NCBI RefSeq assembly: GCF_020523925.1
Contig: NZ_JAJAPW010000003.1
Span: 434,001-498,000 of the forward strand
Length of the DNA stretch: 64,000 nt
Source: Neotamlana laminarinivorans
GTDB taxonomy: Bacteria > Bacteroidota > Bacteroidia > Flavobacteriales > Flavobacteriaceae
Direction of reading: 5' to 3'
Each line of letters opens with the position of its first letter. Positions within the stretch are counted from its first letter, which is position 1. The notes beneath the pieces were generated by a model. It was not told the DNA's origin, made no database searches, and saw only the letters and a program-made list of their open reading frames with translations. Shown piece after piece: positions 1 through 64,000 of this stretch. Made by a program: the position numbers and the translations under genes.

Positions 1-12
1 AAATGCTTATAA

Positions 13-1341
13 ATGAGAATACTTTTTTTTAGTTGCATATCTATAATGATGTTAATTATGTCATGTTCTAGTGATGTAAACAGCTATCCTGTTGGGGAAG
101 ATTTTATTGAAAACGATATAAATATTCAGGTAATAGACACCTTTTCAATAAAGGCAGGAACATTTAAACTAGATTCCTTAATAACTTCAAGCACTGGAAG
201 AATACTAATTGGTAGTGCCGATGATGAAGATTTTGGGCATTTAATTTCTCAATCTTATTTTCAGGTTAGAAATTCTGATTTTTCGCTAGATGACGATGCT
301 GTTTTCGATTCTATAGGGTTAGTTTTAAATTATGATACCTATTATTATGGAGACACCACTCGAGTACAAACATACAGAGTGCATGAAGTATTAGATTATT
401 TTGAGCCTTACGACGATAATACAAGTTTCTATAATACTTCGGCACATTTAAGTTATGATCCGGATCCACTTGGTGAAGTGACTAAACAAGGTTTCAGACC
501 TAATTCAACTACCGATTCTGTTTACATTCGGTTAGATGATGATTTTGGAAAGGAAATATTTGATGGTATTCAAGATAATGATATAAACACTCTAGATGAT
601 TTATTACAAAACTTTAACGGCTTAACGGTTATCCCTGATGCTGTAGATAGCAATGTAATGGGTTTTGCTTTTTCTTCAGACACTACTATTGAGGATAACT
701 CCAGTTTAAGAATTTATTACACATTAAAGGAGGATGACACCGACGAAGATAATGATCAAGTTTTAAGTTTTTATATAACCTCTGAAGCAGACCAATATAA
801 TAGAATAGAATATATTAGCACAGAATTTCCTGAGTTAACAGAGCAAGATATTACATTGTCTAGCGAAGATACTAACGATGAGATTTTTGTTCAAGCTGGA
901 ACTGGAATTTGTGCCAGAATTGAAATGCCAACCATCAGAGATTTAAATGTGTTTTCTGATGAAAGTGCTGTGCTAAATGCAGAATTAAAGTTTTTTCCTC
1001 AAATAGATAACCTTTACGATAAAGAATCTTTGGAAGAAAGCCTTTTAGTGTATATTGTAGATAGTCAAAATAGAATTATATCTCAATTAACTGATTTTGA
1101 TGGTAGTGAAGCACTAGCTTTACTTTCTGATGATGAAGACGAATTTAATGAAAACACCTATTACACAATTGATATGAGTGGTTTTGTGCAAACAATTCTA
1201 TTATCTGAAACAGATTTAGAGTATGCAATAATGATACAATTTGTAGATTATCAGCAAAAAACCGATAAAATGATTATTAAAAGTTTAGGTGATAGTTTTT
1301 CAGAAAACATTAAATTATCTGTTACCTATTTAAAATACTAA
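13..1341 (+). CDS. DUF4270 family outer-membrane lipoprotein
   Basis: A 442-residue protein with a lipoprotein signal: hydrophobic residues 3-16, then M-S-C with the lipid-carrying Cys at 18 followed by Ser-Ser. The mature part is acidic and rich in Asp, Ser and Thr, and it matches my recollection of the DUF4270 family, Bacteroidota lipoproteins of unknown function with beta-rich architecture. No catalytic motif is visible. The barrel gene downstream starts 10 nt after its stop, so the two are probably co-transcribed and may act together at the outer membrane (inference). The upstream promoter lies outside the window. Confidence 0.8.
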   Translation: MRILFFSCISIMMLIMSCSSDVNSYPVGEDFIENDINIQVIDTFSIKAGTFKLDSLITSSTGRILIGSADDEDFGHLISQSYFQVRNSDFSLDDDAVFDSIGLVLNYDTYYYGDTTRVQTYRVHEVLDYFEPYDDNTSFYNTSAHLSYDPDPLGEVTKQGFRPNSTTDSVYIRLDDDFGKEIFDGIQDNDINTLDDLLQNFNGLTVIPDAVDSNVMGFAFSSDTTIEDNSSLRIYYTLKEDDTDEDNDQVLSFYITSEADQYNRIEYISTEFPELTEQDITLSSEDTNDEIFVQAGTGICARIEMPTIRDLNVFSDESAVLNAELKFFPQIDNLYDKESLEESLLVYIVDSQNRIISQLTDFDGSEALALLSDDEDEFNENTYYTIDMSGFVQTILLSETDLEYAIMIQFVDYQQKTDKMIIKSLGDSFSENIKLSVTYLKY

Positions 1342-1351
1342 ATATATTTAA

Positions 1352-2587
1352 ATGAATAAATTACAATATTTGTTGTTTTTTACTTTAATAACAACTTTTT
1401 GTTACTCTCAAAACGATACTAGTTCACCTTACTCTTTATATGGTTTAGGTGTAGAAAATAAAACAGCTACATCAGGCTTAACAGGTTTAGGTAATACTGG
1501 TTTGGCACAAAATAAATCTGGTGAAATTAATTTGTTTAACCCTGCCAGTTTAGGAAATGTAGAGTTAAAAACATTTTTATTTGAGTTTGGTTTAAATGGA
1601 ATTAGCTCAAAATTAGAAACAACTCAAGAAAGCGATAATACAACAGATTTTAATATATCTCACGTAGTAATGGCATTTCCGGTTACACCAAAATTAGGTT
1701 TAAGTTTTGGACTTTTGCCTTACACAAAAGTGGGTTACGATATTGATGTTGAAAGTTATATTGAAGGTTCAGAAGATACTTATATTAATCGTGTAACAGG
1801 ATCAGGAGGTTTAAATAAAGTTTATGTGGCAGGAGGTTATAAGTTTAACGATAGATTATCTGTTGGTTTAGATTTAACTTACCTTTTTGGGAGCATAAAC
1901 CAAGAAAATACTTTGTTTTATGAGTCTTTAGTAAATATTTCTGATATGAACCAATACAATGGTTTTAAGCTTAAAGCAGGATTGCAATATAACATTTTTA
2001 ATGAAGCTGACCGAGCGCTTACCTTAGGGGGTATAATAGAGCTGCCAACTACTTTAAGTGGAGATCAGGTAAGAACGTCTTATAAAACATCAGTAAATGG
2101 ATCGGCAATTTTTATAGATTTTGAAGAAGAATCAGAGTTAGATGATTTTGAATTTCCATTTGTTTATGGTATAGGGGTAACTTCTAAAATAAATAAAAAC
2201 TTAACCGCAAGTGTAGATTTTACTAATTTATTCTGGGATGAAACAGACCAATATCAAGATAGTCAATCTTACTCTAATCAATATATCTATGGCTTAGGAG
2301 CTGAATATATTCCTGAACCTAGTAGTAAATATTTTAGTAACGTTAGTTATCGTTTTGGGTTTAATTACAACTCTGGGTTTTTAACAATTTCTGATCAAGA
2401 AATAAATAGTTATTTCATTTCAGCGGGTTTAGGTTTACCACTATCAAACCGTGCTACCTTAAATCTTTCATATTCTTATGGTAGCGAAGGAACCGTAAGC
2501 AACCATTTAATTCAAGAAAAGTATCATAAATTAACGCTGAACTTAAGTTTTATTGGAAATTGGTTCAATAAATCTAAATATAACTAA
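1352..2587 (+). CDS. FadL/OMPP1-like outer-membrane beta-barrel protein
   Basis: A 411-residue protein with a Sec signal peptide (about residues 1-20, ending Cys-Tyr-Ser-Gln). Alternating hydrophobic/polar strands and Gly/Asn-rich turns follow, as in a barrel. An early segment with NPASLGNV resembles the hatch region of FadL-type hydrophobic-compound transporters. The substrate cannot be told. It lies 10 nt downstream of the DUF4270 gene. Its TAA stop overlaps the TAG stop of the convergent DUF2141 gene by four bases, and both stops sit inside one perfect hairpin. Confidence 0.75.
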   Translation: MNKLQYLLFFTLITTFCYSQNDTSSPYSLYGLGVENKTATSGLTGLGNTGLAQNKSGEINLFNPASLGNVELKTFLFEFGLNGISSKLETTQESDNTTDFNISHVVMAFPVTPKLGLSFGLLPYTKVGYDIDVESYIEGSEDTYINRVTGSGGLNKVYVAGGYKFNDRLSVGLDLTYLFGSINQENTLFYESLVNISDMNQYNGFKLKAGLQYNIFNEADRALTLGGIIELPTTLSGDQVRTSYKTSVNGSAIFIDFEEESELDDFEFPFVYGIGVTSKINKNLTASVDFTNLFWDETDQYQDSQSYSNQYIYGLGAEYIPEPSSKYFSNVSYRFGFNYNSGFLTISDQEINSYFISAGLGLPLSNRATLNLSYSYGSEGTVSNHLIQEKYHKLTLNLSFIGNWFNKSKYN

Positions 2588-2603
2588 AAAGTTATATTTA
2601 GAT
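2572..2603. terminator. Bidirectional terminator hairpin containing two convergent stop codons
   Basis: A perfect 14-bp inverted repeat (2572-2585 with 2590-2603) around an AAAA loop. The stop codons of the + strand barrel gene (2585-2587) and the - strand DUF2141 gene (2584-2586) both fall inside it. The stem is A/T-rich and there is no strong T-tract, so termination efficiency is uncertain, but no other terminator is present between these convergent genes. Confidence 0.6.
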
Positions 2604-3009
2604 CTAAGTTTTTGTTAGTAACCATAAATTTTGCCTGAGCAAATTCTGGTGGTCCATACATTACAGGGTTGTTTGAAACACCATACGATTCTTTAGGCAT
2701 CCCTGTATCATAAAAATCCATACGATTATTATCGTTTTGGTCGTGTGTGCCTATAATAGCATAAGTTCCTGGTAATATGTTTTTAAAAGTGATAATGACT
2801 TTACCTTCTTTAATTTCACTTTTTTCAGATTTTAACGGTGCAGCCTTCATAAAAGTAGTTTCGTTGTGTAGCGTTAGTAAAACATGCCCATTATTGTTGG
2901 TAATATTTTCAATAGTTACAGTAATAGATTGGCCTTTTTCTTCTGATTCTTGGGCATTTCCAAAAAATGTGGATAATGTTAATAGAATGATTGATGTTAG
3001 CGTTTTCAT
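2584..3009 (-). CDS. DUF2141 family secreted protein
   Basis: A 141-residue protein with a clear signal peptide (residues 1-19, ending Gly-Asn-Ala-Gln). The mature domain carries the DUF2141 pattern I recognise: an N-terminal strand of the type ITVTIENITNNNGHVLLTL, then a segment with GTYAIIGTHDQNDNNRMD and a C-terminal GxPKESYGVSNN motif. Family function is unknown; it is a small beta-sandwich, probably periplasmic. It is monocistronic and convergent with the FadL-like gene. Confidence 0.8.
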   Translation of the reverse strand: MKTLTSIILLTLSTFFGNAQESEEKGQSITVTIENITNNNGHVLLTLHNETTFMKAAPLKSEKSEIKEGKVIITFKNILPGTYAIIGTHDQNDNNRMDFYDTGMPKESYGVSNNPVMYGPPEFAQAKFMVTNKNLDLNITF

Positions 3010-3116
3010 AATTTAAAGTGATTTATGTTGTTTTACACTTCAAATATCTAATAGAAAACCAGTGTTTAATAATTACAATGACTCAATTGTAGAAATTATA
3101 TGCTGAATTGTGAATT

Positions 3117-4448
3117 TTATAATAAACCACGTGCTTTAACTTCTAAATACTTGTTGATGGTATTAATGGTTAATTGTTCAGGAGAAGTTAAAATGGAGTG
3201 AATACCATATTTCTTTAGTTCGTTTACAATAAGGCGTTTTTCGAAATCGAATTTTTCGGCAATAACTTTATCGTAAACTTGCTCAACAGTTTCGGCTTTG
3301 TTATTAATGAGTTCGTTTAACTCGGTATTTTTAAAGAAGATTACCACGAGTAAGTGACTTTTAGCTATCGCTTTTAAATAAGGTAGTTGGCGCTCTAAAC
3401 CATCAAGTGTTTCAAAATTAGTATACATTAAAAGTAAACTACGTTGCTTAACATGTTTTTTGAGGTTGGTGTATAATCGACTAAAATCGGTTTCAAAATA
3501 GTCGGTTTTTACGTTGTAAAGCGATTCTAAAATAAGTTGCATTTGCGAATTTCTGCGCTCTGCAACTACCACGTTTTCTGTTTTTTTAGAAAATGAAAAC
3601 ATACCCGCTTTATCTTGCTTTTTTAAAACGACATTGCTAATAACTAAAGCGGCATTTATGGCATAATCTAAAAGGCTTAAACCGTTAAAAGGCATTTTCA
3701 TAATACGTCCTTTATCGATAATGGAATAAACAGGTTGCGATTTTTCGTCTTGAAACTGGTTTACCATCAATTGGTTTTTCTTTGCCGTAGCTTTCCAGTT
3801 TATAGTGCGTAAATCGTCGCCTAAAACGTATTCTTTTATTTGTTCGAATTCCATAGAATGACCCAAGCGACGTACTTTTTTTAGGCCATATTCAAAGGAG
3901 TTTTTATTAATATTTAAAAGTTCAAACTTTTTTAACTGTTTAAAACTTGGGTAAGTTGGCACCATAGCATCGGCATTAAATGTATAGCGTTTGGCTACAA
4001 TTTTTAATGCGGAAGACGCGTAAATATTTAAACTGCCAAATTTATATTCGCCACGTTCGGTCGGCTTTAATAGGTAGTTTATGGTTTTTGTTTTTCGCGA
4101 AGCAATGCTATCTTTTAATTTAAAGTCGCGTACTTGAAATTGCTCTGGTATTTCATCAATAATCTCTAAATTAATTGTAAAAGGGTAGTAGTTACTTAGG
4201 TTTAATATTACAGAATTATTGTCGCCATTCGAGAATTTATCGGGTAATTCTCGAGTGGCTTCAATTTTGTTTTTCCCTATAAAAACGATTAAAACATCTA
4301 AAACAAACAACACCACTAACGCCAAAATTAACAGTTGAGCTACGTTAAATAGCGACGGAATAAAATAACTTGTAGTAAATAAAACTACAATAGCAATTCC
4401 GGTGTAAAAAAAACGGGGTTGTATGTAAAAGGGTTTAAATAGTTTCAA
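3117..4448 (-). CDS. DUF58 domain membrane protein
   Basis: A 443-residue protein. Two hydrophobic segments near the N-terminus (about 15-35 and 37-57) anchor it in the inner membrane. Residues about 194-250 hold the DUF58 signature (LGHSMEFEQIKEY followed by GDDLRTINWKATAKK). The region after it corresponds to a von Willebrand A-like fold, but the usual metal-site DxSxS is replaced by D-K-G-R. It is the last gene of the SpoIIM/DUF4129/DUF4350/MoxR/DUF58 operon, 93 nt after moxR. In this family MoxR ATPases are thought to chaperone or activate vWA-type partners; the substrate here is unknown. Confidence 0.85.
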   Translation of the reverse strand: MKLFKPFYIQPRFFYTGIAIVVLFTTSYFIPSLFNVAQLLILALVVLFVLDVLIVFIGKNKIEATRELPDKFSNGDNNSVILNLSNYYPFTINLEIIDEIPEQFQVRDFKLKDSIASRKTKTINYLLKPTERGEYKFGSLNIYASSALKIVAKRYTFNADAMVPTYPSFKQLKKFELLNINKNSFEYGLKKVRRLGHSMEFEQIKEYVLGDDLRTINWKATAKKNQLMVNQFQDEKSQPVYSIIDKGRIMKMPFNGLSLLDYAINAALVISNVVLKKQDKAGMFSFSKKTENVVVAERRNSQMQLILESLYNVKTDYFETDFSRLYTNLKKHVKQRSLLLMYTNFETLDGLERQLPYLKAIAKSHLLVVIFFKNTELNELINNKAETVEQVYDKVIAEKFDFEKRLIVNELKKYGIHSILTSPEQLTINTINKYLEVKARGLL

Positions 4449-4541
4449 TTTTAAATATGCTATTATTTATTCTCAGATTTTATGTTATTATAAGTTAAAA
4501 TATTTCAATACCTTATTTTTAATTGCTGTCCAAATAAGCCT

Positions 4542-5588
4542 TTATCTTGGTATTTCAACCGTTTCAATAATTTGTTTTATTACCTGTTTGCTAGTTACGC
4601 CTTCCATTTCGCGCTCTGGTGTAACAATAACACGGTGGTGTAATACAGGAATAGCAGCGCGTTTAATATCTTCTGGTGTTACAAAATCTCTACCACCCAT
4701 AGCAGCAAAGGCTTTACTTGATTTTAAAATGGCAATAGATGCTCTAGGCGAAGCACCTAAGTATAAAAATGGATTGCTTCTTGTAGCCACAATTATTTGT
4801 GCAATGTATTTTAGCAAATGTGCTTCAACTAAAACCTGAGTTACTAAATGTTGATATTTTGCAATTTGCTCTGCGGTTAAAAACGATGTAATTTGATTGG
4901 TTTTTTCTTTGTCTTGCAGTTGATGCTCGCGCGATAAAATTTCAATTTCATCTTCTAAATCGGGATAATCAACGTCTATTTTAAATAAAAAACGGTCTAA
5001 TTGGGCTTCAGGTAACCGGTAAGTGCCTTCTTGTTCTACTGGGTTTTGGGTTGCTAAAACCATAAAGGGTGCATCTAATAAAAATTTATTACCATCAATA
5101 GTTATTTGCTGTTCTTCCATAACCTCAAATAGGGCGGCTTGTGTTTTTGCTGGGGCACGGTTTATTTCATCAATTAAAATCATATTCGAAAAAATAGGCC
5201 CTTTTTTAAACTCAAACTCCGAATTTTTTAAGTTAAAAACCGATGTTCCTAAAATGTCACTTGGCATTAAATCGGGTGTAAATTGTATGCGGCTAAACCC
5301 AACGCTTAACGATTTTGCTAGTAATTTAGCGGTAACCGTTTTGGCTACACCCGGAACACCTTCAATTAAACTATGGCCTTTAGCTAAAAGCGACGCAATA
5401 AGCATATCTACCATGTCTTTTTGCCCAACTATAACTTTACCAACTTCTTGTTTTATATTGGCTATACTTTGTTGCAGTTCGGTTAAATCTAAGCGGTTTT
5501 TAAATTGTAAGTCGTTAGTGCTGTTTAAAGCGCTATCGTCGATAGACGACACAACATCTTCTGGTTTTTTATCTTGACTGTCTTCCAT
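4542..5588 (-). CDS. MoxR family AAA+ ATPase
   Basis: A 348-residue AAA+ protein with Walker A GVPGVAKT at about 77-84, Walker B MILIDE at about 137-142, and the sensor segment ATQNP. A C-terminal lid follows, with GASPRASI. It matches the MoxR subfamily, which remodels or activates vWA-containing partners at the membrane. An Asp/Ser-rich N-terminal tail of about 30 residues precedes the ATPase. The start lies 2 nt after the DUF4350 stop, so translation is probably coupled. Confidence 0.92.
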   Translation of the reverse strand: MEDSQDKKPEDVVSSIDDSALNSTNDLQFKNRLDLTELQQSIANIKQEVGKVIVGQKDMVDMLIASLLAKGHSLIEGVPGVAKTVTAKLLAKSLSVGFSRIQFTPDLMPSDILGTSVFNLKNSEFEFKKGPIFSNMILIDEINRAPAKTQAALFEVMEEQQITIDGNKFLLDAPFMVLATQNPVEQEGTYRLPEAQLDRFLFKIDVDYPDLEDEIEILSREHQLQDKEKTNQITSFLTAEQIAKYQHLVTQVLVEAHLLKYIAQIIVATRSNPFLYLGASPRASIAILKSSKAFAAMGGRDFVTPEDIKRAAIPVLHHRVIVTPEREMEGVTSKQVIKQIIETVEIPR

Positions 5589-5590
5589 AA

Positions 5591-6796
5591 TTATTTTGTG
5601 TAAAATGCTTCAATTTGGCGGTTTAACTTAATTAAGTTTTCTTCAAAAAACTCATTTTTACTTCGTAACCAATTTATATAATTTATAAGCGGTTTAATGT
5701 CTTCTTTTTTCTTGCCTGTTTTAGCGCTTAATTTTGTTAAAAAAGCATCATCTAAAACAGTAGTATTTATATGATAATCGGTTCGAATGCGCTCTAAAAA
5801 ATAGGTGATTTTTTTATCGACTATATTTTTATAATCTTGAGTTTCTAAATATAAATTAGACACTGTTTTTACAAAACCAACAGTTGTGTTTTGCAGCGGT
5901 TTTATAATTTTAATGATGCGTTGGCGACGTTTAGCATTAAAAATCATAAATAAGATACCAAAAATTATTGAGGTATACCAAGCCCATTTAAAAGCGGGCT
6001 GTTGTAAAAACCAACTTAAATTCGATTCTTTTTCTACATCGGCAGTATAGCGCGTTTGTATTTTTGTATAAGAGTCGAAATAAATATCATCATCTGGTAA
6101 ATACGATATTAAACCTTCAACGTATTTGTAGCGGTTGTTTTTTAAAATATTGTAATTGGTAAATACCTTGGGTTCGGTATGTAAATACACTTGACCTTTA
6201 CCAAACGGCACTTTTATAAAATTAACAAAGTTTTTATCGATTTTAGAATGCCCTAAAACGCTGTGATTAATGCTATCGAAATAAGAGAAATACTGCATAA
6301 AAGCACTTCTGTCGGTCTTTATATTTTTAATATCCAGATACTTTAAGGAGTGATAGGTAATGCTATCTTTTTCGTTATTTAAATAATCAATGCTAACATC
6401 TAAAGTATCGTGAAACTTTTGCGGAAATACATAATCTGATAAAAAAAGTGTATTGCCATTATCAACAAAATTTAAAAGTTCGTCAATAGATTTTTCGCTT
6501 AAATAATCGGTATTACCAATTATAATGTAGTTTCCTTTTGCGGTATGGTCGCCATAGCCATCCTCAGAATTGGCTTGTAAATAACTGTCGGGTTGATGGT
6601 AAATGGTTCTTATTTTACGGTCTTTGAATAAGTTATTTAATTCTTTGTAGAAAATACTGGTGTCATAAGGTTTGTTACTTCTTTCGTTAAACGATTCTTC
6701 CCAATCTACGGTGTGCGTAACTTTTACGCCCATAAAAAATACGCCAACAATAATTATGGCCGCCAAAACAAGTATTATTGGTAAGGCCTTTTTCAT
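5591..6796 (-). CDS. DUF4350 domain membrane protein
   Basis: A 401-residue protein with one N-terminal transmembrane segment (about 4-22), a large extracytoplasmic domain and a second membrane segment at about 268-288, followed by a basic cytoplasmic tail. The soluble part resembles DUF4350 (a GATase-like fold in family descriptions), with the motif GNYIIIGNTDYLSEKSIDEL. Its ATG overlaps the stop of the DUF4129 gene by 4 nt (ATGA-type coupling). Membership of a MoxR/DUF58 operon is typical of the family; its biochemical role is not known. Confidence 0.75.
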   Translation of the reverse strand: MKKALPIILVLAAIIIVGVFFMGVKVTHTVDWEESFNERSNKPYDTSIFYKELNNLFKDRKIRTIYHQPDSYLQANSEDGYGDHTAKGNYIIIGNTDYLSEKSIDELLNFVDNGNTLFLSDYVFPQKFHDTLDVSIDYLNNEKDSITYHSLKYLDIKNIKTDRSAFMQYFSYFDSINHSVLGHSKIDKNFVNFIKVPFGKGQVYLHTEPKVFTNYNILKNNRYKYVEGLISYLPDDDIYFDSYTKIQTRYTADVEKESNLSWFLQQPAFKWAWYTSIIFGILFMIFNAKRRQRIIKIIKPLQNTTVGFVKTVSNLYLETQDYKNIVDKKITYFLERIRTDYHINTTVLDDAFLTKLSAKTGKKKEDIKPLINYINWLRSKNEFFEENLIKLNRQIEAFYTK

Positions 6797-7521
6797 TGAT
6801 TTATGGTGTTTAAAAGGGTTTCAAAATTATCTTTGGCTTTGCTGTATTGTGCTGTATTTACAGGGAATTCACCATACCAAATGTAAGTGTACAAATAAGA
6901 TGTGTATGAAAATTGTTCACTAAATGGTTTTTCTGAAATTTCGTTATAATACTCACTGTTAGTTTTGTCGTCTTCAAATTTTATGTAGTTTTTTAAACTG
7001 AGTTGTTTAAGAACTAACAAGTAATAATACCGAATAGCTAATCTGAAATTATTGTTGTTTTCAGCATTTTTTATAAGTGATTTTATATCGGCAGATTCAA
7101 TATTTTCGGCAGTGATATCTTCAGAATAATTAACTTTTTTATGGTTTCTGGACGTAAATAGGTTAGAGCTACCATCGTTAACTAAAATATAAGCTAAAAA
7201 TATAACCGCAAATGCAATGGCTATATAAAAGATTAAATTTAGAGGTTGTGTATTGAAGGATATAAAACTAGAATCTTCTTCTTCCTCTGTTTTTACTTTC
7301 TCTTCATTATATGCTTCGTATTCACCAGAACCAGATTCGGTATAACCAATAAATTCTTCACCTTCATAATTATATTTATCACTAGAATAACGCGATTTAA
7401 AATCCTCGTCAAATTTGCGTAATTGTTCTGGTTGCTGAATAATTTCAGAGCAATATAGCGGCTGAAAACTATGAAGCATCAACACACAAATAATTAAAGT
7501 ATGTAATTTAAATAAATTCAA
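6793..7521 (-). CDS. DUF4129 domain membrane protein
   Basis: A 242-residue protein with a signal peptide or N-terminal anchor (about 1-25). An acidic extracytoplasmic linker of about 65 residues follows, rich in Glu, Ser and Tyr, then a transmembrane helix at about 94-113. The cytoplasmic helical domain (about 140-240) matches DUF4129, with RLAIRYYYLLVLKQL and a C-terminal YxYIWYGEF segment. It overlaps the SpoIIM-like gene by 14 nt upstream and the DUF4350 gene by 4 nt downstream, which indicates a single translationally coupled operon. Confidence 0.75.
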   Translation of the reverse strand: MNLFKLHTLIICVLMLHSFQPLYCSEIIQQPEQLRKFDEDFKSRYSSDKYNYEGEEFIGYTESGSGEYEAYNEEKVKTEEEEDSSFISFNTQPLNLIFYIAIAFAVIFLAYILVNDGSSNLFTSRNHKKVNYSEDITAENIESADIKSLIKNAENNNNFRLAIRYYYLLVLKQLSLKNYIKFEDDKTNSEYYNEISEKPFSEQFSYTSYLYTYIWYGEFPVNTAQYSKAKDNFETLLNTINQ

Positions 7522-8506
7522 ATGATGCGTTAGTTGTTTGGGGGCTTTTAGTAATTTGTTTTTGAATTTTAAAAGGATAAATAAGATAGTAATATGAAAT
7601 AAAGCCTAAGGTTGATAAAATAATACCAACCGATAGCCAATGTGGCATAATGTTAGAATATCGTGTAATAAAGCCTTCTAAAAACCCTGCACAAAAGGTA
7701 AATGGGAAGGTGCTAATTAAAATTTTTATTCCGGTTTTTGCACCGAGCTTAAATGATGTATATCGCGAATGTGTACCCGGAAATAAAATGCTAGCACCTA
7801 AAATTAATCCAGCGGCGGCTTCAATAACTATGGCAAAAATTTCCATAGAGCCGTGTATCCAAATACCACGGACACTTTCCCAAAAAACACCTTTATCGTA
7901 AAAAAAGTATTGAAACGAACCTAACATTATACAGTTTTTAAACATAATATAAAGGGTGCCAATACCTAAAAATACGCCTAAAACAAAAGCAATAATACCT
8001 ACCTTAAGGTTATTAATAGTAATACCAATAAAACTACCCCAATTACTTCCGCTTTTGTAGACGGCTACTGGGTCGCCAGCTTCAATATTTTCAAGCGACA
8101 TATTAACGTAATCGTCGCCTAAAATAGATCGTACAAATTCCCCGTCGTTAGCTGCAGAAATGGCACCAATAAATGTGAATGCAAAAAATATAATAAATGC
8201 AACATAAATAAACTTGCGGTATTGGTAGCAAATTAAAGGTACTTCGGTTTTCCAGAATCTAAATATTCGATTGGTGTCTTCGGCTTTAGTTTTATAAATT
8301 TTTTGGTAGGCTTTTGCAGCAAGTTGATTTAAATATACAATGACCTTACTTTTAGGGTAATAGGTTTGTGCGTAAGCCAAATCGTTTATAACGTGAATGT
8401 ATTGCGAAGCAAGTTCATCGGCATCTTTAAAATCATTATTAAAGATAGCTTTTTCAAAACTTAACCATTTTTCCTTATTTTGCTTAATAAATGCAACTTC
8501 CCTCAT
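7508..8506 (-). CDS. SpoIIM-like (stage II sporulation protein M family) membrane protein
   Basis: A 332-residue protein: a cytoplasmic helical N-terminal region of about 100 residues, then about five hydrophobic segments (near 103-122, 170-195, 220-240, 255-278 and 290-312). It has the SpoIIM-family pattern GWxHGSMEIFAIVIEAAAG. In spore formers SpoIIM belongs to a peptidoglycan hydrolase complex. This organism does not appear to be a spore former, so only the fold family can be transferred. It is the first gene of the MoxR operon; only 25 bp separate its ATG from that of the divergent RDD gene. Confidence 0.8.
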   Translation of the reverse strand: MREVAFIKQNKEKWLSFEKAIFNNDFKDADELASQYIHVINDLAYAQTYYPKSKVIVYLNQLAAKAYQKIYKTKAEDTNRIFRFWKTEVPLICYQYRKFIYVAFIIFFAFTFIGAISAANDGEFVRSILGDDYVNMSLENIEAGDPVAVYKSGSNWGSFIGITINNLKVGIIAFVLGVFLGIGTLYIMFKNCIMLGSFQYFFYDKGVFWESVRGIWIHGSMEIFAIVIEAAAGLILGASILFPGTHSRYTSFKLGAKTGIKILISTFPFTFCAGFLEGFITRYSNIMPHWLSVGIILSTLGFISYYYLIYPFKIQKQITKSPQTTNASFEFI

Positions 8507-8531
8507 AATTGGTTATAAATTAAATTATAAA

Positions 8532-9251
8532 ATGTCAGAGTTACAAATTAACACTACTCAAAATGTAAAAATTTCGTTCAATGCTGCAGGTGGTGGAGAA
8601 CGTTTATTGGCTTTTGTTATAGATAATGCTATAAAAATCGGGTATATGATGCTTTTGGGTTATACTGTTGGTGCCTACCAAAACATGGATCAATGGTCAC
8701 AAATTGCCATTAATACCGTATTAAGTTTTCCAGTTATGTTTTATACATTAGCTTTGGAATCTTTTTTACAGGGGCAAACAATTGGCAAACGTTTACTAAA
8801 AATAAAAGTGGTTAAAATAGATGGTTACCAAGCCACATTTTCCGATTATGCGGTGCGTTGGTTCTTTAGGGTAGTAGATGTTTATATTTTTGGTTTAGGT
8901 TTTTTTGTTATGCTTTTTAATAAAAAAACACAGCGTTTAGGTGACATGGCTGCAGGAACAGCAGTTATAGCGTTAAAAGATAAAGTAAACATAAAGCATA
9001 CTATTTTAGAAAACTTGTCTGAAGATTATAAACCAAGTTACCCAAGTGTTATAAAGTTATCTGATAATGATGCGCGTATTATAAAAGAAACGTTCATAAC
9101 AGCAAAAGCATCAAAAGATTACCCAACGCTTATAAAATTACGTTCTAAAATTATGAGTGTAATGGGGTTAAAATCCATGAAACATAAATCGGATATAGAA
9201 TTTATAGATACCATTCTAAAAGATTATAATTTCTACACCCAAAATATGTGA
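8532..9251 (+). CDS. RDD family membrane protein
   Basis: A 239-residue protein. I chose the ATG at 8532 because the family begins just before the hydrophobic RDD core; the open frame extends upstream to 8397, but that part would overlap the divergent SpoIIM gene. The RDD domain spans about residues 20-150 with three membrane segments and the motif GQTIGKRLLKIKV, then a segment ending in QRLGDMAAGT. The C-terminal 80 residues are a soluble helical tail. It is divergent from the MoxR/DUF58 operon, a common pairing in Bacteroidota that suggests one membrane system (inference). Confidence 0.85.
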   Translation: MSELQINTTQNVKISFNAAGGGERLLAFVIDNAIKIGYMMLLGYTVGAYQNMDQWSQIAINTVLSFPVMFYTLALESFLQGQTIGKRLLKIKVVKIDGYQATFSDYAVRWFFRVVDVYIFGLGFFVMLFNKKTQRLGDMAAGTAVIALKDKVNIKHTILENLSEDYKPSYPSVIKLSDNDARIIKETFITAKASKDYPTLIKLRSKIMSVMGLKSMKHKSDIEFIDTILKDYNFYTQNM

Positions 9252-9260
9252 GCAGAGAAC

Positions 9261-9292
9261 CACATTTTTCAAGTGTAACGCAGAAAAATGTG
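9261..9292. terminator. Hairpin after RDD gene
   Basis: Perfect 10-bp arms (CACATTTTTC and GAAAAATGTG) around a 12-nt loop, starting 9 nt after the RDD stop codon. There is no long T-run after the right arm, so it may be a repeat-derived structure rather than a true terminator. Confidence 0.4.
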
Positions 9293-9332
9293 TGTGAATC
9301 GCTCATCCCAAACTCGTTTTGGGATCTTTAAA
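9267..9332 (+). repeat. Intergenic direct repeat, copy 1
   Basis: About 66 bp starting TTTCAAGTGTAACGCAGAAA and matching 9381-9446 with scattered differences. It contains the palindrome ATCCCAAA (9305-9312) / TTTGGGAT (9318-9325), a shape seen in flavobacterial CCCGAAACAAGTTCGGG-type repeats. Confidence 0.7.
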
Positions 9333-9380
9333 TAAAAGTAAGCAACAATAAAATATTAAGTTTCAAGTCAATTTTAAAGA

Positions 9381-9446
9381 TTTCAAGTGTAATGCAGAAA
9401 AATGTGTATAAATCGCTAAACCCGAACAAGTTTTGAGATCTTTAGA
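9381..9446 (+). repeat. Intergenic direct repeat, copy 2 (degenerate)
   Basis: The second copy starts TTTCAAGTGTAATGCAGAAA. The palindrome is weakened (CCCGAACAAGTTTTGAG), and the left arm of the upstream hairpin is missing. It lies 118 bp from the promoter side of the TRIC-type gene. Confidence 0.7.
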
Positions 9447-9563
9447 TTTAAGTTACAAAACGAAAAAATATATTAATATTTTTAGTCTTACTATTTTTAA
9501 AACATAACAAATCAAAAAAAACATTTTCATTAGTTTAGCAACCTAAATTAACAACCAAATGTA

Positions 9564-10169
9564 ATGTTTTATACCATCGACATTTTAGGCACCATTGCAT
9601 TCGCTATTTCAGGCGTTTTGGTAGCCATGGAAAAAAAAATGGATTTGTTTGGCATTCTTATAATTGCTTTTGTAACAGCCGTTGGTGGCGGTACATTACG
9701 CGATTTACTAATTGGAGACACACCAGTAAGTTGGATGAAAGACATCACATACACCTACGTCATTATAGCATCAGCAATTTTTGCTATAACCTTTAAAAGC
9801 AAAATAAATTATTTACGAACCTCACTGCTGTTGTTCGATACCATTGGTATAGGTTTGTACACCTTAATAGGTATAGAGAAAGGCATAAATGCCAATTTGC
9901 ATCCCATAATATGTATAGCTCTGGGTACCATGACGGCGAGTTTTGGCGGTGTAATTCGCGATATTCTGTGTAACGAAATACCTGTAATTTTTCGCAGAGA
10001 AACCATTTATGCAACCACTTGTATATTAGGTGGTGTGGTTTATTTTGTGCTTGGTCAATTACCAATAGACAGTAATATTGTGTATATTGTTTCGGGTTTT
10101 GTAATAATAGTAACGCGTTTATTAGCGGTAAAATTTAAATTCGCTTTGCCTAACATTTATAATAATTAA
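9564..10169 (+). CDS. TRIC-type (UPF0126) membrane channel or transporter
   Basis: A 201-residue, highly hydrophobic protein made of two homologous halves. Each half has the family signature: GGGTLRDLLIG near residue 40 and ASFGGVIRDIL near residue 125. About seven transmembrane helices are expected. Prokaryotic TRIC homologues form trimeric cation channels; some members have been described as glycine transporters, so the substrate is unsettled. The GGGCGTT-type repeat begins 8 nt after its stop codon. Confidence 0.88.
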   Translation: MFYTIDILGTIAFAISGVLVAMEKKMDLFGILIIAFVTAVGGGTLRDLLIGDTPVSWMKDITYTYVIIASAIFAITFKSKINYLRTSLLLFDTIGIGLYTLIGIEKGINANLHPIICIALGTMTASFGGVIRDILCNEIPVIFRRETIYATTCILGGVVYFVLGQLPIDSNIVYIVSGFVIIVTRLLAVKFKFALPNIYNN

Positions 10170-10177
10170 AATAATTT

Positions 10178-10263
10178 GGGCGTTACCCCGCTTAAGGCGT
10201 GGTCGGGCTTTCCGTTACAATCTTTTGCTTAGGCAAAAGGATTTCCACTGCAATCCCTAACGC
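10178..10263 (+). repeat. GGGCGTT...AACGC stop-anchored repeat, copy 1
   Basis: An 86-bp element starting 8 nt after the TRIC-type gene stop and in the same direction. It has GGGCGTT at the start, a small hairpin (ACCCCGC with GGCGTGGT), GGGCTTTCCG, a central stem TTTTGC/GCAAAA, and the end CAATCCCTAACGC. A 7-bp AATAATT flanks both sides (10170-10176 and 10264-10270), a possible target duplication, though chance is plausible in AT-rich DNA. Confidence 0.85.
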
Positions 10264-10278
10264 AATAATTAACTAAAC

Positions 10279-11166
10279 ATGAAATTTTTTAAAATCATTC
10301 AGCTTAAAAACCTCAAAGTATTTCTGTTTATATTAGGTGTCAGCTTCAGTGTAAATAGTCAAGAAAATGCAATAAAAATAAGCGAAGTTACGCCATGGTG
10401 CATTATTGGGTTCGATTCAAAAGATAGAACACCAGCCCAACGTATAGAAATGTTAAAACAATTTGGCTTTAAAAAATACGGATACAATCGTGGAAAAGCC
10501 GATTTTAGTTCCATGGCCGAAGAATTTAAATTAGCCAAACAAAATAATATAGAAATCACATCGGTATTTTTATGGTTAAACGCTCAACGCGATACCATTG
10601 GTAAATTAAGCGAGGCAAACACATTACTTTTAAATCAATTAAAAAAAGCACCTTTTAAACCTGCTATTTGGGTTAGTTTTAGCGATAATTTTTTTAAAGA
10701 TTTAAATCAAAAACAATCTTTAGAGCGATCTACTAATATGATAAAGTATATAAAACAAAGAGCAGATGCTTTAGGTTGCAAAATAGCTTTATACAATCAC
10801 GATGGTTGGTTTGGTAACCCGTTAAATCAGCTTGATATTTTAAAACTATTAAAAGATGATTCTGTTTCAATAGTTTATAATTTTCATCACGCACTAGAGC
10901 ATTTAAACGATTTTAAAAATATAGCTAAACAAATAACACCACATTTATCTTATGTAAACTTAAATGGTGTTAAGCTGGAAGGCCCGCAAATTTTACCTAT
11001 AGGTAAAGGCGATTACGAATTAAGTATGATTAAGGCGTTAATAAACGAAGGCTACCAAGGGCCTTGGGGTATTTTAGGTCATATAAAAACCGAAGATGTA
11101 GAGCAAGTACTAAAAAGAAACATTGAAGGTTTAAAACAAATAAACCAGCAATTAATAAAACCATAA
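10279..11166 (+). CDS. Secreted sugar phosphate isomerase/epimerase-like TIM-barrel protein
   Basis: A 295-residue protein with an N-terminal signal sequence (about 1-27, ending Ser-Gln). The rest fits an AP endonuclease 2/xylose-isomerase-like TIM barrel, with strands and acidic/His positions such as IALYNHDGW, VYNFHHALEH and a C-terminal YQGPWGILGH. Its export is notable because many relatives are cytoplasmic; secreted members occur in Bacteroidota and are thought to act on sugars. No operon partner is seen, and the substrate is unknown. Confidence 0.78.
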   Translation: MKFFKIIQLKNLKVFLFILGVSFSVNSQENAIKISEVTPWCIIGFDSKDRTPAQRIEMLKQFGFKKYGYNRGKADFSSMAEEFKLAKQNNIEITSVFLWLNAQRDTIGKLSEANTLLLNQLKKAPFKPAIWVSFSDNFFKDLNQKQSLERSTNMIKYIKQRADALGCKIALYNHDGWFGNPLNQLDILKLLKDDSVSIVYNFHHALEHLNDFKNIAKQITPHLSYVNLNGVKLEGPQILPIGKGDYELSMIKALINEGYQGPWGILGHIKTEDVEQVLKRNIEGLKQINQQLIKP

Positions 11167-11172
11167 AGCCGG

Positions 11173-11862
11173 TTACTCAATAATTTCAACCTTTTTAATA
11201 TAAACATTTTTATTAGGCCAATCGGCTTCATCGGTTTCTACTCTCGATATTTTGTCGGCAACATCCATTCCGTTTATAACGCGACCAAACACCGTATAAT
11301 CGCCATCTAAAAAATGTGCCCCACCTTTTTGCGTAACAATAAAAAACTCATAAGGCGAAGCGAGTTTGTAAGCATCTTCAATTTCACTACTTGGCATAGA
11401 AATGGTGCCTCTGTCGTGTTTAAATCCACGTTTAGTATCGGGGGGTAATAAATAAATACCTATTTCATTACGCTTATCTTGCGTTTTCGTGTCGTCGCTA
11501 TTACCGCCTTGAATAATAAAATTATCAATAACCCTATAAAATTGGGTGTTATCAAAATAATTCTGTTTGGTTAAAAAAATAAAATTAGCGCGGTGGTATT
11601 TAGTTTCATTAAAAAGTAAAATATCAATGTTTCCATAATCGGTATAAATACGTACTTTATTTTCTTTATGTTTTTTATCATAATCCTGAAAAAAATACAT
11701 AGCACTTTTAGTGGTAAGTTTTTTATTTGCCTCAGGCTTCGCTTTAATAGAATCTTGTTTTTCTAATACAACCGAGGCATTAATATTAGTTTTCTTTTTA
11801 GTTTCTTTATCTTCACAATTAAAAAAAATAATACAAACCAAAACTAGAGAGATAAAACGCAT
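11173..11862 (-). CDS. Cyclophilin-type peptidyl-prolyl isomerase lipoprotein
   Basis: A 229-residue protein with a lipoprotein signal and Cys at about 16 (F-F-N-C). A charged linker of about 65 residues is followed by a cyclophilin domain, with FYRVIDNFIIQGGN, GTISMPSS, a long insert, then HFLDGDYTVFGRVINGMDV. It should catalyse prolyl cis-trans isomerisation in the periplasm, tethered to a membrane. Its start codon is only 2 bp from that of the divergent Nudix gene. It is convergent with the TIM-barrel gene, 6 nt away. Confidence 0.9.
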   Translation of the reverse strand: MRFISLVLVCIIFFNCEDKETKKKTNINASVVLEKQDSIKAKPEANKKLTTKSAMYFFQDYDKKHKENKVRIYTDYGNIDILLFNETKYHRANFIFLTKQNYFDNTQFYRVIDNFIIQGGNSDDTKTQDKRNEIGIYLLPPDTKRGFKHDRGTISMPSSEIEDAYKLASPYEFFIVTQKGGAHFLDGDYTVFGRVINGMDVADKISRVETDEADWPNKNVYIKKVEIIE

Positions 11863-11864
11863 AA

Positions 11865-12506
11865 ATGAATTTTAATGATTTTTTAATAGTGCTTTCAAAA
11901 ATAAAAAATAAAGATTTATTAGGACAAGCATCGCAATTTAAAATGGTACCGCCCTTTAGGCAAGAGCTGTTAAAAAAGCAAAAACATCAAGTTAAAGAGG
12001 CAAAAAAAGCAGGAGTATTAGCCTTGTTTTATCCTGACATGCATAACAACACAAAATTCGTTTTAATATTGCGTAAAACTTATAAAGGTGTGCACTCCGC
12101 TCAAGTTGCATTTCCAGGTGGTAAATTTGAAGAAATAGATGCAAGCATACAACAAACAGCATTACGAGAAACTTTTGAAGAAGTTGGTGTACCTCAAAAA
12201 AGTATTTCTGTTGTAAGAGCTTTATCGCAAGTATATATACCGCCAAGTAATTTTAACGTGCATCCATTTTTAGCTTACACAACAGCCACTCCAAAATTTA
12301 TTAAGGAAGAAAGCGAAGTAGAAGCCATTTTACAAATAAATGTAAAAGAATTTTTAAACGATAAGTCCTTGGTTGTTAAAACACTAAAAACATCTTACAG
12401 CCAAGAAGTAGAAGTGCCAGCCTTTTTATTAAACAAGCATATTGTTTGGGGGGCAACTGCCATGATGCTTAGTGAAATTAAAGACTTAATAAAACAGAGC
12501 CTGTAG
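11865..12506 (+). CDS. Nudix hydrolase, CoA pyrophosphatase-like
   Basis: A 213-residue protein with a Nudix box at about residues 85-109 (FPGGKFEEID ... RETFEEVGV). It resembles the NudL/CoA diphosphatase group, which cleaves CoA and related pyrophosphates with Mg or Mn. The UPF0035-type motif of that group, between box and N-terminus, is represented by LILRKTYKGVHSAQVAFPGG. Asp replaces the first Glu of the Nudix consensus, as in some NudL proteins. The start codon is 2 bp from the divergent cyclophilin start, and the plsC-like gene follows 50 nt after its stop. Confidence 0.88.
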   Translation: MNFNDFLIVLSKIKNKDLLGQASQFKMVPPFRQELLKKQKHQVKEAKKAGVLALFYPDMHNNTKFVLILRKTYKGVHSAQVAFPGGKFEEIDASIQQTALRETFEEVGVPQKSISVVRALSQVYIPPSNFNVHPFLAYTTATPKFIKEESEVEAILQINVKEFLNDKSLVVKTLKTSYSQEVEVPAFLLNKHIVWGATAMMLSEIKDLIKQSL

Positions 12507-12520
12507 TTACTTAGTTTTAT

Positions 12521-12528
12521 TACATTTG
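12521..12528 (+). promoter_or_regulatory. -7 element TACATTTG of the acyltransferase gene
   Basis: A perfect match to the Bacteroidota -7 consensus TAnnTTTG, 28 nt upstream of the ATG at 12557. A clear -33 TTG is not visible at the usual spacing, so the site rests on the -7 element and its position only. Confidence 0.5.
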
Positions 12529-12556
12529 TACACAAATTATTTTGAAGTGAGATTTT

Positions 12557-13354
12557 ATGGGATTGTTTAAAAAAAATCCATTTGGGCATATTTTGTTCCT
12601 AAAAAAATGGCTTATTCGAATCATGGGAGGTATAACCCACAGACGTTTTCGTGGTTTTAACGAGTTACAAATAGATGGATCAGAAATAATAAAAGATTTA
12701 CCAGATACAAATGTTCTTTTCATATCAAACCATCAAACCTATTTTGCCGATGTAGTAGCTATGTTTCATGTATTTAATGCAAGCCTAAGTGGGCGAGTAG
12801 ACTCAATAAAAAATGTAGGTTACCTGTGGCATCCAAAGCTTAATATCTATTATATAGCTGCCAAAGAAACGATGCGAGCAGGTTTGTTGCCTAAAATTTT
12901 AGCTTATGCGGGCGCTATTCCAATCGAGCGTACATGGCGTTCAGCCGGAAAAGAGGTAAAACGTCAAGTAAAAATGAGCGACATATCAAATATAGGTAAA
13001 GCGCTCGACGATGGTTGGGTAATTACCTTCCCGCAAGGTACAACTACACCATTTAAGCCCATCAGAAAAGGAACCGCACACATTATAAAAAAATACAAAC
13101 CCGTTGTTGTACCTATAGTAATAGATGGTTTTCGTCGCTCTTTCGATAAAAAAGGGCTTCGAATAAAAAAGAAAAACATACTACAAAGTATGGAAATAAA
13201 AGCGCCATTAGACATTGATTACGATAACGAAACCACAGAAGAAATCGTAAAAAAAATAGAATACGCCATCGAGCAACATTCGTCGTTCTTAAAAGTAATT
13301 CCACAAGAAGAAATAGAAGAACAAGAAAAGTTAAATAAACTACGCGAATGGTAA
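12557..13354 (+). CDS. 1-acyl-sn-glycerol-3-phosphate acyltransferase family protein
   Basis: A 265-residue PlsC-like acyltransferase, expected to transfer acyl chains to a lysophospholipid-type acceptor at the inner membrane. Motif I reads NHQTYFAD, so His and Asp are five residues apart instead of the usual four. Motif III appears as TFPQGTTTPFKPIRKGTA (usual FPEGTRS), and motif IV as VVPIVIDGF. The departures look lineage-specific rather than decayed. Its true acceptor is uncertain. A GGGCGTT-type repeat starts 7 nt after the stop. Confidence 0.82.
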   Translation: MGLFKKNPFGHILFLKKWLIRIMGGITHRRFRGFNELQIDGSEIIKDLPDTNVLFISNHQTYFADVVAMFHVFNASLSGRVDSIKNVGYLWHPKLNIYYIAAKETMRAGLLPKILAYAGAIPIERTWRSAGKEVKRQVKMSDISNIGKALDDGWVITFPQGTTTPFKPIRKGTAHIIKKYKPVVVPIVIDGFRRSFDKKGLRIKKKNILQSMEIKAPLDIDYDNETTEEIVKKIEYAIEQHSSFLKVIPQEEIEEQEKLNKLREW

Positions 13355-13361
13355 AAATTTA

Positions 13362-13430
13362 GGGCGTTCGGGCGGGCTTTCGGTAGTCGCTCTCTGCGAG
13401 GAGCTCCAACAATACCTCAATCCCTAACGC
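13362..13430 (+). repeat. GGGCGTT...AACGC stop-anchored repeat, copy 2
   Basis: A 69-bp element starting 7 nt after the acyltransferase stop, same orientation. It lacks the first small hairpin, reads GGGCGTTCGGGCGGGCTTTC, carries the GTCGCTCTCTGCGA type centre shared with copy 5, and ends CAATCCCTAACGC. Confidence 0.85.
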
Positions 13431-13544
13431 GAGCGTATTTGTTAAGTTTGTAACTTATAAATTGGTTAATAACTACTCATAAATCTGTTTTTAAAAACCT
13501 ATTAAAATTTCTATTTTGCAACGCTAATTTTAATTAAGTTTTAA

Positions 13545-15863
13545 ATGAAAGTTTGCATAGCAGAAAAGCCAAGTGTAGCGCGCGAAATAGCATCGGTTTT
13601 GGGAGCAAATACCAAACGCGATGGGTATTTCGAGGGCAATGGCTATGCTGTAACTTATACTTTCGGGCATTTATGCACGCTAAAAGAACCCAACGATTAT
13701 AAACCATACTGGAAAAGCTGGGATTTAAATAACTTACCCATGCTGCCCGAAAAATTTGAGACCAAAGTGGTTTCAAACTCAGGGATAAAAAAACAATTTA
13801 AAATAGTAAAATCCTTATTTGATAAAGCCGATGTGGTTATAAACTGTGGTGATGCAGGGCAAGAAGGAGAACTTATACAACGTTGGGTATTAAACGAAGC
13901 CAATTATAAAGGCGAAGTACAGCGTTTATGGATTTCTTCATTAACTACCGAAGCCATAAAAGAAGGCTTTAATAAACTAAAACCCGCAACCGATTACGAT
14001 AATTTATACTATGCCGGTTTTTCTCGTGCCATTGGCGATTGGCTATTAGGTATGAATGCTACCAGATTGTACACCGTAAAGCATGGTGGTTACAAGCAGG
14101 TATTATCGGTTGGCCGAGTGCAAACACCAACTTTGGCAATGGTGGTAAACAGGTTTAAAGAAATTGAAAATTTTAAACCACAACCCTACTGGGAATTACA
14201 AACCACTTATCGCGAAACACTTTTTAGCTACGAAGACGGCAGATTCACAAAAAAAGAAGAAGGTGAAGCCCTTGCTGCTAAAGTAAAAGAAAGTGATTTT
14301 ACTATAGAATCCATCACCAAGAAAAAAGGAAAAGAATACGCACCAAAACTGTTCGATTTAACGGGGTTGCAAGTGTATTGCAATACAAAATTTGGACTTT
14401 CGGCCGACGAAACTTTAAAAATTGTACAGTTATTATACGAGCGTAAAGTAGTAACCTATCCAAGAGTAGATACAACGTTTTTACCTAACGATATTTATCC
14501 AAAAGTACCGGCAATACTTAAAAGCTTAACTAATTATGCAAGTTTAACGCAACCACTTTTAGGTAAAAAAATAAAAAAATCGAGTAAGGTTTTCAACGAT
14601 AAAAAAGTTACCGATCATCATGCCATTATTCCAACAGGAATGCAAACCCAGTTAAACCCTGTACAGCAGCAAGTTTACGATATTATTGTAAGACGTTTTA
14701 TAGCCGTTTTTTACGACGATTGTACCGTAGCAAATACAACAGTTATTGGTAATGCAGCAGAGGTGCTATTTAAAACAACAGGAAAAGAAATTTTAGATAA
14801 AGGTTGGCGTGTCGTTTTCGACACTTCGTCTGCGCTCAGTGTGACAAATGACAAAACCTTGCCATCATTTTCTAAAGGCGAAAAAGGGCCACACGAGCCT
14901 TCGTTTTTAGAAAAAGAAACCAAGCCACCAAACCAGTTTACAGAGGCCTCGCTATTACGAGCTATGGAAACTGCAGGTAAACAAGTAGATGATGATGAGT
15001 TGCGTGATTTAATGAAGGAAAACGGTATTGGTCGTCCGTCAACACGGGCAAATATTATTGAAACTTTGTTTAAACGCCAGTACATTAAACGTAATAAAAA
15101 ACAAGTTTTGCCAACTGTAACAGGTATTGCTTTAATAGATACGATTCAAAATGAAATGTTGAAATCGGCAGAACTTACCGGGCAATGGGAAAAACAATTA
15201 AAAGATATTGAAAAGGGCGAATACAGCGCTGCTGCTTTTATAAAAAATATGAAGCGCATGGTTGATGCTTTGGTTTACGAAGTAAGAACCGAAACTAAAC
15301 GCGCCAATATATCGCAAGCTAATGTAATTAAAAGCAGAAAGGCGAAAGAGACTAAGATTAAAAAAGCAGGAATTACTTCTGAAACTTGTCCGAAATGCAA
15401 AAAGGGAACGTTGCTAAAAGGGAATTCAGCCTACGGGTGTACGCAATACAAATCGGGTTGTAATTTTAAAATGCCTTTTAAAGTTTACGATAAAAAAGTA
15501 TCGGAAAAACAGTTTATTAGGTTGTTGCAAAAAGGAAGTACTGTAAATTTAAAAGGATTTAAAACAGAAACAGGAACCGTTGAAGGCTTATTGCGTTTTG
15601 ATGATCATTTTAACTTGAAGTTAGAACCCAAAAAAAACGCAACAAAAAAGGTTGCAGAAACTAAAACTGAAGCTACGAATACTAATACATGCCCAAAGTG
15701 TAAAACGGGAAATATTGTTAAAGGAAAAACGGCTTATGGTTGTTCGGCTTACAAATCGGGTTGCGATTTTAAAGTAACTTTCGAGGTGGTTAAAGCTAAA
15801 ATTAGTGGCCAAAAACCAACCAAGGAGTTGGTTTATAAAATTCTGGGAGAAGCTTATGTGTAA
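13545..15863 (+). CDS. topB: DNA topoisomerase III (type IA)
   Basis: A 772-residue type IA topoisomerase that relaxes or decatenates DNA through a 5'-phosphotyrosine. The Toprim domain starts KVCIAEKPSVAREIA, with acidic residues in NCGDAGQEGELI. The catalytic Tyr is about residue 305 in VTYPRVDT. GIGRPSTRANIIETL marks the end of the core. Two Cys4 zinc ribbons of near-identical sequence (from about residues 615 and 716) end the protein. Residues about 425-437 are encoded by an in-frame GAGCGCAG-type repeat (14819-14853). The pseudouridine synthase gene overlaps its last 8 nt. Confidence 0.95.
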   Translation: MKVCIAEKPSVAREIASVLGANTKRDGYFEGNGYAVTYTFGHLCTLKEPNDYKPYWKSWDLNNLPMLPEKFETKVVSNSGIKKQFKIVKSLFDKADVVINCGDAGQEGELIQRWVLNEANYKGEVQRLWISSLTTEAIKEGFNKLKPATDYDNLYYAGFSRAIGDWLLGMNATRLYTVKHGGYKQVLSVGRVQTPTLAMVVNRFKEIENFKPQPYWELQTTYRETLFSYEDGRFTKKEEGEALAAKVKESDFTIESITKKKGKEYAPKLFDLTGLQVYCNTKFGLSADETLKIVQLLYERKVVTYPRVDTTFLPNDIYPKVPAILKSLTNYASLTQPLLGKKIKKSSKVFNDKKVTDHHAIIPTGMQTQLNPVQQQVYDIIVRRFIAVFYDDCTVANTTVIGNAAEVLFKTTGKEILDKGWRVVFDTSSALSVTNDKTLPSFSKGEKGPHEPSFLEKETKPPNQFTEASLLRAMETAGKQVDDDELRDLMKENGIGRPSTRANIIETLFKRQYIKRNKKQVLPTVTGIALIDTIQNEMLKSAELTGQWEKQLKDIEKGEYSAAAFIKNMKRMVDALVYEVRTETKRANISQANVIKSRKAKETKIKKAGITSETCPKCKKGTLLKGNSAYGCTQYKSGCNFKMPFKVYDKKVSEKQFIRLLQKGSTVNLKGFKTETGTVEGLLRFDDHFNLKLEPKKNATKKVAETKTEATNTNTCPKCKTGNIVKGKTAYGCSAYKSGCDFKVTFEVVKAKISGQKPTKELVYKILGEAYV
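14819..14853 (-). repeat. In-frame GAGCGCAGTCGA-type repeat inside topB
   Basis: Read on the minus strand this is GTCACACTGAGCGCAGACGA, the same family as the elements in mnmD at 22106-22128 and 22146-22172. ACACT (14821-14825) and AGTGT (14838-14842) form short arms. It adds about a dozen residues (DTSSALSV region) between topB core segments without disrupting the frame. Confidence 0.7.
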
Positions 15864-16434
15864 GCATAGGCATTTTATTATCTATAAACCGTACCGCTTT
15901 TTAAGTCAGTTTAAAAGCAACGATTCCAAACAACAAAAAAAACATTTTTTAGGTGAATTACATGATTTTCCTGAAGGCACCATGGCGATTGGGCGTTTAG
16001 ATGAAAAATCGGAAGGTTTATTGTTTTTAACCACTAACGGACAAACAAGCGATTATATAAATAGCCAAAAAGTAGAGAAGGAGTATTATGCTCAAGTTGA
16101 TGGAGACATAACTCTTGAAGCTATAGAACAATTAAAACAAGGTGTAGAAATTGGTTTTAATGGTAAAAAGTATAAGACCAAACCCTGTAAAGTGTTTAAA
16201 TTAGATGCTTTGCCAGAACTTCCTGAAACGACACAAAAAATACGTGATGATAGGCATGGGCCAACCTGTTGGATTTCGGTAACGTTAAACGAAGGCAAGT
16301 TTAGGCAGGTTCGAAAAATGACCTCGGCTGTGGGGTTTCCTACCTTGCGTTTAGCTCGCGTTCGTATTGGTAATGTTTTAATGGGTAGTATGCAACCTGG
16401 TGATGTTATTGAGGTTAGCAAGCTATTGCGTTAG
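15856..16434 (+). CDS. RluE-like 23S rRNA pseudouridine synthase
   Basis: A 192-residue RsuA/RluE-family enzyme that converts a uridine in rRNA to pseudouridine. The catalytic Asp is about residue 49 in GRLDEKSEGLLFL, followed by the C-terminal KVRQ-like GKFRQVRKMTSAVGFPTLRLAR. There is no S4 domain, and the short length fits RluE, but the exact target is inferred. I chose the ATG at 15856 (MCKHRHFIIY), which overlaps the topB end as ATGTGTAA; an upstream in-frame start at 15805 would overlap topB further. Its TAG stop lies within repeat copy 3. Confidence 0.88.
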   Translation: MCKHRHFIIYKPYRFLSQFKSNDSKQQKKHFLGELHDFPEGTMAIGRLDEKSEGLLFLTTNGQTSDYINSQKVEKEYYAQVDGDITLEAIEQLKQGVEIGFNGKKYKTKPCKVFKLDALPELPETTQKIRDDRHGPTCWISVTLNEGKFRQVRKMTSAVGFPTLRLARVRIGNVLMGSMQPGDVIEVSKLLR

Positions 16435-16577
16435 GGATTGCAGTGAAAATCCTTTTTGCGAATGTTTAAAACAAAAAATTGGAAACAAAAAATAAAAGCA
16501 TTTTAATATCTAAAATTTTGAAATAAGTTAAGAGCTATTCGCAAAAAGATTGCAACGTAAAGCCCGCCCGAACGCCC
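16428..16577 (-). repeat. GGGCGTT...AACGC stop-anchored repeat, copy 3 (long, 150 bp)
   Basis: On the minus strand, GGGCGTT starts 6 nt after the stop of the gene at 16584-17219 and the element ends in CCCTAACGC. A long central stem (TTTTTGCGAAT with ATTCGCAAAAA) encloses a loop of about 60 nt. The far end supplies the last Arg and stop codons of the convergent RluE-like gene (16429-16434). Confidence 0.8.
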
Positions 16578-16583
16578 AAATTT

Positions 16584-17219
16584 TTAATCTTCTAGCTGTT
16601 TTAATTCGTTGTAATTTCGGTTTAAACGTTTTAATAAAAGGCCGTAAATAAGTTTGTAAAATAACCAGATTATACCAATAAATAATAGGGTTACTATTAC
16701 AAAAATAGAATACATTATAACGAGCTGAGTAGTTTGTAAGTTGGCAATATTTTGTGAGATGTTAGAATCGTTATGTATGGCATAATAAAGCCCAATGCTA
16801 AATGAAACAGCGGCCATTATTAGGTTATAAAGCACGTAATATTTAATTACTCTTCTGGTTTTAATTATGCTTTCCATAAGTTTTTTAGCAGAATCTGTAA
16901 CAGAAATAGACTTATAAGCTTTATAAAGCAAATAGATAAATAATATAATTATACCATAACTTACAAAGGTTAACACGGTAAGTATGGTGTCATTTTGGTA
17001 AAGAGTTTCTAACTTTTTTTTATACTCATCGGAATAAAATAAAGGAATGGCATTAAGGATAATCCAGAATACAAGTTCGGCAATGCTTACATAAAATAAG
17101 GTCTTTACAATAGAAGACGATTTTTTGTGCAGCATGGGGTAAATATCGTTTACCGATAGTTTTTTATGTTCGGGTTGGGTGGTGTTCCAACTTTTCTTTA
17201 ATAAATCTAATTCATCCAT
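16584..17219 (-). CDS. Four-helix membrane protein, putative partner of an ECF sigma factor
   Basis: A 211-residue protein not assigned to a named family. The soluble N-terminus of about 35 residues (MDELDLLKKSWNTTQ) precedes four hydrophobic segments near 38-60, 77-99, 125-147 and 165-190. It lies 6 nt downstream of the ECF sigma gene. The layout, short cytoplasmic N-terminus plus helices directly after sigma, suggests an anti-sigma or sensor role (inference). No zinc-binding HxxxCxxC motif is visible, so it is not a ZAS-type anti-sigma factor. Confidence 0.6.
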   Translation of the reverse strand: MDELDLLKKSWNTTQPEHKKLSVNDIYPMLHKKSSSIVKTLFYVSIAELVFWIILNAIPLFYSDEYKKKLETLYQNDTILTVLTFVSYGIIILFIYLLYKAYKSISVTDSAKKLMESIIKTRRVIKYYVLYNLIMAAVSFSIGLYYAIHNDSNISQNIANLQTTQLVIMYSIFVIVTLLFIGIIWLFYKLIYGLLLKRLNRNYNELKQLED

Positions 17220-17225
17220 AGGTTT

Positions 17226-17720
17226 TTACGGATTTAGTATAGCTTTTAGCTTGGTTTTTATTCGGTTCATTTTCACTCTAGCATTTACTTCGCTAATACC
17301 TAAAGTTTGGCTTATTTCTCTGTAATCTTTATCTTCTAGGTATAAGAAAACAAGAGCTTTTTCTATGTCGTTTAGTTTATGTACGGCTTTATATAGGGTT
17401 TTTAATTGTTGTTCTTCGGTATCATCATAATCTTCTGCTTTTATTTTAAACTCAACACCGCTATAATCTTGTGTTGTAACCTGTCTTTTAGATTTTCTGT
17501 AAAGTGTAATCGCGGTGTTTAATGCTACACGATACATCCAGGTGCTAAATTTTGAGTCGCCCCGAAATTTAGGATAGGCTTTCCAGAGTTGTATGGTTAT
17601 TTCTTGAAATAAATCGTTGTGTGCATCGTAATTATTGGTGTATAACCTGCAAATTTTATGCGCAATATTTTGATGTTGTTCAAGTAATTCTACAAAACTA
17701 TGTTCGAGTTCGGTTTTCAA
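17226..17720 (-). CDS. ECF-type RNA polymerase sigma factor
   Basis: A 164-residue sigma-70 family protein with region 2 (about 10-80: HNDLFQEITIQLWKAYPKF and STWMYRVALNTAI) and region 4 (about 105-160: YLEDKDYREISQTLGISEVNARVKMNR). There is no region 3, as expected for ECF factors. It directs RNA polymerase to a small regulon that cannot be named from sequence. It is transcribed together with the membrane protein downstream, and the Bacteroidota-type promoter upstream is not obvious. Confidence 0.9.
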   Translation of the reverse strand: MKTELEHSFVELLEQHQNIAHKICRLYTNNYDAHNDLFQEITIQLWKAYPKFRGDSKFSTWMYRVALNTAITLYRKSKRQVTTQDYSGVEFKIKAEDYDDTEEQQLKTLYKAVHKLNDIEKALVFLYLEDKDYREISQTLGISEVNARVKMNRIKTKLKAILNP

Positions 17721-17831
17721 ATTGATGGTTTAGTTACTTATATGTAGTAGAAATTACAAATGTGTTACACTTTTTTTAAAAGTTTTTTAGTAAGGTTCAA
17801 TTAGCAATTTTTCAGTTGCATGTGGTACATT

Positions 17832-18197
17832 TTATTTTACGAGAAACATACCTAAAAACACAGCTAAAAAACCTAAAACAAAACTGGCTATGGTATAAAT
17901 AGCAAAGGTTAAAAAATCGCCTGATTTTAAAAATATGTGGTTTTCGTAAGCAAAGGTAGAAAAGGTGGTAAAGCCACCACAGAACCCGGTTGCTAAAAGT
18001 AGTGTTTGGTTTTGCGAGAGGCTATTGTTTTTTAAAGCGTAACCTAAAATTAAACCTATTAAAAAACTGCCTAAAATATTTGCTGCAAATGTGCCGTATG
18101 GAATTCCGGTTTGGGTATTATTAAATTGTTTCCCAATTAAAAAACGTAGTACGCTACCTGCACCGCCACCTAAAAAAACTAGTAAAAGTTGTTTCAT
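17832..18197 (-). CDS. crcB: Fluoride exporter CrcB/Fluc family
   Basis: A 121-residue four-helix membrane protein with GGGAGSVLRF at the start, AANILGSFLIG in helix 2 and GFCGGFTTFSTF in helix 3, all hallmarks of Fluc dual-topology fluoride channels. It starts 3 nt downstream of the SRPBCC gene stop, so it is probably co-transcribed with that gene; there is no room for a fluoride riboswitch immediately upstream. Confidence 0.92.
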   Translation of the reverse strand: MKQLLLVFLGGGAGSVLRFLIGKQFNNTQTGIPYGTFAANILGSFLIGLILGYALKNNSLSQNQTLLLATGFCGGFTTFSTFAYENHIFLKSGDFLTFAIYTIASFVLGFLAVFLGMFLVK

Positions 18198-18200
18198 GGT

Positions 18201-19232
18201 TTAATTTACGGGTTTTACTGCTATATATATTTGAGTAATCCAGTCTGCAGGGTTTGGTGTGTTGGTAGGATCGGTTTGGTAAACTTCTAACATGGGACCA
18301 TTTTCAACAAATTCTAAATTGTTTTCTGGAATGTAAGTCATAGCGGTTTTCCAAGCTTCTTTTAAGTTTTTGTAATCGCCTTTTAATGTGGTTTTAACAG
18401 CGTTAAAAGGTTCCAGTTGTCCTGTTAGAATAGCGCTATCTGTTGTTATAACACGTTCGCTGGTTGGAATACAACATGAAAACATGGCTGTACCATTTTT
18501 TTCGTCCCATTTGTGATAGTAAACAAAAGGAGCACCTGCCATTTTTATATTGTTTTTAAATGCAAAAGCACTCACTTTTGGCAGCATACTTTGCATTTTG
18601 GTTTCAATTTCATCGATCTTACAAGATGTGGTGTTGTATAGATAATAACCACCACCATGTTGAGTAATACCATCTACCTTAATGCTGTATTTTTTCATTT
18701 CTGCTGTAGCAATACTATCTAATTTAAATAAACCACGATCGAAGTCTTTAGATGTGTTTTCTTCAATAGAACCCGCAAAGGTGGTGTACATTTTGGTCAT
18801 AAAATCTTGTTTGCCGCTCATGGCCCAAGTAACCTTGGTACCTTCATTGGTGTTTTCGAAGGTCCAATTAATATCAGATTGAGATTCAAAAGGTTTTATA
18901 AAGTTTATTTTTTGGGTAATGCTTTTGTTTGCTTCAACATGTAAAGTTTTCATGTTGCCTTCACCTAAAATAGCACCATTCCAAGCGTAACTGGCATTAA
19001 CACCAGTAGTGGTATCTCCATAAGTTAATGTGGCTTCAGGCTCTAGTTCAATCCAAGGAGAAAAATCTGGCCACGTTTTAAAGTTGTTAACTTTGTTAAA
19101 TAGTAGTGCTGCAGGTGCTTTAATTACTCTGCTTCTGGAAAAACTAAAGGTATTGGGTTGCACAGCAATATATATAGCAACACCAATTATTGCAATTAAA
19201 AATAAAAATAAAAGGTACTTTAGGGCTTTCAT
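18201..19232 (-). CDS. SRPBCC domain plus GyrI-like effector-binding domain protein
   Basis: A 343-residue protein with an N-terminal membrane helix (about 4-24). An SRPBCC/START-like ligand-binding domain (about 30-175) follows, with FNKVNNFKTWPDFSPWIELEP and GTKVTWAMSG. The C-terminal region, about 190-343, resembles the GyrI/AraC effector-binding fold (APFVYYHKWDE). The fusion suggests binding of a small hydrophobic ligand at the membrane, but the ligand is unknown. It lies in one transcription unit with crcB, and its relation to fluoride export is unclear. Confidence 0.7.
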   Translation of the reverse strand: MKALKYLLFLFLIAIIGVAIYIAVQPNTFSFSRSRVIKAPAALLFNKVNNFKTWPDFSPWIELEPEATLTYGDTTTGVNASYAWNGAILGEGNMKTLHVEANKSITQKINFIKPFESQSDINWTFENTNEGTKVTWAMSGKQDFMTKMYTTFAGSIEENTSKDFDRGLFKLDSIATAEMKKYSIKVDGITQHGGGYYLYNTTSCKIDEIETKMQSMLPKVSAFAFKNNIKMAGAPFVYYHKWDEKNGTAMFSCCIPTSERVITTDSAILTGQLEPFNAVKTTLKGDYKNLKEAWKTAMTYIPENNLEFVENGPMLEVYQTDPTNTPNPADWITQIYIAVKPVN

Positions 19233-19340
19233 TTATATAGGGATTGAGAGTTAAATATCTCAAATATAATCAAATTATAAATATGTTACAGAGTACCCTA
19301 TATTTTTAGGAAATAAATAAAACGAACTTATATTTTATGG

Positions 19341-19427
19341 TTATGGCCTCGTTTTTTTGTTAACGCTAAATAATAGCAGTAGTAAATTTATTATTAATAG
19401 TAGACTAATGATTAATAAAACTTTCAT
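19341..19427 (-). CDS. Possible 28-residue hydrophobic peptide
   Basis: A short frame encoding a start MKVLLIISLLLIINLLLL and a basic tail ending KKTRP. It would make one transmembrane helix with a positively charged C-terminus. It lies alone in a 281-bp gap between the SRPBCC gene and a small membrane-protein gene, all on the minus strand. A frame this short and this Leu/Ile-rich can arise by chance in AT-rich DNA, so only conservation would confirm it. Confidence 0.3.
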   Translation of the reverse strand: MKVLLIISLLLIINLLLLLFSVNKKTRP

Positions 19428-19493
19428 ATATGTTCTTTTTCTGATTGGTTCTTACACTTAGATGTGAAAGTTTGAAAAAGGTTGCGTTAAAAT

Positions 19494-19530
19494 TTAAGTT
19501 TTTATTATAACTGTTATAATAAAAACTTAA
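19494..19530 (-). terminator. Long perfect hairpin overlapping the end of a small gene
   Basis: Perfect 18-bp arms (19494-19511 and 19513-19530) with a minimal loop. The right arm is the last codons plus stop of the 60-residue membrane protein gene, so the terminator and coding sequence share the same bases. Confidence 0.7.
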
Positions 19531-19696
19531 TGGCCGATATTAAGCCAATAAAAGCAATAAAAGCCAGAAGAATCCATAAGCTGCCTTTGTAAAAGCGTTT
19601 ATGTATTTTTAAATCTTTTCGATATTGGTACCCAATAATAATTGCGAATACAATAAAAAATAAAATTCCGAAAACAATTTGGCCTTTACTAAACAT
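19514..19696 (-). CDS. Small two-helix membrane protein
   Basis: A 60-residue protein with two hydrophobic segments (about 6-22 and 41-59) separated by a basic loop (YQYRKDLKIHKRFYKG), so both termini probably face the same side. No family is recognised. A conserved-looking gene end is merged with a strong terminator, which favours a real gene. It is probably monocistronic and divergent from the MazG-like gene by 76 bp. Confidence 0.6.
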   Translation of the reverse strand: MFSKGQIVFGILFFIVFAIIIGYQYRKDLKIHKRFYKGSLWILLAFIAFIGLISAIKFLL

Positions 19697-19772
19697 ACAA
19701 TATTTTTATGCAAATTTAAATAAAACAAGATGAGATTTCCGCCTTAGCGGAAGTGAAAAATTAAAATTATTT

Positions 19773-20159
19773 ATGAAAGATAAAATAGAAGCAGTAAAGG
19801 CATTTCATACTGCGTTTAAAATAGGACACAGAGAAACCCCAAAAGCCAACTTAGGTAAGTCTAAAAATACCTTGCGTTTTAATTTAATGAAAGAGGAGAA
19901 CGAAGAGTATCTTGAAGCTGCAGAAAATAACGATTTAGTTGAGGTTGCCGATGCCTTGGGAGATATGTTGTACATTTTATGCGGTACTATAATTGAGCAC
20001 GGTATGCAACATAAAATAGAAGAGGTTTTTGCAGAAATTCAAAATAGTAATATGAGTAAATTAGGAGAAAATGGCGAACCTATTTATCGAGAAGATGGTA
20101 AAGTGCTAAAAGGCCCTAATTACTTTAAACCTAATATTAAAGCCATTTTAGAAAAGTAA
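19773..20159 (+). CDS. MazG-like nucleotide pyrophosphohydrolase family protein
   Basis: A 128-residue all-alpha NTP pyrophosphatase. The metal-binding acidic residues are present: EENEE at about 41-45 and EVADALGD at about 57-64, the ExxE...ExxD arrangement of the MazG/PRA-PH superfamily. A C-terminal segment YREDGKVLKGPNYFKPNI is typical of this subgroup. It probably hydrolyses a nucleotide triphosphate to the monophosphate; the preferred nucleotide cannot be told. It is convergent with ilvE. Confidence 0.85.
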   Translation: MKDKIEAVKAFHTAFKIGHRETPKANLGKSKNTLRFNLMKEENEEYLEAAENNDLVEVADALGDMLYILCGTIIEHGMQHKIEEVFAEIQNSNMSKLGENGEPIYREDGKVLKGPNYFKPNIKAILEK

Positions 20160-20170
20160 AAGGGAACATA

Positions 20171-20200
20171 TTGTCATGCTGAACTGGTTTCAGCATTTCA
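20171..20200 (+). repeat. Palindromic CATGCTGAAC...GTTTCAGCAT repeat
   Basis: Starts TTGTCATGCTGAAC. The arms ATGCTGAAC (20176-20184) and GTTTCAGCAT (20187-20196) form a hairpin. It starts 11 nt after the MazG-like stop. It resembles the ATTCTGAAC...CAGAAT element in mnmD at 22068-22099 and belongs to the same broad class. Confidence 0.6.
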
Positions 20201-20215
20201 AAAAACAAAGAGTAT

Positions 20216-20246
20216 AAAAAAAGCAGCTAATTTAGCTGCTTTTTTC
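20216..20246. terminator. Bidirectional terminator between MazG-like gene and ilvE
   Basis: AGCAGCTA (20222-20229) pairs with TAGCTGCT (20233-20240), flanked by an A-run on the left and a T-run on the right, so it can act on both convergent transcripts. Confidence 0.9.
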
Positions 20247-20247
20247 A

Positions 20248-21315
20248 TTATTTAACTTGTACTCTCCAACCAAAAGGATCTTCACTTTTATTGGTTTGTA
20301 TATCGGTGATGCGTTTCTTTAAAAAGCTAGCATAGGTAGTGTCTAGTTTAGGTAAATTGTAATCTTCACCTTTATAGCCAAAACCAGAAATAGGCGAAAT
20401 AACCGCAGCTGTACCTGCGCCAAACATTTCTTTTAAATTGCCATTTTTAGCAGCTTCAACAACTTCGGCTACTTTAAGTGGTCTTACTTCAACGCTTATA
20501 TTTTCAGCTTTAGCCAATTCAATAATACTTTTACGCGTAATCCCATCTAAAATACGGTCGCTTGTAGGACCAGTAATTAAAGTGTCGTTAATACGAACAA
20601 ATATATTCATGGCGCCAGCTTCTTCAATGTATTCGTGGGTGTTATCGTCTGTCCAAATAACCTGTTGGTAACCTTTTTCTACAGCTAGTTGTGTTGGGTA
20701 AAATTGTCCAGCATAATTACCACCAGCTTTAGCGTAACCAACACCACCATTGGCAGAACGTGAATACTTTTCTTCAATTAATACACGAACTTCACCAGAG
20801 AAATAAGAACCTGAAGGAGCTGTGGCTATAATAAATTTGTATTCGTTAGCTGGTGATGCATGAAAACCTACACCTGAAGCAAAAACAAAAGGCCTAATGT
20901 AAAGCGAACTACCATCTTGGGTTGGTATCCAAGCTTCATCAACCTCTAAAAGCGTTTTTAAACCATCCATAAAATAATCTTCTGGTAACTCAGGAATGGC
21001 TAAACGTTTTGATGATATGTTTAAACGCTTAAAGTTATCTAAAGGGCGAAACAATAAAATATTGCTATCGGCATCTTTGTAGGCTTTCATACCCTCAAAA
21101 ACCGATTGCCCGTAATGGAAAATTTTAGAAGCAGGATCTAAGCTAATTGGCGCATAGGGCACGACCTTTGGTGCTTGCCATTTACCGTCTTTAAAATCGC
21201 ATTCTAACATATGATCAGAGAATACGCTTCCAAATTTTAAATTATTAAAATCTACTTCGTTTATTTTAGAGTTTTTTGTTTTTATAACCTCTATTGCGTT
21301 CGTCATAGCGTTCAT
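20248..21315 (-). CDS. ilvE: Branched-chain amino acid aminotransferase
   Basis: A 355-residue fold-type IV PLP enzyme (group II BCAT) that transaminates Leu, Ile and Val with 2-oxoglutarate. It shows YGQSVFEGMKAY near the N-terminus, YIRPFVFASG, the PLP lysine region VGYAKAGGNYA, EEAGAMNIF and the phosphate-binding DGITRKSI. The length fits the family. An upstream in-frame Met four residues later (MTNAIEV) is an alternative start. It is divergent from the DUF4920 gene, with 93 bp between them. Confidence 0.95.
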   Translation of the reverse strand: MNAMTNAIEVIKTKNSKINEVDFNNLKFGSVFSDHMLECDFKDGKWQAPKVVPYAPISLDPASKIFHYGQSVFEGMKAYKDADSNILLFRPLDNFKRLNISSKRLAIPELPEDYFMDGLKTLLEVDEAWIPTQDGSSLYIRPFVFASGVGFHASPANEYKFIIATAPSGSYFSGEVRVLIEEKYSRSANGGVGYAKAGGNYAGQFYPTQLAVEKGYQQVIWTDDNTHEYIEEAGAMNIFVRINDTLITGPTSDRILDGITRKSIIELAKAENISVEVRPLKVAEVVEAAKNGNLKEMFGAGTAAVISPISGFGYKGEDYNLPKLDTTYASFLKKRITDIQTNKSEDPFGWRVQVK

Positions 21316-21408
21316 AGCTTAAATAGTTTGAATAACAAATTTAGTTAAAAACGTTTTTAAAAAAGCGCTATCTTTACATAAATTAAATAAAATTGAAAAA
21401 TTTATAAC

Positions 21409-21912
21409 ATGTCATACTTTAGACTATTAATAATTTGCGTTTTAGTGTTAATTTCTTGTAAGAATAAAAGTGAAGAAACAACAAAACAAGATAGCCAAAT
21501 ACCAGAGGTAACTTATGCGTCGTTTGGAAAAGAAATTATTGCAGATGATGCCATATCTAGTAAATCAATGGCACAACACTACCAAACCATGCAAGTTGGA
21601 GATAGTATAAATAGTAAAATGATAGCTAAAGTAACCGATGTTTGTCAGGCAAAAGGCTGTTGGATGACTTTAAACTTACAAGGCGACGAAGAAGTTATGG
21701 TGAAATTTAAAGACTATGGTTTTTTTGTGCCTAAAGATATTTCTGGTAAAGATGTTATAGTAAACGGAAAAGCTTTTGTTAGCGAAATTTCTGTTGAAGA
21801 ACAACAACATTATGCAAAAGATGCTGGTAAAACCGAAGAAGAAATAGCTTTAATTACAGAGCCTAAAAAAACATTGTCTTTTGAAGCCGATGGCGTTTTA
21901 GTTGTACAATAG
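21409..21912 (+). CDS. DUF4920 lipoprotein
   Basis: A 167-residue protein with a lipoprotein signal and Cys at 17 (L-I-S-C). The mature part carries the DUF4920 pattern VCQAKGCWMTLNLQGDEEVMVKFKDYGFFVP, with two Cys separated by four residues that could bind a metal. In other genomes such domains occur in periplasmic proteins; the function is unknown. The mnmD gene starts 6 nt after its stop, so they are probably co-transcribed. Confidence 0.82.
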   Translation: MSYFRLLIICVLVLISCKNKSEETTKQDSQIPEVTYASFGKEIIADDAISSKSMAQHYQTMQVGDSINSKMIAKVTDVCQAKGCWMTLNLQGDEEVMVKFKDYGFFVPKDISGKDVIVNGKAFVSEISVEEQQHYAKDAGKTEEEIALITEPKKTLSFEADGVLVVQ

Positions 21913-21918
21913 TAAGTT

Positions 21919-22716
21919 TTGAAACGCGAAATTATAATAACCGCCGATGGTTCAACAACCATTCATATTCCAGAATGGAACGAACAATACCATTCCAAAC
22001 ATGGAGCCATACAAGAAGCCTATCATGTATTTATAAAATATGGCTTAAATTACTTTCATGATAAATATTGTCATTCTGAACGCGTTACAGAATCTCACCC
22101 TATAGATGTCACTCCGAGCGCAGTCGAGTTTTACATAAAAGAAGATGGTGTCACTCCAAGCGCAGTCGAGGAGCATAAAAACATAAACAACTCCGTTTCT
22201 ATCCTAGAAATAGGTTTCGGCACGGGTTTAAATGCATTTATAACCCTTTTTGAAGCTGAAAAACTAAACTTAAAAATAGATTATTTTGGTGTTGAAGGTT
22301 ATCCAGTCGCGGTAAATGAAGTTGAAAAACTTAATTATGCTCAAGAAATTCAGAAATCCGAAGAAATTTTTAAAGAAATACATAAAGTGTCTTGGGAAGA
22401 AAAACATGACATTACACCATATTTTTCATTAGTAAAGCAAGAAAAATTTTTTGATGCCATTGAATATGAAAACGCCTTTAATATCATTTATTTTGATGCA
22501 TTTGGAGCTCGTGTTCAACCTGAATTGTGGACAGAAGCAATATTTCAAAAAATGTATAAAGCTTTAAAAAATAATGGTGTTCTAGTAACTTATGCAGCAA
22601 AAGGAAGCGTGCGCAGAGCGATGCAGGCGGTAGGCTTTTTAGTAGAAAAACTTCCCGGTCCTCCCGGAAAACGTGAAATGCTGAGGGCAACGAAGCATTC
22701 ACGCCGAATACCATGA
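21919..22716 (+). CDS. mnmD: tRNA U34 methyltransferase MnmD (TTG start)
   Basis: A 265-residue SAM-dependent methyltransferase equivalent to the N-terminal half of MnmC, which methylates 5-aminomethyl-2-thiouridine at tRNA position 34. It shows ILEIGFGTGLNAFI (SAM loop), YFGVEGYP and IIYFDAFGARVQPELWT. The TTG start gives the expected KREIIITADGSTT beginning. About 37 residues between FIKYGLNYF and SVSILEIG come from three tandem palindromic repeats (22068-22172). The C-terminus, after PPGKREMLRA, runs into a 42-bp duplication, so the last eight or so residues are atypical. Confidence 0.9.
   Translation: MKREIIITADGSTTIHIPEWNEQYHSKHGAIQEAYHVFIKYGLNYFHDKYCHSERVTESHPIDVTPSAVEFYIKEDGVTPSAVEEHKNINNSVSILEIGFGTGLNAFITLFEAEKLNLKIDYFGVEGYPVAVNEVEKLNYAQEIQKSEEIFKEIHKVSWEEKHDITPYFSLVKQEKFFDAIEYENAFNIIYFDAFGARVQPELWTEAIFQKMYKALKNNGVLVTYAAKGSVRRAMQAVGFLVEKLPGPPGKREMLRATKHSRRIP
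22068..22099 (+). repeat. Palindromic repeat in mnmD, unit a
   Basis: TTGTCATTCTGAACGCGTTA followed by CAGAATCTCACC; the arms ATTCTG (22073-22078) and CAGAAT (22088-22093) pair. It is translated in frame as part of an inserted segment (CHSERVTESH). Confidence 0.75.
22106..22128 (+). repeat. GAGCGCAGTCGA repeat in mnmD, unit b
   Basis: GATGTCACTCCGAGCGCAGT followed by CGA; translated as VTPSAVE. It is nearly identical to unit c and related to the topB element. Confidence 0.8.
22146..22172 (+). repeat. GCGCAGTCGA repeat in mnmD, unit c
   Basis: GGTGTCACTCCAAGCGCAGT followed by CGAGGAG; translated again as VTPSAVE. The 40-bp phase between units b and c (22106 and 22146) gives the two repeats the same reading frame only together with unit a and the spacers. 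Confidence 0.8.
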
Positions 22717-22764
22717 AAGCGCTAAATGCTAAGGGCTACGAAGCATTCACGCTAAATTCATGAA
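22676..22764 (+). repeat. 42-bp tandem duplication at the mnmD 3' end
   Basis: Copies at 22676-22717 and 22724-22764 share AAATGCTRAGGGCWACGAAG followed by CATTCACGC. The first copy provides the final mnmD codons and stop; the second is just outside the gene. Confidence 0.75.
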
Positions 22765-22978
22765 GTATTAAATATAAAAATCAAAAAAAATGTAGCTTTT
22801 TGCTATAAATTAACTTAAACCTTTCCTAATATTAACTTTATTAGAGTGTATACTTGAGCTGTGAATGTTTAAGGTATTTAGTCTCTATACTTTAATAATC
22901 TCCATTTATAAACTGTTAAACCTTCTTTAAAAGCATAGTTAAGCCTTTAGCAATTTTGTAATTTTATAAAAAAAGGAT

Positions 22979-23884
22979 ATGCGAGTTTTAATTACAGGGG
23001 CAACAGGTTTGGTGGGAAACGAAATTGTAAAACTTTGTCGCGAAAAAGAAATTTTAATCAGTTATTTAACTACCAGTAAATCTAAAATAGAAAATAACGA
23101 AAACTACAAGGGGTTTTATTGGAACCCTAATACGGGTGAAATTGATGAAAATTGCTTCGAGAATGTTGATGTGATTATTCATTTAGCGGGAGCTACTATA
23201 GCAAAGCGATGGACGAAGAGTTACAAAAAAGAAATTTTAGAAAGCCGAGTTAAATCAACAGAACTAATTTACAATACGCTTATAAACATAGAGCATAGTG
23301 TAACTCAAATAATATCTGCAAGTGCTATTGGGGTTTACCCAGATTCGCAAACAAATTATTATAACGAAGATTATAAAACCCATACGGAAGATTCGTTTTT
23401 AACTAAAGTGGTTCATGTTTGGGAACAGGAAGTAGAAGCTTTTAAAAAGTTAGATATAGCTGTGGCTAAAGTACGTATAGGTTTAGTATTATCTGAAAAA
23501 GGAGGGGCTTTACCACAAATTATTAAACCCGCAAAAATAGGTTTAGCGGCTGCTTTTGGTACAGGTAAACAATGGCAGTCATGGATTCATATTACCGATT
23601 TAGCAAGATTATTTCTATATATTTTAAAATACCATTTAACAGGTGTTTTTAATGCTGTTGCGCCTAATGCTGTTACAAATAGAGAACTAACTAAAACAGT
23701 AACTAAAATACTAGAAGTTCCTTATTTTATGCCTAATATTCCTAAGTTTTTTATGAAATTGGTTCTAGGTGAAATGCATGTCTTACTTTTTGATAGCCAG
23801 AGAGTAAGCTCGAAAAAAATTGAAAACAAAGGGTTTAACTTTAAATTTAACTACCTAGAGCCCGCTTTAGTGGATTTGTTATAA
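22979..23884 (+). CDS. TIGR01777 family SDR epimerase-like oxidoreductase
   Basis: A 301-residue extended short-chain dehydrogenase with GATGLVGNEI at residues 7-16 for NAD(P) binding. A family segment HLAGATIAKRW is followed by ASAIGVYPD, and the C-terminal DUF1731 domain (about 250-300) reads VPYFMPNIPKFFMKLVLGEMHVLLFDSQRVSSKK. The catalytic YxxxK is not in its classical form, as is usual in this family. The substrate is unknown. A terminator shared with the convergent phoD-like gene follows. Confidence 0.88.
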   Translation: MRVLITGATGLVGNEIVKLCREKEILISYLTTSKSKIENNENYKGFYWNPNTGEIDENCFENVDVIIHLAGATIAKRWTKSYKKEILESRVKSTELIYNTLINIEHSVTQIISASAIGVYPDSQTNYYNEDYKTHTEDSFLTKVVHVWEQEVEAFKKLDIAVAKVRIGLVLSEKGGALPQIIKPAKIGLAAAFGTGKQWQSWIHITDLARLFLYILKYHLTGVFNAVAPNAVTNRELTKTVTKILEVPYFMPNIPKFFMKLVLGEMHVLLFDSQRVSSKKIENKGFNFKFNYLEPALVDLL

Positions 23885-23886
23885 AT

Positions 23887-23925
23887 AAAAAGCCACACTT
23901 CAATTAGTTTTATGTGGCTTTTTTT
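23887..23925. terminator. Bidirectional terminator
   Basis: AGCCACA (23891-23897) pairs with TGTGGCT (23913-23919), with A and T runs outside, between the convergent TIGR01777 and phoD-like genes. Confidence 0.85.
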
Positions 23926-23947
23926 AAGTTATTATAAAGTTTAATTT

Positions 23948-25639
23948 TTATGCATAAGTAATACTATGCCCTACCTCGGTTGTATAGGTTTCTGAAAGAA
24001 TGGTGTTTACAAAAATCCATTCAGAGGTGACTTCGCTTTGCGTGTAGGTTGTTAAAAGAAAGCCACGTTTAGAAGCATCAAAATAATTTAAACCATCTAC
24101 AAGGGTAGTTAAAGCGTATTCAAAACCAGCAAGGGCTTCAGGGTCTGTGCCAATAAAGCCTTCAAAACCAGGAGAACTAACACTAGATGTTGCTAATTCT
24201 ATTCCAACGTCAATATTACCTTCTGTAAAAAGTGTATTACTCCACGCATTATGAGTATCGCCAGCGAGTGTAATAATTTTTTTATAGGCAAGAGCAGCAT
24301 AAATAATTTCACGTTCAACAGGATAACCATCCCAAGCATCAAGGTTATAGGGTAATACTGTTGTTACACGAGCAGTTTCTTCCGCAGTTAATGTAGGGTC
24401 GTTGTTTAGCATGCGTACCTTAATGGTAACAAGCTCGGTTAATGTTTCATTAAAAGTAGAGGATCCAAAAGCTAATAGCATTTCGGCTGGAATATACATT
24501 TTTCCCATTAATACTTGCTGACCTAATACTTGCCATTTTGCCGAACTTGAAGTGATTTGATTAATTAACCAGTCGCGTTGTGTTGTGCCCAATAAGCTCC
24601 TGCTGGTATCGCTTATGGCTGTTTGGTAAGCCGCAGCATCAAACCCTGTAGCTGTAAAAAAATCGAAAATATCAAGTTGTTCATCTCGACCAATAATTCG
24701 AGTATCTAGCATAACAAGGTTAACCAAGTTACCCAAATTAAATGTACGGTAAATAAGTTCGTTGTTATTTTCATCTAACCTTGAAAATGGTAAAAATTCG
24801 CTGTAGGCCTGTAGTGCATGAGCTTTTCTAACTTCGTAGCTGCCCTCTGTGGCGTCATCATGGTTTTCTGCTCCATTTTTATACGCATCGTTAGCAATTT
24901 CATGATCATCCCAAACACAAATAAAAGGTTTTTTTTGATGGGCTAATTGTAATGAAACATCTTGTCTGTACTGTTTGTAACGAGTTCTGTAATCATCTAA
25001 TGATAAAATTTCGGTAGCTGGTTCATGAAAGCGATCAAGAAAAGCATTTTCGTCGTTCGAGCCATAACCGCCTGCAGCATACTCATATAAATAATCACCT
25101 AAATGTACAATAATATCGGCATCAGAGTTTGCCATAGCATCGTAAACATTAAATAATCCAGCTTGATAGTTCGAGCAAGAACAAATGGCTAGTTTTAATG
25201 AGTTTGCATTATCTGGTAATGTAATGGTTTCACCAACGGCAGATATGGTTTTGTCTATTGTGTTTGCAAACCTGTAATACAGTTTTTGGTCAGCATCGAG
25301 TTCGGTTAATTGCACGGCAATGGTGTAATCTCTTGAGGCATCGGTGGTAATTTCACCATTTCTAATAACAGTATTAAACTCGGCATCGGTGGCAACTTCC
25401 CATGTAATGGTATGTGTTGCTCCGCTGTAGCGTGTCCAGATTATAACACTAGAACTTGTAGGATCGAAGCTTGCAATACCTTCAGTAAAAAAATCTAACG
25501 CATAATTTGTAGGGTCAATATTAAAGTTGATATCATCATCAGATTTGCAACTAATAAAGTTTGGAGCAAGCATTATGCCGCCGGCAGCCATTAAGGTTTT
25601 TTGTATAAAACTTCTTCTGCTATTGTTTTGTAATTTCAT
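23948..25639 (-). CDS. PhoD-family alkaline phosphatase, Tat-exported lipoprotein
   Basis: A 563-residue protein with a twin-arginine signal (SRRSFIQK, Arg 8-9) and a Cys at 31 in FISC, so it is probably a Tat lipoprotein. An N-terminal Fn3-like PhoD domain (about 45-150) precedes the metallophosphatase domain: HLGDYLYEYA, CVWDDHEIANDAY, VMLDTRIIGRD, LAGDTHNAWSNTLF. It should release phosphate from phosphomonoesters or diesters using Ca/Fe-type metal sites. It is monocistronic, and no Pho box can be named. Confidence 0.9.
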   Translation of the reverse strand: MKLQNNSRRSFIQKTLMAAGGIMLAPNFISCKSDDDINFNIDPTNYALDFFTEGIASFDPTSSSVIIWTRYSGATHTITWEVATDAEFNTVIRNGEITTDASRDYTIAVQLTELDADQKLYYRFANTIDKTISAVGETITLPDNANSLKLAICSCSNYQAGLFNVYDAMANSDADIIVHLGDYLYEYAAGGYGSNDENAFLDRFHEPATEILSLDDYRTRYKQYRQDVSLQLAHQKKPFICVWDDHEIANDAYKNGAENHDDATEGSYEVRKAHALQAYSEFLPFSRLDENNNELIYRTFNLGNLVNLVMLDTRIIGRDEQLDIFDFFTATGFDAAAYQTAISDTSRSLLGTTQRDWLINQITSSSAKWQVLGQQVLMGKMYIPAEMLLAFGSSTFNETLTELVTIKVRMLNNDPTLTAEETARVTTVLPYNLDAWDGYPVEREIIYAALAYKKIITLAGDTHNAWSNTLFTEGNIDVGIELATSSVSSPGFEGFIGTDPEALAGFEYALTTLVDGLNYFDASKRGFLLTTYTQSEVTSEWIFVNTILSETYTTEVGHSITYA

Positions 25640-25721
25640 GTTTGTTTTTTGTTTGCATAAAATTCATGAAATCGAAGCATTGGCTTGTTACTATAACTTT
25701 ATTATAATGTTACTTATTTAT

Positions 25722-25756
25722 AAAAAAACGCCTTACTAATTAGTAAGGCGTTTTTT
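25722..25756. terminator. Terminator after the yceI-like gene
   Basis: A perfect palindrome CGCCTTACTAA/TTAGTAAGGCG flanked by A and T runs. It lies between yceI (ending at 25779) and the upstream side of phoD, so it serves the minus-strand yceI transcript. Confidence 0.9.
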
Positions 25757-25778
25757 AATATTTATGGTAATGTTTTTA

Positions 25779-26435
25779 TTAAGATTTTGATGCTTTTAAG
25801 CTTACTTTTAATTCAATATCATCATTAATAAACTTATCACCTAAATTATCAAATATAGATTTTGAACCATATTCTACGTTCCATTTAGTTCTGTCTATGG
25901 TGAAAGTTTCGCTTTCCAGAGTTAAAACATCACCAGTATTGGTTACGGTAACAGGAAAAGTAACGTTGTTAGTTGCTTCTTTAAGCGTTAAATTTCCAGA
26001 TAACAAGGTTTTTCCCTCTTGTTTTTCTATACCTGTAATTTTAAAAGTGGCGGTTGGGTATTTTTCAACATCAAAAAAGTCTTCATTCGATAAATGAGAT
26101 ACTAATTTAGCATTTCCTTTTTCTTCAGCAGGAATGTCAGTAACCATAATTGATTTCATATCAATAGTAAAGCTTCCGCCAGCAATTTCACCATCAGTAG
26201 TATTTAAAACACCTTCTGTTAAAGAAATATAGCCATAATGTTCGCCAGTAGGTTTAAAACCTTTCCAGGCAATTTTTGAAGCACTTAAATCGGCGTTATA
26301 AGTAGTAGCTTCTGGAGCAGCTTCAATAACAGCTTCAGCAGCAGAAGTTTCGGCTTCTTTAGCTTTATCTTTACAAGAAAATAAGCTTACAGATACAAAA
26401 GCAACAAATAAAAGTTTAATAAAATTGGTTTTCAT
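25779..26435 (-). CDS. YceI-family lipoprotein
   Basis: A 218-residue lipoprotein with Cys at about 21 (S-L-F-S-C) and an Ala/Glu-rich linker. A lipocalin-like YceI domain follows (about 45-218), with SKIAWKGFKPTGEHYGYISL and FDVEKYPTATFKITGIE and ending in FTIDRTKWNVEYGSKSIF. YceI proteins bind isoprenoid or fatty acyl chains in the periplasm; the ligand here is unknown. No operon partner. Confidence 0.9.
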   Translation of the reverse strand: MKTNFIKLLFVAFVSVSLFSCKDKAKEAETSAAEAVIEAAPEATTYNADLSASKIAWKGFKPTGEHYGYISLTEGVLNTTDGEIAGGSFTIDMKSIMVTDIPAEEKGNAKLVSHLSNEDFFDVEKYPTATFKITGIEKQEGKTLLSGNLTLKEATNNVTFPVTVTNTGDVLTLESETFTIDRTKWNVEYGSKSIFDNLGDKFINDDIELKVSLKASKS

Positions 26436-26555
26436 AATTAGTGATTTTCAGTTTATCATGTAAAAGTAAGATTAAGTATTTTGATTTTGAAATTAATAAA
26501 ATGAAATTTTTGTTAAAAAGATTATGACATTATGGCATTTTTATAATAATGGCAG

Positions 26556-26563
26556 TACTTTTG
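26556..26563 (+). promoter_or_regulatory. -7 element TACTTTTG upstream of grpE
   Basis: A perfect TAnnTTTG match, 37 nt before the grpE ATG. An imperfect dyad TGGCA (26533-26537) / TGCCA (26562-26566) surrounds it, which could be an operator, but this is weak. Confidence 0.5.
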
Positions 26564-26599
26564 CCAACCTAAGTTAGTATTTAAAAATTAAGTTTAGCA

Positions 26600-27166
26600 A
26601 TGAGCAAAAAAGATATAAACGAAGAGTTAGAAAACGAAACAGTTAATGCTACAGAAAATGAAACGGTTGAGGAAGAAGGAAAAAACACAGAAGAGCAAGT
26701 GGTAGAGGAGCAAACTGTTGAAGAAAAACTTCAAGAAGAACTGCAAGAAGAAAAGAATAAATTTTTACGCTTATTTGCAGAATTTGAAAATTATAAAAAA
26801 AGAACATCTAAGGAGCGTATTGAGCTATTTTCTACGGCTAGCGAAGGTGTTATGAAAACATTACTTCCAATTCTTGATGATTTTGAACGTGCTTTAACAC
26901 ACATTGAAGAAGACAAAGAGGCCGAAGAGTTAAGAAAAGGTGTGTTGTTAATCTATCAAAAAATGGTTAATACCTTAGAGCAAAAAGGCTTAAAGGCTAT
27001 TGCTGTTGAAAAAGGAGAGGTTTTTAACGCAGATAATCATGAGGCTGTCACTCAAATTCCAGCGCCAACCGATGATTTAAAAGGTAAGATTATAGACGTT
27101 ATAGAAAAGGGATACAAATTAGGAGAAAAAGTAATTCGTTTCCCTAAAGTGGTAATAGGACAATAA
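26600..27166 (+). CDS. grpE: Nucleotide exchange factor GrpE
   Basis: A 188-residue GrpE: an acidic, Glu-rich N-terminus (about 1-50), the long coiled coil (about 50-100, with FLRLFAEFENYKKRTSKERIE), then the head domain with NADNHEAVTQIPAP and the ending GYKLGEKVIRFPKVVIGQ. It releases ADP from DnaK. The dnaJ gene follows 9 nt after its stop; dnaK is not in this window. Confidence 0.96.
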   Translation: MSKKDINEELENETVNATENETVEEEGKNTEEQVVEEQTVEEKLQEELQEEKNKFLRLFAEFENYKKRTSKERIELFSTASEGVMKTLLPILDDFERALTHIEEDKEAEELRKGVLLIYQKMVNTLEQKGLKAIAVEKGEVFNADNHEAVTQIPAPTDDLKGKIIDVIEKGYKLGEKVIRFPKVVIGQ

Positions 27167-27175
27167 AACCAAAAC

Positions 27176-28300
27176 ATGGCAAAAAGAGACTACTACGAAA
27201 TATTAGGATTAAGCAAAGGCGCATCTGCGGCCGAAATTAAAAAAGCTTACAGAAAAAAAGCAATTCAATTTCACCCAGACAAAAACCCAGACGATAAAGA
27301 AGCAGAAGCTAAATTTAAAGAAGCAGCTGAAGCTTACGAGGTGTTAAGTGACGCCGATAAAAAAGCTCGTTACGACCAATTTGGCCATCAAGCATTTGAA
27401 GGCGGCTTTGGTGGCGGAGGCGGCGGAGGCGGCATGAATATGGATGACATATTTAGCCAATTCGGAGATATTTTTGGCGGCGGAGGTTTTGGAGGTGGTT
27501 TCTCTGGCTTTGGTGGCGGTGGCGGCCAACGCCGTGTAAAGGGAAGCAATTTGCGCATTCGTGTAAAGCTTAACCTTGAAGAAATAGCCAATGGTGTAGA
27601 GAAAAAAGTAAAAGTTAAACGAAAAATACAAGCCCCAGGGGTAAGTTACAAAACCTGTTCTACTTGTAATGGAACAGGGCAAGTAACCAGAATAGCAAAC
27701 ACTATTTTAGGTAGAATGCAAACCGCATCACCATGTAATGTTTGTGGTGGTTCAGGGCAAACTATAGATAAAAAACCAGCAGATGCAGATGCTCAAGGTT
27801 TAAAAGTTGCAGAAGAAACCGTTTCTATAAAAATTCCAGCTGGTGTTGTAGATGGTATGCAGCTTAAAGTTTCGGGTAAAGGTAATGAAGCGCCAGGAAA
27901 TGGCATTTCGGGTGATTTAATTGTTGTTATTGAAGAAGAGCAACATGAAAAATTACAACGTGAAGGCGATAATTTACACTACGATTTATATGTAAGCTTC
28001 CCAGAAGCTGTACTGGGTACTTCAAAAGAAATTGAAACCGTTACCGGAAAAGTGCGTATAAAAGTAGAAGCTGGTGTGCAGTCGGGTAAAATTTTACGCT
28101 TACGCGGAAAAGGTATACCAAGTATAAACGGTTACGGGGCTGGAGACTTGCTAGTGCATGTTAATGTATGGACTCCAAAAACATTAAACAAGCAACAAAA
28201 AGAATTTTTTGAAGGCATGCTAGCAGACGAGCATTTTGAGCCTAAACCGGAAAGTTCAGATAAGTCTTTCTTTGAAAAAGTAAAAGATATGTTCTCGTAA
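27176..28300 (+). CDS. dnaJ: Chaperone DnaJ with a two-motif zinc domain
   Basis: A 374-residue DnaJ. The J domain (about 1-70) has the HPD motif in FHPDKNP, followed by a Gly/Phe-rich stretch (about 75-118). The zinc region has only two CxxCxGxG motifs (CSTCNGTG and CNVCGGSG), where the classical protein has four. The C-terminal substrate domains are intact ([18 protein letters not shown]). The two motifs left are adjacent, so probably zinc site II is kept. It cooperates with DnaK and GrpE. A terminator follows 20 nt after the stop. Confidence 0.95.
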
Positions 28301-28320
28301 ACGAGTAATTTAAAAATTAA

Positions 28321-28348
28321 AAATCCGCTTTAAAATAGCGGATTTTTT
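28321..28348 (+). terminator. Terminator of grpE-dnaJ
   Basis: AATCCGCT (28322-28329) pairs with AGCGGATT (28337-28344), followed by TTTTTG. Confidence 0.9.
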
Positions 28349-28401
28349 GTTAAACAATCAAGATATCTTGCTGTTTTATTACAATATATTGAAAAAAAAA
28401 C

Positions 28402-28498
28402 TATATTTGAACATCACTAATTAAATTAGTGATAATTTTTCTTTTTCATAGCAATTTTTTTCCCATCCTTAATTTTTTTAAGGGTGGGTTTTGTTTTT
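28402..28498 (+). ncRNA. Possible small RNA with own promoter and terminator
   Basis: A -7-like TATATTTG (28402-28409) is followed by a 10-bp hairpin (28413-28422 with 28424-28433). A terminator-type hairpin comes next (28462-28472 with 28478-28488, T-run to 28498). The distance from -7 to terminator would give a transcript of about 80 nt. No -33 TTG is seen at the proper spacing, and the first hairpin could itself terminate. It is a weak candidate. Confidence 0.3.
28462..28498 (+). terminator. Second terminator upstream of the ABC operon
   Basis: CCCATCCTTAA (28462-28472) pairs with TTAAGGGTGGG (28478-28488) with one G-T wobble, then TTTTGTTTTTTT. The T-tract is only on the plus-strand side, so a plus-strand transcript ends here although the dnaJ terminator is 110 bp upstream. 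Confidence 0.75.
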
Positions 28499-28610
28499 TT
28501 AATACTTTAATAAAAATACAATATCCATTTGGTTTTATTTAGAAAGTATTAAGCTTCTCGGGTAACATTTAATATCTTTACATGCTCTATAAGAAATTTA
28601 AAAAACAATA

Positions 28611-29540
28611 ATGAGTAACTTACTAGAAGTTAACAACGTCTCTAAAAATTTTGGAAGCTTTACCGCTTTAAATAATGTGTCGTTAACAGTTCCAAAAGGA
28701 AGTATTTTTGGGCTTTTAGGTCCAAACGGTGCAGGAAAAACTACCTTAATACGAATAATAAATCAAATAACGATGCCCGATACAGGTACAGTTATTTTAG
28801 ATGGTGAATCTTTAAAAGAAAATCATATTAAAGACATAGGCTATTTGCCAGAAGAGCGCGGTTTATATAAGTCTATGAAAGTAGGAGAACAAGCATTGTA
28901 CTTGGCCCAACTTAAGGGGTTAAGTAAAGCAGAAGCTAAAAAAAGATTAAACTATTGGTTTGATAGATTAGAAATTGGAGATTGGTGGAATAAAAAAATA
29001 CAAGAATTATCCAAAGGGATGGCTCAAAAAGTACAGTTTGTTGTAACCGTATTGCATAATCCTAAGTTATTAATTTTTGATGAGCCGTTTTCGGGATTCG
29101 ATCCTATTAACGCCAATTTAATAAAAGATGAAATTTTACATTTAAGAGAAAACGGTGCCACGGTAATTTTTTCTACGCACCGTATGGAGTCTGTAGAAGA
29201 GTTGTGTGACGATATAGCTTTAATTAACAAGTCAAATAAAATACTAGATGGTAAACTTACCGAAGTAAAGCGCAAATTTAAAAGCAACACCTTCGAGGTA
29301 GGCTTAAGAACATTAAATAACGAGGTTTTAGAAAAAGAACTTGCAGAAAAATTTACCGTAAATCCGGCATATTTTAAAACATTAGATAACGAGCTTAAAT
29401 TAAATATAAAGTTAAGCGAAACCGAAAAACCTAACGAGTTACTTAACTTTTTAACAACAAAAGCCGAGGTGTCCCATTTTGTGGAGTTAATACCTAGTGT
29501 AAACGATATTTTTATTCAAACCGTTAAGAATAACAACTAA
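28611..29540 (+). CDS. ABC transporter ATP-binding protein
   Basis: A 309-residue ABC ATPase of the NatA/DRA type. It has Walker A GPNGAGKTT at about 37-45, a signature helix LSKGMAQKVQFV, Walker B LLIFDEPFSGFDP and the H-loop STHRME. An extra C-terminal domain of about 90 residues (DUF4162-like) is present. It should drive the membrane permease encoded 3 nt downstream in export across the inner membrane. The substrate, possibly Na+ or a small molecule, is inferred only from the subfamily. Confidence 0.92.
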   Translation: MSNLLEVNNVSKNFGSFTALNNVSLTVPKGSIFGLLGPNGAGKTTLIRIINQITMPDTGTVILDGESLKENHIKDIGYLPEERGLYKSMKVGEQALYLAQLKGLSKAEAKKRLNYWFDRLEIGDWWNKKIQELSKGMAQKVQFVVTVLHNPKLLIFDEPFSGFDPINANLIKDEILHLRENGATVIFSTHRMESVEELCDDIALINKSNKILDGKLTEVKRKFKSNTFEVGLRTLNNEVLEKELAEKFTVNPAYFKTLDNELKLNIKLSETEKPNELLNFLTTKAEVSHFVELIPSVNDIFIQTVKNNN

Positions 29541-29543
29541 ATA

Positions 29544-30854
29544 ATGAACCATTTACCGCTTATAATAAAACGCGAATATTTAACTAAAGTGAAAAATAAG
29601 GCGTTTATAGTTATGACTATTTTAAGTCCCATAATAATGATTGTTTTGATATCTGTAGTGGCTTATCTAGCACAACTAAACAATGATAAAGTTCGCACAA
29701 TAATGGTGTTAGATCAATCTGGGTATTTAAACAATACCTTTAAAAATACCGATAACACAACATATAATGTGTTAACTAACATGGAATTATCTGATGCCAA
29801 AACTTTAACTCAAGAGGCTTCTGCATATGGCTTATTACATGTAGAAAAATTTAACGACATAAATAACGTTTCGCAACATGTAAAGTTTTATTCTGATGAG
29901 TCTCCGTCGTTAAGTTTAATTTCAGGAATTGAAAGTAAATTAGAGAAACATTTTACCAATCAAGTATTGCAGGATAAAGGGGTAAATGTGGCATTAATTA
30001 ATGAATCTAAAATACAGGTAGATGTGGCCCAAGAAAGTTTTCAAGGTGAAAAAACATCGAAAGTAGATAGTGTAATTAAACTCATATTTGGTGGGGCGTC
30101 TGGTTATTTGCTATTTATGTTTATAATTATTTACGGAAACATGATTATGCGAAGTGTAATCGAGGAAAAAACAAGCCGTATAATTGAAGTCATTATATCA
30201 TCAGTAAAGCCGGTTCAACTAATGCTTGGTAAAATAATAGGGACCTCGCTGGCAGGAATAACGCAATTCGTTATTTGGTTGGTCTTTGGAGGCTTGTTAA
30301 TGACGGTAGTTTCTCTTGTTCTTGGTATAGATTTAATGCAATCTACACCGCAACAAGAGTTGGTTGAAATGGCAGCACAAAACAACGATGCTCAAAATTA
30401 TTTCATAGCTTTAAAAGAAGGGTTAAGCCATATGCCATTAATTAACCTAATAATAGCTTTTGTATTCTTTTTTATAGGAGGCTATTTACTTTACAGTTCT
30501 TTATACGCCGCTATTGGTGCAGCTGTAGATAATGAAACAGATACTCAACAATTTATGATGCCAATTATTATGCCACTAATATTGGCTGTTTATATAGGCA
30601 TATTTACTGTAATTGAAGATCCGCATGGAACCATATCAACAGTTTTTTCGTATATTCCATTAACCTCACCAGTGGTAATGTTAATGCGCATACCTTTTGG
30701 TGTTCCAATATGGCAGCAAGTTTTGTCCTTATTTATTTTAATAGCAACTTTTATGCTTACAGTATGGTTTGCTGCTAAAATTTATAGAGTTGGTATTTTA
30801 ATGTATGGAAAAAAACCAAGTTACAAAGAACTCTTAAAATGGATTAAGTATTAA
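29544..30854 (+). CDS. ABC-2 type transporter permease (NatB-like)
   Basis: A 436-residue permease with an N-terminal membrane helix (about 21-44) and a large extracytoplasmic loop (about 45-180). Five or six further helices follow, with the ABC-2 motif EEKTSRIIEVIISSVKP. It is paired with the ATPase at 28611. It ends TAA immediately before the ATG of the MscS gene (TAAATG), indicating tight coupling. Confidence 0.9.
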   Translation: MNHLPLIIKREYLTKVKNKAFIVMTILSPIIMIVLISVVAYLAQLNNDKVRTIMVLDQSGYLNNTFKNTDNTTYNVLTNMELSDAKTLTQEASAYGLLHVEKFNDINNVSQHVKFYSDESPSLSLISGIESKLEKHFTNQVLQDKGVNVALINESKIQVDVAQESFQGEKTSKVDSVIKLIFGGASGYLLFMFIIIYGNMIMRSVIEEKTSRIIEVIISSVKPVQLMLGKIIGTSLAGITQFVIWLVFGGLLMTVVSLVLGIDLMQSTPQQELVEMAAQNNDAQNYFIALKEGLSHMPLINLIIAFVFFFIGGYLLYSSLYAAIGAAVDNETDTQQFMMPIIMPLILAVYIGIFTVIEDPHGTISTVFSYIPLTSPVVMLMRIPFGVPIWQQVLSLFILIATFMLTVWFAAKIYRVGILMYGKKPSYKELLKWIKY

Positions 30855-31751
30855 ATGATTCAAGATTTAGAGAAAATAGAAGAAAAAATAACCGAGAGCA
30901 GTGTTTGGGAAAAAATAGTAAACTTTCTAGAGTTTAAAATTTTAGATTTCACTTATGGCACGGGCGAAGAAGCACACGCCATTGTGTTAAGAGTAAAATA
31001 TGTTTTACTAGTTTCAATAGTTCTTATTACTACAACATATCTTTTAAGGTTTTTAAAAAAACTTATAACTCGAAAAATGCCTTATGACGATAAGGTCAAG
31101 TTTAATACTGTATTTTCGTTCGCACGTTGGATTATATATATTATAGTATTATTAGTAGTTTTAGATTCTATAGGTTTTAATGTAACAGCTATTTTTGCAG
31201 CATCTGCGGCATTATTAATTGGTGTGGGTTTAGCATTGCAAACCTTGTTTCAAGATATTATTTCGGGTATTTTTATTTTAATAGATCAAAGTGTTCATGT
31301 TGGAGATGTTATTGAATTAGATGGAAAAATTGGCCGAATTGAAGAAATTAAATTACGAACAACTAGAGCTGTAACTATAGACAATCGTGTTTTGGTAATA
31401 CCCAATCACTTATATTTAGAAAAAAGCTTATTTAACTGGACTCAAAATGGAGCCATCACACGTGAGTCCGTATCTGTAGGTGTCGCTTATGGCAGCGATT
31501 TAGAGCTTGTAAAAAAGCTATTGTTACAATCGGCAAGCACACATCCCGATGTTTTAAGTGCGCCAGAACCATCTGTGTTGTTTACCGAATTTGCAGATAG
31601 CTCATTAAACTTTAGGTTAGTGTTTACCGTACAAGATAGCTTTAAAGCAGGCTTTACTAAAAGTGATATCAGATTTGAAATTGATAAGCTTTTCAGAGAA
31701 AATAATATAAGTATTCCATTTCCACAAAGAGATGTTTATATTAAAACTTAA
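30855..31751 (+). CDS. Small-conductance mechanosensitive channel (MscS family)
   Basis: A 298-residue MscS homologue with membrane segments near 48-65, 90-110 and 112-135, then the beta domain (about 140-200) with GDVIELDGKIGRIEEIKLRTT and IPNHLYLEKSLFNW. Channel pores of this type open on membrane tension and release solutes. It follows the ABC permease with no gap, and the N-terminal 45 residues are soluble and charged. Confidence 0.9.
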   Translation: MIQDLEKIEEKITESSVWEKIVNFLEFKILDFTYGTGEEAHAIVLRVKYVLLVSIVLITTTYLLRFLKKLITRKMPYDDKVKFNTVFSFARWIIYIIVLLVVLDSIGFNVTAIFAASAALLIGVGLALQTLFQDIISGIFILIDQSVHVGDVIELDGKIGRIEEIKLRTTRAVTIDNRVLVIPNHLYLEKSLFNWTQNGAITRESVSVGVAYGSDLELVKKLLLQSASTHPDVLSAPEPSVLFTEFADSSLNFRLVFTVQDSFKAGFTKSDIRFEIDKLFRENNISIPFPQRDVYIKT

Positions 31752-31782
31752 ATAAATAATTACTCAAAATCATAAATATTAT

Positions 31783-32661
31783 ATGCTAAATAAATCAATA
31801 TTCGTTTTATTTTTTATAGGTTTTATATCAGGTATAGCAAATGCACAATTAACAGATTTATTTAGGTTGGAGTACTCTTTTATTCCAAAATCAAAATCTC
31901 AAGATCAATACACTAGGTTGCGAGCATTATTTAATTACCCAATAAAAATAAAAGAAAGCGATTATTTAGTTTTTGGGGCAGAATATAACCGAGTAATATT
32001 AAATTTAGAAGATACTTATCCTTTTGAAACCTCAGGGTTAAATACAATTCATATAATTGATTTTAATTTAGGTTACACATTTAAATGGAACGAAAATTGG
32101 CGTTTTGGATTTAAAGTTAATCCAAGAATAGCTTCTACATTAACAAGAAGTATAACAAACGACGATATTTTTATTAACGGTGGTGTTTATTTTGTAACAG
32201 ACAGAATGGACGATACAAGTTTAAAACACCCTTACCGTTTGGTGTTGGGGTTAACCTATAATGCAACCACAGGACTACCATTTCCATTGCCTTTTATTAG
32301 TTACACCAGAGAGATAAACGAACATTGGGAATATAATTTAGGGGTTCCAAAATCCAGTTTAAAATACAATATTAACAACAAACATGTATTATTGTCCTTT
32401 GTAGGTCTCGATGGCTACTTAGCACATTTACAAAGGCCAACAATAGTTAATGGTCAAGAGGTAGATCATATATCATTATCCGTAATGGTTGGTGGTGCTG
32501 GCTACCAATACTTTTTTACAGAACATATTATGGGATACATGTATTCTGGATATTCTTTTAGATTAAATAACGTACTTAGAAACGATAATAGAGACGAAAT
32601 TTATAAATTAGACGATAGAAATGCATTCTATTTAAGAACAGGAATTAAATATAAGTTTTAA
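31783..32661 (+). CDS. DUF6268-like outer-membrane beta-barrel protein
   Basis: A 292-residue protein with a signal peptide (about 1-21, ending Asn-Ala-Gln). It is made of amphipathic beta strands with aromatic girdle residues and ends in Tyr-Lys-Phe, as barrels do. The family seems to be DUF6268, from recollection. It lies between mscS and the regulator gene, 31 nt after one and 1 nt before the other, so it is part of the operon; a role in the outer-membrane side of the same export or stress process is inference. Confidence 0.7.
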   Translation: MLNKSIFVLFFIGFISGIANAQLTDLFRLEYSFIPKSKSQDQYTRLRALFNYPIKIKESDYLVFGAEYNRVILNLEDTYPFETSGLNTIHIIDFNLGYTFKWNENWRFGFKVNPRIASTLTRSITNDDIFINGGVYFVTDRMDDTSLKHPYRLVLGLTYNATTGLPFPLPFISYTREINEHWEYNLGVPKSSLKYNINNKHVLLSFVGLDGYLAHLQRPTIVNGQEVDHISLSVMVGGAGYQYFFTEHIMGYMYSGYSFRLNNVLRNDNRDEIYKLDDRNAFYLRTGIKYKF

Positions 32662-32662
32662 A

Positions 32663-33826
32663 ATGCCAAAAATACTAGTAATAGAAGATGAAGCTGCAAT
32701 ACGCCGCGTTTTAGTTAAAATACTTTCTGAAGAAAATGATACATACAAAGTAGAAGAAGCCGAAGATGGTCTTGCAGGGGTAGAAAAAATAAAAAATGAT
32801 GATTTCGATTTGGTGTTATGCGATATTAAGATGCCTAAAATGGATGGTGTTGAGGTCTTAGAAGCTACAAAAAAAATAAAACCAGAAACACCTATGGTAA
32901 TGATTTCTGGTCATGGTGATTTAGATACAGCTGTAAATACCATGCGTTTAGGAGCTTTTGATTATATTTCAAAACCACCAGATTTAAACAGACTTTTAAA
33001 TACGGTTCGTAATGCTTTAGACCGAAAAGAATTAGTTGTAGAAAACAAAATTCTTAAGAAAAAAGTAAGTAAAAAATATGAAATGATTGGGGACAGCCCC
33101 GAAATTGCTCAAATAAAAGATATTATAGATAAGGTGGCGCCAACCGATGCTCGCGTATTAATTACAGGCCCTAATGGAACCGGTAAAGAGTTAGTAGCAC
33201 ACTGGCTACACCAAAAAAGCGATAGAGCAAAAGGAGCCATGATAGAAGTAAACTGTGCGGCCATACCAAGCGAACTTATAGAAAGCGAATTATTTGGGCA
33301 TGTAAAAGGTGCTTTTACCAGTGCCAATAAAGATCGTGCAGGTAAATTTGAAGCGGCTAATGGCGGAACAATTTTTTTAGATGAAATTGGAGATATGAGC
33401 CTTCCTGCCCAAGCTAAAGTACTTCGTGCTTTACAAGAAAGCAGAATTCAACGTGTGGGTAGCGATAAAGATATTAAAGTAGATGTTCGAGTAGTTGCCG
33501 CGACTAACAAAGATTTAAAAAAGGAAATTGCCGATGGTAAATTTCGAGAAGATTTATATCACCGTTTAGCTGTAATACTCATAAAAGTACCAGCTTTAAA
33601 CGATAGACGAGCCGATATTCCATTGTTAATTAATCATTTTACAAGTAAAATAGCTTCAGAGCAAGGAACAGCTCAAAAATCATTTTCAGATAAGGCTATA
33701 AAACTTCTACAAGATTACGACTGGACTGGTAACATCAGGGAGTTAAGAAACGTTGTAGAGCGTTTAATTATTCTTGGAGGGGCAGAGGTAAGTGAAAAAG
33801 ATGTAAAAGCCTTCGCCAGTAAGTAA
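32663..33826 (+). CDS. Sigma-54-type response regulator without DNA-binding domain
   Basis: A 387-residue protein: receiver domain with phospho-acceptor Asp 54 (LCDIKMPK), then an AAA+ domain with Walker A GPNGTGKE at about 169-176, GAFTSA at about 216-221 and Walker B TIFLDEIGDM. It ends shortly after the AAA+ domain (KAFASK), with no Fis-type HTH. The loop that touches sigma-54 is normally GAFTGA; here it is GAFTSA. It lies 1 nt after the barrel gene, with no histidine kinase nearby. Confidence 0.85.
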   Translation: MPKILVIEDEAAIRRVLVKILSEENDTYKVEEAEDGLAGVEKIKNDDFDLVLCDIKMPKMDGVEVLEATKKIKPETPMVMISGHGDLDTAVNTMRLGAFDYISKPPDLNRLLNTVRNALDRKELVVENKILKKKVSKKYEMIGDSPEIAQIKDIIDKVAPTDARVLITGPNGTGKELVAHWLHQKSDRAKGAMIEVNCAAIPSELIESELFGHVKGAFTSANKDRAGKFEAANGGTIFLDEIGDMSLPAQAKVLRALQESRIQRVGSDKDIKVDVRVVAATNKDLKKEIADGKFREDLYHRLAVILIKVPALNDRRADIPLLINHFTSKIASEQGTAQKSFSDKAIKLLQDYDWTGNIRELRNVVERLIILGGAEVSEKDVKAFASK

Positions 33827-33870
33827 TAAAAAAGTCCACTTAAAAACTAAGTTTCTAAGTGGACTTTTTT
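33827..33870. terminator. Bidirectional terminator
   Basis: AAGTCCACTTA (33832-33842) pairs with TAAGTGGACTT (33856-33866), A-run before and T-run after. It closes the 28.6-33.8 kb operon and the convergent minus-strand gene. Confidence 0.9.
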
Positions 33871-33891
33871 ATATGTTTATATTACAGAAAC

Positions 33892-34656
33892 TTATTCAGC
33901 GCTAGCACATGAATCAAGTTTTTCTAAGTAAGAAGTAGCCAAAGTTTTTAATTTTTGGTTATAGTAACTTTTAATTTCTGAAATTGAGCTGTTAAAAACA
34001 TTTTTTGATACGTCTGGTAACAGATTACTTTTACTACCACAAGCCTTTAACGATAAATTGTAAGCTTCAATATTTTTAGTTAAAGCACTCTCGTAAGCAG
34101 TAACCAATTGTTTTTTCTTTAAAGCTAATTGTTTAGCCTGTTGTTCAGCAAGTTTTTGTTTTATTTCTGCCTCTTTTTGCATTAAGGCTTCTTGTTGTTG
34201 TTTAAGTTTTAATTGTTCGTTTTCTAAATCGCTAAGCTCAGCACTTTCGGTTATGGTATCTCCAGACAAACCATCTTGTTCTTGAGATTTTCTATAAGTA
34301 CATTCATCAAAAGCGGTTACAGTTTCCTGGCAGCTTTCTTTACCACGTTTTACATAAAAACGGCCATCTTCATAAGTTTCTTGAGTATCAACTTTCTCTA
34401 AAAATTCTTTAGTTTTAATTACAAGTTCTAAAACTTTATCACAATCGCAACCTTTTAAATTTTCTTGAGTTAATTCCAAAGACTCTACAGTACGATTGGC
34501 GTAATATTTTAAGTGACTAATATTGTTGGCTTCATACGAATCTTTTACATGTCCGTAGGCATTTAATAAATAAGCATTAGCATCTTCACATTTACTTTGT
34601 GAAAATGAAAGGGCTTGAAGAGTTAGAAAAATAACTAATAGGTAATTTTTTTTCAT
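33892..34656 (-). CDS. Secreted coiled-coil protein of unknown function
   Basis: A 254-residue protein with a signal peptide (about 1-20, SFSQ). It has several Cys pairs (GCDCDK, ESCQE, DECTY) and a long Gln/Lys/Glu-rich coiled coil at about 140-190. No family is recognised. The Cys residues suggest disulfides in the periplasm. Its orientation is opposite to the operon before it, and it is monocistronic. Confidence 0.7.
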   Translation of the reverse strand: MKKNYLLVIFLTLQALSFSQSKCEDANAYLLNAYGHVKDSYEANNISHLKYYANRTVESLELTQENLKGCDCDKVLELVIKTKEFLEKVDTQETYEDGRFYVKRGKESCQETVTAFDECTYRKSQEQDGLSGDTITESAELSDLENEQLKLKQQQEALMQKEAEIKQKLAEQQAKQLALKKKQLVTAYESALTKNIEAYNLSLKACGSKSNLLPDVSKNVFNSSISEIKSYYNQKLKTLATSYLEKLDSCASAE

Positions 34657-34813
34657 GATGTTTAAGTTTTTATAGTTTGGGGCTATACCAAAGACAAATA
34701 TATTAATTGAATATATAAATACGTTTTTTTAAGCTTTAAAATCTTTATAAATTAAAAATGTTGTAATTTAAACGAGTAAATACAAGAAAATTTCAGAAAA
34801 TTCATAAATCAAA

Positions 34814-35665
34814 ATGCAAGAATATAAAGTAACAAATCAAATTTCGTTAAAAGATTATAAAACCAAAGTAGAAATAGACGATGCTAAAAAACAACTAAAA
34901 AAGGTACGCGAAAAACTAGGCGATTGGCAAAATACCATGTATGCGCATAATAAATACGCTGTTTTAGTATGTTTGCAAGGTATGGATACAGCGGGAAAAG
35001 ACAGTCTAATACGCGAAGTGTTTAAAGACTTTAATGTTCGTGGTATTGAAGTGCAAAGTTTTAAGGTGCCTACAGAACTAGAGTTGGGCCACGATTATTT
35101 ATGGCGCCATTACATAGCACTTCCTCAGCGTGGTAAATTTGGAGTATTTAACCGTACACATTACGAAAATGTTTTGGTAACCCGCGTACATCCAGAATAC
35201 ATTTTAGGCGAAAACTTACCCGATATAAATTCAGTAGAAGATGTTAACGAAGCCTTTTGGGATAAGCGTTTCGAGCAAATTAATAACTTTGAAAAGCACA
35301 TTGCCGAAAATGGTACCATAATTTTTAAATTCTTTTTAAACTTATCTAAAGACGAACAAAAAAACAGATTACTTCGTCGTTTAGAAAAACAGGAGAAAAA
35401 CTGGAAATTTTCACCAGGCGATTTAAAAGAGCGTAAACTTTGGGATACATATCAAGCATGCTACGAAGAGGCCATAAACCGTACCTCAAAACCACACGCA
35501 CCATGGTACATTGTACCTGCCGACGATAAGCCAACAGCGCGTTATATCGTAGCAAAGACCATTTACGACGAACTCATGAAATACACCGATATTGTTGAGC
35601 CAGAACTAAACGATAAAGTAAAAGCTAACTTAAAAGCCTATAAAGATCAGTTAAATAACGAGTAA
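34814..35665 (+). CDS. Polyphosphate kinase 2 family protein (class III-like)
   Basis: A 283-residue PPK2 that uses polyphosphate to phosphorylate nucleotides. It has the P-loop-like GMDTAGKDSLIREVF, then LWRHYIALPQRGKFGVFNRTHYENVLVTRVHPE and the C-terminal lid with WDTYQACYEEAI. The NRTHYENVL variant is the form I associate with class III enzymes acting on nucleoside mono- and diphosphates (inference from motif). Monocistronic; a stop-anchored repeat starts 8 nt after it. Confidence 0.9.
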   Translation: MQEYKVTNQISLKDYKTKVEIDDAKKQLKKVREKLGDWQNTMYAHNKYAVLVCLQGMDTAGKDSLIREVFKDFNVRGIEVQSFKVPTELELGHDYLWRHYIALPQRGKFGVFNRTHYENVLVTRVHPEYILGENLPDINSVEDVNEAFWDKRFEQINNFEKHIAENGTIIFKFFLNLSKDEQKNRLLRRLEKQEKNWKFSPGDLKERKLWDTYQACYEEAINRTSKPHAPWYIVPADDKPTARYIVAKTIYDELMKYTDIVEPELNDKVKANLKAYKDQLNNE

Positions 35666-35673
35666 TTTTTTCG

Positions 35674-35812
35674 GGGCGTTTTAACACGCTTTCCGCTATA
35701 TCTTTATGCTTAAAAAAGGTAAGAATGTCAAAATCTATTAGCCTATTATAAGGGTATGTGTTTTTTTAACAATAATAATAAGCATAAAGGATACCGCTGC
35801 AATCGTTAACGC
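35674..35812 (+). repeat. GGGCGTT...AACGC stop-anchored repeat, copy 4 (long)
   Basis: Starts 8 nt after the PPK2 stop, same direction. After GGGCGTTTTAACACGCTTTC come the arms TTTATGCTTA and TAAGCATAAA, enclosing a loop of about 60 nt; the element ends CAATCGTTAACGC. It is the most diverged copy. Confidence 0.7.
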
Positions 35813-35915
35813 GGCCATGTTTGCAAGTATCGTTTCTTAACATAAATTTATGGCTTGTCACATTTTAAAATTTTTAATAACATAGTATCTTTAAAACCTA
35901 ATTTTAACCATACAC

Positions 35916-37319
35916 ATGAAAAAAATAACCCTACTCGCACTAGTTTTAGCTTCATTTTTAGGCGTTTCACAAGAAGATAAATCCGTTTTAAGAACCATTT
36001 ATACGCAATCGTTAACCAACGGTAAAAGTTACGATTGGTTAAATCATTTATCAAACCAAATAGGTAGTCGTTTGTCAGGGTCTTTAGGTGCAGAAAAAGC
36101 TGTAAAGTATACTAAAGAAGAACTAGAAAAATTAGGGTTAGATAAAGTATGGTTACAACCTGTAATGGTACCACGTTGGGTTCGTGGCTCAAAAGAGTAT
36201 GCCTATATCGAGAGTCAACCTGGTAAAACTACAGATGTAAATATTTGTGCCTTAGGAGGCTCTGTGGCAACACCTGCCTTAGGCTTAAAAGCCAATGTAG
36301 TTGAAGTAAAAAACTTCGAAGAATTAAAAGCTTTAGGAAAAGAAAATATAGAAGGAAAAATTGTATTTTACAACCGCCCAATGGAAGCAGAACTAATACA
36401 AACCTTTCAAGCATATGGTGGTTGTGTTAACCAACGTTACAAAGGAGCGCTAGAAGCTTCAAAATATGGAGCTATTGGTGTTATTGTACGTTCTATGAAT
36501 TTAAGGTTAGACGATTTACCACACACCGGTAGTATGACTTATGGCGATTTACCTGTAGAAAAACGTATACCTTCTGCAGCAATAAGTACTAACGATGCCG
36601 AATTGTTAAGCACAATGCTAACCCTAAATAAAAACATTAATTTTTATTTTAAACAAAGTTGCAAGCAATTGCCCGATGTACAATCCTATAACGTTATTGG
36701 TGAAATTACAGGAAGCGAATTCCCAAATGAATACATGATTGTTGGCGGGCATTTAGATTCTTGGGATTTAGGAGATGGTTCGCACGACGATGGTGCAGGC
36801 GTTGTACAATCCATGGATGTGTTACGTTTATTAAAAGAATCTGGAATAAAACCAAAGCGCAGCATTCGTGTAGTGTTATTCATGAATGAGGAAAACGGAC
36901 TTCGTGGCGGTAAAAAATATGCAGAAGTGGCTAAACAAAAAAATGAAAACCATGTATTTGCTTTAGAGAGTGATGCAGGCGGATTCACACCGCGTGGTTT
37001 TAGTTTCGATTGTACAGATGCCGCCTTTTCACAGGTATTAAGTTGGAAAGATTTATTTAAGCCATACTTAATTCATTTTTTTGAAAAGGGCGGAAGTGGT
37101 GCCGATGTTGGTCCTTTAAAAACCGAAAGTAATGTATTGTGTGGTTTGCGTCCAGATTCCCAACGATACTTCGATCATCATCATGCCAGTAACGATACTT
37201 TCGATGCTATTAACAAACGTGAATTAGAACTTGGTGCTGCCACCATGACAGCATTAGTATATTTATTCGACAAATACGGGGTAAACCCAATAACTAAAAC
37301 CAGTGAAATTAAGAAATAA
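35916..37319 (+). CDS. M28 family zinc aminopeptidase/carboxypeptidase-like protein
   Basis: A 467-residue secreted peptidase with a signal peptide (about 1-19). A PA insert domain occurs at about 120-220. The M28 zinc site is visible as GGHLDSWDLGDGSHDDGAG (His and Asp), NEENGLRGG (Glu) and DHHHASNDT (His). It resembles carboxypeptidase Q-type members and should trim peptides in the periplasm or outside. The DinB-like gene overlaps its 3' end by 17 nt. Confidence 0.9.
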   Translation: MKKITLLALVLASFLGVSQEDKSVLRTIYTQSLTNGKSYDWLNHLSNQIGSRLSGSLGAEKAVKYTKEELEKLGLDKVWLQPVMVPRWVRGSKEYAYIESQPGKTTDVNICALGGSVATPALGLKANVVEVKNFEELKALGKENIEGKIVFYNRPMEAELIQTFQAYGGCVNQRYKGALEASKYGAIGVIVRSMNLRLDDLPHTGSMTYGDLPVEKRIPSAAISTNDAELLSTMLTLNKNINFYFKQSCKQLPDVQSYNVIGEITGSEFPNEYMIVGGHLDSWDLGDGSHDDGAGVVQSMDVLRLLKESGIKPKRSIRVVLFMNEENGLRGGKKYAEVAKQKNENHVFALESDAGGFTPRGFSFDCTDAAFSQVLSWKDLFKPYLIHFFEKGGSGADVGPLKTESNVLCGLRPDSQRYFDHHHASNDTFDAINKRELELGAATMTALVYLFDKYGVNPITKTSEIKK

Positions 37320-37887
37320 ACGAATTTTAATAGAAAAGCGACTCCTTACAGTTGCTTTTTTATTTTTTACATTACATATTTTGGCACAAAGCAATACACA
37401 ATTACCCTATTACCAAATCCCAGAACCTGCCGAACAATACACCGCTGGCTCAGTAGCTTCAAGGTTGGTAGATGGTTTAGGGTTCAGGTTTTACTGGGCA
37501 AGCGAAGGTTTACGACCAGAGGATTTAAATTATAAAGCTTCAGAAACAGGACGAACAAGTTTAGAAACCATAGAGCATATTTTATCGCTTTCGGTATTTC
37601 TTCTAAAAAATATTACTTCTGATGAATTGGTTGATATTAGTAAGTTAAAAACTTACGATGCCATGCGTAATCAAGCACTTCTAAACATAAAAATGGCTTC
37701 AGATATTTTAAGAGCTTCCGAAGATCTTTCGGTTTACGATAATAATAGGTTTCCGTTTTGGAATTTAATTAATGGCCCAATTGCTGATGCCATGTGGCAT
37801 TGTGGACAATTAGTTACGTTGCGCCGTGCTTCAGGAAATCCATTTAGCTCTAAAGTGAGTGTTTTTCAAGGAAAAGTAAGCGAGTAG
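37303..37887 (+). CDS. Secreted DinB-like protein (GTG start)
   Basis: A 194-residue protein with an N-terminal signal (about 13-28, HILAQ). The mature part is helical and resembles the DinB/YfiT fold, with His residues in TIEHILSL and MWHCGQLVTLRRASG, which could bind a metal. The GTG start, inside the end of the M28 gene, gives a plausible signal sequence; no ATG is available nearby. The function is unknown. Confidence 0.65.
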   Translation: MKLRNKRILIEKRLLTVAFLFFTLHILAQSNTQLPYYQIPEPAEQYTAGSVASRLVDGLGFRFYWASEGLRPEDLNYKASETGRTSLETIEHILSLSVFLLKNITSDELVDISKLKTYDAMRNQALLNIKMASDILRASEDLSVYDNNRFPFWNLINGPIADAMWHCGQLVTLRRASGNPFSSKVSVFQGKVSE

Positions 37888-37929
37888 AAAAGGAATTCAT
37901 TACAAATTGTAAATAAAAAAGTTTTTTTA

Positions 37930-37954
37930 GAGGGTTTTTTAGTTTACATCCGTT
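37930..37954 (+). promoter_or_regulatory. ECF promoter motif A (sigma gene)
   Basis: GAGGG, then 14 nt, then TCCGTT. The same motif with the same 14-nt spacing occurs at 38572 and 42053. It lies 99 nt upstream of the sigma ATG and is taken as a target of this sigma factor. Confidence 0.75.
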
Positions 37955-38005
37955 TCATATTAAACACTGTATTTTTTGTTACATAAAAGTGTTTAAATCA
38001 AACGT

Positions 38006-38013
38006 TATATTTG
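38006..38013 (+). promoter_or_regulatory. Housekeeping -7 element TATATTTG of the ECF sigma gene
   Basis: A perfect TAnnTTTG followed by C, 15 nt upstream of the ATG at 38029. With motif A upstream, the gene seems to have a basal and an auto-regulated promoter. No clear -33 TTG. Confidence 0.5.
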
Positions 38014-38028
38014 CTCAACATTAAATAA

Positions 38029-38568
38029 ATGGATTCAACCAAATCATTCACAAGTCAATCAATTTGTGAAGAATTTAATTTTAACACTACTTTTAATAAA
38101 CACTCAAAAGCCATTTTCAATTTTTTAGTGTTTAATTATCACGATAAACAACTCGCCGAAGATGCTGTGCAAGAGGCCTACATAACACTATGGAAAAACT
38201 GTAGTAAAGTGCCTGTTGAAAAGGCAAAATCTTACCTATACACCATAGCAAAAAATAAAATTATTGATGCTTTTAGAAATAAGCAAACGGTTAACAAGTA
38301 TGCCAATAATAACGTGAGCAATACTGTTGAGCAAGAAACGCCTATGTTTATTTTAGAGGAAAAAGAGTTTCATAAAACGCTAAACTTGGCGCTAGCCAAA
38401 ATGCCAGAGAAATATAGAGTGCCTTTTTTATTAAATAGAATTGAGAAAAAAAAGTATAAAGAAATTGCAGAACTTCTTGATACTACCGTAAAAGCTATAG
38501 AAAAACGCATTTATAACGCCTTAGAGTTTTTACAAGAAGAATTAGAAATTAGTAAAAAACGATTTTAA
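38029..38568 (+). CDS. FecI-type ECF sigma factor
   Basis: A 179-residue sigma-70 family protein with region 2 (about 25-95: LAEDAVQEAYITLWKN and YLYTIAKNKIIDAFR) and region 4 (about 115-170: MPEKYRVPFLLNRIEKKKYKEIAELLDTTVKAIEKRIYNAL). It should be held by the FecR protein encoded downstream and be freed by a signal from the TonB receptor. Motif A precedes it, and motif B begins 3 nt after its stop, in front of fecR. Confidence 0.93.
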   Translation: MDSTKSFTSQSICEEFNFNTTFNKHSKAIFNFLVFNYHDKQLAEDAVQEAYITLWKNCSKVPVEKAKSYLYTIAKNKIIDAFRNKQTVNKYANNNVSNTVEQETPMFILEEKEFHKTLNLALAKMPEKYRVPFLLNRIEKKKYKEIAELLDTTVKAIEKRIYNALEFLQEELEISKKRF

Positions 38569-38571
38569 TTA

Positions 38572-38596
38572 GAGGGTTTTTTAATTGTTATCCGTT
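38572..38596 (+). promoter_or_regulatory. ECF promoter motif B (fecR gene)
   Basis: GAGGG (38572-38576), 14 nt, then TCCGTT (38591-38596). It shares GAGGGTTTTTTA with motif A. It starts 3 nt after the sigma stop codon, 45 nt before the fecR start. Confidence 0.75.
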
Positions 38597-38616
38597 ATAA
38601 AAGTATGAATTAGGCT

Positions 38617-39519
38617 ATGGAAGAAAATAAAAAAATAAATATTCATAAGTTTTTAAATAATGAAATGTCTTCTAATGAAGCAGAATTGTTTAAAAAGTCT
38701 GAAGAATATCAAAAGCATAAAACAGTTATAGAATTGTTTGAGGATTCTGAAGGGATTGCTTTTGATAAAGAAAAAGTGTTAAACAACATTAATAATCAAA
38801 AAAATATTAAAAATAAAAAGGTGATTCCGTTGTACAAAAAATGGATTCCGGTTTCAATTGCAGCTTCTATTTTAATATGTTTTTCTTTGTTTTACTATGT
38901 TTCATTAAAACCAACTGCTTATAATACAGATATAGGCGAATCTATTGAATTTTCATTACCAGATCAATCTTTGGTTTGGTTAAATGCAAAGTCTGAAATA
39001 ACTCACAATAAAGATTGGGAAAACTCTAGAGATATCACCTTAAGCGGAGAGGCTTATTTTGAAGTTGCTAAAGGGAAAACATTTACCGTAAAAACGCCAG
39101 AAGGTATTGTCACTGTTTTAGGTACAAAATTCAACGTAAAACAGCGTGATCATTTTTTTGAAGTGCATTGCTTCGAAGGTTCAGTTTCTGTTAATTACAA
39201 TAATACTTTAACTGTTTTAAAAGCGAGCGATGTGTTCTCTTCCGAAGAAAATAAAAAACAAATAAAACACATTAATAAACCCAATTGGATTAACAAGGAG
39301 TCTGTATTTAATAATACGAATTTAAATGAAGTGCTTGCAGATATTAGCTTGCACTACAATGTAACATTTAATACAGACCAAAACAGTGAAATTGTATTGC
39401 TAAAATATACAGGAAGTTATAATTATTCTGATGATTTAGAAACCGTTTTAAAAGTATTGTGTAAGTCTCTAAATTTAAATTATAGTATTGAAAATAATAC
39501 TGTTTTTTTGAGTAAATAG
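38617..39519 (+). CDS. FecR-family anti-sigma regulator
   Basis: A 300-residue inner-membrane protein: cytoplasmic N-terminus (about 1-75), one transmembrane helix (about 77-96), then a periplasmic FecR domain (about 100-210) with SLPDQSLVWLNAKSEI and GEAYFEVAKGKTFTV. It ends with a DUF4974-like region. It relays the receptor signal to the sigma factor. It sits 48 nt after sigma and ends 2 nt before the receptor gene. Confidence 0.93.
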   Translation: MEENKKINIHKFLNNEMSSNEAELFKKSEEYQKHKTVIELFEDSEGIAFDKEKVLNNINNQKNIKNKKVIPLYKKWIPVSIAASILICFSLFYYVSLKPTAYNTDIGESIEFSLPDQSLVWLNAKSEITHNKDWENSRDITLSGEAYFEVAKGKTFTVKTPEGIVTVLGTKFNVKQRDHFFEVHCFEGSVSVNYNNTLTVLKASDVFSSEENKKQIKHINKPNWINKESVFNNTNLNEVLADISLHYNVTFNTDQNSEIVLLKYTGSYNYSDDLETVLKVLCKSLNLNYSIENNTVFLSK

Positions 39520-39521
39520 AC

Positions 39522-42035
39522 ATGGTAATATATAAAAAAGCCCTGTTTACGGTAATTATTTTATTGTTTTCAGTTTTTAGTTTCTCTCAAAAAAAGCACA
39601 TCTTACTTGAAACTCATTTAAAAAAAATTGAGCATCATTTTAAAGTGAATTTTAATTACGAATCTACACTTATAAAAAACACCTCTTGCGAAGTGTGTTT
39701 TTTTAATGAGAAGGAATCTTTAGAATATCATTTATCTGCTTTACATAAAGAATTACAGTTAGATTTTACCTTGGTTACCCCAACTAAAATTGTAATAAGT
39801 AAACCAGGTAAGAAGTATTTGTTGTTTTTTGATGCAGATTATAAAACACCCATACCAGATGTTTTTATTACAGATTATGGAACGAATAACACTTGGGTTA
39901 CAAATGCCAATGGAGAACTACATTTTAAAAATACAGTTCCTGAAGAAATAACAATTTCTCATTTAAAATACGGGAAACAAACTATAGTTTTAGATAGCTT
40001 AAAAGGTAACAACATAGAGCTTGAAAGAATTACGCAAAACTTAGATGAGTTATTTATTTACTCCTATTTTACTAATGGTATTTATAAAAACAATGACGGC
40101 AGTTTTTTGATAAAACCAGATAAAATAAACTTTTTAGCAGGACAAACATCGCACGATGTTATAAAAAGCATTGAAAATTTACCGCAAGTTGTTAGTAATA
40201 GCGAATCGGTTGCCGATTTAATAATTCGAGGCGGAACACAAGATCAAAATTTATTTGTTTGGAATAATATCAAAGTATACCAAAACCATCATTTTTTTGG
40301 GTTGATTTCTGCTTTTAACGAAAACTTAATTTCCAGTATAAATTTGTATGACAACGCTACGCCAGCACGATATGGTAATAATACGAGCGGCGTTATTAGC
40401 TTAGAGCATAATTCGGAAATTTCTAAAAAAACATCAGGAGGTTTAGGAATAAACTTTTTAAGTCAAGATGCGTATTTAAAAGTGCCTATTTCTAAAAAAT
40501 CTGAAATTCAATTATCTGGAAGAAAATCTACAACCGAGTTCTGGAAATCGCAAACCTATTTAAAATATTCAAAAAAAGTGTTTCAATCGTCTTTTGTAGA
40601 TTCTGAAAATGCTTTGCAGAATGATGATATTACAAATCAAGAAAACTTCAGATTTTATGATGTTCAATTTCAATATACCTATAAATTAAATGACAAAAAT
40701 ACCCTTAACGTTAACGGTATTTACTTAAAAAACCATTTGTCTTACACCGAAGAAGATGTGCAAAATGTAAATTCTAAAAAAAGTGATTTAGAGCAAAATA
40801 ATATGGCACTAGGCGCAAATTGGGAACATTATTTTGCTAACAAAAGTCAAATAAAAACTTCCTTTAACTACTCTAAACATATTATGGAAGGAAGCAATTT
40901 TTTATTATCTAAAGATATTGCAAGTAACGAGTATAACAGTATTGCGAATTACGAAAGTTTACTAGAATACACTTCTAAAAACTTTGCATCTGGTTTTAAT
41001 TACAGTTTAGGTTTTGCTTACGATTATTTATTGGTGGTAAATAATACAACCAATTTTAACTCATTGTTTATATCAAAAAAGCATCAAAATAATAGTATTT
41101 ACAATGTGTTTGCTGCTGTTAATTATCAAAAAAATAAAATAGATGCGGCGTTTGTGTTACATAATGCGTATTACGAGTTTTTAAACAGTAATCAGATAGA
41201 ACCTCGTTTTTATTTTACATATAAGTTTTCACCTCAATTTAATGTGCAATTACGAGGTGAACGAAAAACTCAAAATTTATCTCAAATAGTAGATTTAGAA
41301 AATAACTTTTTAGGCATAGAAAAACGACGATGGACTATGGCGAACAATACCGTTTCTCCAATTCAAAAAAGCAATCAAATAGATGTAACGGTTAACCTAA
41401 AAACGAATAAAAGTAATTTAAGCGCCGGCGTTTATCATAAAAAAGTAAATGGAATAACGACGAGTAATCAAGGGTTTCAAAATTTACATCAATTTGAAAA
41501 TCAATTCGGTAAATATATAATAAACGGATTTCAAGCCCACTATAATTTTAAAACTAGAAATTTTAATACCTGGATAAGTTACAATTATGGCGTAAATAAA
41601 TATGAATTTAAAAGTTTAGCGCCATCGGTGTTTTACAACAATAACGACATACGAAATCGGGTAATTTCTGGTGTAAATTATAAATACAAAGCCTTTAATT
41701 TAGCCCTAGGAATGGAGTATTATTCGGGAAAACCTTTTACAACTATTAACAACGAACAACCAATAAACCTAGGTGTGTTTAATACCATTAATTACAATAC
41801 GCCTAACACCGAGCGTTTATCAAATTATTTACGATTTGATAGCACTATAAGTTACCAATTTAATTTCGAGGAACGATTAAGAGTTAAAATAGCTTTTGGT
41901 ATGATAAATATAACAAACAGGGAAAATATTTTAAACCGCTATTATACTTTATCTGAAGATAAGCAATCTGTTGAGGTTCTAGATAAATACGGTTTAGAGT
42001 TTACACCCAACCTGTCTTTAAATATAGATTTTTAA
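39522..42035 (+). CDS. TonB-dependent receptor with STN signalling domain
   Basis: An 837-residue outer-membrane receptor. Signal peptide (1-23), an STN-type domain (about 25-90) that contacts FecR in such systems, a carboxypeptidase-like domain (about 105-165), the plug (about 195-300: VADLIIRGGTQDQNLFVWNNIKVYQ), then the barrel. There is no SusD gene, so glycan uptake by a SusCD pair is unlikely. Substrate unknown. The gene follows fecR by 2 nt; the next gene has its own ECF motif. Confidence 0.92.
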   Translation: MVIYKKALFTVIILLFSVFSFSQKKHILLETHLKKIEHHFKVNFNYESTLIKNTSCEVCFFNEKESLEYHLSALHKELQLDFTLVTPTKIVISKPGKKYLLFFDADYKTPIPDVFITDYGTNNTWVTNANGELHFKNTVPEEITISHLKYGKQTIVLDSLKGNNIELERITQNLDELFIYSYFTNGIYKNNDGSFLIKPDKINFLAGQTSHDVIKSIENLPQVVSNSESVADLIIRGGTQDQNLFVWNNIKVYQNHHFFGLISAFNENLISSINLYDNATPARYGNNTSGVISLEHNSEISKKTSGGLGINFLSQDAYLKVPISKKSEIQLSGRKSTTEFWKSQTYLKYSKKVFQSSFVDSENALQNDDITNQENFRFYDVQFQYTYKLNDKNTLNVNGIYLKNHLSYTEEDVQNVNSKKSDLEQNNMALGANWEHYFANKSQIKTSFNYSKHIMEGSNFLLSKDIASNEYNSIANYESLLEYTSKNFASGFNYSLGFAYDYLLVVNNTTNFNSLFISKKHQNNSIYNVFAAVNYQKNKIDAAFVLHNAYYEFLNSNQIEPRFYFTYKFSPQFNVQLRGERKTQNLSQIVDLENNFLGIEKRRWTMANNTVSPIQKSNQIDVTVNLKTNKSNLSAGVYHKKVNGITTSNQGFQNLHQFENQFGKYIINGFQAHYNFKTRNFNTWISYNYGVNKYEFKSLAPSVFYNNNDIRNRVISGVNYKYKAFNLALGMEYYSGKPFTTINNEQPINLGVFNTINYNTPNTERLSNYLRFDSTISYQFNFEERLRVKIAFGMINITNRENILNRYYTLSEDKQSVEVLDKYGLEFTPNLSLNIDF

Positions 42036-42052
42036 AAAACTTAATTTTTTTG

Positions 42053-42077
42053 GAGGGAATTAAAACCTTGATTCGTT
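42053..42077 (+). promoter_or_regulatory. ECF promoter motif C (lipoprotein gene)
   Basis: GAGGG (42053-42057), 14 nt, then TTCGTT (42072-42077). The same spacing as motifs A and B; it lies 31 nt upstream of the lipoprotein start. Confidence 0.7.
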
Positions 42078-42107
42078 TTAATTATATAACGAATTTTAAA
42101 AAACATT

Positions 42108-43106
42108 ATGAAAAACTTTATTAAAACACCCATCTTATTATTGTTAACAATTATCAGTTTTCAAGCTTGTACTTCCGAAGAAAATATAGAGGAAACAACA
42201 TCGAGCGAGTTAGCAATATCTCAAGATTTAGCAGCAAAAATAATTGAAACTGCAAATTACAAGAACGATTATAATTTCTTAGTATATGAGTCGGCGAATT
42301 CGAGTTGCGAATTTCCTTCAATGCGTTGTTATTTTTCTAATCCTGAAGGTGATTATTTTGTTTTTAATACTTACGAAGAATCATTAGAGGATTGGCTTAC
42401 AACATACAACCAAATAAAAACAGAAATACTGAGTTCTACCGGAATAGCATTTACTAACGAAGATTTTTTTATAGACCAAATGGACTTAAATACGGGCTTT
42501 TTAGGGATGTCTACCAGAGAAGAATTTATAGAATACTTTGAGAGTTGTAACGATGGAGGTATTGGAACTACTGTAGAATATGGCGTTCCGTTTTTAGAAG
42601 CCTATTTAAATTGCGACAATACAGAAAAAATTTTAGCCTTGTCTGGCGAATCCCTTACAGTTACAGACACGCAAGATTTGCCAGCAATTCAAGAGTTCCT
42701 GCAAGGTATTAATGCAAACAACAATACAAACTACAGTTTAGAAGATATTACACTGTTTAGTATTTATTATAAAAATATTTATGATAGTGATGAAAATATT
42801 AATGAAACAGATAAACTTTTAAATTATTTTGATGATTGTTTATTTAACAGAGACACTACTAATACCGATTGTTTAAACTTTGTGTATCCATTAGAATTAA
42901 ACCGTTTTAACCTACAGTTAGAAGAAGTAGTAACTACAACTATTGAAACCGATGAAGCACTAGCAGAAGCCTTTGGTATAGATGTTGGCGAATTAGGTTT
43001 TGTGTATCCTATTGAGTTATTAGGAGGAAATGGCAGCGTTATAACCATTGAAAATAATGAAGCGCTTGAAAACGCCTTAAATAATCCTGCTAATTACTGT
43101 AACTAA
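42108..43106 (+). CDS. Cys-rich lipoprotein with FVYP repeats, partner of the TonB receptor
   Basis: A 332-residue lipoprotein (Cys 21 in FQAC), with no named family. It has further Cys residues at SSCEF, MRCYF, ESCND, LNCDN, DDCLF, TDCLN and YCN. Two related blocks near the C-terminus, NFVYPLELNRFNL and GFVYPIELLGGNGSV, are followed by T/V-IETDEA and ITIENNEA, so they are tandem repeats about 60 residues apart. It is the third target of the ECF motif. It probably sits on the outer membrane with the receptor (inference). Confidence 0.75.
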   Translation: MKNFIKTPILLLLTIISFQACTSEENIEETTSSELAISQDLAAKIIETANYKNDYNFLVYESANSSCEFPSMRCYFSNPEGDYFVFNTYEESLEDWLTTYNQIKTEILSSTGIAFTNEDFFIDQMDLNTGFLGMSTREEFIEYFESCNDGGIGTTVEYGVPFLEAYLNCDNTEKILALSGESLTVTDTQDLPAIQEFLQGINANNNTNYSLEDITLFSIYYKNIYDSDENINETDKLLNYFDDCLFNRDTTNTDCLNFVYPLELNRFNLQLEEVVTTTIETDEALAEAFGIDVGELGFVYPIELLGGNGSVITIENNEALENALNNPANYCN

Positions 43107-43191
43107 AATTAATGGGCTAAGTTGAAATAACTAAAAACCTCAATTTTTAATCCTTAAAATAAGTTGTTATAACGGCTAAAAATTAATCCAC

Positions 43192-43296
43192 ATGCAAATC
43201 ATTAATCAAAACAAAAACAGTAATACGTTTTTAAACAAATTAAGTCAATTTTTTAAAAATTGTGCCATAGGAGCAAAATATGCTTTAGGACGTTAA
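43192..43296 (+). CDS. Candidate 34-residue peptide
   Basis: A frame encoding an Asn-rich start (MQIINQNKNSNTFLN) and an amphipathic C-terminal part with one Cys (FFKNCAIGAKYALGR). It lies in the 255-bp gap after the Cys-rich lipoprotein and is followed 10 nt later by a strong terminator, which favours a real transcript. No family is recognised. It could be a small export or signalling peptide of the neighbouring ECF system, but that is speculation. Confidence 0.45.
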   Translation: MQIINQNKNSNTFLNKLSQFFKNCAIGAKYALGR

Positions 43297-43306
43297 TTAA
43301 AAATTT

Positions 43307-43340
43307 AAAGTTCGGTTATGCTAGTAACCGAACTTTTTTA
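43307..43340. terminator. Terminator after the ECF cluster
   Basis: AAGTTCGGTTA (43309-43319) pairs with TAACCGAACTT (43325-43335), then TTTTT. It separates the ECF cluster from the convergent PepSY gene. Confidence 0.9.
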
Positions 43341-43361
43341 GGTGTAAATAGTAATTGGAAA

Positions 43362-44510
43362 CTAATTTAATCTTTTAAATGTTTTGCCATACCAAATAAA
43401 GAAACCAGTAATAGGCAAAGAAGCAATTAATAAACTAGCAATAAAAACAAGTATCTGTGTTGGTAACCCTCCAATAGTACCAACATGTAAATCGTAGTTT
43501 AAAGCTTGTATTTTTTCACCATTATTTTTATCGGAGAAATTGAAAGTGTTTAATAGTTCGGCGGTGTTTCTATCAAAATATAACTCGGTACGCTTATAGT
43601 TTTGTTCTCCTTTTTTGTAAACACGTATAATATAAGGTATGCTAGGTTTAGGATGCTTTCGAAGTAAAAGATATTCGAATTCAGGATAATGAGTTGTTAC
43701 TGTATTTAAAATAACATCAAACGGTTCTTTAGGGTTTATATTTTTTACAGGTTTAGAGAGTTCTGCATATGGAATGATTTTACCACCATTTGCAACCCAT
43801 TTAACAGATGCGTTAAAACTTTTAGAAGCCCAAATTAATCCGGTTAAGGCTAAAACTAAAGCTATAGTAAATACATAAAAGCCAAAAATGCGGTGTAAAT
43901 CATAATTTTTACGTCGCCATCTTGAAGTTTTTTTCCAACGAAACCAAAAACTTTGTTTACGTTGCGATTTTTTTGGCCACCATATAACGAGCCCAGAAAT
44001 AAGCATAATTACAAAAATCCAGGTTGCACCAGCAATAATATAATGGCTAATTGGGTTGTAGCCCATAAAGAGAGTCATGTGTATGGCTAGGGCAACATTA
44101 AAAAATTCCCATTTGGAGTTTTCTATATAAGTAATTTTGCCGTTATAAGGGTTTAGGTAAACGGTTTTGTAAAATTTCATGTAATTATGATAACCAAAAG
44201 TATTAGCATCAACATCCATAAAACTAATGCTAACTGTGTGACTGGAATCCTCTGGAATAACTACATTTTGAAAACTGTATTGGTTATTAAAAGCGCCTTC
44301 TGCCGTTTTTATAAGTTGAGATATTGGAACTTTTTTAGTTTGGTCTTTAGGAACTATAATTTCATGGCGGTCTTTGTAGATGAGGTCTTTTATATCATAA
44401 GAAAACACATAAATACTGCCCGTTATGGCTACAACAAATACTACAAGTCCAGAGGCTAAGCCTAACCATAAATGAATTTTTAAAAGAATTTTTTTAAAAG
44501 ACGTTTTCAT
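43362..44510 (-). CDS. PepSY-associated transmembrane protein
   Basis: A 382-residue inner-membrane protein of the PepSY_TM group with helices near 14-36, 155-178, 210-232 and 350-372. HLWLGLASGLVVFVVAITGS is the N-terminal signature. Two extracytoplasmic PepSY-like regions lie between. In Bacteroidota such proteins accompany siderophore receptors and may reduce ferric complexes. It is last in the operon of TonB receptor, DUF4374 and PepSY, with a hairpin before it. Confidence 0.88.
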   Translation of the reverse strand: MKTSFKKILLKIHLWLGLASGLVVFVVAITGSIYVFSYDIKDLIYKDRHEIIVPKDQTKKVPISQLIKTAEGAFNNQYSFQNVVIPEDSSHTVSISFMDVDANTFGYHNYMKFYKTVYLNPYNGKITYIENSKWEFFNVALAIHMTLFMGYNPISHYIIAGATWIFVIMLISGLVIWWPKKSQRKQSFWFRWKKTSRWRRKNYDLHRIFGFYVFTIALVLALTGLIWASKSFNASVKWVANGGKIIPYAELSKPVKNINPKEPFDVILNTVTTHYPEFEYLLLRKHPKPSIPYIIRVYKKGEQNYKRTELYFDRNTAELLNTFNFSDKNNGEKIQALNYDLHVGTIGGLPTQILVFIASLLIASLPITGFFIWYGKTFKRLN

Positions 44511-44520
44511 ATTACAAAAG

Positions 44521-44557
44521 AAGCTTCGAACTCATTTTTACAATGAGCCCGAAGCTT
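44521..44557 (-). terminator. Intercistronic hairpin between DUF4374 and PepSY genes
   Basis: AAGCTTCG (44521-44528) pairs with CGAAGCTT (44550-44557), with an inner CTCAT/ATGAG. On the minus strand a short CTTTT follows. It may reduce transcription of the PepSY gene relative to the upstream genes, or stabilise the upstream message. Confidence 0.55.
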
Positions 44558-44576
44558 TAATTTTAGCTATATGCTG

Positions 44577-45806
44577 TTAGTTTTTTAATAAAGAATTTAC
44601 ATAAACATTACTACCATCTAGTGCAGCCCCTTGTGAAAAAGCATTAGCACCACCGCCAATAGTTATTTCATAAATATGTGCATCACCACCAGTAACACTT
44701 ACAGGAATGTAAAATTTATCGTCTTCAACACAATCTAATGTAAAAATGTTTACAAAAGATGCATCTGGTAAATTTAACTCTGTTACCGTTTGGTTAATTA
44801 AATCTATTTCTACTAAAGTTCCTGTGTTTTGAGATAAGTCTCCCCATTCAGGAACATCGGCATTGCGAATTACATTAGCGTACGCTATACCATCAGCAGC
44901 ATACCAAGCATTCCAGATAGAAATTGGTTCACTGAAGAAAGAAGACACATCTAATACATAATCATCATCATAATCACCATTTGCAATTTTTACAAAAACA
45001 GAAGATTCATCGGCTACTTCATCGTGCCCATACCAAAGTTCGCTTGTAATATTATATTGGTAAATATCGCCAGTTTCGGTAGCAAACGTTCCATTAGTTC
45101 TGTAGCCTGCGGTCATACCTGCTGAAGCACTAGAAGTAATAATTTGAGCATTGGTTAAAGATGGGTAATCGTATACAACGGTATAAAGTTCATCTTCAAT
45201 TCCTGTCCAATCAGAATTACCGTATAAGGATCCGAAATAAATTTTTCCATTTTCAACCAAAGCATTCGACCATAAATTAACTTTTTCACCAACCGTAGGG
45301 AAGCTAATAAAGCCTGAACTTGTAGCGGCGAATGTTTCTATATCTATAATAGCATAAGGCGTGTAACCATCGCCGTTAGGATTGCTAGATAAAAATAAAT
45401 CGCCATTATCTGTAGCTTGAATGTATCGGAAAAAACCACCAGCAGTTAGTACGGCGTTAGATATAGCATCAACTTTAACTGGACCATTTTCAGTTAATTC
45501 AAATTTTTCAGTTAAACCTTCAGTATTGTTTATAACATAAAGATACCCGTCTACAGAAGCTGAAATATTAGACCACCCTTCATATCCGTTACCAACTATA
45601 GTTAAATTGCCACTTGTAATATTATCTGTAGTTAAAAAATAGCCTTCGCCATCTACAGCGGCTCCAACTAGGTAATCTGGATATTCGGCACTTGGAGTAG
45701 GATCACCACCGTCGTCGTTAGAATCACAACTAGTTAAACTTAACCCAAAGATTACAAGTAAAATCAGCAAGTTTGTTTTTAGTAAATTATTAATTTTTGA
45801 TTTCAT
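44577..45806 (-). CDS. DUF4374 lipoprotein
   Basis: A 409-residue lipoprotein with Cys about 27 (L-T-S-C-D-S-N-D-D). The start PDYLVGAAVDGEGYFLTTDNI and repeated blade-like segments suggest a beta-propeller. I recognise the DUF4374 pattern from sets encoding TonB receptors and PepSY proteins in Bacteroidota. It probably binds the receptor's substrate at the cell surface (inference). It lies 30 nt downstream of the receptor gene. Confidence 0.8.
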   Translation of the reverse strand: MKSKINNLLKTNLLILLVIFGLSLTSCDSNDDGGDPTPSAEYPDYLVGAAVDGEGYFLTTDNITSGNLTIVGNGYEGWSNISASVDGYLYVINNTEGLTEKFELTENGPVKVDAISNAVLTAGGFFRYIQATDNGDLFLSSNPNGDGYTPYAIIDIETFAATSSGFISFPTVGEKVNLWSNALVENGKIYFGSLYGNSDWTGIEDELYTVVYDYPSLTNAQIITSSASAGMTAGYRTNGTFATETGDIYQYNITSELWYGHDEVADESSVFVKIANGDYDDDYVLDVSSFFSEPISIWNAWYAADGIAYANVIRNADVPEWGDLSQNTGTLVEIDLINQTVTELNLPDASFVNIFTLDCVEDDKFYIPVSVTGGDAHIYEITIGGGANAFSQGAALDGSNVYVNSLLKN

Positions 45807-45836
45807 AGTTTTAAATTGTATTAATTTGATTTTTAT

Positions 45837-48218
45837 TTATAATTGAAAGTTAATTTTTGCAAAAATTGCTCGTCCTGGTTTTTGCAATAAAAAATTATCG
45901 TAAACCTGTTCGTTAAGAATATTGGAAACATCTAAAGCAAGACTTAACTTTTCAGAAGGAAAAGTATAACTTAACCCAGCATCAAACACCAATTGTGTTG
46001 GTACAACATCTTTTTGATCGGCAACGCCAAGACTGGGCCATCTTAAGAAAAATTCGTGTACGTAACTTGCTTGAAAGTAGGTAAAAACTTTAGATTCCTT
46101 TTGAAAAAGATCTTCAAGCGTGTATTCTATACCTGAATTGGCTAAAAGGTAAGGTTGATTTCTAAGTCTGTCTCCATAAAGTATATTGGAGTTCCCGTTT
46201 TCATCAATCTTTTGTTTATTTCTAATATTTTGATAAGTACCATTAAGGTTTATTCTTAGGTTTTGATTGTAATCGTAGATAATATCGATTTCGGCACCAG
46301 TACCTCCAATTTTTCTAATATTAGTGTATTGCCCCAATTCTTGGCCTCCAAAAATGTTTAGTTGAAGTTTATTGGTTACACTTCGGTAAAACGTGTTTAA
46401 AGCAATTTTTACGCCATGGTTGCCAAAACCATATCGTCCTAAAATAGTTCCAAAATTAATATTAAAACTTTGTTCTGGCTCGATTTCAAAATTAGGAGAG
46501 ATAGTTACCCCATCACCTAAAGCTTCGGTAGCACTTGGTAATCGTGTAGCCTGTTCTAGAGATGTTTTAATTAAAAATGAGGGTTTAATTTTGTATGATG
46601 CGGCAAAACCACCACCCCAATTATTAACATGGTTTTTATAGTTTATAATTTCGTATTCGGTGGTGTATTCTAAGTCGTTTATTGAGGCATTAAAAGCGTA
46701 ATATTTTACAAAAGCATTGGCTTTTAGTTTATTGTTAAATTTTGTGGTTTCTAAAGAAAGCCCTGCAAAATGAGAACCTATACTTTGGGGCTCAGAGTAT
46801 GGAATTCTGCTTTCTGCCGCAAAAGGATCTTTTCCTGTTCGTTTTGTGTTTGAAAAGAGGTAATTAAATGCAAGTTTAAAATTTAATGGTAATTTATAAG
46901 TTGTATTTACTCTGTAAATTTGAGACTTATCGTTTTGTGTGTAAAGTGAACTACCGTTGCGTCCAATTTCACCTCCCGAAGGGTTTGTGCCTATAATTTC
47001 ACCACGCCAATCGTACACATTCATGGTGGTATCTATAACGGTACTTTTAGTTTCAGAATATCCAGCGAAGGTGTTTATATCAAGTCCGTTAGTTAAGAAA
47101 TCTTTTTTTTGATAGGTAAGTGTAGGCATAATAACAGTTTCGTTATTTCGCATTTCGCCATACACATGCCCCATAGTTTGCCCTGTTTGAACGCCCTTTT
47201 TTTGATCTGAAACTAATAAACTAATAAAAAAATGATCTGTCCATTTTTTATTGGTAAAACCAAAATCTACTTTTGCGCTTAGCGTTTGGAAATCGTCATT
47301 GAAACGTTCGGCAGGATTGTCTTCGGTAAAATATATAGCCCTACCAGTACCTTCTTCACCATAAAAAACGCCTTCTCCCCATACTTTATAGTTATTATCC
47401 GAATAGGTGTAAAATGAAGAAAGTCTTGTAGTAAAGCCCGAATTAGATTTCCATTGGCCGTGTAAAGCTACTTGGTGTGTATTAAAAGAGCCAAAAGAGT
47501 ATGAGGCTTCTGCAAAATTTGAAGTCTCTTTGTTAGTCACTAAATTTATGGCACCTCCTAGCGCGTCTGAACCTAGGGATACAGGTACAACACCTTTATA
47601 AATATCTATACGTTCTATAAGAGAAATAGGTAAGTTGTTTATGGAGTAAGAGGATCCATAATAATCCATAGGAATACCATCTATAAAAAAGCGAATGGCA
47701 TTACCTGTTAAGCCGTTTATAGAATATTCAAAATCGGAACCAATGCCACCAGTAGACCTTACGTTAATTCCTGGTGCTTTATCTAAAACAGCATTTATGG
47801 CAACACTTTGATTTATAATTTTTTGAGTTTCTATGGCATCAACACTAAATCCCACTTCTTCAATTTTAGTTGATTTTGTTTTGCCTGTAACTACAATTTG
47901 GTCTAATTGTGCAGTGTCTTCTTGTAAAACAATGTTTTTTGTTAATACAAGGGTATCTATATTTATTGGTATTTCTTTGGTTTTAAAACCAATAGCTGAA
48001 ACTTTTAAGATATAGGTTTTATATGGTAAATTTTTAAGTGTATAAAATCCATCAAAGTCAGTGGCCACCCCATGGTTAGAATCTTTTATAATAACGGTTA
48101 TACCTGCTAAAGGTTCGTTTTTAGTGTTGGTAACTAAACCTTTTATAGTGCCGTTTTGTGCTTGAGTATAGCCTGTAAAGCTTAAAATAAAAACAATAAC
48201 AATTGTAATTTTGGTCAT
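45837..48218 (-). CDS. TonB-dependent siderophore-type receptor
   Basis: A 793-residue outer-membrane receptor. Signal peptide (about 1-20), a carboxypeptidase-like domain (about 22-105: GTIKGLVTNTKNEPLAGITV), the plug (about 110-225: KAPGINVRSTGGIGSDFEY), then the barrel ending FAKINFQL. No STN domain, so it does not signal through FecR. Together with DUF4374 and PepSY genes it suggests uptake of a ferric chelate. It is the first gene of a three-gene operon, divergent from a LytS/LytTR pair. Confidence 0.92.
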   Translation of the reverse strand: MTKITIVIVFILSFTGYTQAQNGTIKGLVTNTKNEPLAGITVIIKDSNHGVATDFDGFYTLKNLPYKTYILKVSAIGFKTKEIPINIDTLVLTKNIVLQEDTAQLDQIVVTGKTKSTKIEEVGFSVDAIETQKIINQSVAINAVLDKAPGINVRSTGGIGSDFEYSINGLTGNAIRFFIDGIPMDYYGSSYSINNLPISLIERIDIYKGVVPVSLGSDALGGAINLVTNKETSNFAEASYSFGSFNTHQVALHGQWKSNSGFTTRLSSFYTYSDNNYKVWGEGVFYGEEGTGRAIYFTEDNPAERFNDDFQTLSAKVDFGFTNKKWTDHFFISLLVSDQKKGVQTGQTMGHVYGEMRNNETVIMPTLTYQKKDFLTNGLDINTFAGYSETKSTVIDTTMNVYDWRGEIIGTNPSGGEIGRNGSSLYTQNDKSQIYRVNTTYKLPLNFKLAFNYLFSNTKRTGKDPFAAESRIPYSEPQSIGSHFAGLSLETTKFNNKLKANAFVKYYAFNASINDLEYTTEYEIINYKNHVNNWGGGFAASYKIKPSFLIKTSLEQATRLPSATEALGDGVTISPNFEIEPEQSFNINFGTILGRYGFGNHGVKIALNTFYRSVTNKLQLNIFGGQELGQYTNIRKIGGTGAEIDIIYDYNQNLRINLNGTYQNIRNKQKIDENGNSNILYGDRLRNQPYLLANSGIEYTLEDLFQKESKVFTYFQASYVHEFFLRWPSLGVADQKDVVPTQLVFDAGLSYTFPSEKLSLALDVSNILNEQVYDNFLLQKPGRAIFAKINFQL

Positions 48219-48302
48219 TTTATTTAGACTTGATAAAAATAAAAGTCAAAAATGAAAAAAAATCCCCCTGTATAAAAGTTAAAATCTGTAAACGACATTT
48301 AA

Positions 48303-48322
48303 AACATGCCGAACGTCATGTT
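48303..48322. promoter_or_regulatory. Palindrome AACATGmCG...CGkCATGTT, candidate operator
   Basis: AACATGCCG (48303-48311) and CGTCATGTT (48314-48322) pair at 8 of 9 positions across a 2-bp centre. It lies in the 168-bp divergent region, 84 bp before the receptor start and 64 bp before the histidine kinase start, so it could bind a dimeric regulator of both genes. Confidence 0.5.
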
Positions 48323-48386
48323 GTATTTAGAATGATTCTTAAAAAAGAAATGTTTGTTATATTTTTGAGCATCTTAAAAAATAGAG

Positions 48387-49439
48387 ATGCTAAAAATTGT
48401 AGTTAGTTTTTTTAAAAAACATAGTAAGGAGCTATTGTTTCAAGTGGTTATTTTATGTGTACTCTTTATTTTTTACACTTATACACAGCGGGTAGGTATA
48501 CACGAAGACACTTTTTTAAATAAGATAATTCCTTATGAAATTGTTTTTTTTGCAAACTATATTATTGGGGCTTATGTAATTAGTTATTTCTTGATTCCTA
48601 GATTGTACACAAAAAATAAATTTTTTAAACTTTTTCTTAGTCTTTTAATCTTATTAAGTATTATAATTTTAATCGACGAATTTGTTCTAGAAAAATTATA
48701 TTTTCCAACTACCAGAGGTACTTATTTTCCTGGTATAATTTTTACCTTGGTAGAAACACTTCCCGTTATTTTACTTTTTGTAGGCTTTAAATTTGCCTGG
48801 GATTATAATGAAAAACAAAGAGAAGTAGAGGTTTTAAAAAGCTTGGTTCAAGAAAGTGAACTTCAATTTTTAAAGTCGCAAATAAACCCGCATTTTTTGT
48901 TTAATAATTTAAATAATTTATATGCTTATGCCATTGAAAGCTCAAATAAAACACCAAAAATTATTTTAGAGTTATCGTCAGTTTTACGGTATATGTTATA
49001 CGACTGTAAAGAAAATTTTGTGCTGTTAGAAAAAGAAATTTTGCATTTAAAAAACTTTACAGAGTTGTATAAGTTACAAATTGAACATCGGGGTATAATA
49101 AATTTTAAGGCAGATAATTTGCCAAATAATTTTACAATTGCGCCTTTAATTTTGATGGTGTTTATTGAAAATGCATTTAAACATAGCATTGCGAGTCAAA
49201 CTGAAGATATTGAAATTTGGGTGACCATTAATGTAGACCATACAGGTGCGCTTAAGTTTAGCTGTAAAAACCGGTTTTCTGCAATTACCAATACAAACAA
49301 TTTAGCGAAAGGCATTGGTTTGGTAAACGTAAAAAAGCGATTAGAATTACTTTATAAAAATAATTATAAACTAAATATAACAACCACTAATAACTTATAT
49401 GACGTAGAGCTTGTTATGAAATTAAATCCTGCTATATAA
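48387..49439 (+). CDS. LytS-type sensor histidine kinase
   Basis: A 350-residue membrane kinase. Four membrane segments (about 17-34, 50-70, 80-100 and 115-135) precede the His kinase domain, with phospho-acceptor His about 169 in QINPHFLFNNLNNL. An ATP-binding segment PLILMVFIENAFKHS and GIGLVNVKKRLELL follow. No extracytoplasmic sensor domain is evident. Its partner response regulator begins immediately after its stop. Confidence 0.9.
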   Translation: MLKIVVSFFKKHSKELLFQVVILCVLFIFYTYTQRVGIHEDTFLNKIIPYEIVFFANYIIGAYVISYFLIPRLYTKNKFFKLFLSLLILLSIIILIDEFVLEKLYFPTTRGTYFPGIIFTLVETLPVILLFVGFKFAWDYNEKQREVEVLKSLVQESELQFLKSQINPHFLFNNLNNLYAYAIESSNKTPKIILELSSVLRYMLYDCKENFVLLEKEILHLKNFTELYKLQIEHRGIINFKADNLPNNFTIAPLILMVFIENAFKHSIASQTEDIEIWVTINVDHTGALKFSCKNRFSAITNTNNLAKGIGLVNVKKRLELLYKNNYKLNITTTNNLYDVELVMKLNPAI

Positions 49440-50105
49440 ATGATAACTTGTGTAATTATTGAAGACCAACCACCTGCACAGCGTATTTTGCAGAAATATA
49501 TAGGAGATTCTGAAAATTTAGAGTTAAAAAACACATTTTCTGATGTTATTAAAGCACAGGAGTATTTAACTAAAATGACTGTAGATTTAATTTTTTTAGA
49601 TATTCACTTGCCAAAAATTTCTGGAATTGATTTTTTAAAATCGTTTAAAACTAAATCTGGGATTATTTTAACTACGGCCTTTTCGGATTATGCTTTAGAG
49701 AGCTACGAATATAATGTAGTTGATTATTTATTGAAGCCCTTTTCTTTTGAACGTTTTAATCAGGCCATTTCTAAATTGGTAGTAGATAAAGAGTTTGATG
49801 ATCCGTATGTACTTATAAAATCGGGTTACGATTTAATAAAGCTTAACCAAAATGAAATTATATTTATAAAAGCAGATGGCGATTATACCGAAATTACAAC
49901 GCTTGAAAAGAACTATTTAAGTACAGATACTTTAAAGCAATGGTTGGAGGTTTTGAATCAAAATTTTTGTCAAATACATAGGTCGTTTATTGTTAATACC
50001 AATAAGTTTAAAAAGGTGTCTGGTAACCAGGTTTTTATGAGTAATAGTGATGTGTTACCCATTGGGAGGGTCTATAAAAAAGAATTTATAGAACGGTTTG
50101 TGTAG
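49440..50105 (+). CDS. LytTR-type response regulator
   Basis: A 221-residue protein with a receiver domain (Asp 54 in FLDIHLP) and a LytTR DNA-binding domain (about 120-221: IIFIKADGDYTEITT and FCQIHRSFIVNTNKF). Adjacent to the kinase without a gap. It probably controls the divergent receptor operon, given the position and the palindrome between them (inference). Confidence 0.92.
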   Translation: MITCVIIEDQPPAQRILQKYIGDSENLELKNTFSDVIKAQEYLTKMTVDLIFLDIHLPKISGIDFLKSFKTKSGIILTTAFSDYALESYEYNVVDYLLKPFSFERFNQAISKLVVDKEFDDPYVLIKSGYDLIKLNQNEIIFIKADGDYTEITTLEKNYLSTDTLKQWLEVLNQNFCQIHRSFIVNTNKFKKVSGNQVFMSNSDVLPIGRVYKKEFIERFV

Positions 50106-50114
50106 TTAGCCCAC

Positions 50115-50199
50115 GCGTTAGGGATTGAGGCATTGTTGGAGCTACTCGCAGAGAGCGACTGCCGAAAGCCCGACCACGCCCTAAAGCGTGGTAACGCCC
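50115..50199 (-). repeat. GGGCGTT...AACGC stop-anchored repeat, copy 5
   Basis: An 85-bp element read on the minus strand: GGGCGTT begins 6 nt after the stop of the sterol desaturase-like gene. It contains the small hairpin ACCACGC/GCGTGG, then a GTCGCTCTCTGCGA centre like copy 2, and ends CCCTAACGC, 9 nt after the stop of the convergent LytTR gene. Confidence 0.85.
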
Positions 50200-50205
50200 A
50201 ATTTA

Positions 50206-51132
50206 TTAATTTTGTTGTTGTGCTAGTAACTTACGCTGTTGCTTTATGGTTAATGAACTACCATCGTGACTCCAACCGGGTGCTGCAAAAGCATACATAA
50301 ATTTATGATACCAGTTTTTAGACTTTTTCATGTCGTTCCAGATATCTTTATACTCGTGGGTTAAAATTACTAGTGGGTTGTAGGAGTTTGGCGGATGTGT
50401 AACACCATATTTTATGGGGATGTTTTCGTCTAATTCTTTCCAGGTACCAAATATTTTATCGAAAATATTTAAAAATCCGCCATGGTTTTTGTCCATATAC
50501 TCAAAGTTTTGGGCATGGTGCACTTGGTGCATGGTGTGGGTGTTAAATATTTTTTCTAAAAAACCTAGTTTTGGAATAAATACAGAATGTAATTGAAATT
50601 GCCACAAAGATTCTATACCTAAACAAACAACTACCATTTCTGGAGGAAAACCAATAGCGGGCATCCACATATAGAAAAATGGTTTATAAAGTACAGTAAA
50701 CCACCCGTTTCTTACCGCAGTTCCTAAATTAAAATTATCGGAGGAATGGTGTACAATATGTGCGGCCCATAGTACGCGAACATTGTGGTTTTGGCGATGA
50801 AACCAATAATAGCTAAAGTCGTCGGCCAATTGACAAAGTAACCAAATATACCAAACGTAACCAAACGATTCGTAACCCATAATATTGGTGCGAACACCAT
50901 TAATTTCTGGGTTAAAAACGTTGTAAACAAAATTAAACAGTACTATGGCTGCAATAGTTTTGGTTAGTGGAGCAATAATTGCAGAGCCAATACCCATGCT
51001 TAGGCTTGCACCTAAATCTTTATAGTTGTATAAATCTTTTTTTTCTTTGTGGTGCTTGCTGTAGGATAACTCTAGAAGAATAAGACCAAGAAAACAAGGA
51101 ACGCCGTAAACCAGCGGGTTTGTAAAATCCAT
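50206..51132 (-). CDS. Sterol desaturase/fatty acid hydroxylase family protein
   Basis: A 308-residue membrane di-iron enzyme with the His clusters WFHRQNHNVRVLWAAHIVHHSS and THTMHQVHHAQN. About four hydrophobic segments. It should hydroxylate or desaturate a lipid tail; the substrate is unknown, possibly a carotenoid or membrane lipid. Monocistronic; its 3' end abuts repeat copy 5. Confidence 0.88.
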   Translation of the reverse strand: MDFTNPLVYGVPCFLGLILLELSYSKHHKEKKDLYNYKDLGASLSMGIGSAIIAPLTKTIAAIVLFNFVYNVFNPEINGVRTNIMGYESFGYVWYIWLLCQLADDFSYYWFHRQNHNVRVLWAAHIVHHSSDNFNLGTAVRNGWFTVLYKPFFYMWMPAIGFPPEMVVVCLGIESLWQFQLHSVFIPKLGFLEKIFNTHTMHQVHHAQNFEYMDKNHGGFLNIFDKIFGTWKELDENIPIKYGVTHPPNSYNPLVILTHEYKDIWNDMKKSKNWYHKFMYAFAAPGWSHDGSSLTIKQQRKLLAQQQN

Positions 51133-51204
51133 TAAAAATTGTGTTTAGCCCAAAAATAGGATGATTTTATTATTAAACAGACTAAATTTAGATTTATTTT
51201 AAAT

Positions 51205-51247
51205 AAAAAGACCGCTTTTAACGTTAGGACGTATAAAAGAGGTCTTT
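51205..51247 (-). terminator. Terminator of lysA
   Basis: AAAGACC (51207-51213) pairs with GGTCTTT (51241-51247), and the inner bases also pair, CTTTTAACGT with ACGTATAAAAG. On the minus strand a TTTTATTT tract follows. Confidence 0.8.
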
Positions 51248-51273
51248 AATAAATAGATTATATGTTTGCTAGC

Positions 51274-52509
51274 TTATTTAGCTAATGTTTTTTCTGCTTT
51301 TGGAGTGAAATTTACTTCTACTTGATTTCTTGTTAAATCTTCAAAAGTTTCACGCTCTCTAATTAAATGTAATTGGTTGTTATACCAAAGTACCTCGGCT
51401 GGTCTAAACCTAGAGTTATAGTTACTTGCCATAGAAAAACAATAAGCACCTGCGTTTTTAAAACATAAAATGTCGCCTTCGTTAATTTCGTTTATTCTAC
51501 GGTTGCTACCAAAAGTATCGGTTTCACAAATGTAACCTACTACGGTATAAAAACGCTCTTTACCATCTGGGTTTGATATGTTAATAATATCGTGATGCGA
51601 CCCATAAAACATCGGGCGTATTAAGTGGTTTAAACCAGAATCTACTTGTGCAAAAACAGTAGATGTGGTTTGCTTTACCGCATTTGCTTTTACTAAAAAG
51701 TGACCTGCTTCACTAACTAAAAATTTACCAGGTTCGAAGGCTAAGGTTAAATCTTTACCATATTCTTTACAGAAATCGTTAAATCTTTTAGATAGTTTTT
51801 TACCTAATTCTTCAATATTAGTTTCAATATCGCCCGCTTTATAAGGTACTTTAAATCCTGAACCAAAATCTATGAAATCTAGATTTTTAAATTGTTTTGC
51901 GGTTTCAAATAAAATTTCACTGGCATATAAAAATACTTCAATATCTAAAATGTCACTTCCAGTATGCATATGGATACCGTTAATGGTCATTTGAGTATTT
52001 TCTACAATACGTAAAATATGAGGTATTTGGTGTATTGAAATACCAAATTTAGAATCGATATGACCTACAGAAATTTTGCTATTTCCACCAGCCATAACAT
52101 GAGGGTTTATACGAATACAAACCGGTGTTTTTGGATATTTAGTACCAAATTGCTCTAAAATAGCAAGGTTATCTATATTAATTTTTACCCCAAGTTTTGC
52201 AGCTTCTTCAATTTCGCTTAACGAAACACCGTTTGGTGTAAAAATAATTTGTTCTGGTTTAAAACCAGCAGCTAATCCCAATTGTACTTCTTGAATAGAA
52301 ACGGTATCTATACCAGAACCTAAACTATTTAAAAGCTTTAAAATGGATATGTTTGATAAAGCCTTTACCGCATAACTTATTTTTAAGTGTTTTACACTCT
52401 TAAAGGCATTGGTAAGTCTTTTGTATTGAAATTCAATTTTTTCGGCGTCGTAAACATATACAGGACTGCCAAATTCTTCGACAGCTTTTAGTAATTGAGT
52501 ATTGGTCAT
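51274..52509 (-). CDS. lysA: Diaminopimelate decarboxylase
   Basis: A 411-residue fold-type III PLP enzyme that makes L-lysine from meso-diaminopimelate. The PLP lysine is about residue 49 in ISYAVKALSN; HMHTGSDI, DFGSGFKVPY and EPGKFLVSEAG follow. The ATG at 52509 gives the usual MTNTQLL start; an upstream start at 52587 would add 26 hydrophobic residues unlike the family. It is divergent from sucC with 187 bp between. Confidence 0.93.
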   Translation of the reverse strand: MTNTQLLKAVEEFGSPVYVYDAEKIEFQYKRLTNAFKSVKHLKISYAVKALSNISILKLLNSLGSGIDTVSIQEVQLGLAAGFKPEQIIFTPNGVSLSEIEEAAKLGVKINIDNLAILEQFGTKYPKTPVCIRINPHVMAGGNSKISVGHIDSKFGISIHQIPHILRIVENTQMTINGIHMHTGSDILDIEVFLYASEILFETAKQFKNLDFIDFGSGFKVPYKAGDIETNIEELGKKLSKRFNDFCKEYGKDLTLAFEPGKFLVSEAGHFLVKANAVKQTTSTVFAQVDSGLNHLIRPMFYGSHHDIINISNPDGKERFYTVVGYICETDTFGSNRRINEINEGDILCFKNAGAYCFSMASNYNSRFRPAEVLWYNNQLHLIRERETFEDLTRNQVEVNFTPKAEKTLAK

Positions 52510-52639
52510 AACTTTAATTTTGCGCAAATATATTCCTTTAAGTGGTATTAAAAATAAAAAATACTGAAAATTTTTAAAATTAAACAAAAAGTTAATTATT
52601 TAACAAATTAAAATTATAGAATATTTTTAAACATTAAAA

Positions 52640-52670
52640 TTGGGTAAGTAAAGCCTATTATTTACATTTG
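52640..52670 (+). promoter_or_regulatory. sucC promoter (TTG...TACATTTG)
   Basis: -33 TTG (52640-52642) and -7 TACATTTG (52663-52670) separated by 20 nt, both matching the Bacteroidota consensus. The sucC ATG is 27 nt downstream, in a position to give a short leader. Confidence 0.75.
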
Positions 52671-52696
52671 CTATACTTTAACTATATAATGTCATT

Positions 52697-53887
52697 ATGA
52701 ATTTACACGAGTATCAAGGAAAAGATATACTAGCAGGTTTTGGCGTGAGAGTACAACGCGGTATTGTAGCCCAAAACGCAGACGAAGCAGTAGAAGCTGC
52801 AAAAAAATTAACAGAAGAAACCGGAACAGGTTGGCACGTAATTAAAGCACAAGTACATGCTGGTGGTCGTGGTAAAGGTGGCGGTGTAAAACTTGCTAAA
52901 AATTTAGAGGAAGTTAAAACAGTTGCTGGACAAATTATAGGAATGGACTTAGTTACACCTCAAACTTCTGCCGAAGGTAAGCGTGTGCACCAAGTATTAG
53001 TTGCCGAAGATGTATATTATCCAGGTGATAGCGAACCAGACGAATTTTACATGTCTGTGTTATTAAATCGTGGTACAGGTCGTAACATGATTATGTATTC
53101 TACAGAAGGTGGTATGGACATCGAAACTGTTGCCGAAGAAACACCACATTTAATTTTTACTGAAGAAGTAGATCCTGCTGTTGGTTTATTACCATTTCAA
53201 GCAAGACGCGTTGCCTTTAACTTAGGTTTATCTGGTTTAGCATTTAAAGAAATGACTAAATTCGTGATGTCTTTATACACAGCTTACGTAAAGTCTGATT
53301 CTTCTTTATTCGAAATTAACCCAGTTTTAAAAACTAGTGATGATAAAATTTTAGCTGTTGATGCTAAAGTAACTATAGATGATAACGCTTTATATCGTCA
53401 TAAAGATTATGAAGCATTAAGAGATTTACGTGAAGAAAACCCAATTGAAGTTGAAGCTAAAGAAGTAGGATTAAACTACGTAGATTTAGATGGAAATGTT
53501 GGTTGTATGGTAAACGGAGCTGGTTTAGCAATGGGAACCATGGATTTAATTAAGCAAGCAGGTGGAGAGCCAGCAAACTTTTTAGATGTTGGTGGTACTG
53601 CTGATGCTGCTCGTGTTGAAGCTGCTTTTAAAATTATATTAAAAGACCCTGCGGTAAAAGCTATTTTAATTAACATTTTTGGTGGTATTGTACGTTGCGA
53701 TCGTGTGGCACAAGGTGTTATTGATGCTTATAAAAACATGGGGAATATTGAAGTGCCAATTATTGTGCGTTTACAAGGTACAAATGCAGATATCGCGAAA
53801 GAATTAATTGACAATTCTGGATTAGCGGTATTAAGTGCTACAGAATTTCAAGAAGCTGCAGATAAAGTACAAGAGGTTTTATCGTAA
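52697..53887 (+). CDS. sucC: Succinate-CoA ligase, beta subunit
   Basis: A 396-residue ATP-grasp protein that joins succinyl-CoA cleavage to nucleotide triphosphate formation in the TCA cycle. It shows MNLHEYQGKDI, HAGGRGKGGGVKLAKN, then NPVLKTSDDKILAVDAK and GGIVRCDRVAQG near the C-terminus. The length is normal. The alpha subunit gene sucD is not adjacent in this window. Codon use and composition are like those of highly expressed genes. Confidence 0.96.
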   Translation: MNLHEYQGKDILAGFGVRVQRGIVAQNADEAVEAAKKLTEETGTGWHVIKAQVHAGGRGKGGGVKLAKNLEEVKTVAGQIIGMDLVTPQTSAEGKRVHQVLVAEDVYYPGDSEPDEFYMSVLLNRGTGRNMIMYSTEGGMDIETVAEETPHLIFTEEVDPAVGLLPFQARRVAFNLGLSGLAFKEMTKFVMSLYTAYVKSDSSLFEINPVLKTSDDKILAVDAKVTIDDNALYRHKDYEALRDLREENPIEVEAKEVGLNYVDLDGNVGCMVNGAGLAMGTMDLIKQAGGEPANFLDVGGTADAARVEAAFKIILKDPAVKAILINIFGGIVRCDRVAQGVIDAYKNMGNIEVPIIVRLQGTNADIAKELIDNSGLAVLSATEFQEAADKVQEVLS

Positions 53888-53910
53888 AACATACTTCTTA
53901 GTTATATAAT

Positions 53911-53943
53911 AAAAAAGAGCAACTTAATTGTTGCTCTTTTTTT
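53911..53943. terminator. Bidirectional terminator overlapping the DUF1456 stop
   Basis: AAAAGAGCAA (53913-53922) pairs with TTGCTCTTTT (53931-53940). The DUF1456 stop codon (53924-53926) lies in the loop and its last four residues (KSNN) are encoded by the loop and right arm. Confidence 0.85.
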
Positions 53944-54205
53944 GTGGTTTATTTTGAGATTGGGGTTTTGGTTTATCACCTTTTTTAGGCATTGGGCCTC
54001 TTAAATGTATAACCAAACCGTTTAAAAAATTACGCAATATTTGGTCGCCACACTCCATGTATTTAGGATGATCTTCACGTCTAAAAAAGGCGCCTAATTC
54101 ACTTTTAGAAATTCTAAAATCTACTAAAGCTAAAATTTTTACTATATCATCATCTCTTAGCTTTAAAGCTACCCTAAGTTTTTTTAATACATCGTTATTG
54201 GTCAT
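53924..54205 (-). CDS. DUF1456 (YehS-like) protein, single repeat
   Basis: A 93-residue protein with one DUF1456 unit (about 1-70: NDVLKKLRVALKLRDDDIVKIL...FFRREDHPKYMECGDQILRNFLNGL). E. coli YehS has two. The C-terminal tail (about 70-93) is Lys/Pro/Gln-rich and disordered. Function unknown. Convergent with sucC, sharing a terminator. Confidence 0.85.
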   Translation of the reverse strand: MTNNDVLKKLRVALKLRDDDIVKILALVDFRISKSELGAFFRREDHPKYMECGDQILRNFLNGLVIHLRGPMPKKGDKPKPQSQNKPQKKSNN

Positions 54206-54560
54206 AATCTGTTAATCTGGTTAAAAATCAATGCATTTCATCGATTTTTAAATTTATAAAGTCCGAAACTAGCGTTTTTTTAAATATTGAAGTTAGTAAT
54301 TTATAAAAAAATAAAAAAAACTCACATCATTAAATGTAAATAATTGATTTTGAGTAATTTGAGTTAAATTTGTGTTTTTGACTCTTCAATGAATAAAAAG
54401 ATAAAAAGCATTTTTTTTAGATAATATAATTTCGATTATGATGAAATAAATAAAATTTACGATAAAATACTCAGCTCTTTTCGATATAATACCAATTTGG
54501 TAGGATTAATTTATAACCTTTCTGTTTAAATTTATAATAGAAATTAAATCCACCCTCAAT
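54206..54560. other. 355-bp intergenic region, A/T-rich, with a promoter-like site
   Basis: No coding frame is convincing. The best feature is a promoter-like pair, TTG (54344-54346) and TAAATTTG (54365-54372), spaced 18 nt. It would give a leader of about 180 nt before the TerB-like gene. A TACCAATTTGGTA palindrome is at 54490-54502. It is also the 5' region of the divergent DUF1456 gene. Confidence 0.5.
54344..54372 (+). promoter_or_regulatory. Promoter-like TTG...TAAATTTG
   Basis: TTG and TAAATTTG are separated by 18 nt. It is far (about 190 nt) from the next start, so either the leader is long or the promoter is for something not seen. Confidence 0.4.
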
Positions 54561-54974
54561 ATGGTTAATAGAATAGAAAAACTAAGTCTTTTATCAGAGA
54601 TGATAGCTTTCGCTTCACATGATAAAGATATTAAAAGTGTAGAGTATAATTTTTTACTTGGTGTGGCAAAACAACTAGGTATTTCTCGAGAGGATTTTGA
54701 TTATTTAATTGAATTTCCTGTAACTTATACGCATTTAAAGTCGCATAGCGAGCGTATTGTGCAATTTCATAGATTGGTGTTATTAATGAATATTGAACAG
54801 GAGCACAGCGATATTGAAAATAATAAAAGTGTTGCAAAACTTTATAACTTTGGTTTACGTATGGGCTTAAGCCATGAATCTATTACTAAAGTTTTGTATT
54901 TAATGGAGAGTTTTCCGAATAAAATAGTACCACCAGATGTATTAATTGATATATTTAAAACACAATACAACTAA
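54561..54974 (+). CDS. TerB-like helical protein
   Basis: A 137-residue, all-alpha protein with the pattern EKLSLLSEMIAFASHDKDIKSVEYNFLLGVAKQLGIS, which resembles the TerB/tellurite-resistance fold where acidic residues may bind metals. In databases neighbours of this type can be labelled as excinuclease subunit B through proximity to uvrB; the sequence does not support that. Function unknown. Convergent with uvrB. Confidence 0.65.
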   Translation: MVNRIEKLSLLSEMIAFASHDKDIKSVEYNFLLGVAKQLGISREDFDYLIEFPVTYTHLKSHSERIVQFHRLVLLMNIEQEHSDIENNKSVAKLYNFGLRMGLSHESITKVLYLMESFPNKIVPPDVLIDIFKTQYN

Positions 54975-54983
54975 TTGCAAATT

Positions 54984-55035
54984 ACCTAATAACCCCTGCA
55001 TGTTTTGTTTAAACAAACAAAATTTTTTATTAGGG
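54984..55035. terminator. Terminator-like stem-loop between convergent genes
   Basis: CCTAATAA (54985-54992) pairs with TTATTAGG (55027-55034), enclosing a TTTTGTTTAAACAAAC-type inner palindrome. It lies between the TerB-like gene and uvrB. Confidence 0.6.
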
Positions 55036-55080
55036 TATAGTATTTAACTAATCCAACCAATTATACGAAAAGCTAAGGGT

Positions 55081-57084
55081 TTAGGCCTTTAGCTTTTCTA
55101 GTTTGTCCTGGTATACTTTTATTTCGTCGCGCAATTTGGCAGCTACCATAAAATCTAGTGCCTTTGCGGCTTCTTCCATAGCTTTGCGCTTTTCTTTAAT
55201 TTTCTTTTCAAGCTGTGGTTTACTTAAATATTCACTTTCGGGTTCGGCAGCTTTTGCTGCTTCTAATTCGTAATGATAGGTACTAACCGAATTTTTAGTA
55301 AGTGCATTATCTAAACTTTTATTTAAAGCTTTGGGTTTTAAGTTATGCCTAGTGTTATAATTTATTTGCTTTTCACGACGGTAATTAGTTTCATCAATGG
55401 TTTGTTGCATGCTTTTAGTAATTTTATCGGCATACATTATAGCTTTACCATTTAGGTTTCTTGCAGCGCGACCAACCGTTTGAGTGAGCGATCGCGTAGA
55501 ACGTAAAAAACCTTCTTTATCGGCATCTAAAATGGCAACTAATGATACTTCGGGTAAATCTAAACCTTCACGAAGTAGGTTTACACCCACTAAAACATCA
55601 AACAAACCTTTGCGTAAATCTTGCATAATTTCTACCCGCTCCAAGGTGTCTACATCACTATGAATATAGCGACAACGAATTTGAATTCTATCTAAATATT
55701 TAGTCAATTCTTCTGCCATGCGCTTCGTAAGTGTAGTGACTAACGTACGTTCGTCTTTTTCTACACGAATTTGTATTTCTTCAATTAAATCGTCTATTTG
55801 ATTTAAACTCGGGCGCACTTCAATAATGGGATCTAATAAACCAGTTGGTCTAATAATCTGTTCTACGTAAACTCCATCGGTTTTTTGTAACTCGTAATCT
55901 GCTGGAGTAGCACTTACATAAATAACTTGGTTTTGTAAAGCTTCAAACTCTTCAAATTTTAATGGACGGTTATCCATGGCGGCAGGTAACCTAAAACCAT
56001 ATTCTACTAAGTTTTCTTTTCTGCTTCGGTCACCGCCGTACATGGCGTGTACTTGCGAAATAGTAACGTGACTTTCGTCTACGACCATTAAATAATCGTC
56101 TGGAAAATAATCTAGTAAGCAGAAAGGGCGTGTTCCTGGTTGTCTGCCATCAAGGTAGCGCGAATAATTTTCTATACCAGAGCAATACCCGAGTTCACGA
56201 ATCATTTCTAAGTCAAATTCAGTGCGCTCTTTTAGGCGCTTAGCTTCAAGATGTTTACCAATATCTTTAAAATAATCATGTTGCTTAACTAAATCGTCTT
56301 GTATATCTTTAATAGCATTTTGTAACACATCGGGAGAGGTTACAAACATGTTGGCAGGATATATGTTTAAGCGATCGTATTTTTCAATAACCTCGTTAGT
56401 TTGTATGTTAAAGGCTTCAATCTCTTCAATTTCATCACCAAAAAAATGAATACGAAAAGCATCATCAGCATAACTCGGGAAAATATCTACAGTGTCACCT
56501 TTTATTCTAAAGTTTCCGTGGTTAAACTCTGCTTCGGTTCTAGAATATAAACTTTGTACAAGTTTATGTAACAATTTAGTTCTAGAGATTTCTTGATCTC
56601 GTTTAAGGGTAATAACGTTTTTTTGAAATTCAATGGGGTTACCAATACCATATAAACAGGATACCGAGGCTACAACCAACACATCTCGCCTTCCAGAAAG
56701 TAGTGAGGATGTGGTGCTAAGTCGCATTTTTTCAATTTCTTCGTTTATAGATAAATCTTTTTCTATATAAACCCCAGAAACAGGAATATAAGCTTCGGGT
56801 TGATAATAATCGTAGTACGATACGAAATACTCTACAGCATTATTTGGAAAAAACTGCTTAAACTCTGAATATAACTGTGCTGCAAGGGTTTTGTTATGCG
56901 CTAAAACTAGAGTAGGACGTTGTACGTCTTGTATAACGTTAGCGACTGTAAAAGTTTTACCAGAACCTGTAACACCAAGAAGTGTTTGAAATTTTTCGTC
57001 TTGATTTATGCCATTAACTAATTGCTTTATGGCTTGTGGCTGATCTCCTGTTGGGCTAAACTCTGATTCTATCTTAAATTGCAT
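55081..57084 (-). CDS. uvrB: Excinuclease ABC subunit B
   Basis: A 667-residue nucleotide excision repair helicase-like protein: Walker A GVTGSGKT at about 37-44, beta-hairpin YYDYYQPEAYIP, DESHVTISQ, the helicase motif VGVNLLREGLDLPEVSL, GRAARN and the C-terminal UVR motif (about 625-660). It loads at damaged DNA with UvrA and recruits UvrC. Monocistronic. Confidence 0.97.
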   Translation of the reverse strand: MQFKIESEFSPTGDQPQAIKQLVNGINQDEKFQTLLGVTGSGKTFTVANVIQDVQRPTLVLAHNKTLAAQLYSEFKQFFPNNAVEYFVSYYDYYQPEAYIPVSGVYIEKDLSINEEIEKMRLSTTSSLLSGRRDVLVVASVSCLYGIGNPIEFQKNVITLKRDQEISRTKLLHKLVQSLYSRTEAEFNHGNFRIKGDTVDIFPSYADDAFRIHFFGDEIEEIEAFNIQTNEVIEKYDRLNIYPANMFVTSPDVLQNAIKDIQDDLVKQHDYFKDIGKHLEAKRLKERTEFDLEMIRELGYCSGIENYSRYLDGRQPGTRPFCLLDYFPDDYLMVVDESHVTISQVHAMYGGDRSRKENLVEYGFRLPAAMDNRPLKFEEFEALQNQVIYVSATPADYELQKTDGVYVEQIIRPTGLLDPIIEVRPSLNQIDDLIEEIQIRVEKDERTLVTTLTKRMAEELTKYLDRIQIRCRYIHSDVDTLERVEIMQDLRKGLFDVLVGVNLLREGLDLPEVSLVAILDADKEGFLRSTRSLTQTVGRAARNLNGKAIMYADKITKSMQQTIDETNYRREKQINYNTRHNLKPKALNKSLDNALTKNSVSTYHYELEAAKAAEPESEYLSKPQLEKKIKEKRKAMEEAAKALDFMVAAKLRDEIKVYQDKLEKLKA

Positions 57085-57110
57085 ATTGCAAAATTAAGGA
57101 AAATAAGTGT

Positions 57111-59138
57111 TTAATGTTTTAAGCTAAAGTGTCCTTTATAGGTTTTACCATCGGGAAGTTGTATATAAAACCAATAATCGTCGTTTGGTAAAGTCTGACC
57201 TTGATATAAACCATCCCATCCTGTAGTTAAGGGATTAATTTGTTTTAGAAGTTTGCCATAACGATTAAATATTTGAACATAAATATTAGCGTTTATTTCG
57301 GTTGATAGCCCAATAACATTCCAAGTATCGTTAATACCATCGTTATTGGGTGTGAAAAAATTGGGGAAACCAAATACAGAAACCTCTGTTTCTATAGATT
57401 CGCAACCATTGGTGTCGTAAATAGAAATAGTATGTAAACCCGCTTGTACATTTGTAAAGGTATTGTTTTGCTGTGGCGAAGTATTATTTAAAACGTATTC
57501 GTAATTGCCAGCTCCAGATACTATAACACTAATGGTATTGTTTGTAGAACCTTCGGTAACAATAACATCTTCAATTATAGCAGCGTTTGATGTATTTACA
57601 GTAATACTATTACTGGCAGAACAACCATTTAAAAAAGTAGCTATTACTGTATAAGTTCCGGCTTCATTAATTTGAATTGAAGCGGTGCTTTGAGAAATTT
57701 CAGTGTTATTTAAAAACCATTGGTAACTCGTCGTATTATCATCTGCATTGATAATGCCAGAATCAATAGTTATGGTGTCCGGATAAGTATTAACGCAATA
57801 GGTATACGTTTCCGTATTTAGAAACTGAGGGACTTCTATAGCTTGTAGCGTAATTGGAGAAAGCTCATAACAATCGATGTCATTCTTAATTTTCACATAA
57901 ATAGTTTGTGAGTTGGCTTGGGTATTTTGATAATTTCCAGAGATTTCATCGGATTCATTGATATCTGTATAAAAATTAATATATGGCGGTTCTTGGAAAT
58001 TAGATAGAATGGTTGCTTTTAAATCATCTAAATTAAATATCGCATAGCCATCCAAATCATCATCACAAACTGTTAAGTTGAGATTGTTTATGGTAAAAGG
58101 TGTAAAATATTCTATAGTAATTTCGCCGTAAGAAGTACATTGTCCTTGTAATTCAACTTCAACATTATAAGTGCCAGCTTCTTCAACGGTAAATGTTTCA
58201 TTAATAGCTCCAATAATTTCTGCACCATCTTTAAACCATTTATAGGTATTATTACCAAGTTGAGAGGCATCTAGTGTTAAAGTGTCGTTTTCGCAAAGTG
58301 GGTTATTGGTATCTATTAATCGATCTTCTCCTAGGTCTGTACTTAATTTAAAACTACCAGCTTCTAAAAACACAGCAGAATCGTACCTGTAGTTTTGTTC
58401 ATCGGCAATTACAAGTTTAACATGGTAAGTTTCGTTAGGAATGGTATTAGTTATGGCTGTAAGCACAGCGGTTTGTCCATTAAAATTAATAGGAGCAGAG
58501 GCGTCGTTCCAGCTACCAAAATAACTTTCGTTTTCTGCGCTGCAAGAGTTTGGTATTTCTGGATGAACGGTAGTTACTTTTACAGGAGTTTGTGTGTTTG
58601 GTACTAAAGCAATATTCGTAAAATTGGTAGCGTTTTTTTCTTTTATTAGAAACCCAAATAAATCGGAATATTGACAAGTACTACTATTATTTTCTTGGTA
58701 TTCTTCTGAAGCAAAAACGTAATTAAAACTAATTTGTGAGGCAACAGATTTAAATTCGAACTCAATAATAGTAGCGTTTAACGTATTGGTTTTGTTTAAA
58801 ATAGTTTCTAAATCATGGTCTCCAGTCCAATTTGTAGCATCGTCGTCGCTTAACGTAGTATTAGGACCTTGAACGTTTGTTAATTTTCCAGTGCTTAAAA
58901 CAATACCATTTGTAAAAGGAAATGAGGAGTTGTTGGCATCGAAGTAGCCAAAGCTTTGGTCTGTGCCACTAAAATTTCCGCCTACAACATTAGTTACCAC
59001 AACATCTGTAATACAATTGCTGTCTATTAAAATATCTTCAATAAGTTGTTGTGCGGTGTAAGTAGCACTGTCTACTTGAACATTTTGCGCAAAAGAAAAG
59101 GCGCTTATAAAAAGGATGCTAAATAAAAGATGTTTCAT
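57111..59138 (-). CDS. T9SS type B cargo protein with choice-of-anchor L domain
   Basis: A 675-residue exported protein with a signal peptide (about 1-18). An N-terminal choice-of-anchor L domain (about 20-270: SFNYVFASEEYQENNS) is followed by repeated Ig/PKD-like segments (PNTYKWFKDGAEI, TSYQWFLNNTEI) and a CHU_C-type sorting domain (about 590-675: FFTPNNDGINDTWNVIGL and ending GHFSLKH). The type B C-terminal domain directs secretion by T9SS. Surface adhesion is likely but unproven. Confidence 0.88.
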   Translation of the reverse strand: MKHLLFSILFISAFSFAQNVQVDSATYTAQQLIEDILIDSNCITDVVVTNVVGGNFSGTDQSFGYFDANNSSFPFTNGIVLSTGKLTNVQGPNTTLSDDDATNWTGDHDLETILNKTNTLNATIIEFEFKSVASQISFNYVFASEEYQENNSSTCQYSDLFGFLIKEKNATNFTNIALVPNTQTPVKVTTVHPEIPNSCSAENESYFGSWNDASAPINFNGQTAVLTAITNTIPNETYHVKLVIADEQNYRYDSAVFLEAGSFKLSTDLGEDRLIDTNNPLCENDTLTLDASQLGNNTYKWFKDGAEIIGAINETFTVEEAGTYNVEVELQGQCTSYGEITIEYFTPFTINNLNLTVCDDDLDGYAIFNLDDLKATILSNFQEPPYINFYTDINESDEISGNYQNTQANSQTIYVKIKNDIDCYELSPITLQAIEVPQFLNTETYTYCVNTYPDTITIDSGIINADDNTTSYQWFLNNTEISQSTASIQINEAGTYTVIATFLNGCSASNSITVNTSNAAIIEDVIVTEGSTNNTISVIVSGAGNYEYVLNNTSPQQNNTFTNVQAGLHTISIYDTNGCESIETEVSVFGFPNFFTPNNDGINDTWNVIGLSTEINANIYVQIFNRYGKLLKQINPLTTGWDGLYQGQTLPNDDYWFYIQLPDGKTYKGHFSLKH

Positions 59139-59184
59139 GTTAATTTAAAACGCTTGGGTAAATATAAGCACTTAAATATTATAT

Positions 59185-62100
59185 TTAACGTTTTAAGGTG
59201 AAGTGGCCATTGAACGTTCTACCATCGTTTAAACTTATTTTATACCAATAATCTCCTGTTGGCATTAATATTCCTCTAGATGTCCCATCCCACCCCTCGT
59301 TTAAAGAAGAGGCTTGTTTTAGTAATTTACCATATCTGTCGAAAATAAAAATGGTTTTAACATCTGTAGAGTTATTTAAACCTATAATTTGCCATGTATC
59401 ATTATAGCCATCGTTATTTGGGGTGAAAAATTTCATAATTCCCATAACTGAAAGTTCTAAACTTGTTTGTCCGCACCCTTTTTTGTCATTAACATAAAGG
59501 GTATAAAGCCCGGGAGTAACATTGTAGAATTCAGGACTATCTTGGTATACAACATTTAAGCTTCCCGTTTCTGCCAAAGCGAATTCGTAATCTCCTAAAC
59601 CTAAATTTGAAGTATTTACGGTTACGCTATTATTGTTTTTTGTAAAATCTACAATAGTAATATCATCGGTTGTTAGTGTGGCGAGTTCGGAAGCATTTAC
59701 AAAAACTTCTTTAGTTTCAGAGCAATTGGTTCCATTAGTGGTTGTAAGCGTAACAAAATACGTTCCGGGTTCTGATACGGTTAATGTTGAAGTGGTCTCG
59801 CTTAAAAGTTGATATGCAATACTGCCATCTAAACTAGTAAAATGCCATTCATAGTTATAGGTTTCGTTGGTATTAACTTCATCCGGATCTAAAACAACTG
59901 TAAAATCAGGATTAGAACTGCAAACAATTTGGTTTTCTACAATACTAAAATCTGGCAGAGCTTCAACTATTAAAAGATTATTTAGTTCTTTTAACCCCAA
60001 GCAATTATTACCTAAATTACTTTTAACACGTACCCAAATACTTTGGTTGTTAGGCGAACTAGTGTTAGTGTGGTTTGAAATATCAATAATTTCATTGGTT
60101 TCTAAAGTTGCATCTTCTTCCGATTCGTAAAAGTGAGTTGTTACATTTAAATTGGAGAAAATAGAATTCTCAATATCATCTTTTACTGAAGAAAAATTAA
60201 AAGTTGCAATACCATCGTAGTTATCTGTGCCATCATCGCATTGGTAAATGGAGTCTGGATTATATGCATTTAAAACGACGCTCGATGGACTAACAACGAT
60301 TGATAACGCTACGGCACGATAACAGCCGTTTGCATTTTCAACCCGTACCCAAATAGTTTCAGGAGTAAAACCTAATGAATCTTGATAGTTTTCTGGTGTA
60401 GAAATAGCATTTGTATTGTCTTGAGCATCAGTTTCGGTTTCAAAATATGAAAAGGATAAGCCCTCGGAAATATAATTAGGATTAATGTCTTCTTTTATAC
60501 TATTCAAGGTTAAGTTAAAAAAGGCCTGCCCGTCGTTTGATGCATCATCGCATTGCGTATACGTATTTGGTGTATTGGCAGTTGGTAAAGCATTAATAAA
60601 TAAAGTAACTTCGTTTGAATATAAGCCGCAAGTGTTACCCGACCGATTTAACAAAACTCTAAACTTATAATTGTTGAAGCTATTAGGTGTGTTATTTACG
60701 GTTAAACTTTGGGTTGTTGATCCAGAAAAATTAATATTGTCTGTTAGGGTTTGCCAAGTAGAGCCATCGGTACTCAATTCCCACTGATAGTTTTCTGCTT
60801 CTGTAGAGCTAACACTAAATGTTCCAGAACTTAGCTCGCATACGGTAATATCTTCTGGTTGGGTTGATATACTTATAGGCGCATAGTTTAAATAACTGCT
60901 GTCTGGTAGCGTATAACCATCAACCGCATTTGTAACAAGTCCGTTAGCATCAACCGTAACCGTGTTGTTTCCTACATAAGTATCTAGATTTTCATCGGTA
61001 AAACCGGCTTCAATAACATCGCTACAGCCATCACCATCGCTATCGTAATCAATATAAGAGAATACAGTATCATTATCTAAATCGTTTAAAACATAGCCTA
61101 GGATGTTGCTGTCTGCCGAAGTTTCGGCAGCGTCTGTCCATCCGTTTGTGCCGTAATTTGGACCGTCTTCAACACCATCTAAATTGGTGTCGGATAATGT
61201 TCCTAATTGGCCGGTTTCAATTAAATCGTAAATGCCATCATTATCACTATCTAAATCATAAAAATCATAAATGCCATCGTTGTCAGTATCAATTGGGATT
61301 GTAAAGCCATCATAAACATCATCTAAACCATCAAAATCATTATCAATTCCCGTTAGCTCAACTATTTGTCCAGAGCCTTCAATGTTATCTGGTATGCCAT
61401 CGTTGTCGCTATCAAGATCTAGTTCATCTTTTAAACCATCATTATCTGAATCTTTTTTAAAGCAGGTTAATGAAATATTGCCAGTAAAGGTTGATGGTGT
61501 TACTTGATCTGATAGATAATGATAAAACGAAAAGCTATCTATGGTATTAGCCAAAAATTGATAAGGTGTATTTCCTGTTGAAGCTGTATTTATTTTAAAA
61601 TGGATTTCGGAACCTGATATTTGAGTAATACCAGTTTCAAAAACGCCGTCAAAATTTGAATCAACTAAAAGTTTGTCATCTGGGTCTACTAAGGTAATAT
61701 TTTTGTTTGATGGTGTTATTTTTACAACAAAGTATTCGTTGTTGTTTGATGCAGAGGTAATTGAGGATTCGGTAAATTTAAAATTTACAGTTTCGGAAAA
61801 GTTTAGAGTATATTCACTTTGTGCTGAGGTGTCATTTCCTAAAATGCTTATAAAACCCCCTAAATTATCACCAAATAAGGTGTTTGAACTACCCGAACTA
61901 CTAGTTTCGGTGTAAGAAGCACTTACCATTGATATATTTGTCGTGTTGTCTTGAAAAACTAATTCAGGATTGGTAACGTCGCTTAAATTTATAGTAACAT
62001 CGCCTTTAGATTCGGTACAGTTTAAAATACCATCATTATCGTTATCAATATCTAAATTGTCTATAATGCCATCATTATCAATGTCGTCTGGACATAAACT

Positions 62101-63711
62101 TACGGGTACTTCGGTCGATTCTAAAGTTTCTCCGGTACACGTAATGGTGCCAATTAACTTGTATTTACCAGGAATTGTTGGAGTTATAGAGGGTACATTA
62201 GTGCTTAATAATTGGTAACCAGAGCCATCATCAAAATACCATTCGTAGGTATCAAAACTATCAGCGTTAGCAGCTTCTAAACTAACATTTGGGATACAAT
62301 GACCTAAGGTGGCAAATTGTGTGTCAAAGCTAATTTCTGGTGCTGTTGGAAAGCCAGAGTAATAACCACCGGAAGTAGCTGAACCATTTACGTTAAAATA
62401 AGCCACGTATAACTCATCATCTCCTTGTACAGAAATATTATTTGTTAAGCCTGTAACTTTGTAGGTTACGTAGGCGCTATTACCAGAAACGGTACTGGGG
62501 CCAATAACATTATAGTTTGAAAGCGCCAAATTATTTATGGTAATGTTTGCGCCTGTTCTTGTTACTATTGAAACACCGCCGTCGTAGGTTGTGCCTCCAA
62601 TATTATCAATATCGGCTATGTTATCAATATTTCCTCTAGTTTCACAACTTAACGGAGGGACAAAAAATAAACCTTGATTGGCTTCACTACTTGAACCTAT
62701 ACCTTGATACGCAAAAACATTTTCAGAGGTTTCTACATACATGTTGCCAAATGTATTATAGTTATTGCCTTCTATAACATAATATTCTCCAGCATTAATA
62801 GTAGCAACGGGAGCGCTTCCATTTATGCCTATTGAGGTGTTATTGGTATGGGCAACAATTAAAACATTTTCCCAGTCGTTACTACCATTACCTTTAACAA
62901 AAATATATTCATTGCCAATTTTTGAGAGTCCAGCGATTTGATCTAATCCATAATCTCTGCCAGTACCATTATGAAAACTTCCATTTGTAGAGCCACAATT
63001 TACTACAACAGGCAGGTTTGAAGATATTAAGCCGCCTATTAAACCGTCGGTTAAATTATTAGTTTCGTTTTCTTCAATATTTGCGGCAATTATATAGCTT
63101 TCTCCTTTATCTAAAGTTACTGATATGGGGTAGCCGCCTGTGTGATTTTTTAAAATGAGATTGTTAGGTAAATCGCTAAAGGTAACAATGGTATTATCTT
63201 CGGTAGCCATTACGGAGGCAAAACTTAGGTAGTTATCTTGAGGGTTTTCACTTGTAAACATACCTATTCTAAAAGAGGTGTCTAATGCAGATAGCCCTTT
63301 GCTAACTAAAGCACCAGCTTGAGCATTACTACCAGCTTCCATTCTTATAGATACATAAACTGGAGCATCTGCTTCTATAATATAGCCTTTATTATTAGTA
63401 ATGGTAGCTGTAAAATTTGAATCGACAAACAATTGCCCATTGCCATTGCCTAAATATTCAATAAACGGGGTGTTATTGTCTACAGAATCAGTAATATAAC
63501 TTGTAGCAGGTTGCCCAATAGGAATAATTGTAAAAGGCACTGATGTGTTTGAAGGAGTGGAAATATAGAGATATTGATTTTCAGGGTTAGCATTACCATA
63601 TTCAGAGCTTGTTAATGGTGGAATATAGTGTGTTGTGCTTAATTGGGCGTAACCTTTAATTGAGCATACCCATAAAAGCATTAAGTAAAATAAACGTTGG
63701 TTAAGCTGCAT
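59185..63711 (-). CDS. Large T9SS type B cargo protein with IgGFc-binding-like domain and TSP3 repeats
   Basis: A 1508-residue exported protein. Signal peptide (about 1-22), an IgGFc-binding-like domain (about 100-450), then TSP3-type Ca-binding repeats (about 540-580 and 770-850: DNDGIIDNLDIDNDNDGILNC, DSDNDGLKDELDLDSDNDG). Several Ig-like and gliding-type segments follow, then a CHU_C domain (FFTPNNDGYNDTWQIIGL), ending GHFTLKR. Such proteins are usually secreted or surface-attached by T9SS and bind cells or polymers; the target here is unknown. Confidence 0.88.
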   Translation of the reverse strand: MQLNQRLFYLMLLWVCSIKGYAQLSTTHYIPPLTSSEYGNANPENQYLYISTPSNTSVPFTIIPIGQPATSYITDSVDNNTPFIEYLGNGNGQLFVDSNFTATITNNKGYIIEADAPVYVSIRMEAGSNAQAGALVSKGLSALDTSFRIGMFTSENPQDNYLSFASVMATEDNTIVTFSDLPNNLILKNHTGGYPISVTLDKGESYIIAANIEENETNNLTDGLIGGLISSNLPVVVNCGSTNGSFHNGTGRDYGLDQIAGLSKIGNEYIFVKGNGSNDWENVLIVAHTNNTSIGINGSAPVATINAGEYYVIEGNNYNTFGNMYVETSENVFAYQGIGSSSEANQGLFFVPPLSCETRGNIDNIADIDNIGGTTYDGGVSIVTRTGANITINNLALSNYNVIGPSTVSGNSAYVTYKVTGLTNNISVQGDDELYVAYFNVNGSATSGGYYSGFPTAPEISFDTQFATLGHCIPNVSLEAANADSFDTYEWYFDDGSGYQLLSTNVPSITPTIPGKYKLIGTITCTGETLESTEVPVSLCPDDIDNDGIIDNLDIDNDNDGILNCTESKGDVTINLSDVTNPELVFQDNTTNISMVSASYTETSSSGSSNTLFGDNLGGFISILGNDTSAQSEYTLNFSETVNFKFTESSITSASNNNEYFVVKITPSNKNITLVDPDDKLLVDSNFDGVFETGITQISGSEIHFKINTASTGNTPYQFLANTIDSFSFYHYLSDQVTPSTFTGNISLTCFKKDSDNDGLKDELDLDSDNDGIPDNIEGSGQIVELTGIDNDFDGLDDVYDGFTIPIDTDNDGIYDFYDLDSDNDGIYDLIETGQLGTLSDTNLDGVEDGPNYGTNGWTDAAETSADSNILGYVLNDLDNDTVFSYIDYDSDGDGCSDVIEAGFTDENLDTYVGNNTVTVDANGLVTNAVDGYTLPDSSYLNYAPISISTQPEDITVCELSSGTFSVSSTEAENYQWELSTDGSTWQTLTDNINFSGSTTQSLTVNNTPNSFNNYKFRVLLNRSGNTCGLYSNEVTLFINALPTANTPNTYTQCDDASNDGQAFFNLTLNSIKEDINPNYISEGLSFSYFETETDAQDNTNAISTPENYQDSLGFTPETIWVRVENANGCYRAVALSIVVSPSSVVLNAYNPDSIYQCDDGTDNYDGIATFNFSSVKDDIENSIFSNLNVTTHFYESEEDATLETNEIIDISNHTNTSSPNNQSIWVRVKSNLGNNCLGLKELNNLLIVEALPDFSIVENQIVCSSNPDFTVVLDPDEVNTNETYNYEWHFTSLDGSIAYQLLSETTSTLTVSEPGTYFVTLTTTNGTNCSETKEVFVNASELATLTTDDITIVDFTKNNNSVTVNTSNLGLGDYEFALAETGSLNVVYQDSPEFYNVTPGLYTLYVNDKKGCGQTSLELSVMGIMKFFTPNNDGYNDTWQIIGLNNSTDVKTIFIFDRYGKLLKQASSLNEGWDGTSRGILMPTGDYWYKISLNDGRTFNGHFTLKR

Positions 63712-63784
63712 TAGTTGAAATATTAAAATCTCTTTAAAACAAAATTGGTAGTAAAGTAAGGTTTTTAATTGATATTAGACTGTG

Positions 63785-63805
63785 TTAACCTTTAAAGGTT
63801 TAACT
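63785..63805. terminator. Weak hairpin between T9SS cargo genes
   Basis: GTTAACC and AAAGGTTTAAC-type arms around AAAG, an imperfect palindrome centred at about 63795. No long T-run. Confidence 0.35.
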
Positions 63806-63867
63806 ATTAGTTGTAATGTTTATCTATGAAGTGTAATTAATTTGAGAAAACAAAAAAATAAGTTTTA

Positions 63868-64000
63868 CTAACGTTTTAAGGTAAAGTGGCCATTCAGTTG
63901 AAATGATTCGCCGTTTTGAATGACATCGGCAACATACCAATAGTCATCAGTGGGCATGAGCTGTCCGTTAAATGTGCCGTCCCAACCTGGGGAACTATCT
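63868..64000 (-). CDS. C-terminal end of a further T9SS type B cargo gene (cut by window edge)
   Basis: Only the last 43 residues are in the window: a WDGTFNGQLMPTDDYWYVAD segment and the end NGHFTLKR, like the end of the 1508-residue protein at 59185. The stop is TAG at 63868-63870. The final coding DNA is closely similar to that of the neighbouring gene, so these are recent paralogues. The start lies beyond the window. Confidence 0.8.
   Translation of the reverse strand, partial: DSSPGWDGTFNGQLMPTDDYWYVADVIQNGESFQLNGHFTLKR

Follow-up and report, generated by a model that had tools for sequence, protein, structure and literature searches.

Can a sigma factor encoded in a gene cluster read its own promoter together with the promoters of its regulator, its receptor and an adjacent lipoprotein? 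This question is raised by a cluster of Neotamlana laminarinivorans in which a promoter-like motif occurs three times. We examined it in a stretch of 64,000 nucleotides around the cluster (hereafter the window), in the complete set of contigs of the same genome, and in related sigma loci of other genomes.

Genes of the cluster

All four genes of the cluster lie on the forward strand. The first (38029..38568) encodes a protein of 179 aa which contains regions 2 and 4 of Sigma-70 alone (Sigma70_r2 and Sigma70_r4_2, both above the Pfam cut-off), which is the architecture of ECF sigma factors, and which has an Asp at position 80 in region 2.4. It is adjoined by a gene (38617..39519) whose product, 300 aa long, is a FecR-type regulator of sigma in the membrane, with FecR (E-value 3.2e-21; 76 bits, cut-off 24) and FecR_C (4.2e-14; 52.8 bits, cut-off 24.4) domains. 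The gene for a TonB-dependent receptor (837 aa, 39522..42035; Plug domain above the cut-off, 5.3e-6) starts 2 nt past the fecR stop codon. Residues 29–92 of the receptor form a FecR_C-like stretch, suggestive of an N-terminal signalling-type domain, which is a weak match (24.4 bits, right at the cut-off of 24.4). The same domain scored 26.6 bits and 17.5 bits in two other receptors (L254 and L246) and was not listed in a third (L252). No match to the STN domain itself was found in these receptors.

The FecI-like sigma/FecR/TonB receptor units of Bacteroidota (TIGR02985-like) are among the closest known systems. They share the gene trio, and of the curated families it is TIGR02985 (Sig70_bacteroi1) that the sigma factor matches best. 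This match (111.3 bits) is, however, below the family cut-off (126.4), and the neighboring lipoprotein matches no Pfam family, including SusD.

The fourth gene (42108..43106) encodes this Cys-containing lipoprotein of 332 aa, and a terminator-like stem-loop is located 3' of the cluster (43307..43336; listed by the tool on the reverse strand, with a T-run visible by eye on the forward side too). The lipoprotein had no match in Pfam (E 0.1), NCBIfam, PADLOC or PDB sequences; by sequence, there is no SusD-like lipoprotein beside the receptor and hence no SusC/SusD pair. Its predicted structure consists of strand-helix modules (mean pLDDT 77.7), for which Foldseek detected nothing at E 0.001 or better; the best VIA-align result (Z 4.5, rmsd 5.0, 67 residues) reflects a common arrangement. 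A scan of the genome contigs with the lipoprotein alone revealed no relative. Its C-terminal module is found in lipoproteins beside related sigma genes, and in 89 of 138 relatives a lipoprotein gene with this module is divergent from beside the sigma gene. Among these lipoproteins, Peptidase_M11 was considered and rejected (2 of 14 members matched, best E 0.001, the rest weaker), as were the matches of eight others, all below the cut-off (e.g., PB1 in L038, E 0.0025). Perhaps, and this is a guess, the lipoprotein is a surface partner that aids ligand capture.

Three sites in the window

A preliminary description of this DNA had placed GAGGG at 37930, 38572 and 42053, each followed after 14 nt by T(C/T)CGTT, upstream of the genes for the sigma factor, FecR and the lipoprotein. 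All three are present on the forward strand. Site A (37930..37954) has a putative -35 box GAGGG at 37930-37934 and a putative -10 box CGTT at 37951-37954, separated by 16 nt, and ends 74 nt from the start of the sigma gene. Site B (38572..38596; CGTT at 38593-38596) precedes fecR and the receptor gene by the same pattern, 20 nt from the fecR start, and site C (42053..42077; CGTT at 42074-42077) is 30 nt from the start of the lipoprotein gene.

The motif is hardly expected by chance. The exact pattern GAGGG-N14-T(C/T)CGTT matches the window at A, B and C and nowhere else, compared with a mean of 0.03 per shuffled window (three or more in 0 of 100 shuffles), and 16 was the single spacing between GAGGG and CGTT that occurred among spacers of 8 to 24. 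The three cluster sites are also all the exact matches in the 3.62-Mb genome (three forward and none reverse; one and none for a backwards control pattern). With one mismatch allowed, the genome contained 28 matches versus 37 for the control, and thus no wider regulon stands out in it. A looser pattern, GMGGG-N16-CGTT-N4-A, was likewise rejected as a guide to a wider regulon (17 matches versus 29 for the control in five genomes, sums over the table).

The preliminary wording proved too specific in one respect: in the window and nine orthologous loci, the base preceding CGTT is T in 65%, A in 27% and C in 8% of the sites, and G(A/C)GGG-N16-CGTT is the usual form. In these 26 sites, T makes up 73–100% at every one of the five positions 3' of GGG, so the spacer is not free sequence; site C in the window is without the full T-run.

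According to a review of ECF sigma factors (PMC8103513), CGT in the -10 box and AAC in the -35 box were early hallmarks of ECF promoters, the latter afterwards dropped as a definition. The first is present as CGTT in all three window sites. The second is absent, its place being taken by GAGGG in the window and by TAGGG or near forms in relatives. A flavobacterial ECF-type motif with a CGT box in the -10 region has been described from mapped start sites (F. psychrophilum SM6, PMC9723704); the likeness concerns the -10 side, and components of secretion systems, not a single receptor cluster, are among the genes listed there. Similarly, sigma-H of M. tuberculosis reads GTT at -11 to -9 by its region 2 (PMC6411747), but its -35 box, GGAACA, and its regulon are different.

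A separate housekeeping -7 box had been suggested at 38006 as a source of basal sigma. The word itself, TATATTTG, is there (38006..38013, forward strand), and the same word was seen by eye between the site and the sigma gene of one orthologue (L109). The housekeeping role appears doubtful, considering that the window contains 97 copies of TAnnTTTG, that the closest TTTG upstream of the box is 27 nt off, and that G001 has CATATTTG at the corresponding place (by eye).

Conservation of the sites and covariation with residue 80

The order sigma, fecR, TonB receptor and lipoprotein is kept in all nine named orthologous clusters, six of which are from Flavivirga. Together with the window, these loci contain 26 copies of G(A/C)GGG-N16-CGTT, all of them on the gene strand and 20–109 nt ahead of a reading frame; other spacers occur 0–3 times per strand. 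The sigma gene is preceded by GAGGG-N16-CGTT in seven of the nine loci. For fecR and the first lipoprotein gene, G(A/C)GGG-N16-CGTT was found in three and six loci, respectively (six and eight at one mismatch to GAGGG/CGTT). At up to one mismatch, 21 of the 27 positions have a site, with some orthologues lacking one or more of the three; these sites are not independent of each other. Strain Hp32 has five lipoprotein genes in tandem, the locus ending within one of them, and every one has a copy of the site ahead of it, as do genes for a 307-aa and a 517-aa protein, and relatives with a sister motif have additional sites elsewhere. Thus, the regulon may be called self-contained, as had been proposed, for the genome under study, where all exact matches are in the cluster and no excess was seen at one mismatch, but not in general. 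G147 has a full-length relative of the lipoprotein and no such site within the 4 kb examined.

As the preliminary description had noted, the three regions in the window are unlike outside the motif except for the first bases of A and B, which have GAGGGTTTTTTA in common. This common stretch would fit sites that are functionless by-products of local DNA duplication; we regard such an origin as extremely improbable, since the three regions are otherwise dissimilar, and the sites persist in loci whose receptors are only 54–65% identical and, as a shifted motif, in other genera.

The comparison was extended to 155 distinct related sigmas (177 loci minus 21 duplicates with the same core sequence and one short sequence, L069). 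Three other ECFs (L079-L081) were excluded from every sigma count, and we left out L004-L026, L082 and L083, whose places are covered by larger loci, and the more distant ECFs L027-L033 (E 1e-19 or weaker). The -35 words for these counts and for those on residue 80 were picked after the first alignments had been inspected. A related site is located ahead of fecR for 126 of the 155 sigmas (shuffle mean 2.0), and a divergent site beside the sigma gene for 113 (shuffle mean 1.7), with a spacer that is almost exclusively 16. Of 397 genomes sampled from the family of this bacterium, 178 contain this sigma subfamily (query L089, E 1e-46).

The base that opens the -10 box varies with residue 80 of the linked sigma factor. 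Counted per site, C was found with Asn80 in 0 of 251 cases and with Asp80 in 17 of 17; counted per locus with a site, Asn80 goes with T (130/130) and Asp80 with C (11/11). For four Asp80 sigmas (L064, L067, L249 and L251), neither the sigma gene nor fecR is accompanied by a site of the form counted. In a quick tree, the Asp80 sigmas apparently fall into two lineages. The aligned residue in M. tuberculosis sigma-H is N92, which is described as touching the neighboring base pair (PMC6411747). No assignment of the -35 box to single residues of sigma region 4 emerged; the -35 classes follow clades.

The agreement between residue 80 and the opening base of the -10 box ties the sites to the sigma factor of this cluster. 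It is quite unlikely that they are true ECF promoters which a different sigma factor of the cell recognizes, or several jointly: the 14 matches to the sigma in its own genome (E 0.001) and the F. psychrophilum CGT-box motif, which may serve several ECF factors (PMC9723704), would agree with this, but the exact motif is limited to this cluster, a paralogue from the same genome whose sites are readable (L070) has TAGGG-N16-TGTC, and the linked site is predicted by residue 80 of the linked sigma. The same covariation, together with the spacer of 16, the orientation of every site toward a gene and CGT at -10 as in ECF promoters (PMC8103513), makes it very unlikely that the repeats are operators of a DNA-binding regulator, which three near-identical sites in one cluster and a -35 word not of the classical AAC type (PMC8103513) would also fit. 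The proposal that the sigma reads its own promoter, that of fecR and the TonB receptor and that of the lipoprotein gene is thus supported, at the level of comparative sequence analysis, by conservation in orthologues, the fixed spacer in 155 loci and the match between residue 80 and the -10 box.

A probable, possibly self-amplifying surface-signalling unit

We conclude that the cluster is, with high probability, a surface-signalling unit similar to FecI/FecR/FecA, whose sigma drives the promoters of its own gene, of fecR and the receptor, and of the lipoprotein gene. Judging from the protein families, ligand at the TonB receptor would act through the periplasmic N-terminal domain on FecR, by which sigma would be freed or activated. 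Sigma would then direct RNA polymerase to G(A/C)GGG-N16-CGTT ahead of its three targets, a step for which the comparative support is strong; the third target in this lineage would be the lipoprotein gene. No terminator-like site was listed on the forward strand between the cluster genes, and thus transcription from the three promoters may be additive and reach its maximum at the lipoprotein. More sigma would give positive feedback, and more FecR and receptor both negative feedback and more sensing.

The E. coli FecI/FecR/FecA system is similar in its neighboring genes for an ECF sigma factor, FecR and a TonB-dependent receptor and perhaps in an N-terminal signalling domain of the receptor (a weak match here). 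E. coli FecI is reported to have one target promoter, ahead of fecA, and fecIR not to be autoregulated (PMC9249621), whereas here putative sites are found at the sigma gene itself and between sigma and fecR, with the lipoprotein as a likely third target. The unit thus probably works like FecIRA and is not FecIRA in the strict sense; it would be unusual in having the gene of its own sigma factor and that of a lipoprotein among its targets.

Both Asp80 lineages with readable promoters have a site ahead of the sigma gene too. A tentative hypothesis, to which we give somewhat less than an even chance, is that residue 80 is a natural switch of promoter choice, a two-letter protein-DNA code (Asn80/T and Asp80/C), and that, in view of these sites, its change may have accompanied the conversion of a surface-signalling unit lacking autoregulation into one that amplifies itself, is insulated and controls surface lipoproteins whose number can grow.

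Among the matches listed in a search of the open literature, none was seen that defines a promoter for the FecI-like sigma factors of Bacteroidota. The analysis offers a predicted definition for this sigma subfamily, comprising a pair of boxes, their constant spacing and the genes targeted, and a sharp prediction that relates one amino acid to one DNA base. If true, the promoters of many such systems would be readable from genomes, and the sigma/promoter pairs might be used as insulated parts for gene regulation.

Three spaced sites in one gene cluster

The motif GAGGG-N14-T(C/T)CGTT matches the plus strand of the window at 37930, 38572 and 42053 (sites A, B and C) and nowhere else in its 64 kb. 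In 100 dinucleotide shuffles the mean was 0.03 matches and none reached three, and GAGGG is followed by CGTT at spacer 16 only when spacers 8 to 24 are scanned. The sites stand upstream of the sigma, fecR and lipoprotein genes, with 74, 20 and 30 nt, respectively, between CGTT and the start codon. The three-site observation is real, and the positions in the preliminary description were borne out. Its promoter reading holds for these three sigma-linked sites, but the additional housekeeping promoter for basal expression is weak.

All four genes are on the plus strand: an ECF sigma factor (38029–38568; Pfam regions 2 and 4), FecR (38617–39519; Pfam FecR and FecR_C domains), a TonB receptor (39522–42035; Pfam Plug domain) that starts 2 nt past the fecR stop codon, and a lipoprotein (42108–43106) without Pfam match. 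Residues 1–113 of the receptor match FecR_C with 24.4 bits, exactly at the cut-off, as might be expected if the receptor N-terminus and FecR shared one type of periplasmic signalling domain. No terminator-like site was listed on the plus strand within 37700–43500, so read-through between the three promoters is possible. A stem-loop lies at 43307–43336, and a small reading frame of 34 codons (43193–43297) was seen by eye between it and the lipoprotein gene. The opposite-strand genes at 43362–48218, for a PepSY membrane protein, a 409-aa protein and a second TonB receptor, may form an iron-uptake unit of their own.

The genome search proposed in the preliminary description (assembly of 3.62 Mb, 99.85% complete, 125 contigs) returned the identical three exact matches, with none on the opposite strand and one for a backwards control pattern; within its own genome the exact motif does not occur outside the cluster. 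With one mismatch allowed, 28 matches were found versus 37 for the control, so that no wider regulon of near copies is visible.

Conservation and loss of the cluster

Scanning with the receptor alignment yielded nine named loci (six Flavivirga species, strain Hp32, and two uncultured isolates) whose receptors are 54–65% identical over the best segment; a tenth match, to a fragment of 26% identity in a Bacteroidales bin, was excluded. The order sigma, fecR, receptor, lipoprotein is kept in all nine. The nine loci plus the window amount to 208,475 bases, in which the gene strand has 26 copies of G(A/C)GGG-N16-CGTT and the other strand none; every copy lies 20–109 nt upstream of a reading frame of at least 100 aa, and any other spacer between 10 and 22 yields 0 to 3 copies per strand. 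Because the loci share ancestry, the 26 sites are not independent events. GAGGG-N16-CGTT precedes sigma in seven of the nine loci, and the G(A/C)GGG form precedes fecR in three and the first lipoprotein gene in six. At one mismatch to GAGGG/CGTT the counts are seven, six and eight; with 21 of 27 positions filled, some orthologues lack the full set. Two loci, L248 and L110 (G273), have two lipoprotein genes, with a site before the second and none before the first.

Hp32 (locus L254, 9537–16509) carries a tandem array of lipoprotein genes, four intact and a fifth truncated by the end of the locus. A site precedes every one of them, as well as genes for a 307-aa protein and a 517-aa secreted-type protein; the sites of the lipoprotein and 517-aa genes have the GAGGG-N16-CGTT form. 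This locus appears to be an expanding regulon.

A genome of the same genus (G001:C37, locus L035) keeps site A and the upstream gene, but its sigma frame stops after 106 aa, and what follows corresponds by eye to window sequence near 43240. It lacks approximately 4.9 kb (window about 38340–43240): the gap opens within the sigma gene, takes in fecR and the receptor, and closes past the lipoprotein gene, suggesting that the cluster is dispensable. Part of the 34-codon frame survives at the deletion edge (by eye). Genomes G002 and G003 have more distant sigma matches only (best E 2.5e-36 and 2.8e-41).

The wider sigma family and its probable lipoprotein partner

Of 397 family genomes sampled, 178 contain the sigma subfamily when the sigma of locus L089 is the query (E 1e-46 or better) and 65 when the window sigma is (E 1e-42). 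The 177 loci entered in the count came down to 155 distinct sigmas: a forward site precedes fecR in 126, a divergent one adjoins the sigma gene in 113, and both occur in 106; typically TAGGG or a near form is followed by TGTT or TGTC. Spacer 16 far exceeds the others from 10 to 24 (runners-up: 21, with 12 and 11, and 12, with 11, divergent; shuffle means at spacer 16 of 2.0, 1.7 and 1.7). Sigmas with Asn at residue 80 in region 2.4 (N80; n = 138) have 121 fecR, 112 divergent and 4 forward sigma sites, the last near chance level; those with Asp (D80, as in the window; n = 15) have 5, 1 and 11.

The divergent gene bears the C-terminal module of the window lipoprotein in 89 of 138 N80 loci (E 0.01), and the module is downstream instead in 11 of 15 D80 loci. 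The lipoprotein is thus probably an old partner of the sigma family, relocated in the window lineage. Its full profile has matches in 124 of 199 family genomes; among the matches listed, four are full-length and the rest cover mainly the last third. The divergent lipoprotein of L053 has cysteine-spaced stretches, Kazal-like by eye, without Pfam match. A paralogous sigma in the genome of the window (L070, G000:C59:148500-160500), with TAGGG-N16-TGTC both before fecR and divergent, appears to be of a different, parallel specificity.

The preliminary description had called the regulon self-contained, which stands for the exact motif in its own genome but not for relatives, where further sister-motif sites occur. 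A search for GTAGGG-N16-TGTTNTA in 60 genomes gave 59 matches, spread over 25 of them, versus 27 control matches (summed from the table). Forty-five lie apart from the fecR and divergent sites of mapped clusters; of the 38 retrieved, 14 are outside genes, 14–50 nt upstream of a reading frame. Several of these frames are lipoprotein-like, and L117 and L140 resemble the window lipoprotein family by eye. L140 and L148, being within 3 kb of a sigma gene, are neighbours and not distant targets.

Sigma residue 80 and a probable self-directed promoter

Wherever sites are readable, T is the first -10 base in all 130 N80 loci and C in all 11 D80 loci, and no other of the 179 window-sigma positions splits perfectly. 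With this base left free, the 251 sites of N80 loci have T 241, G 8, A 2 and C 0, whereas all 17 sites of D80 loci have C. No site was counted for eight N80, four D80 (L064, L067, L249, L251) and two K80 sigmas; L064 (G002:C32) and L067 (G000:C37) are D80 paralogues adjoining fecR and a receptor, without a promoter of the counted form. When the residue-80 column is left out of the tree, D80 takes three changes, at least two of them forced by starred branches (quick method). The case beyond the window clade, L089 (G083, 8% contamination estimate; TAGGG-N16-CGTT both divergent and forward), has a long branch and an unsure placement.

Residue 80 aligns with N92 of M. tuberculosis sigma-H. According to PMC6411747, N92 forms a hydrogen bond with the template base of the -11 G-C pair, the neighbour of the varying base. 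Asp may favour cytosine, and Asn thymine, through hydrogen bonding. The idea of a residue-base code is not new, since Todor 2020, as described in PMC8103513, relates ECF residues to promoter bases generally.

Sequence shows the genes and the three sites, how these sites are conserved and spaced, and the residue link. Judging by the protein families, the receptor would sense a ligand and pass the signal to FecR, by which sigma would be activated. From the layout, sigma would raise its own gene in positive feedback, along with more FecR and receptor, and the promoters would add up toward the lipoprotein. In contrast, E. coli FecI has a single promoter and fecIR is not autoregulated, according to PMC9249621, whereas this cluster has three sites, one before sigma. 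FecI-like factors are named as exceptions to ECF autoregulation in a review (PMC8103513). Among the open-licence papers listed, none was seen to describe this promoter or cluster, which is not proof of absence. The cluster appears to be a version of an established type of signalling system, with added interest in its self-directed promoter, its lipoprotein partner and the match between residue and base.
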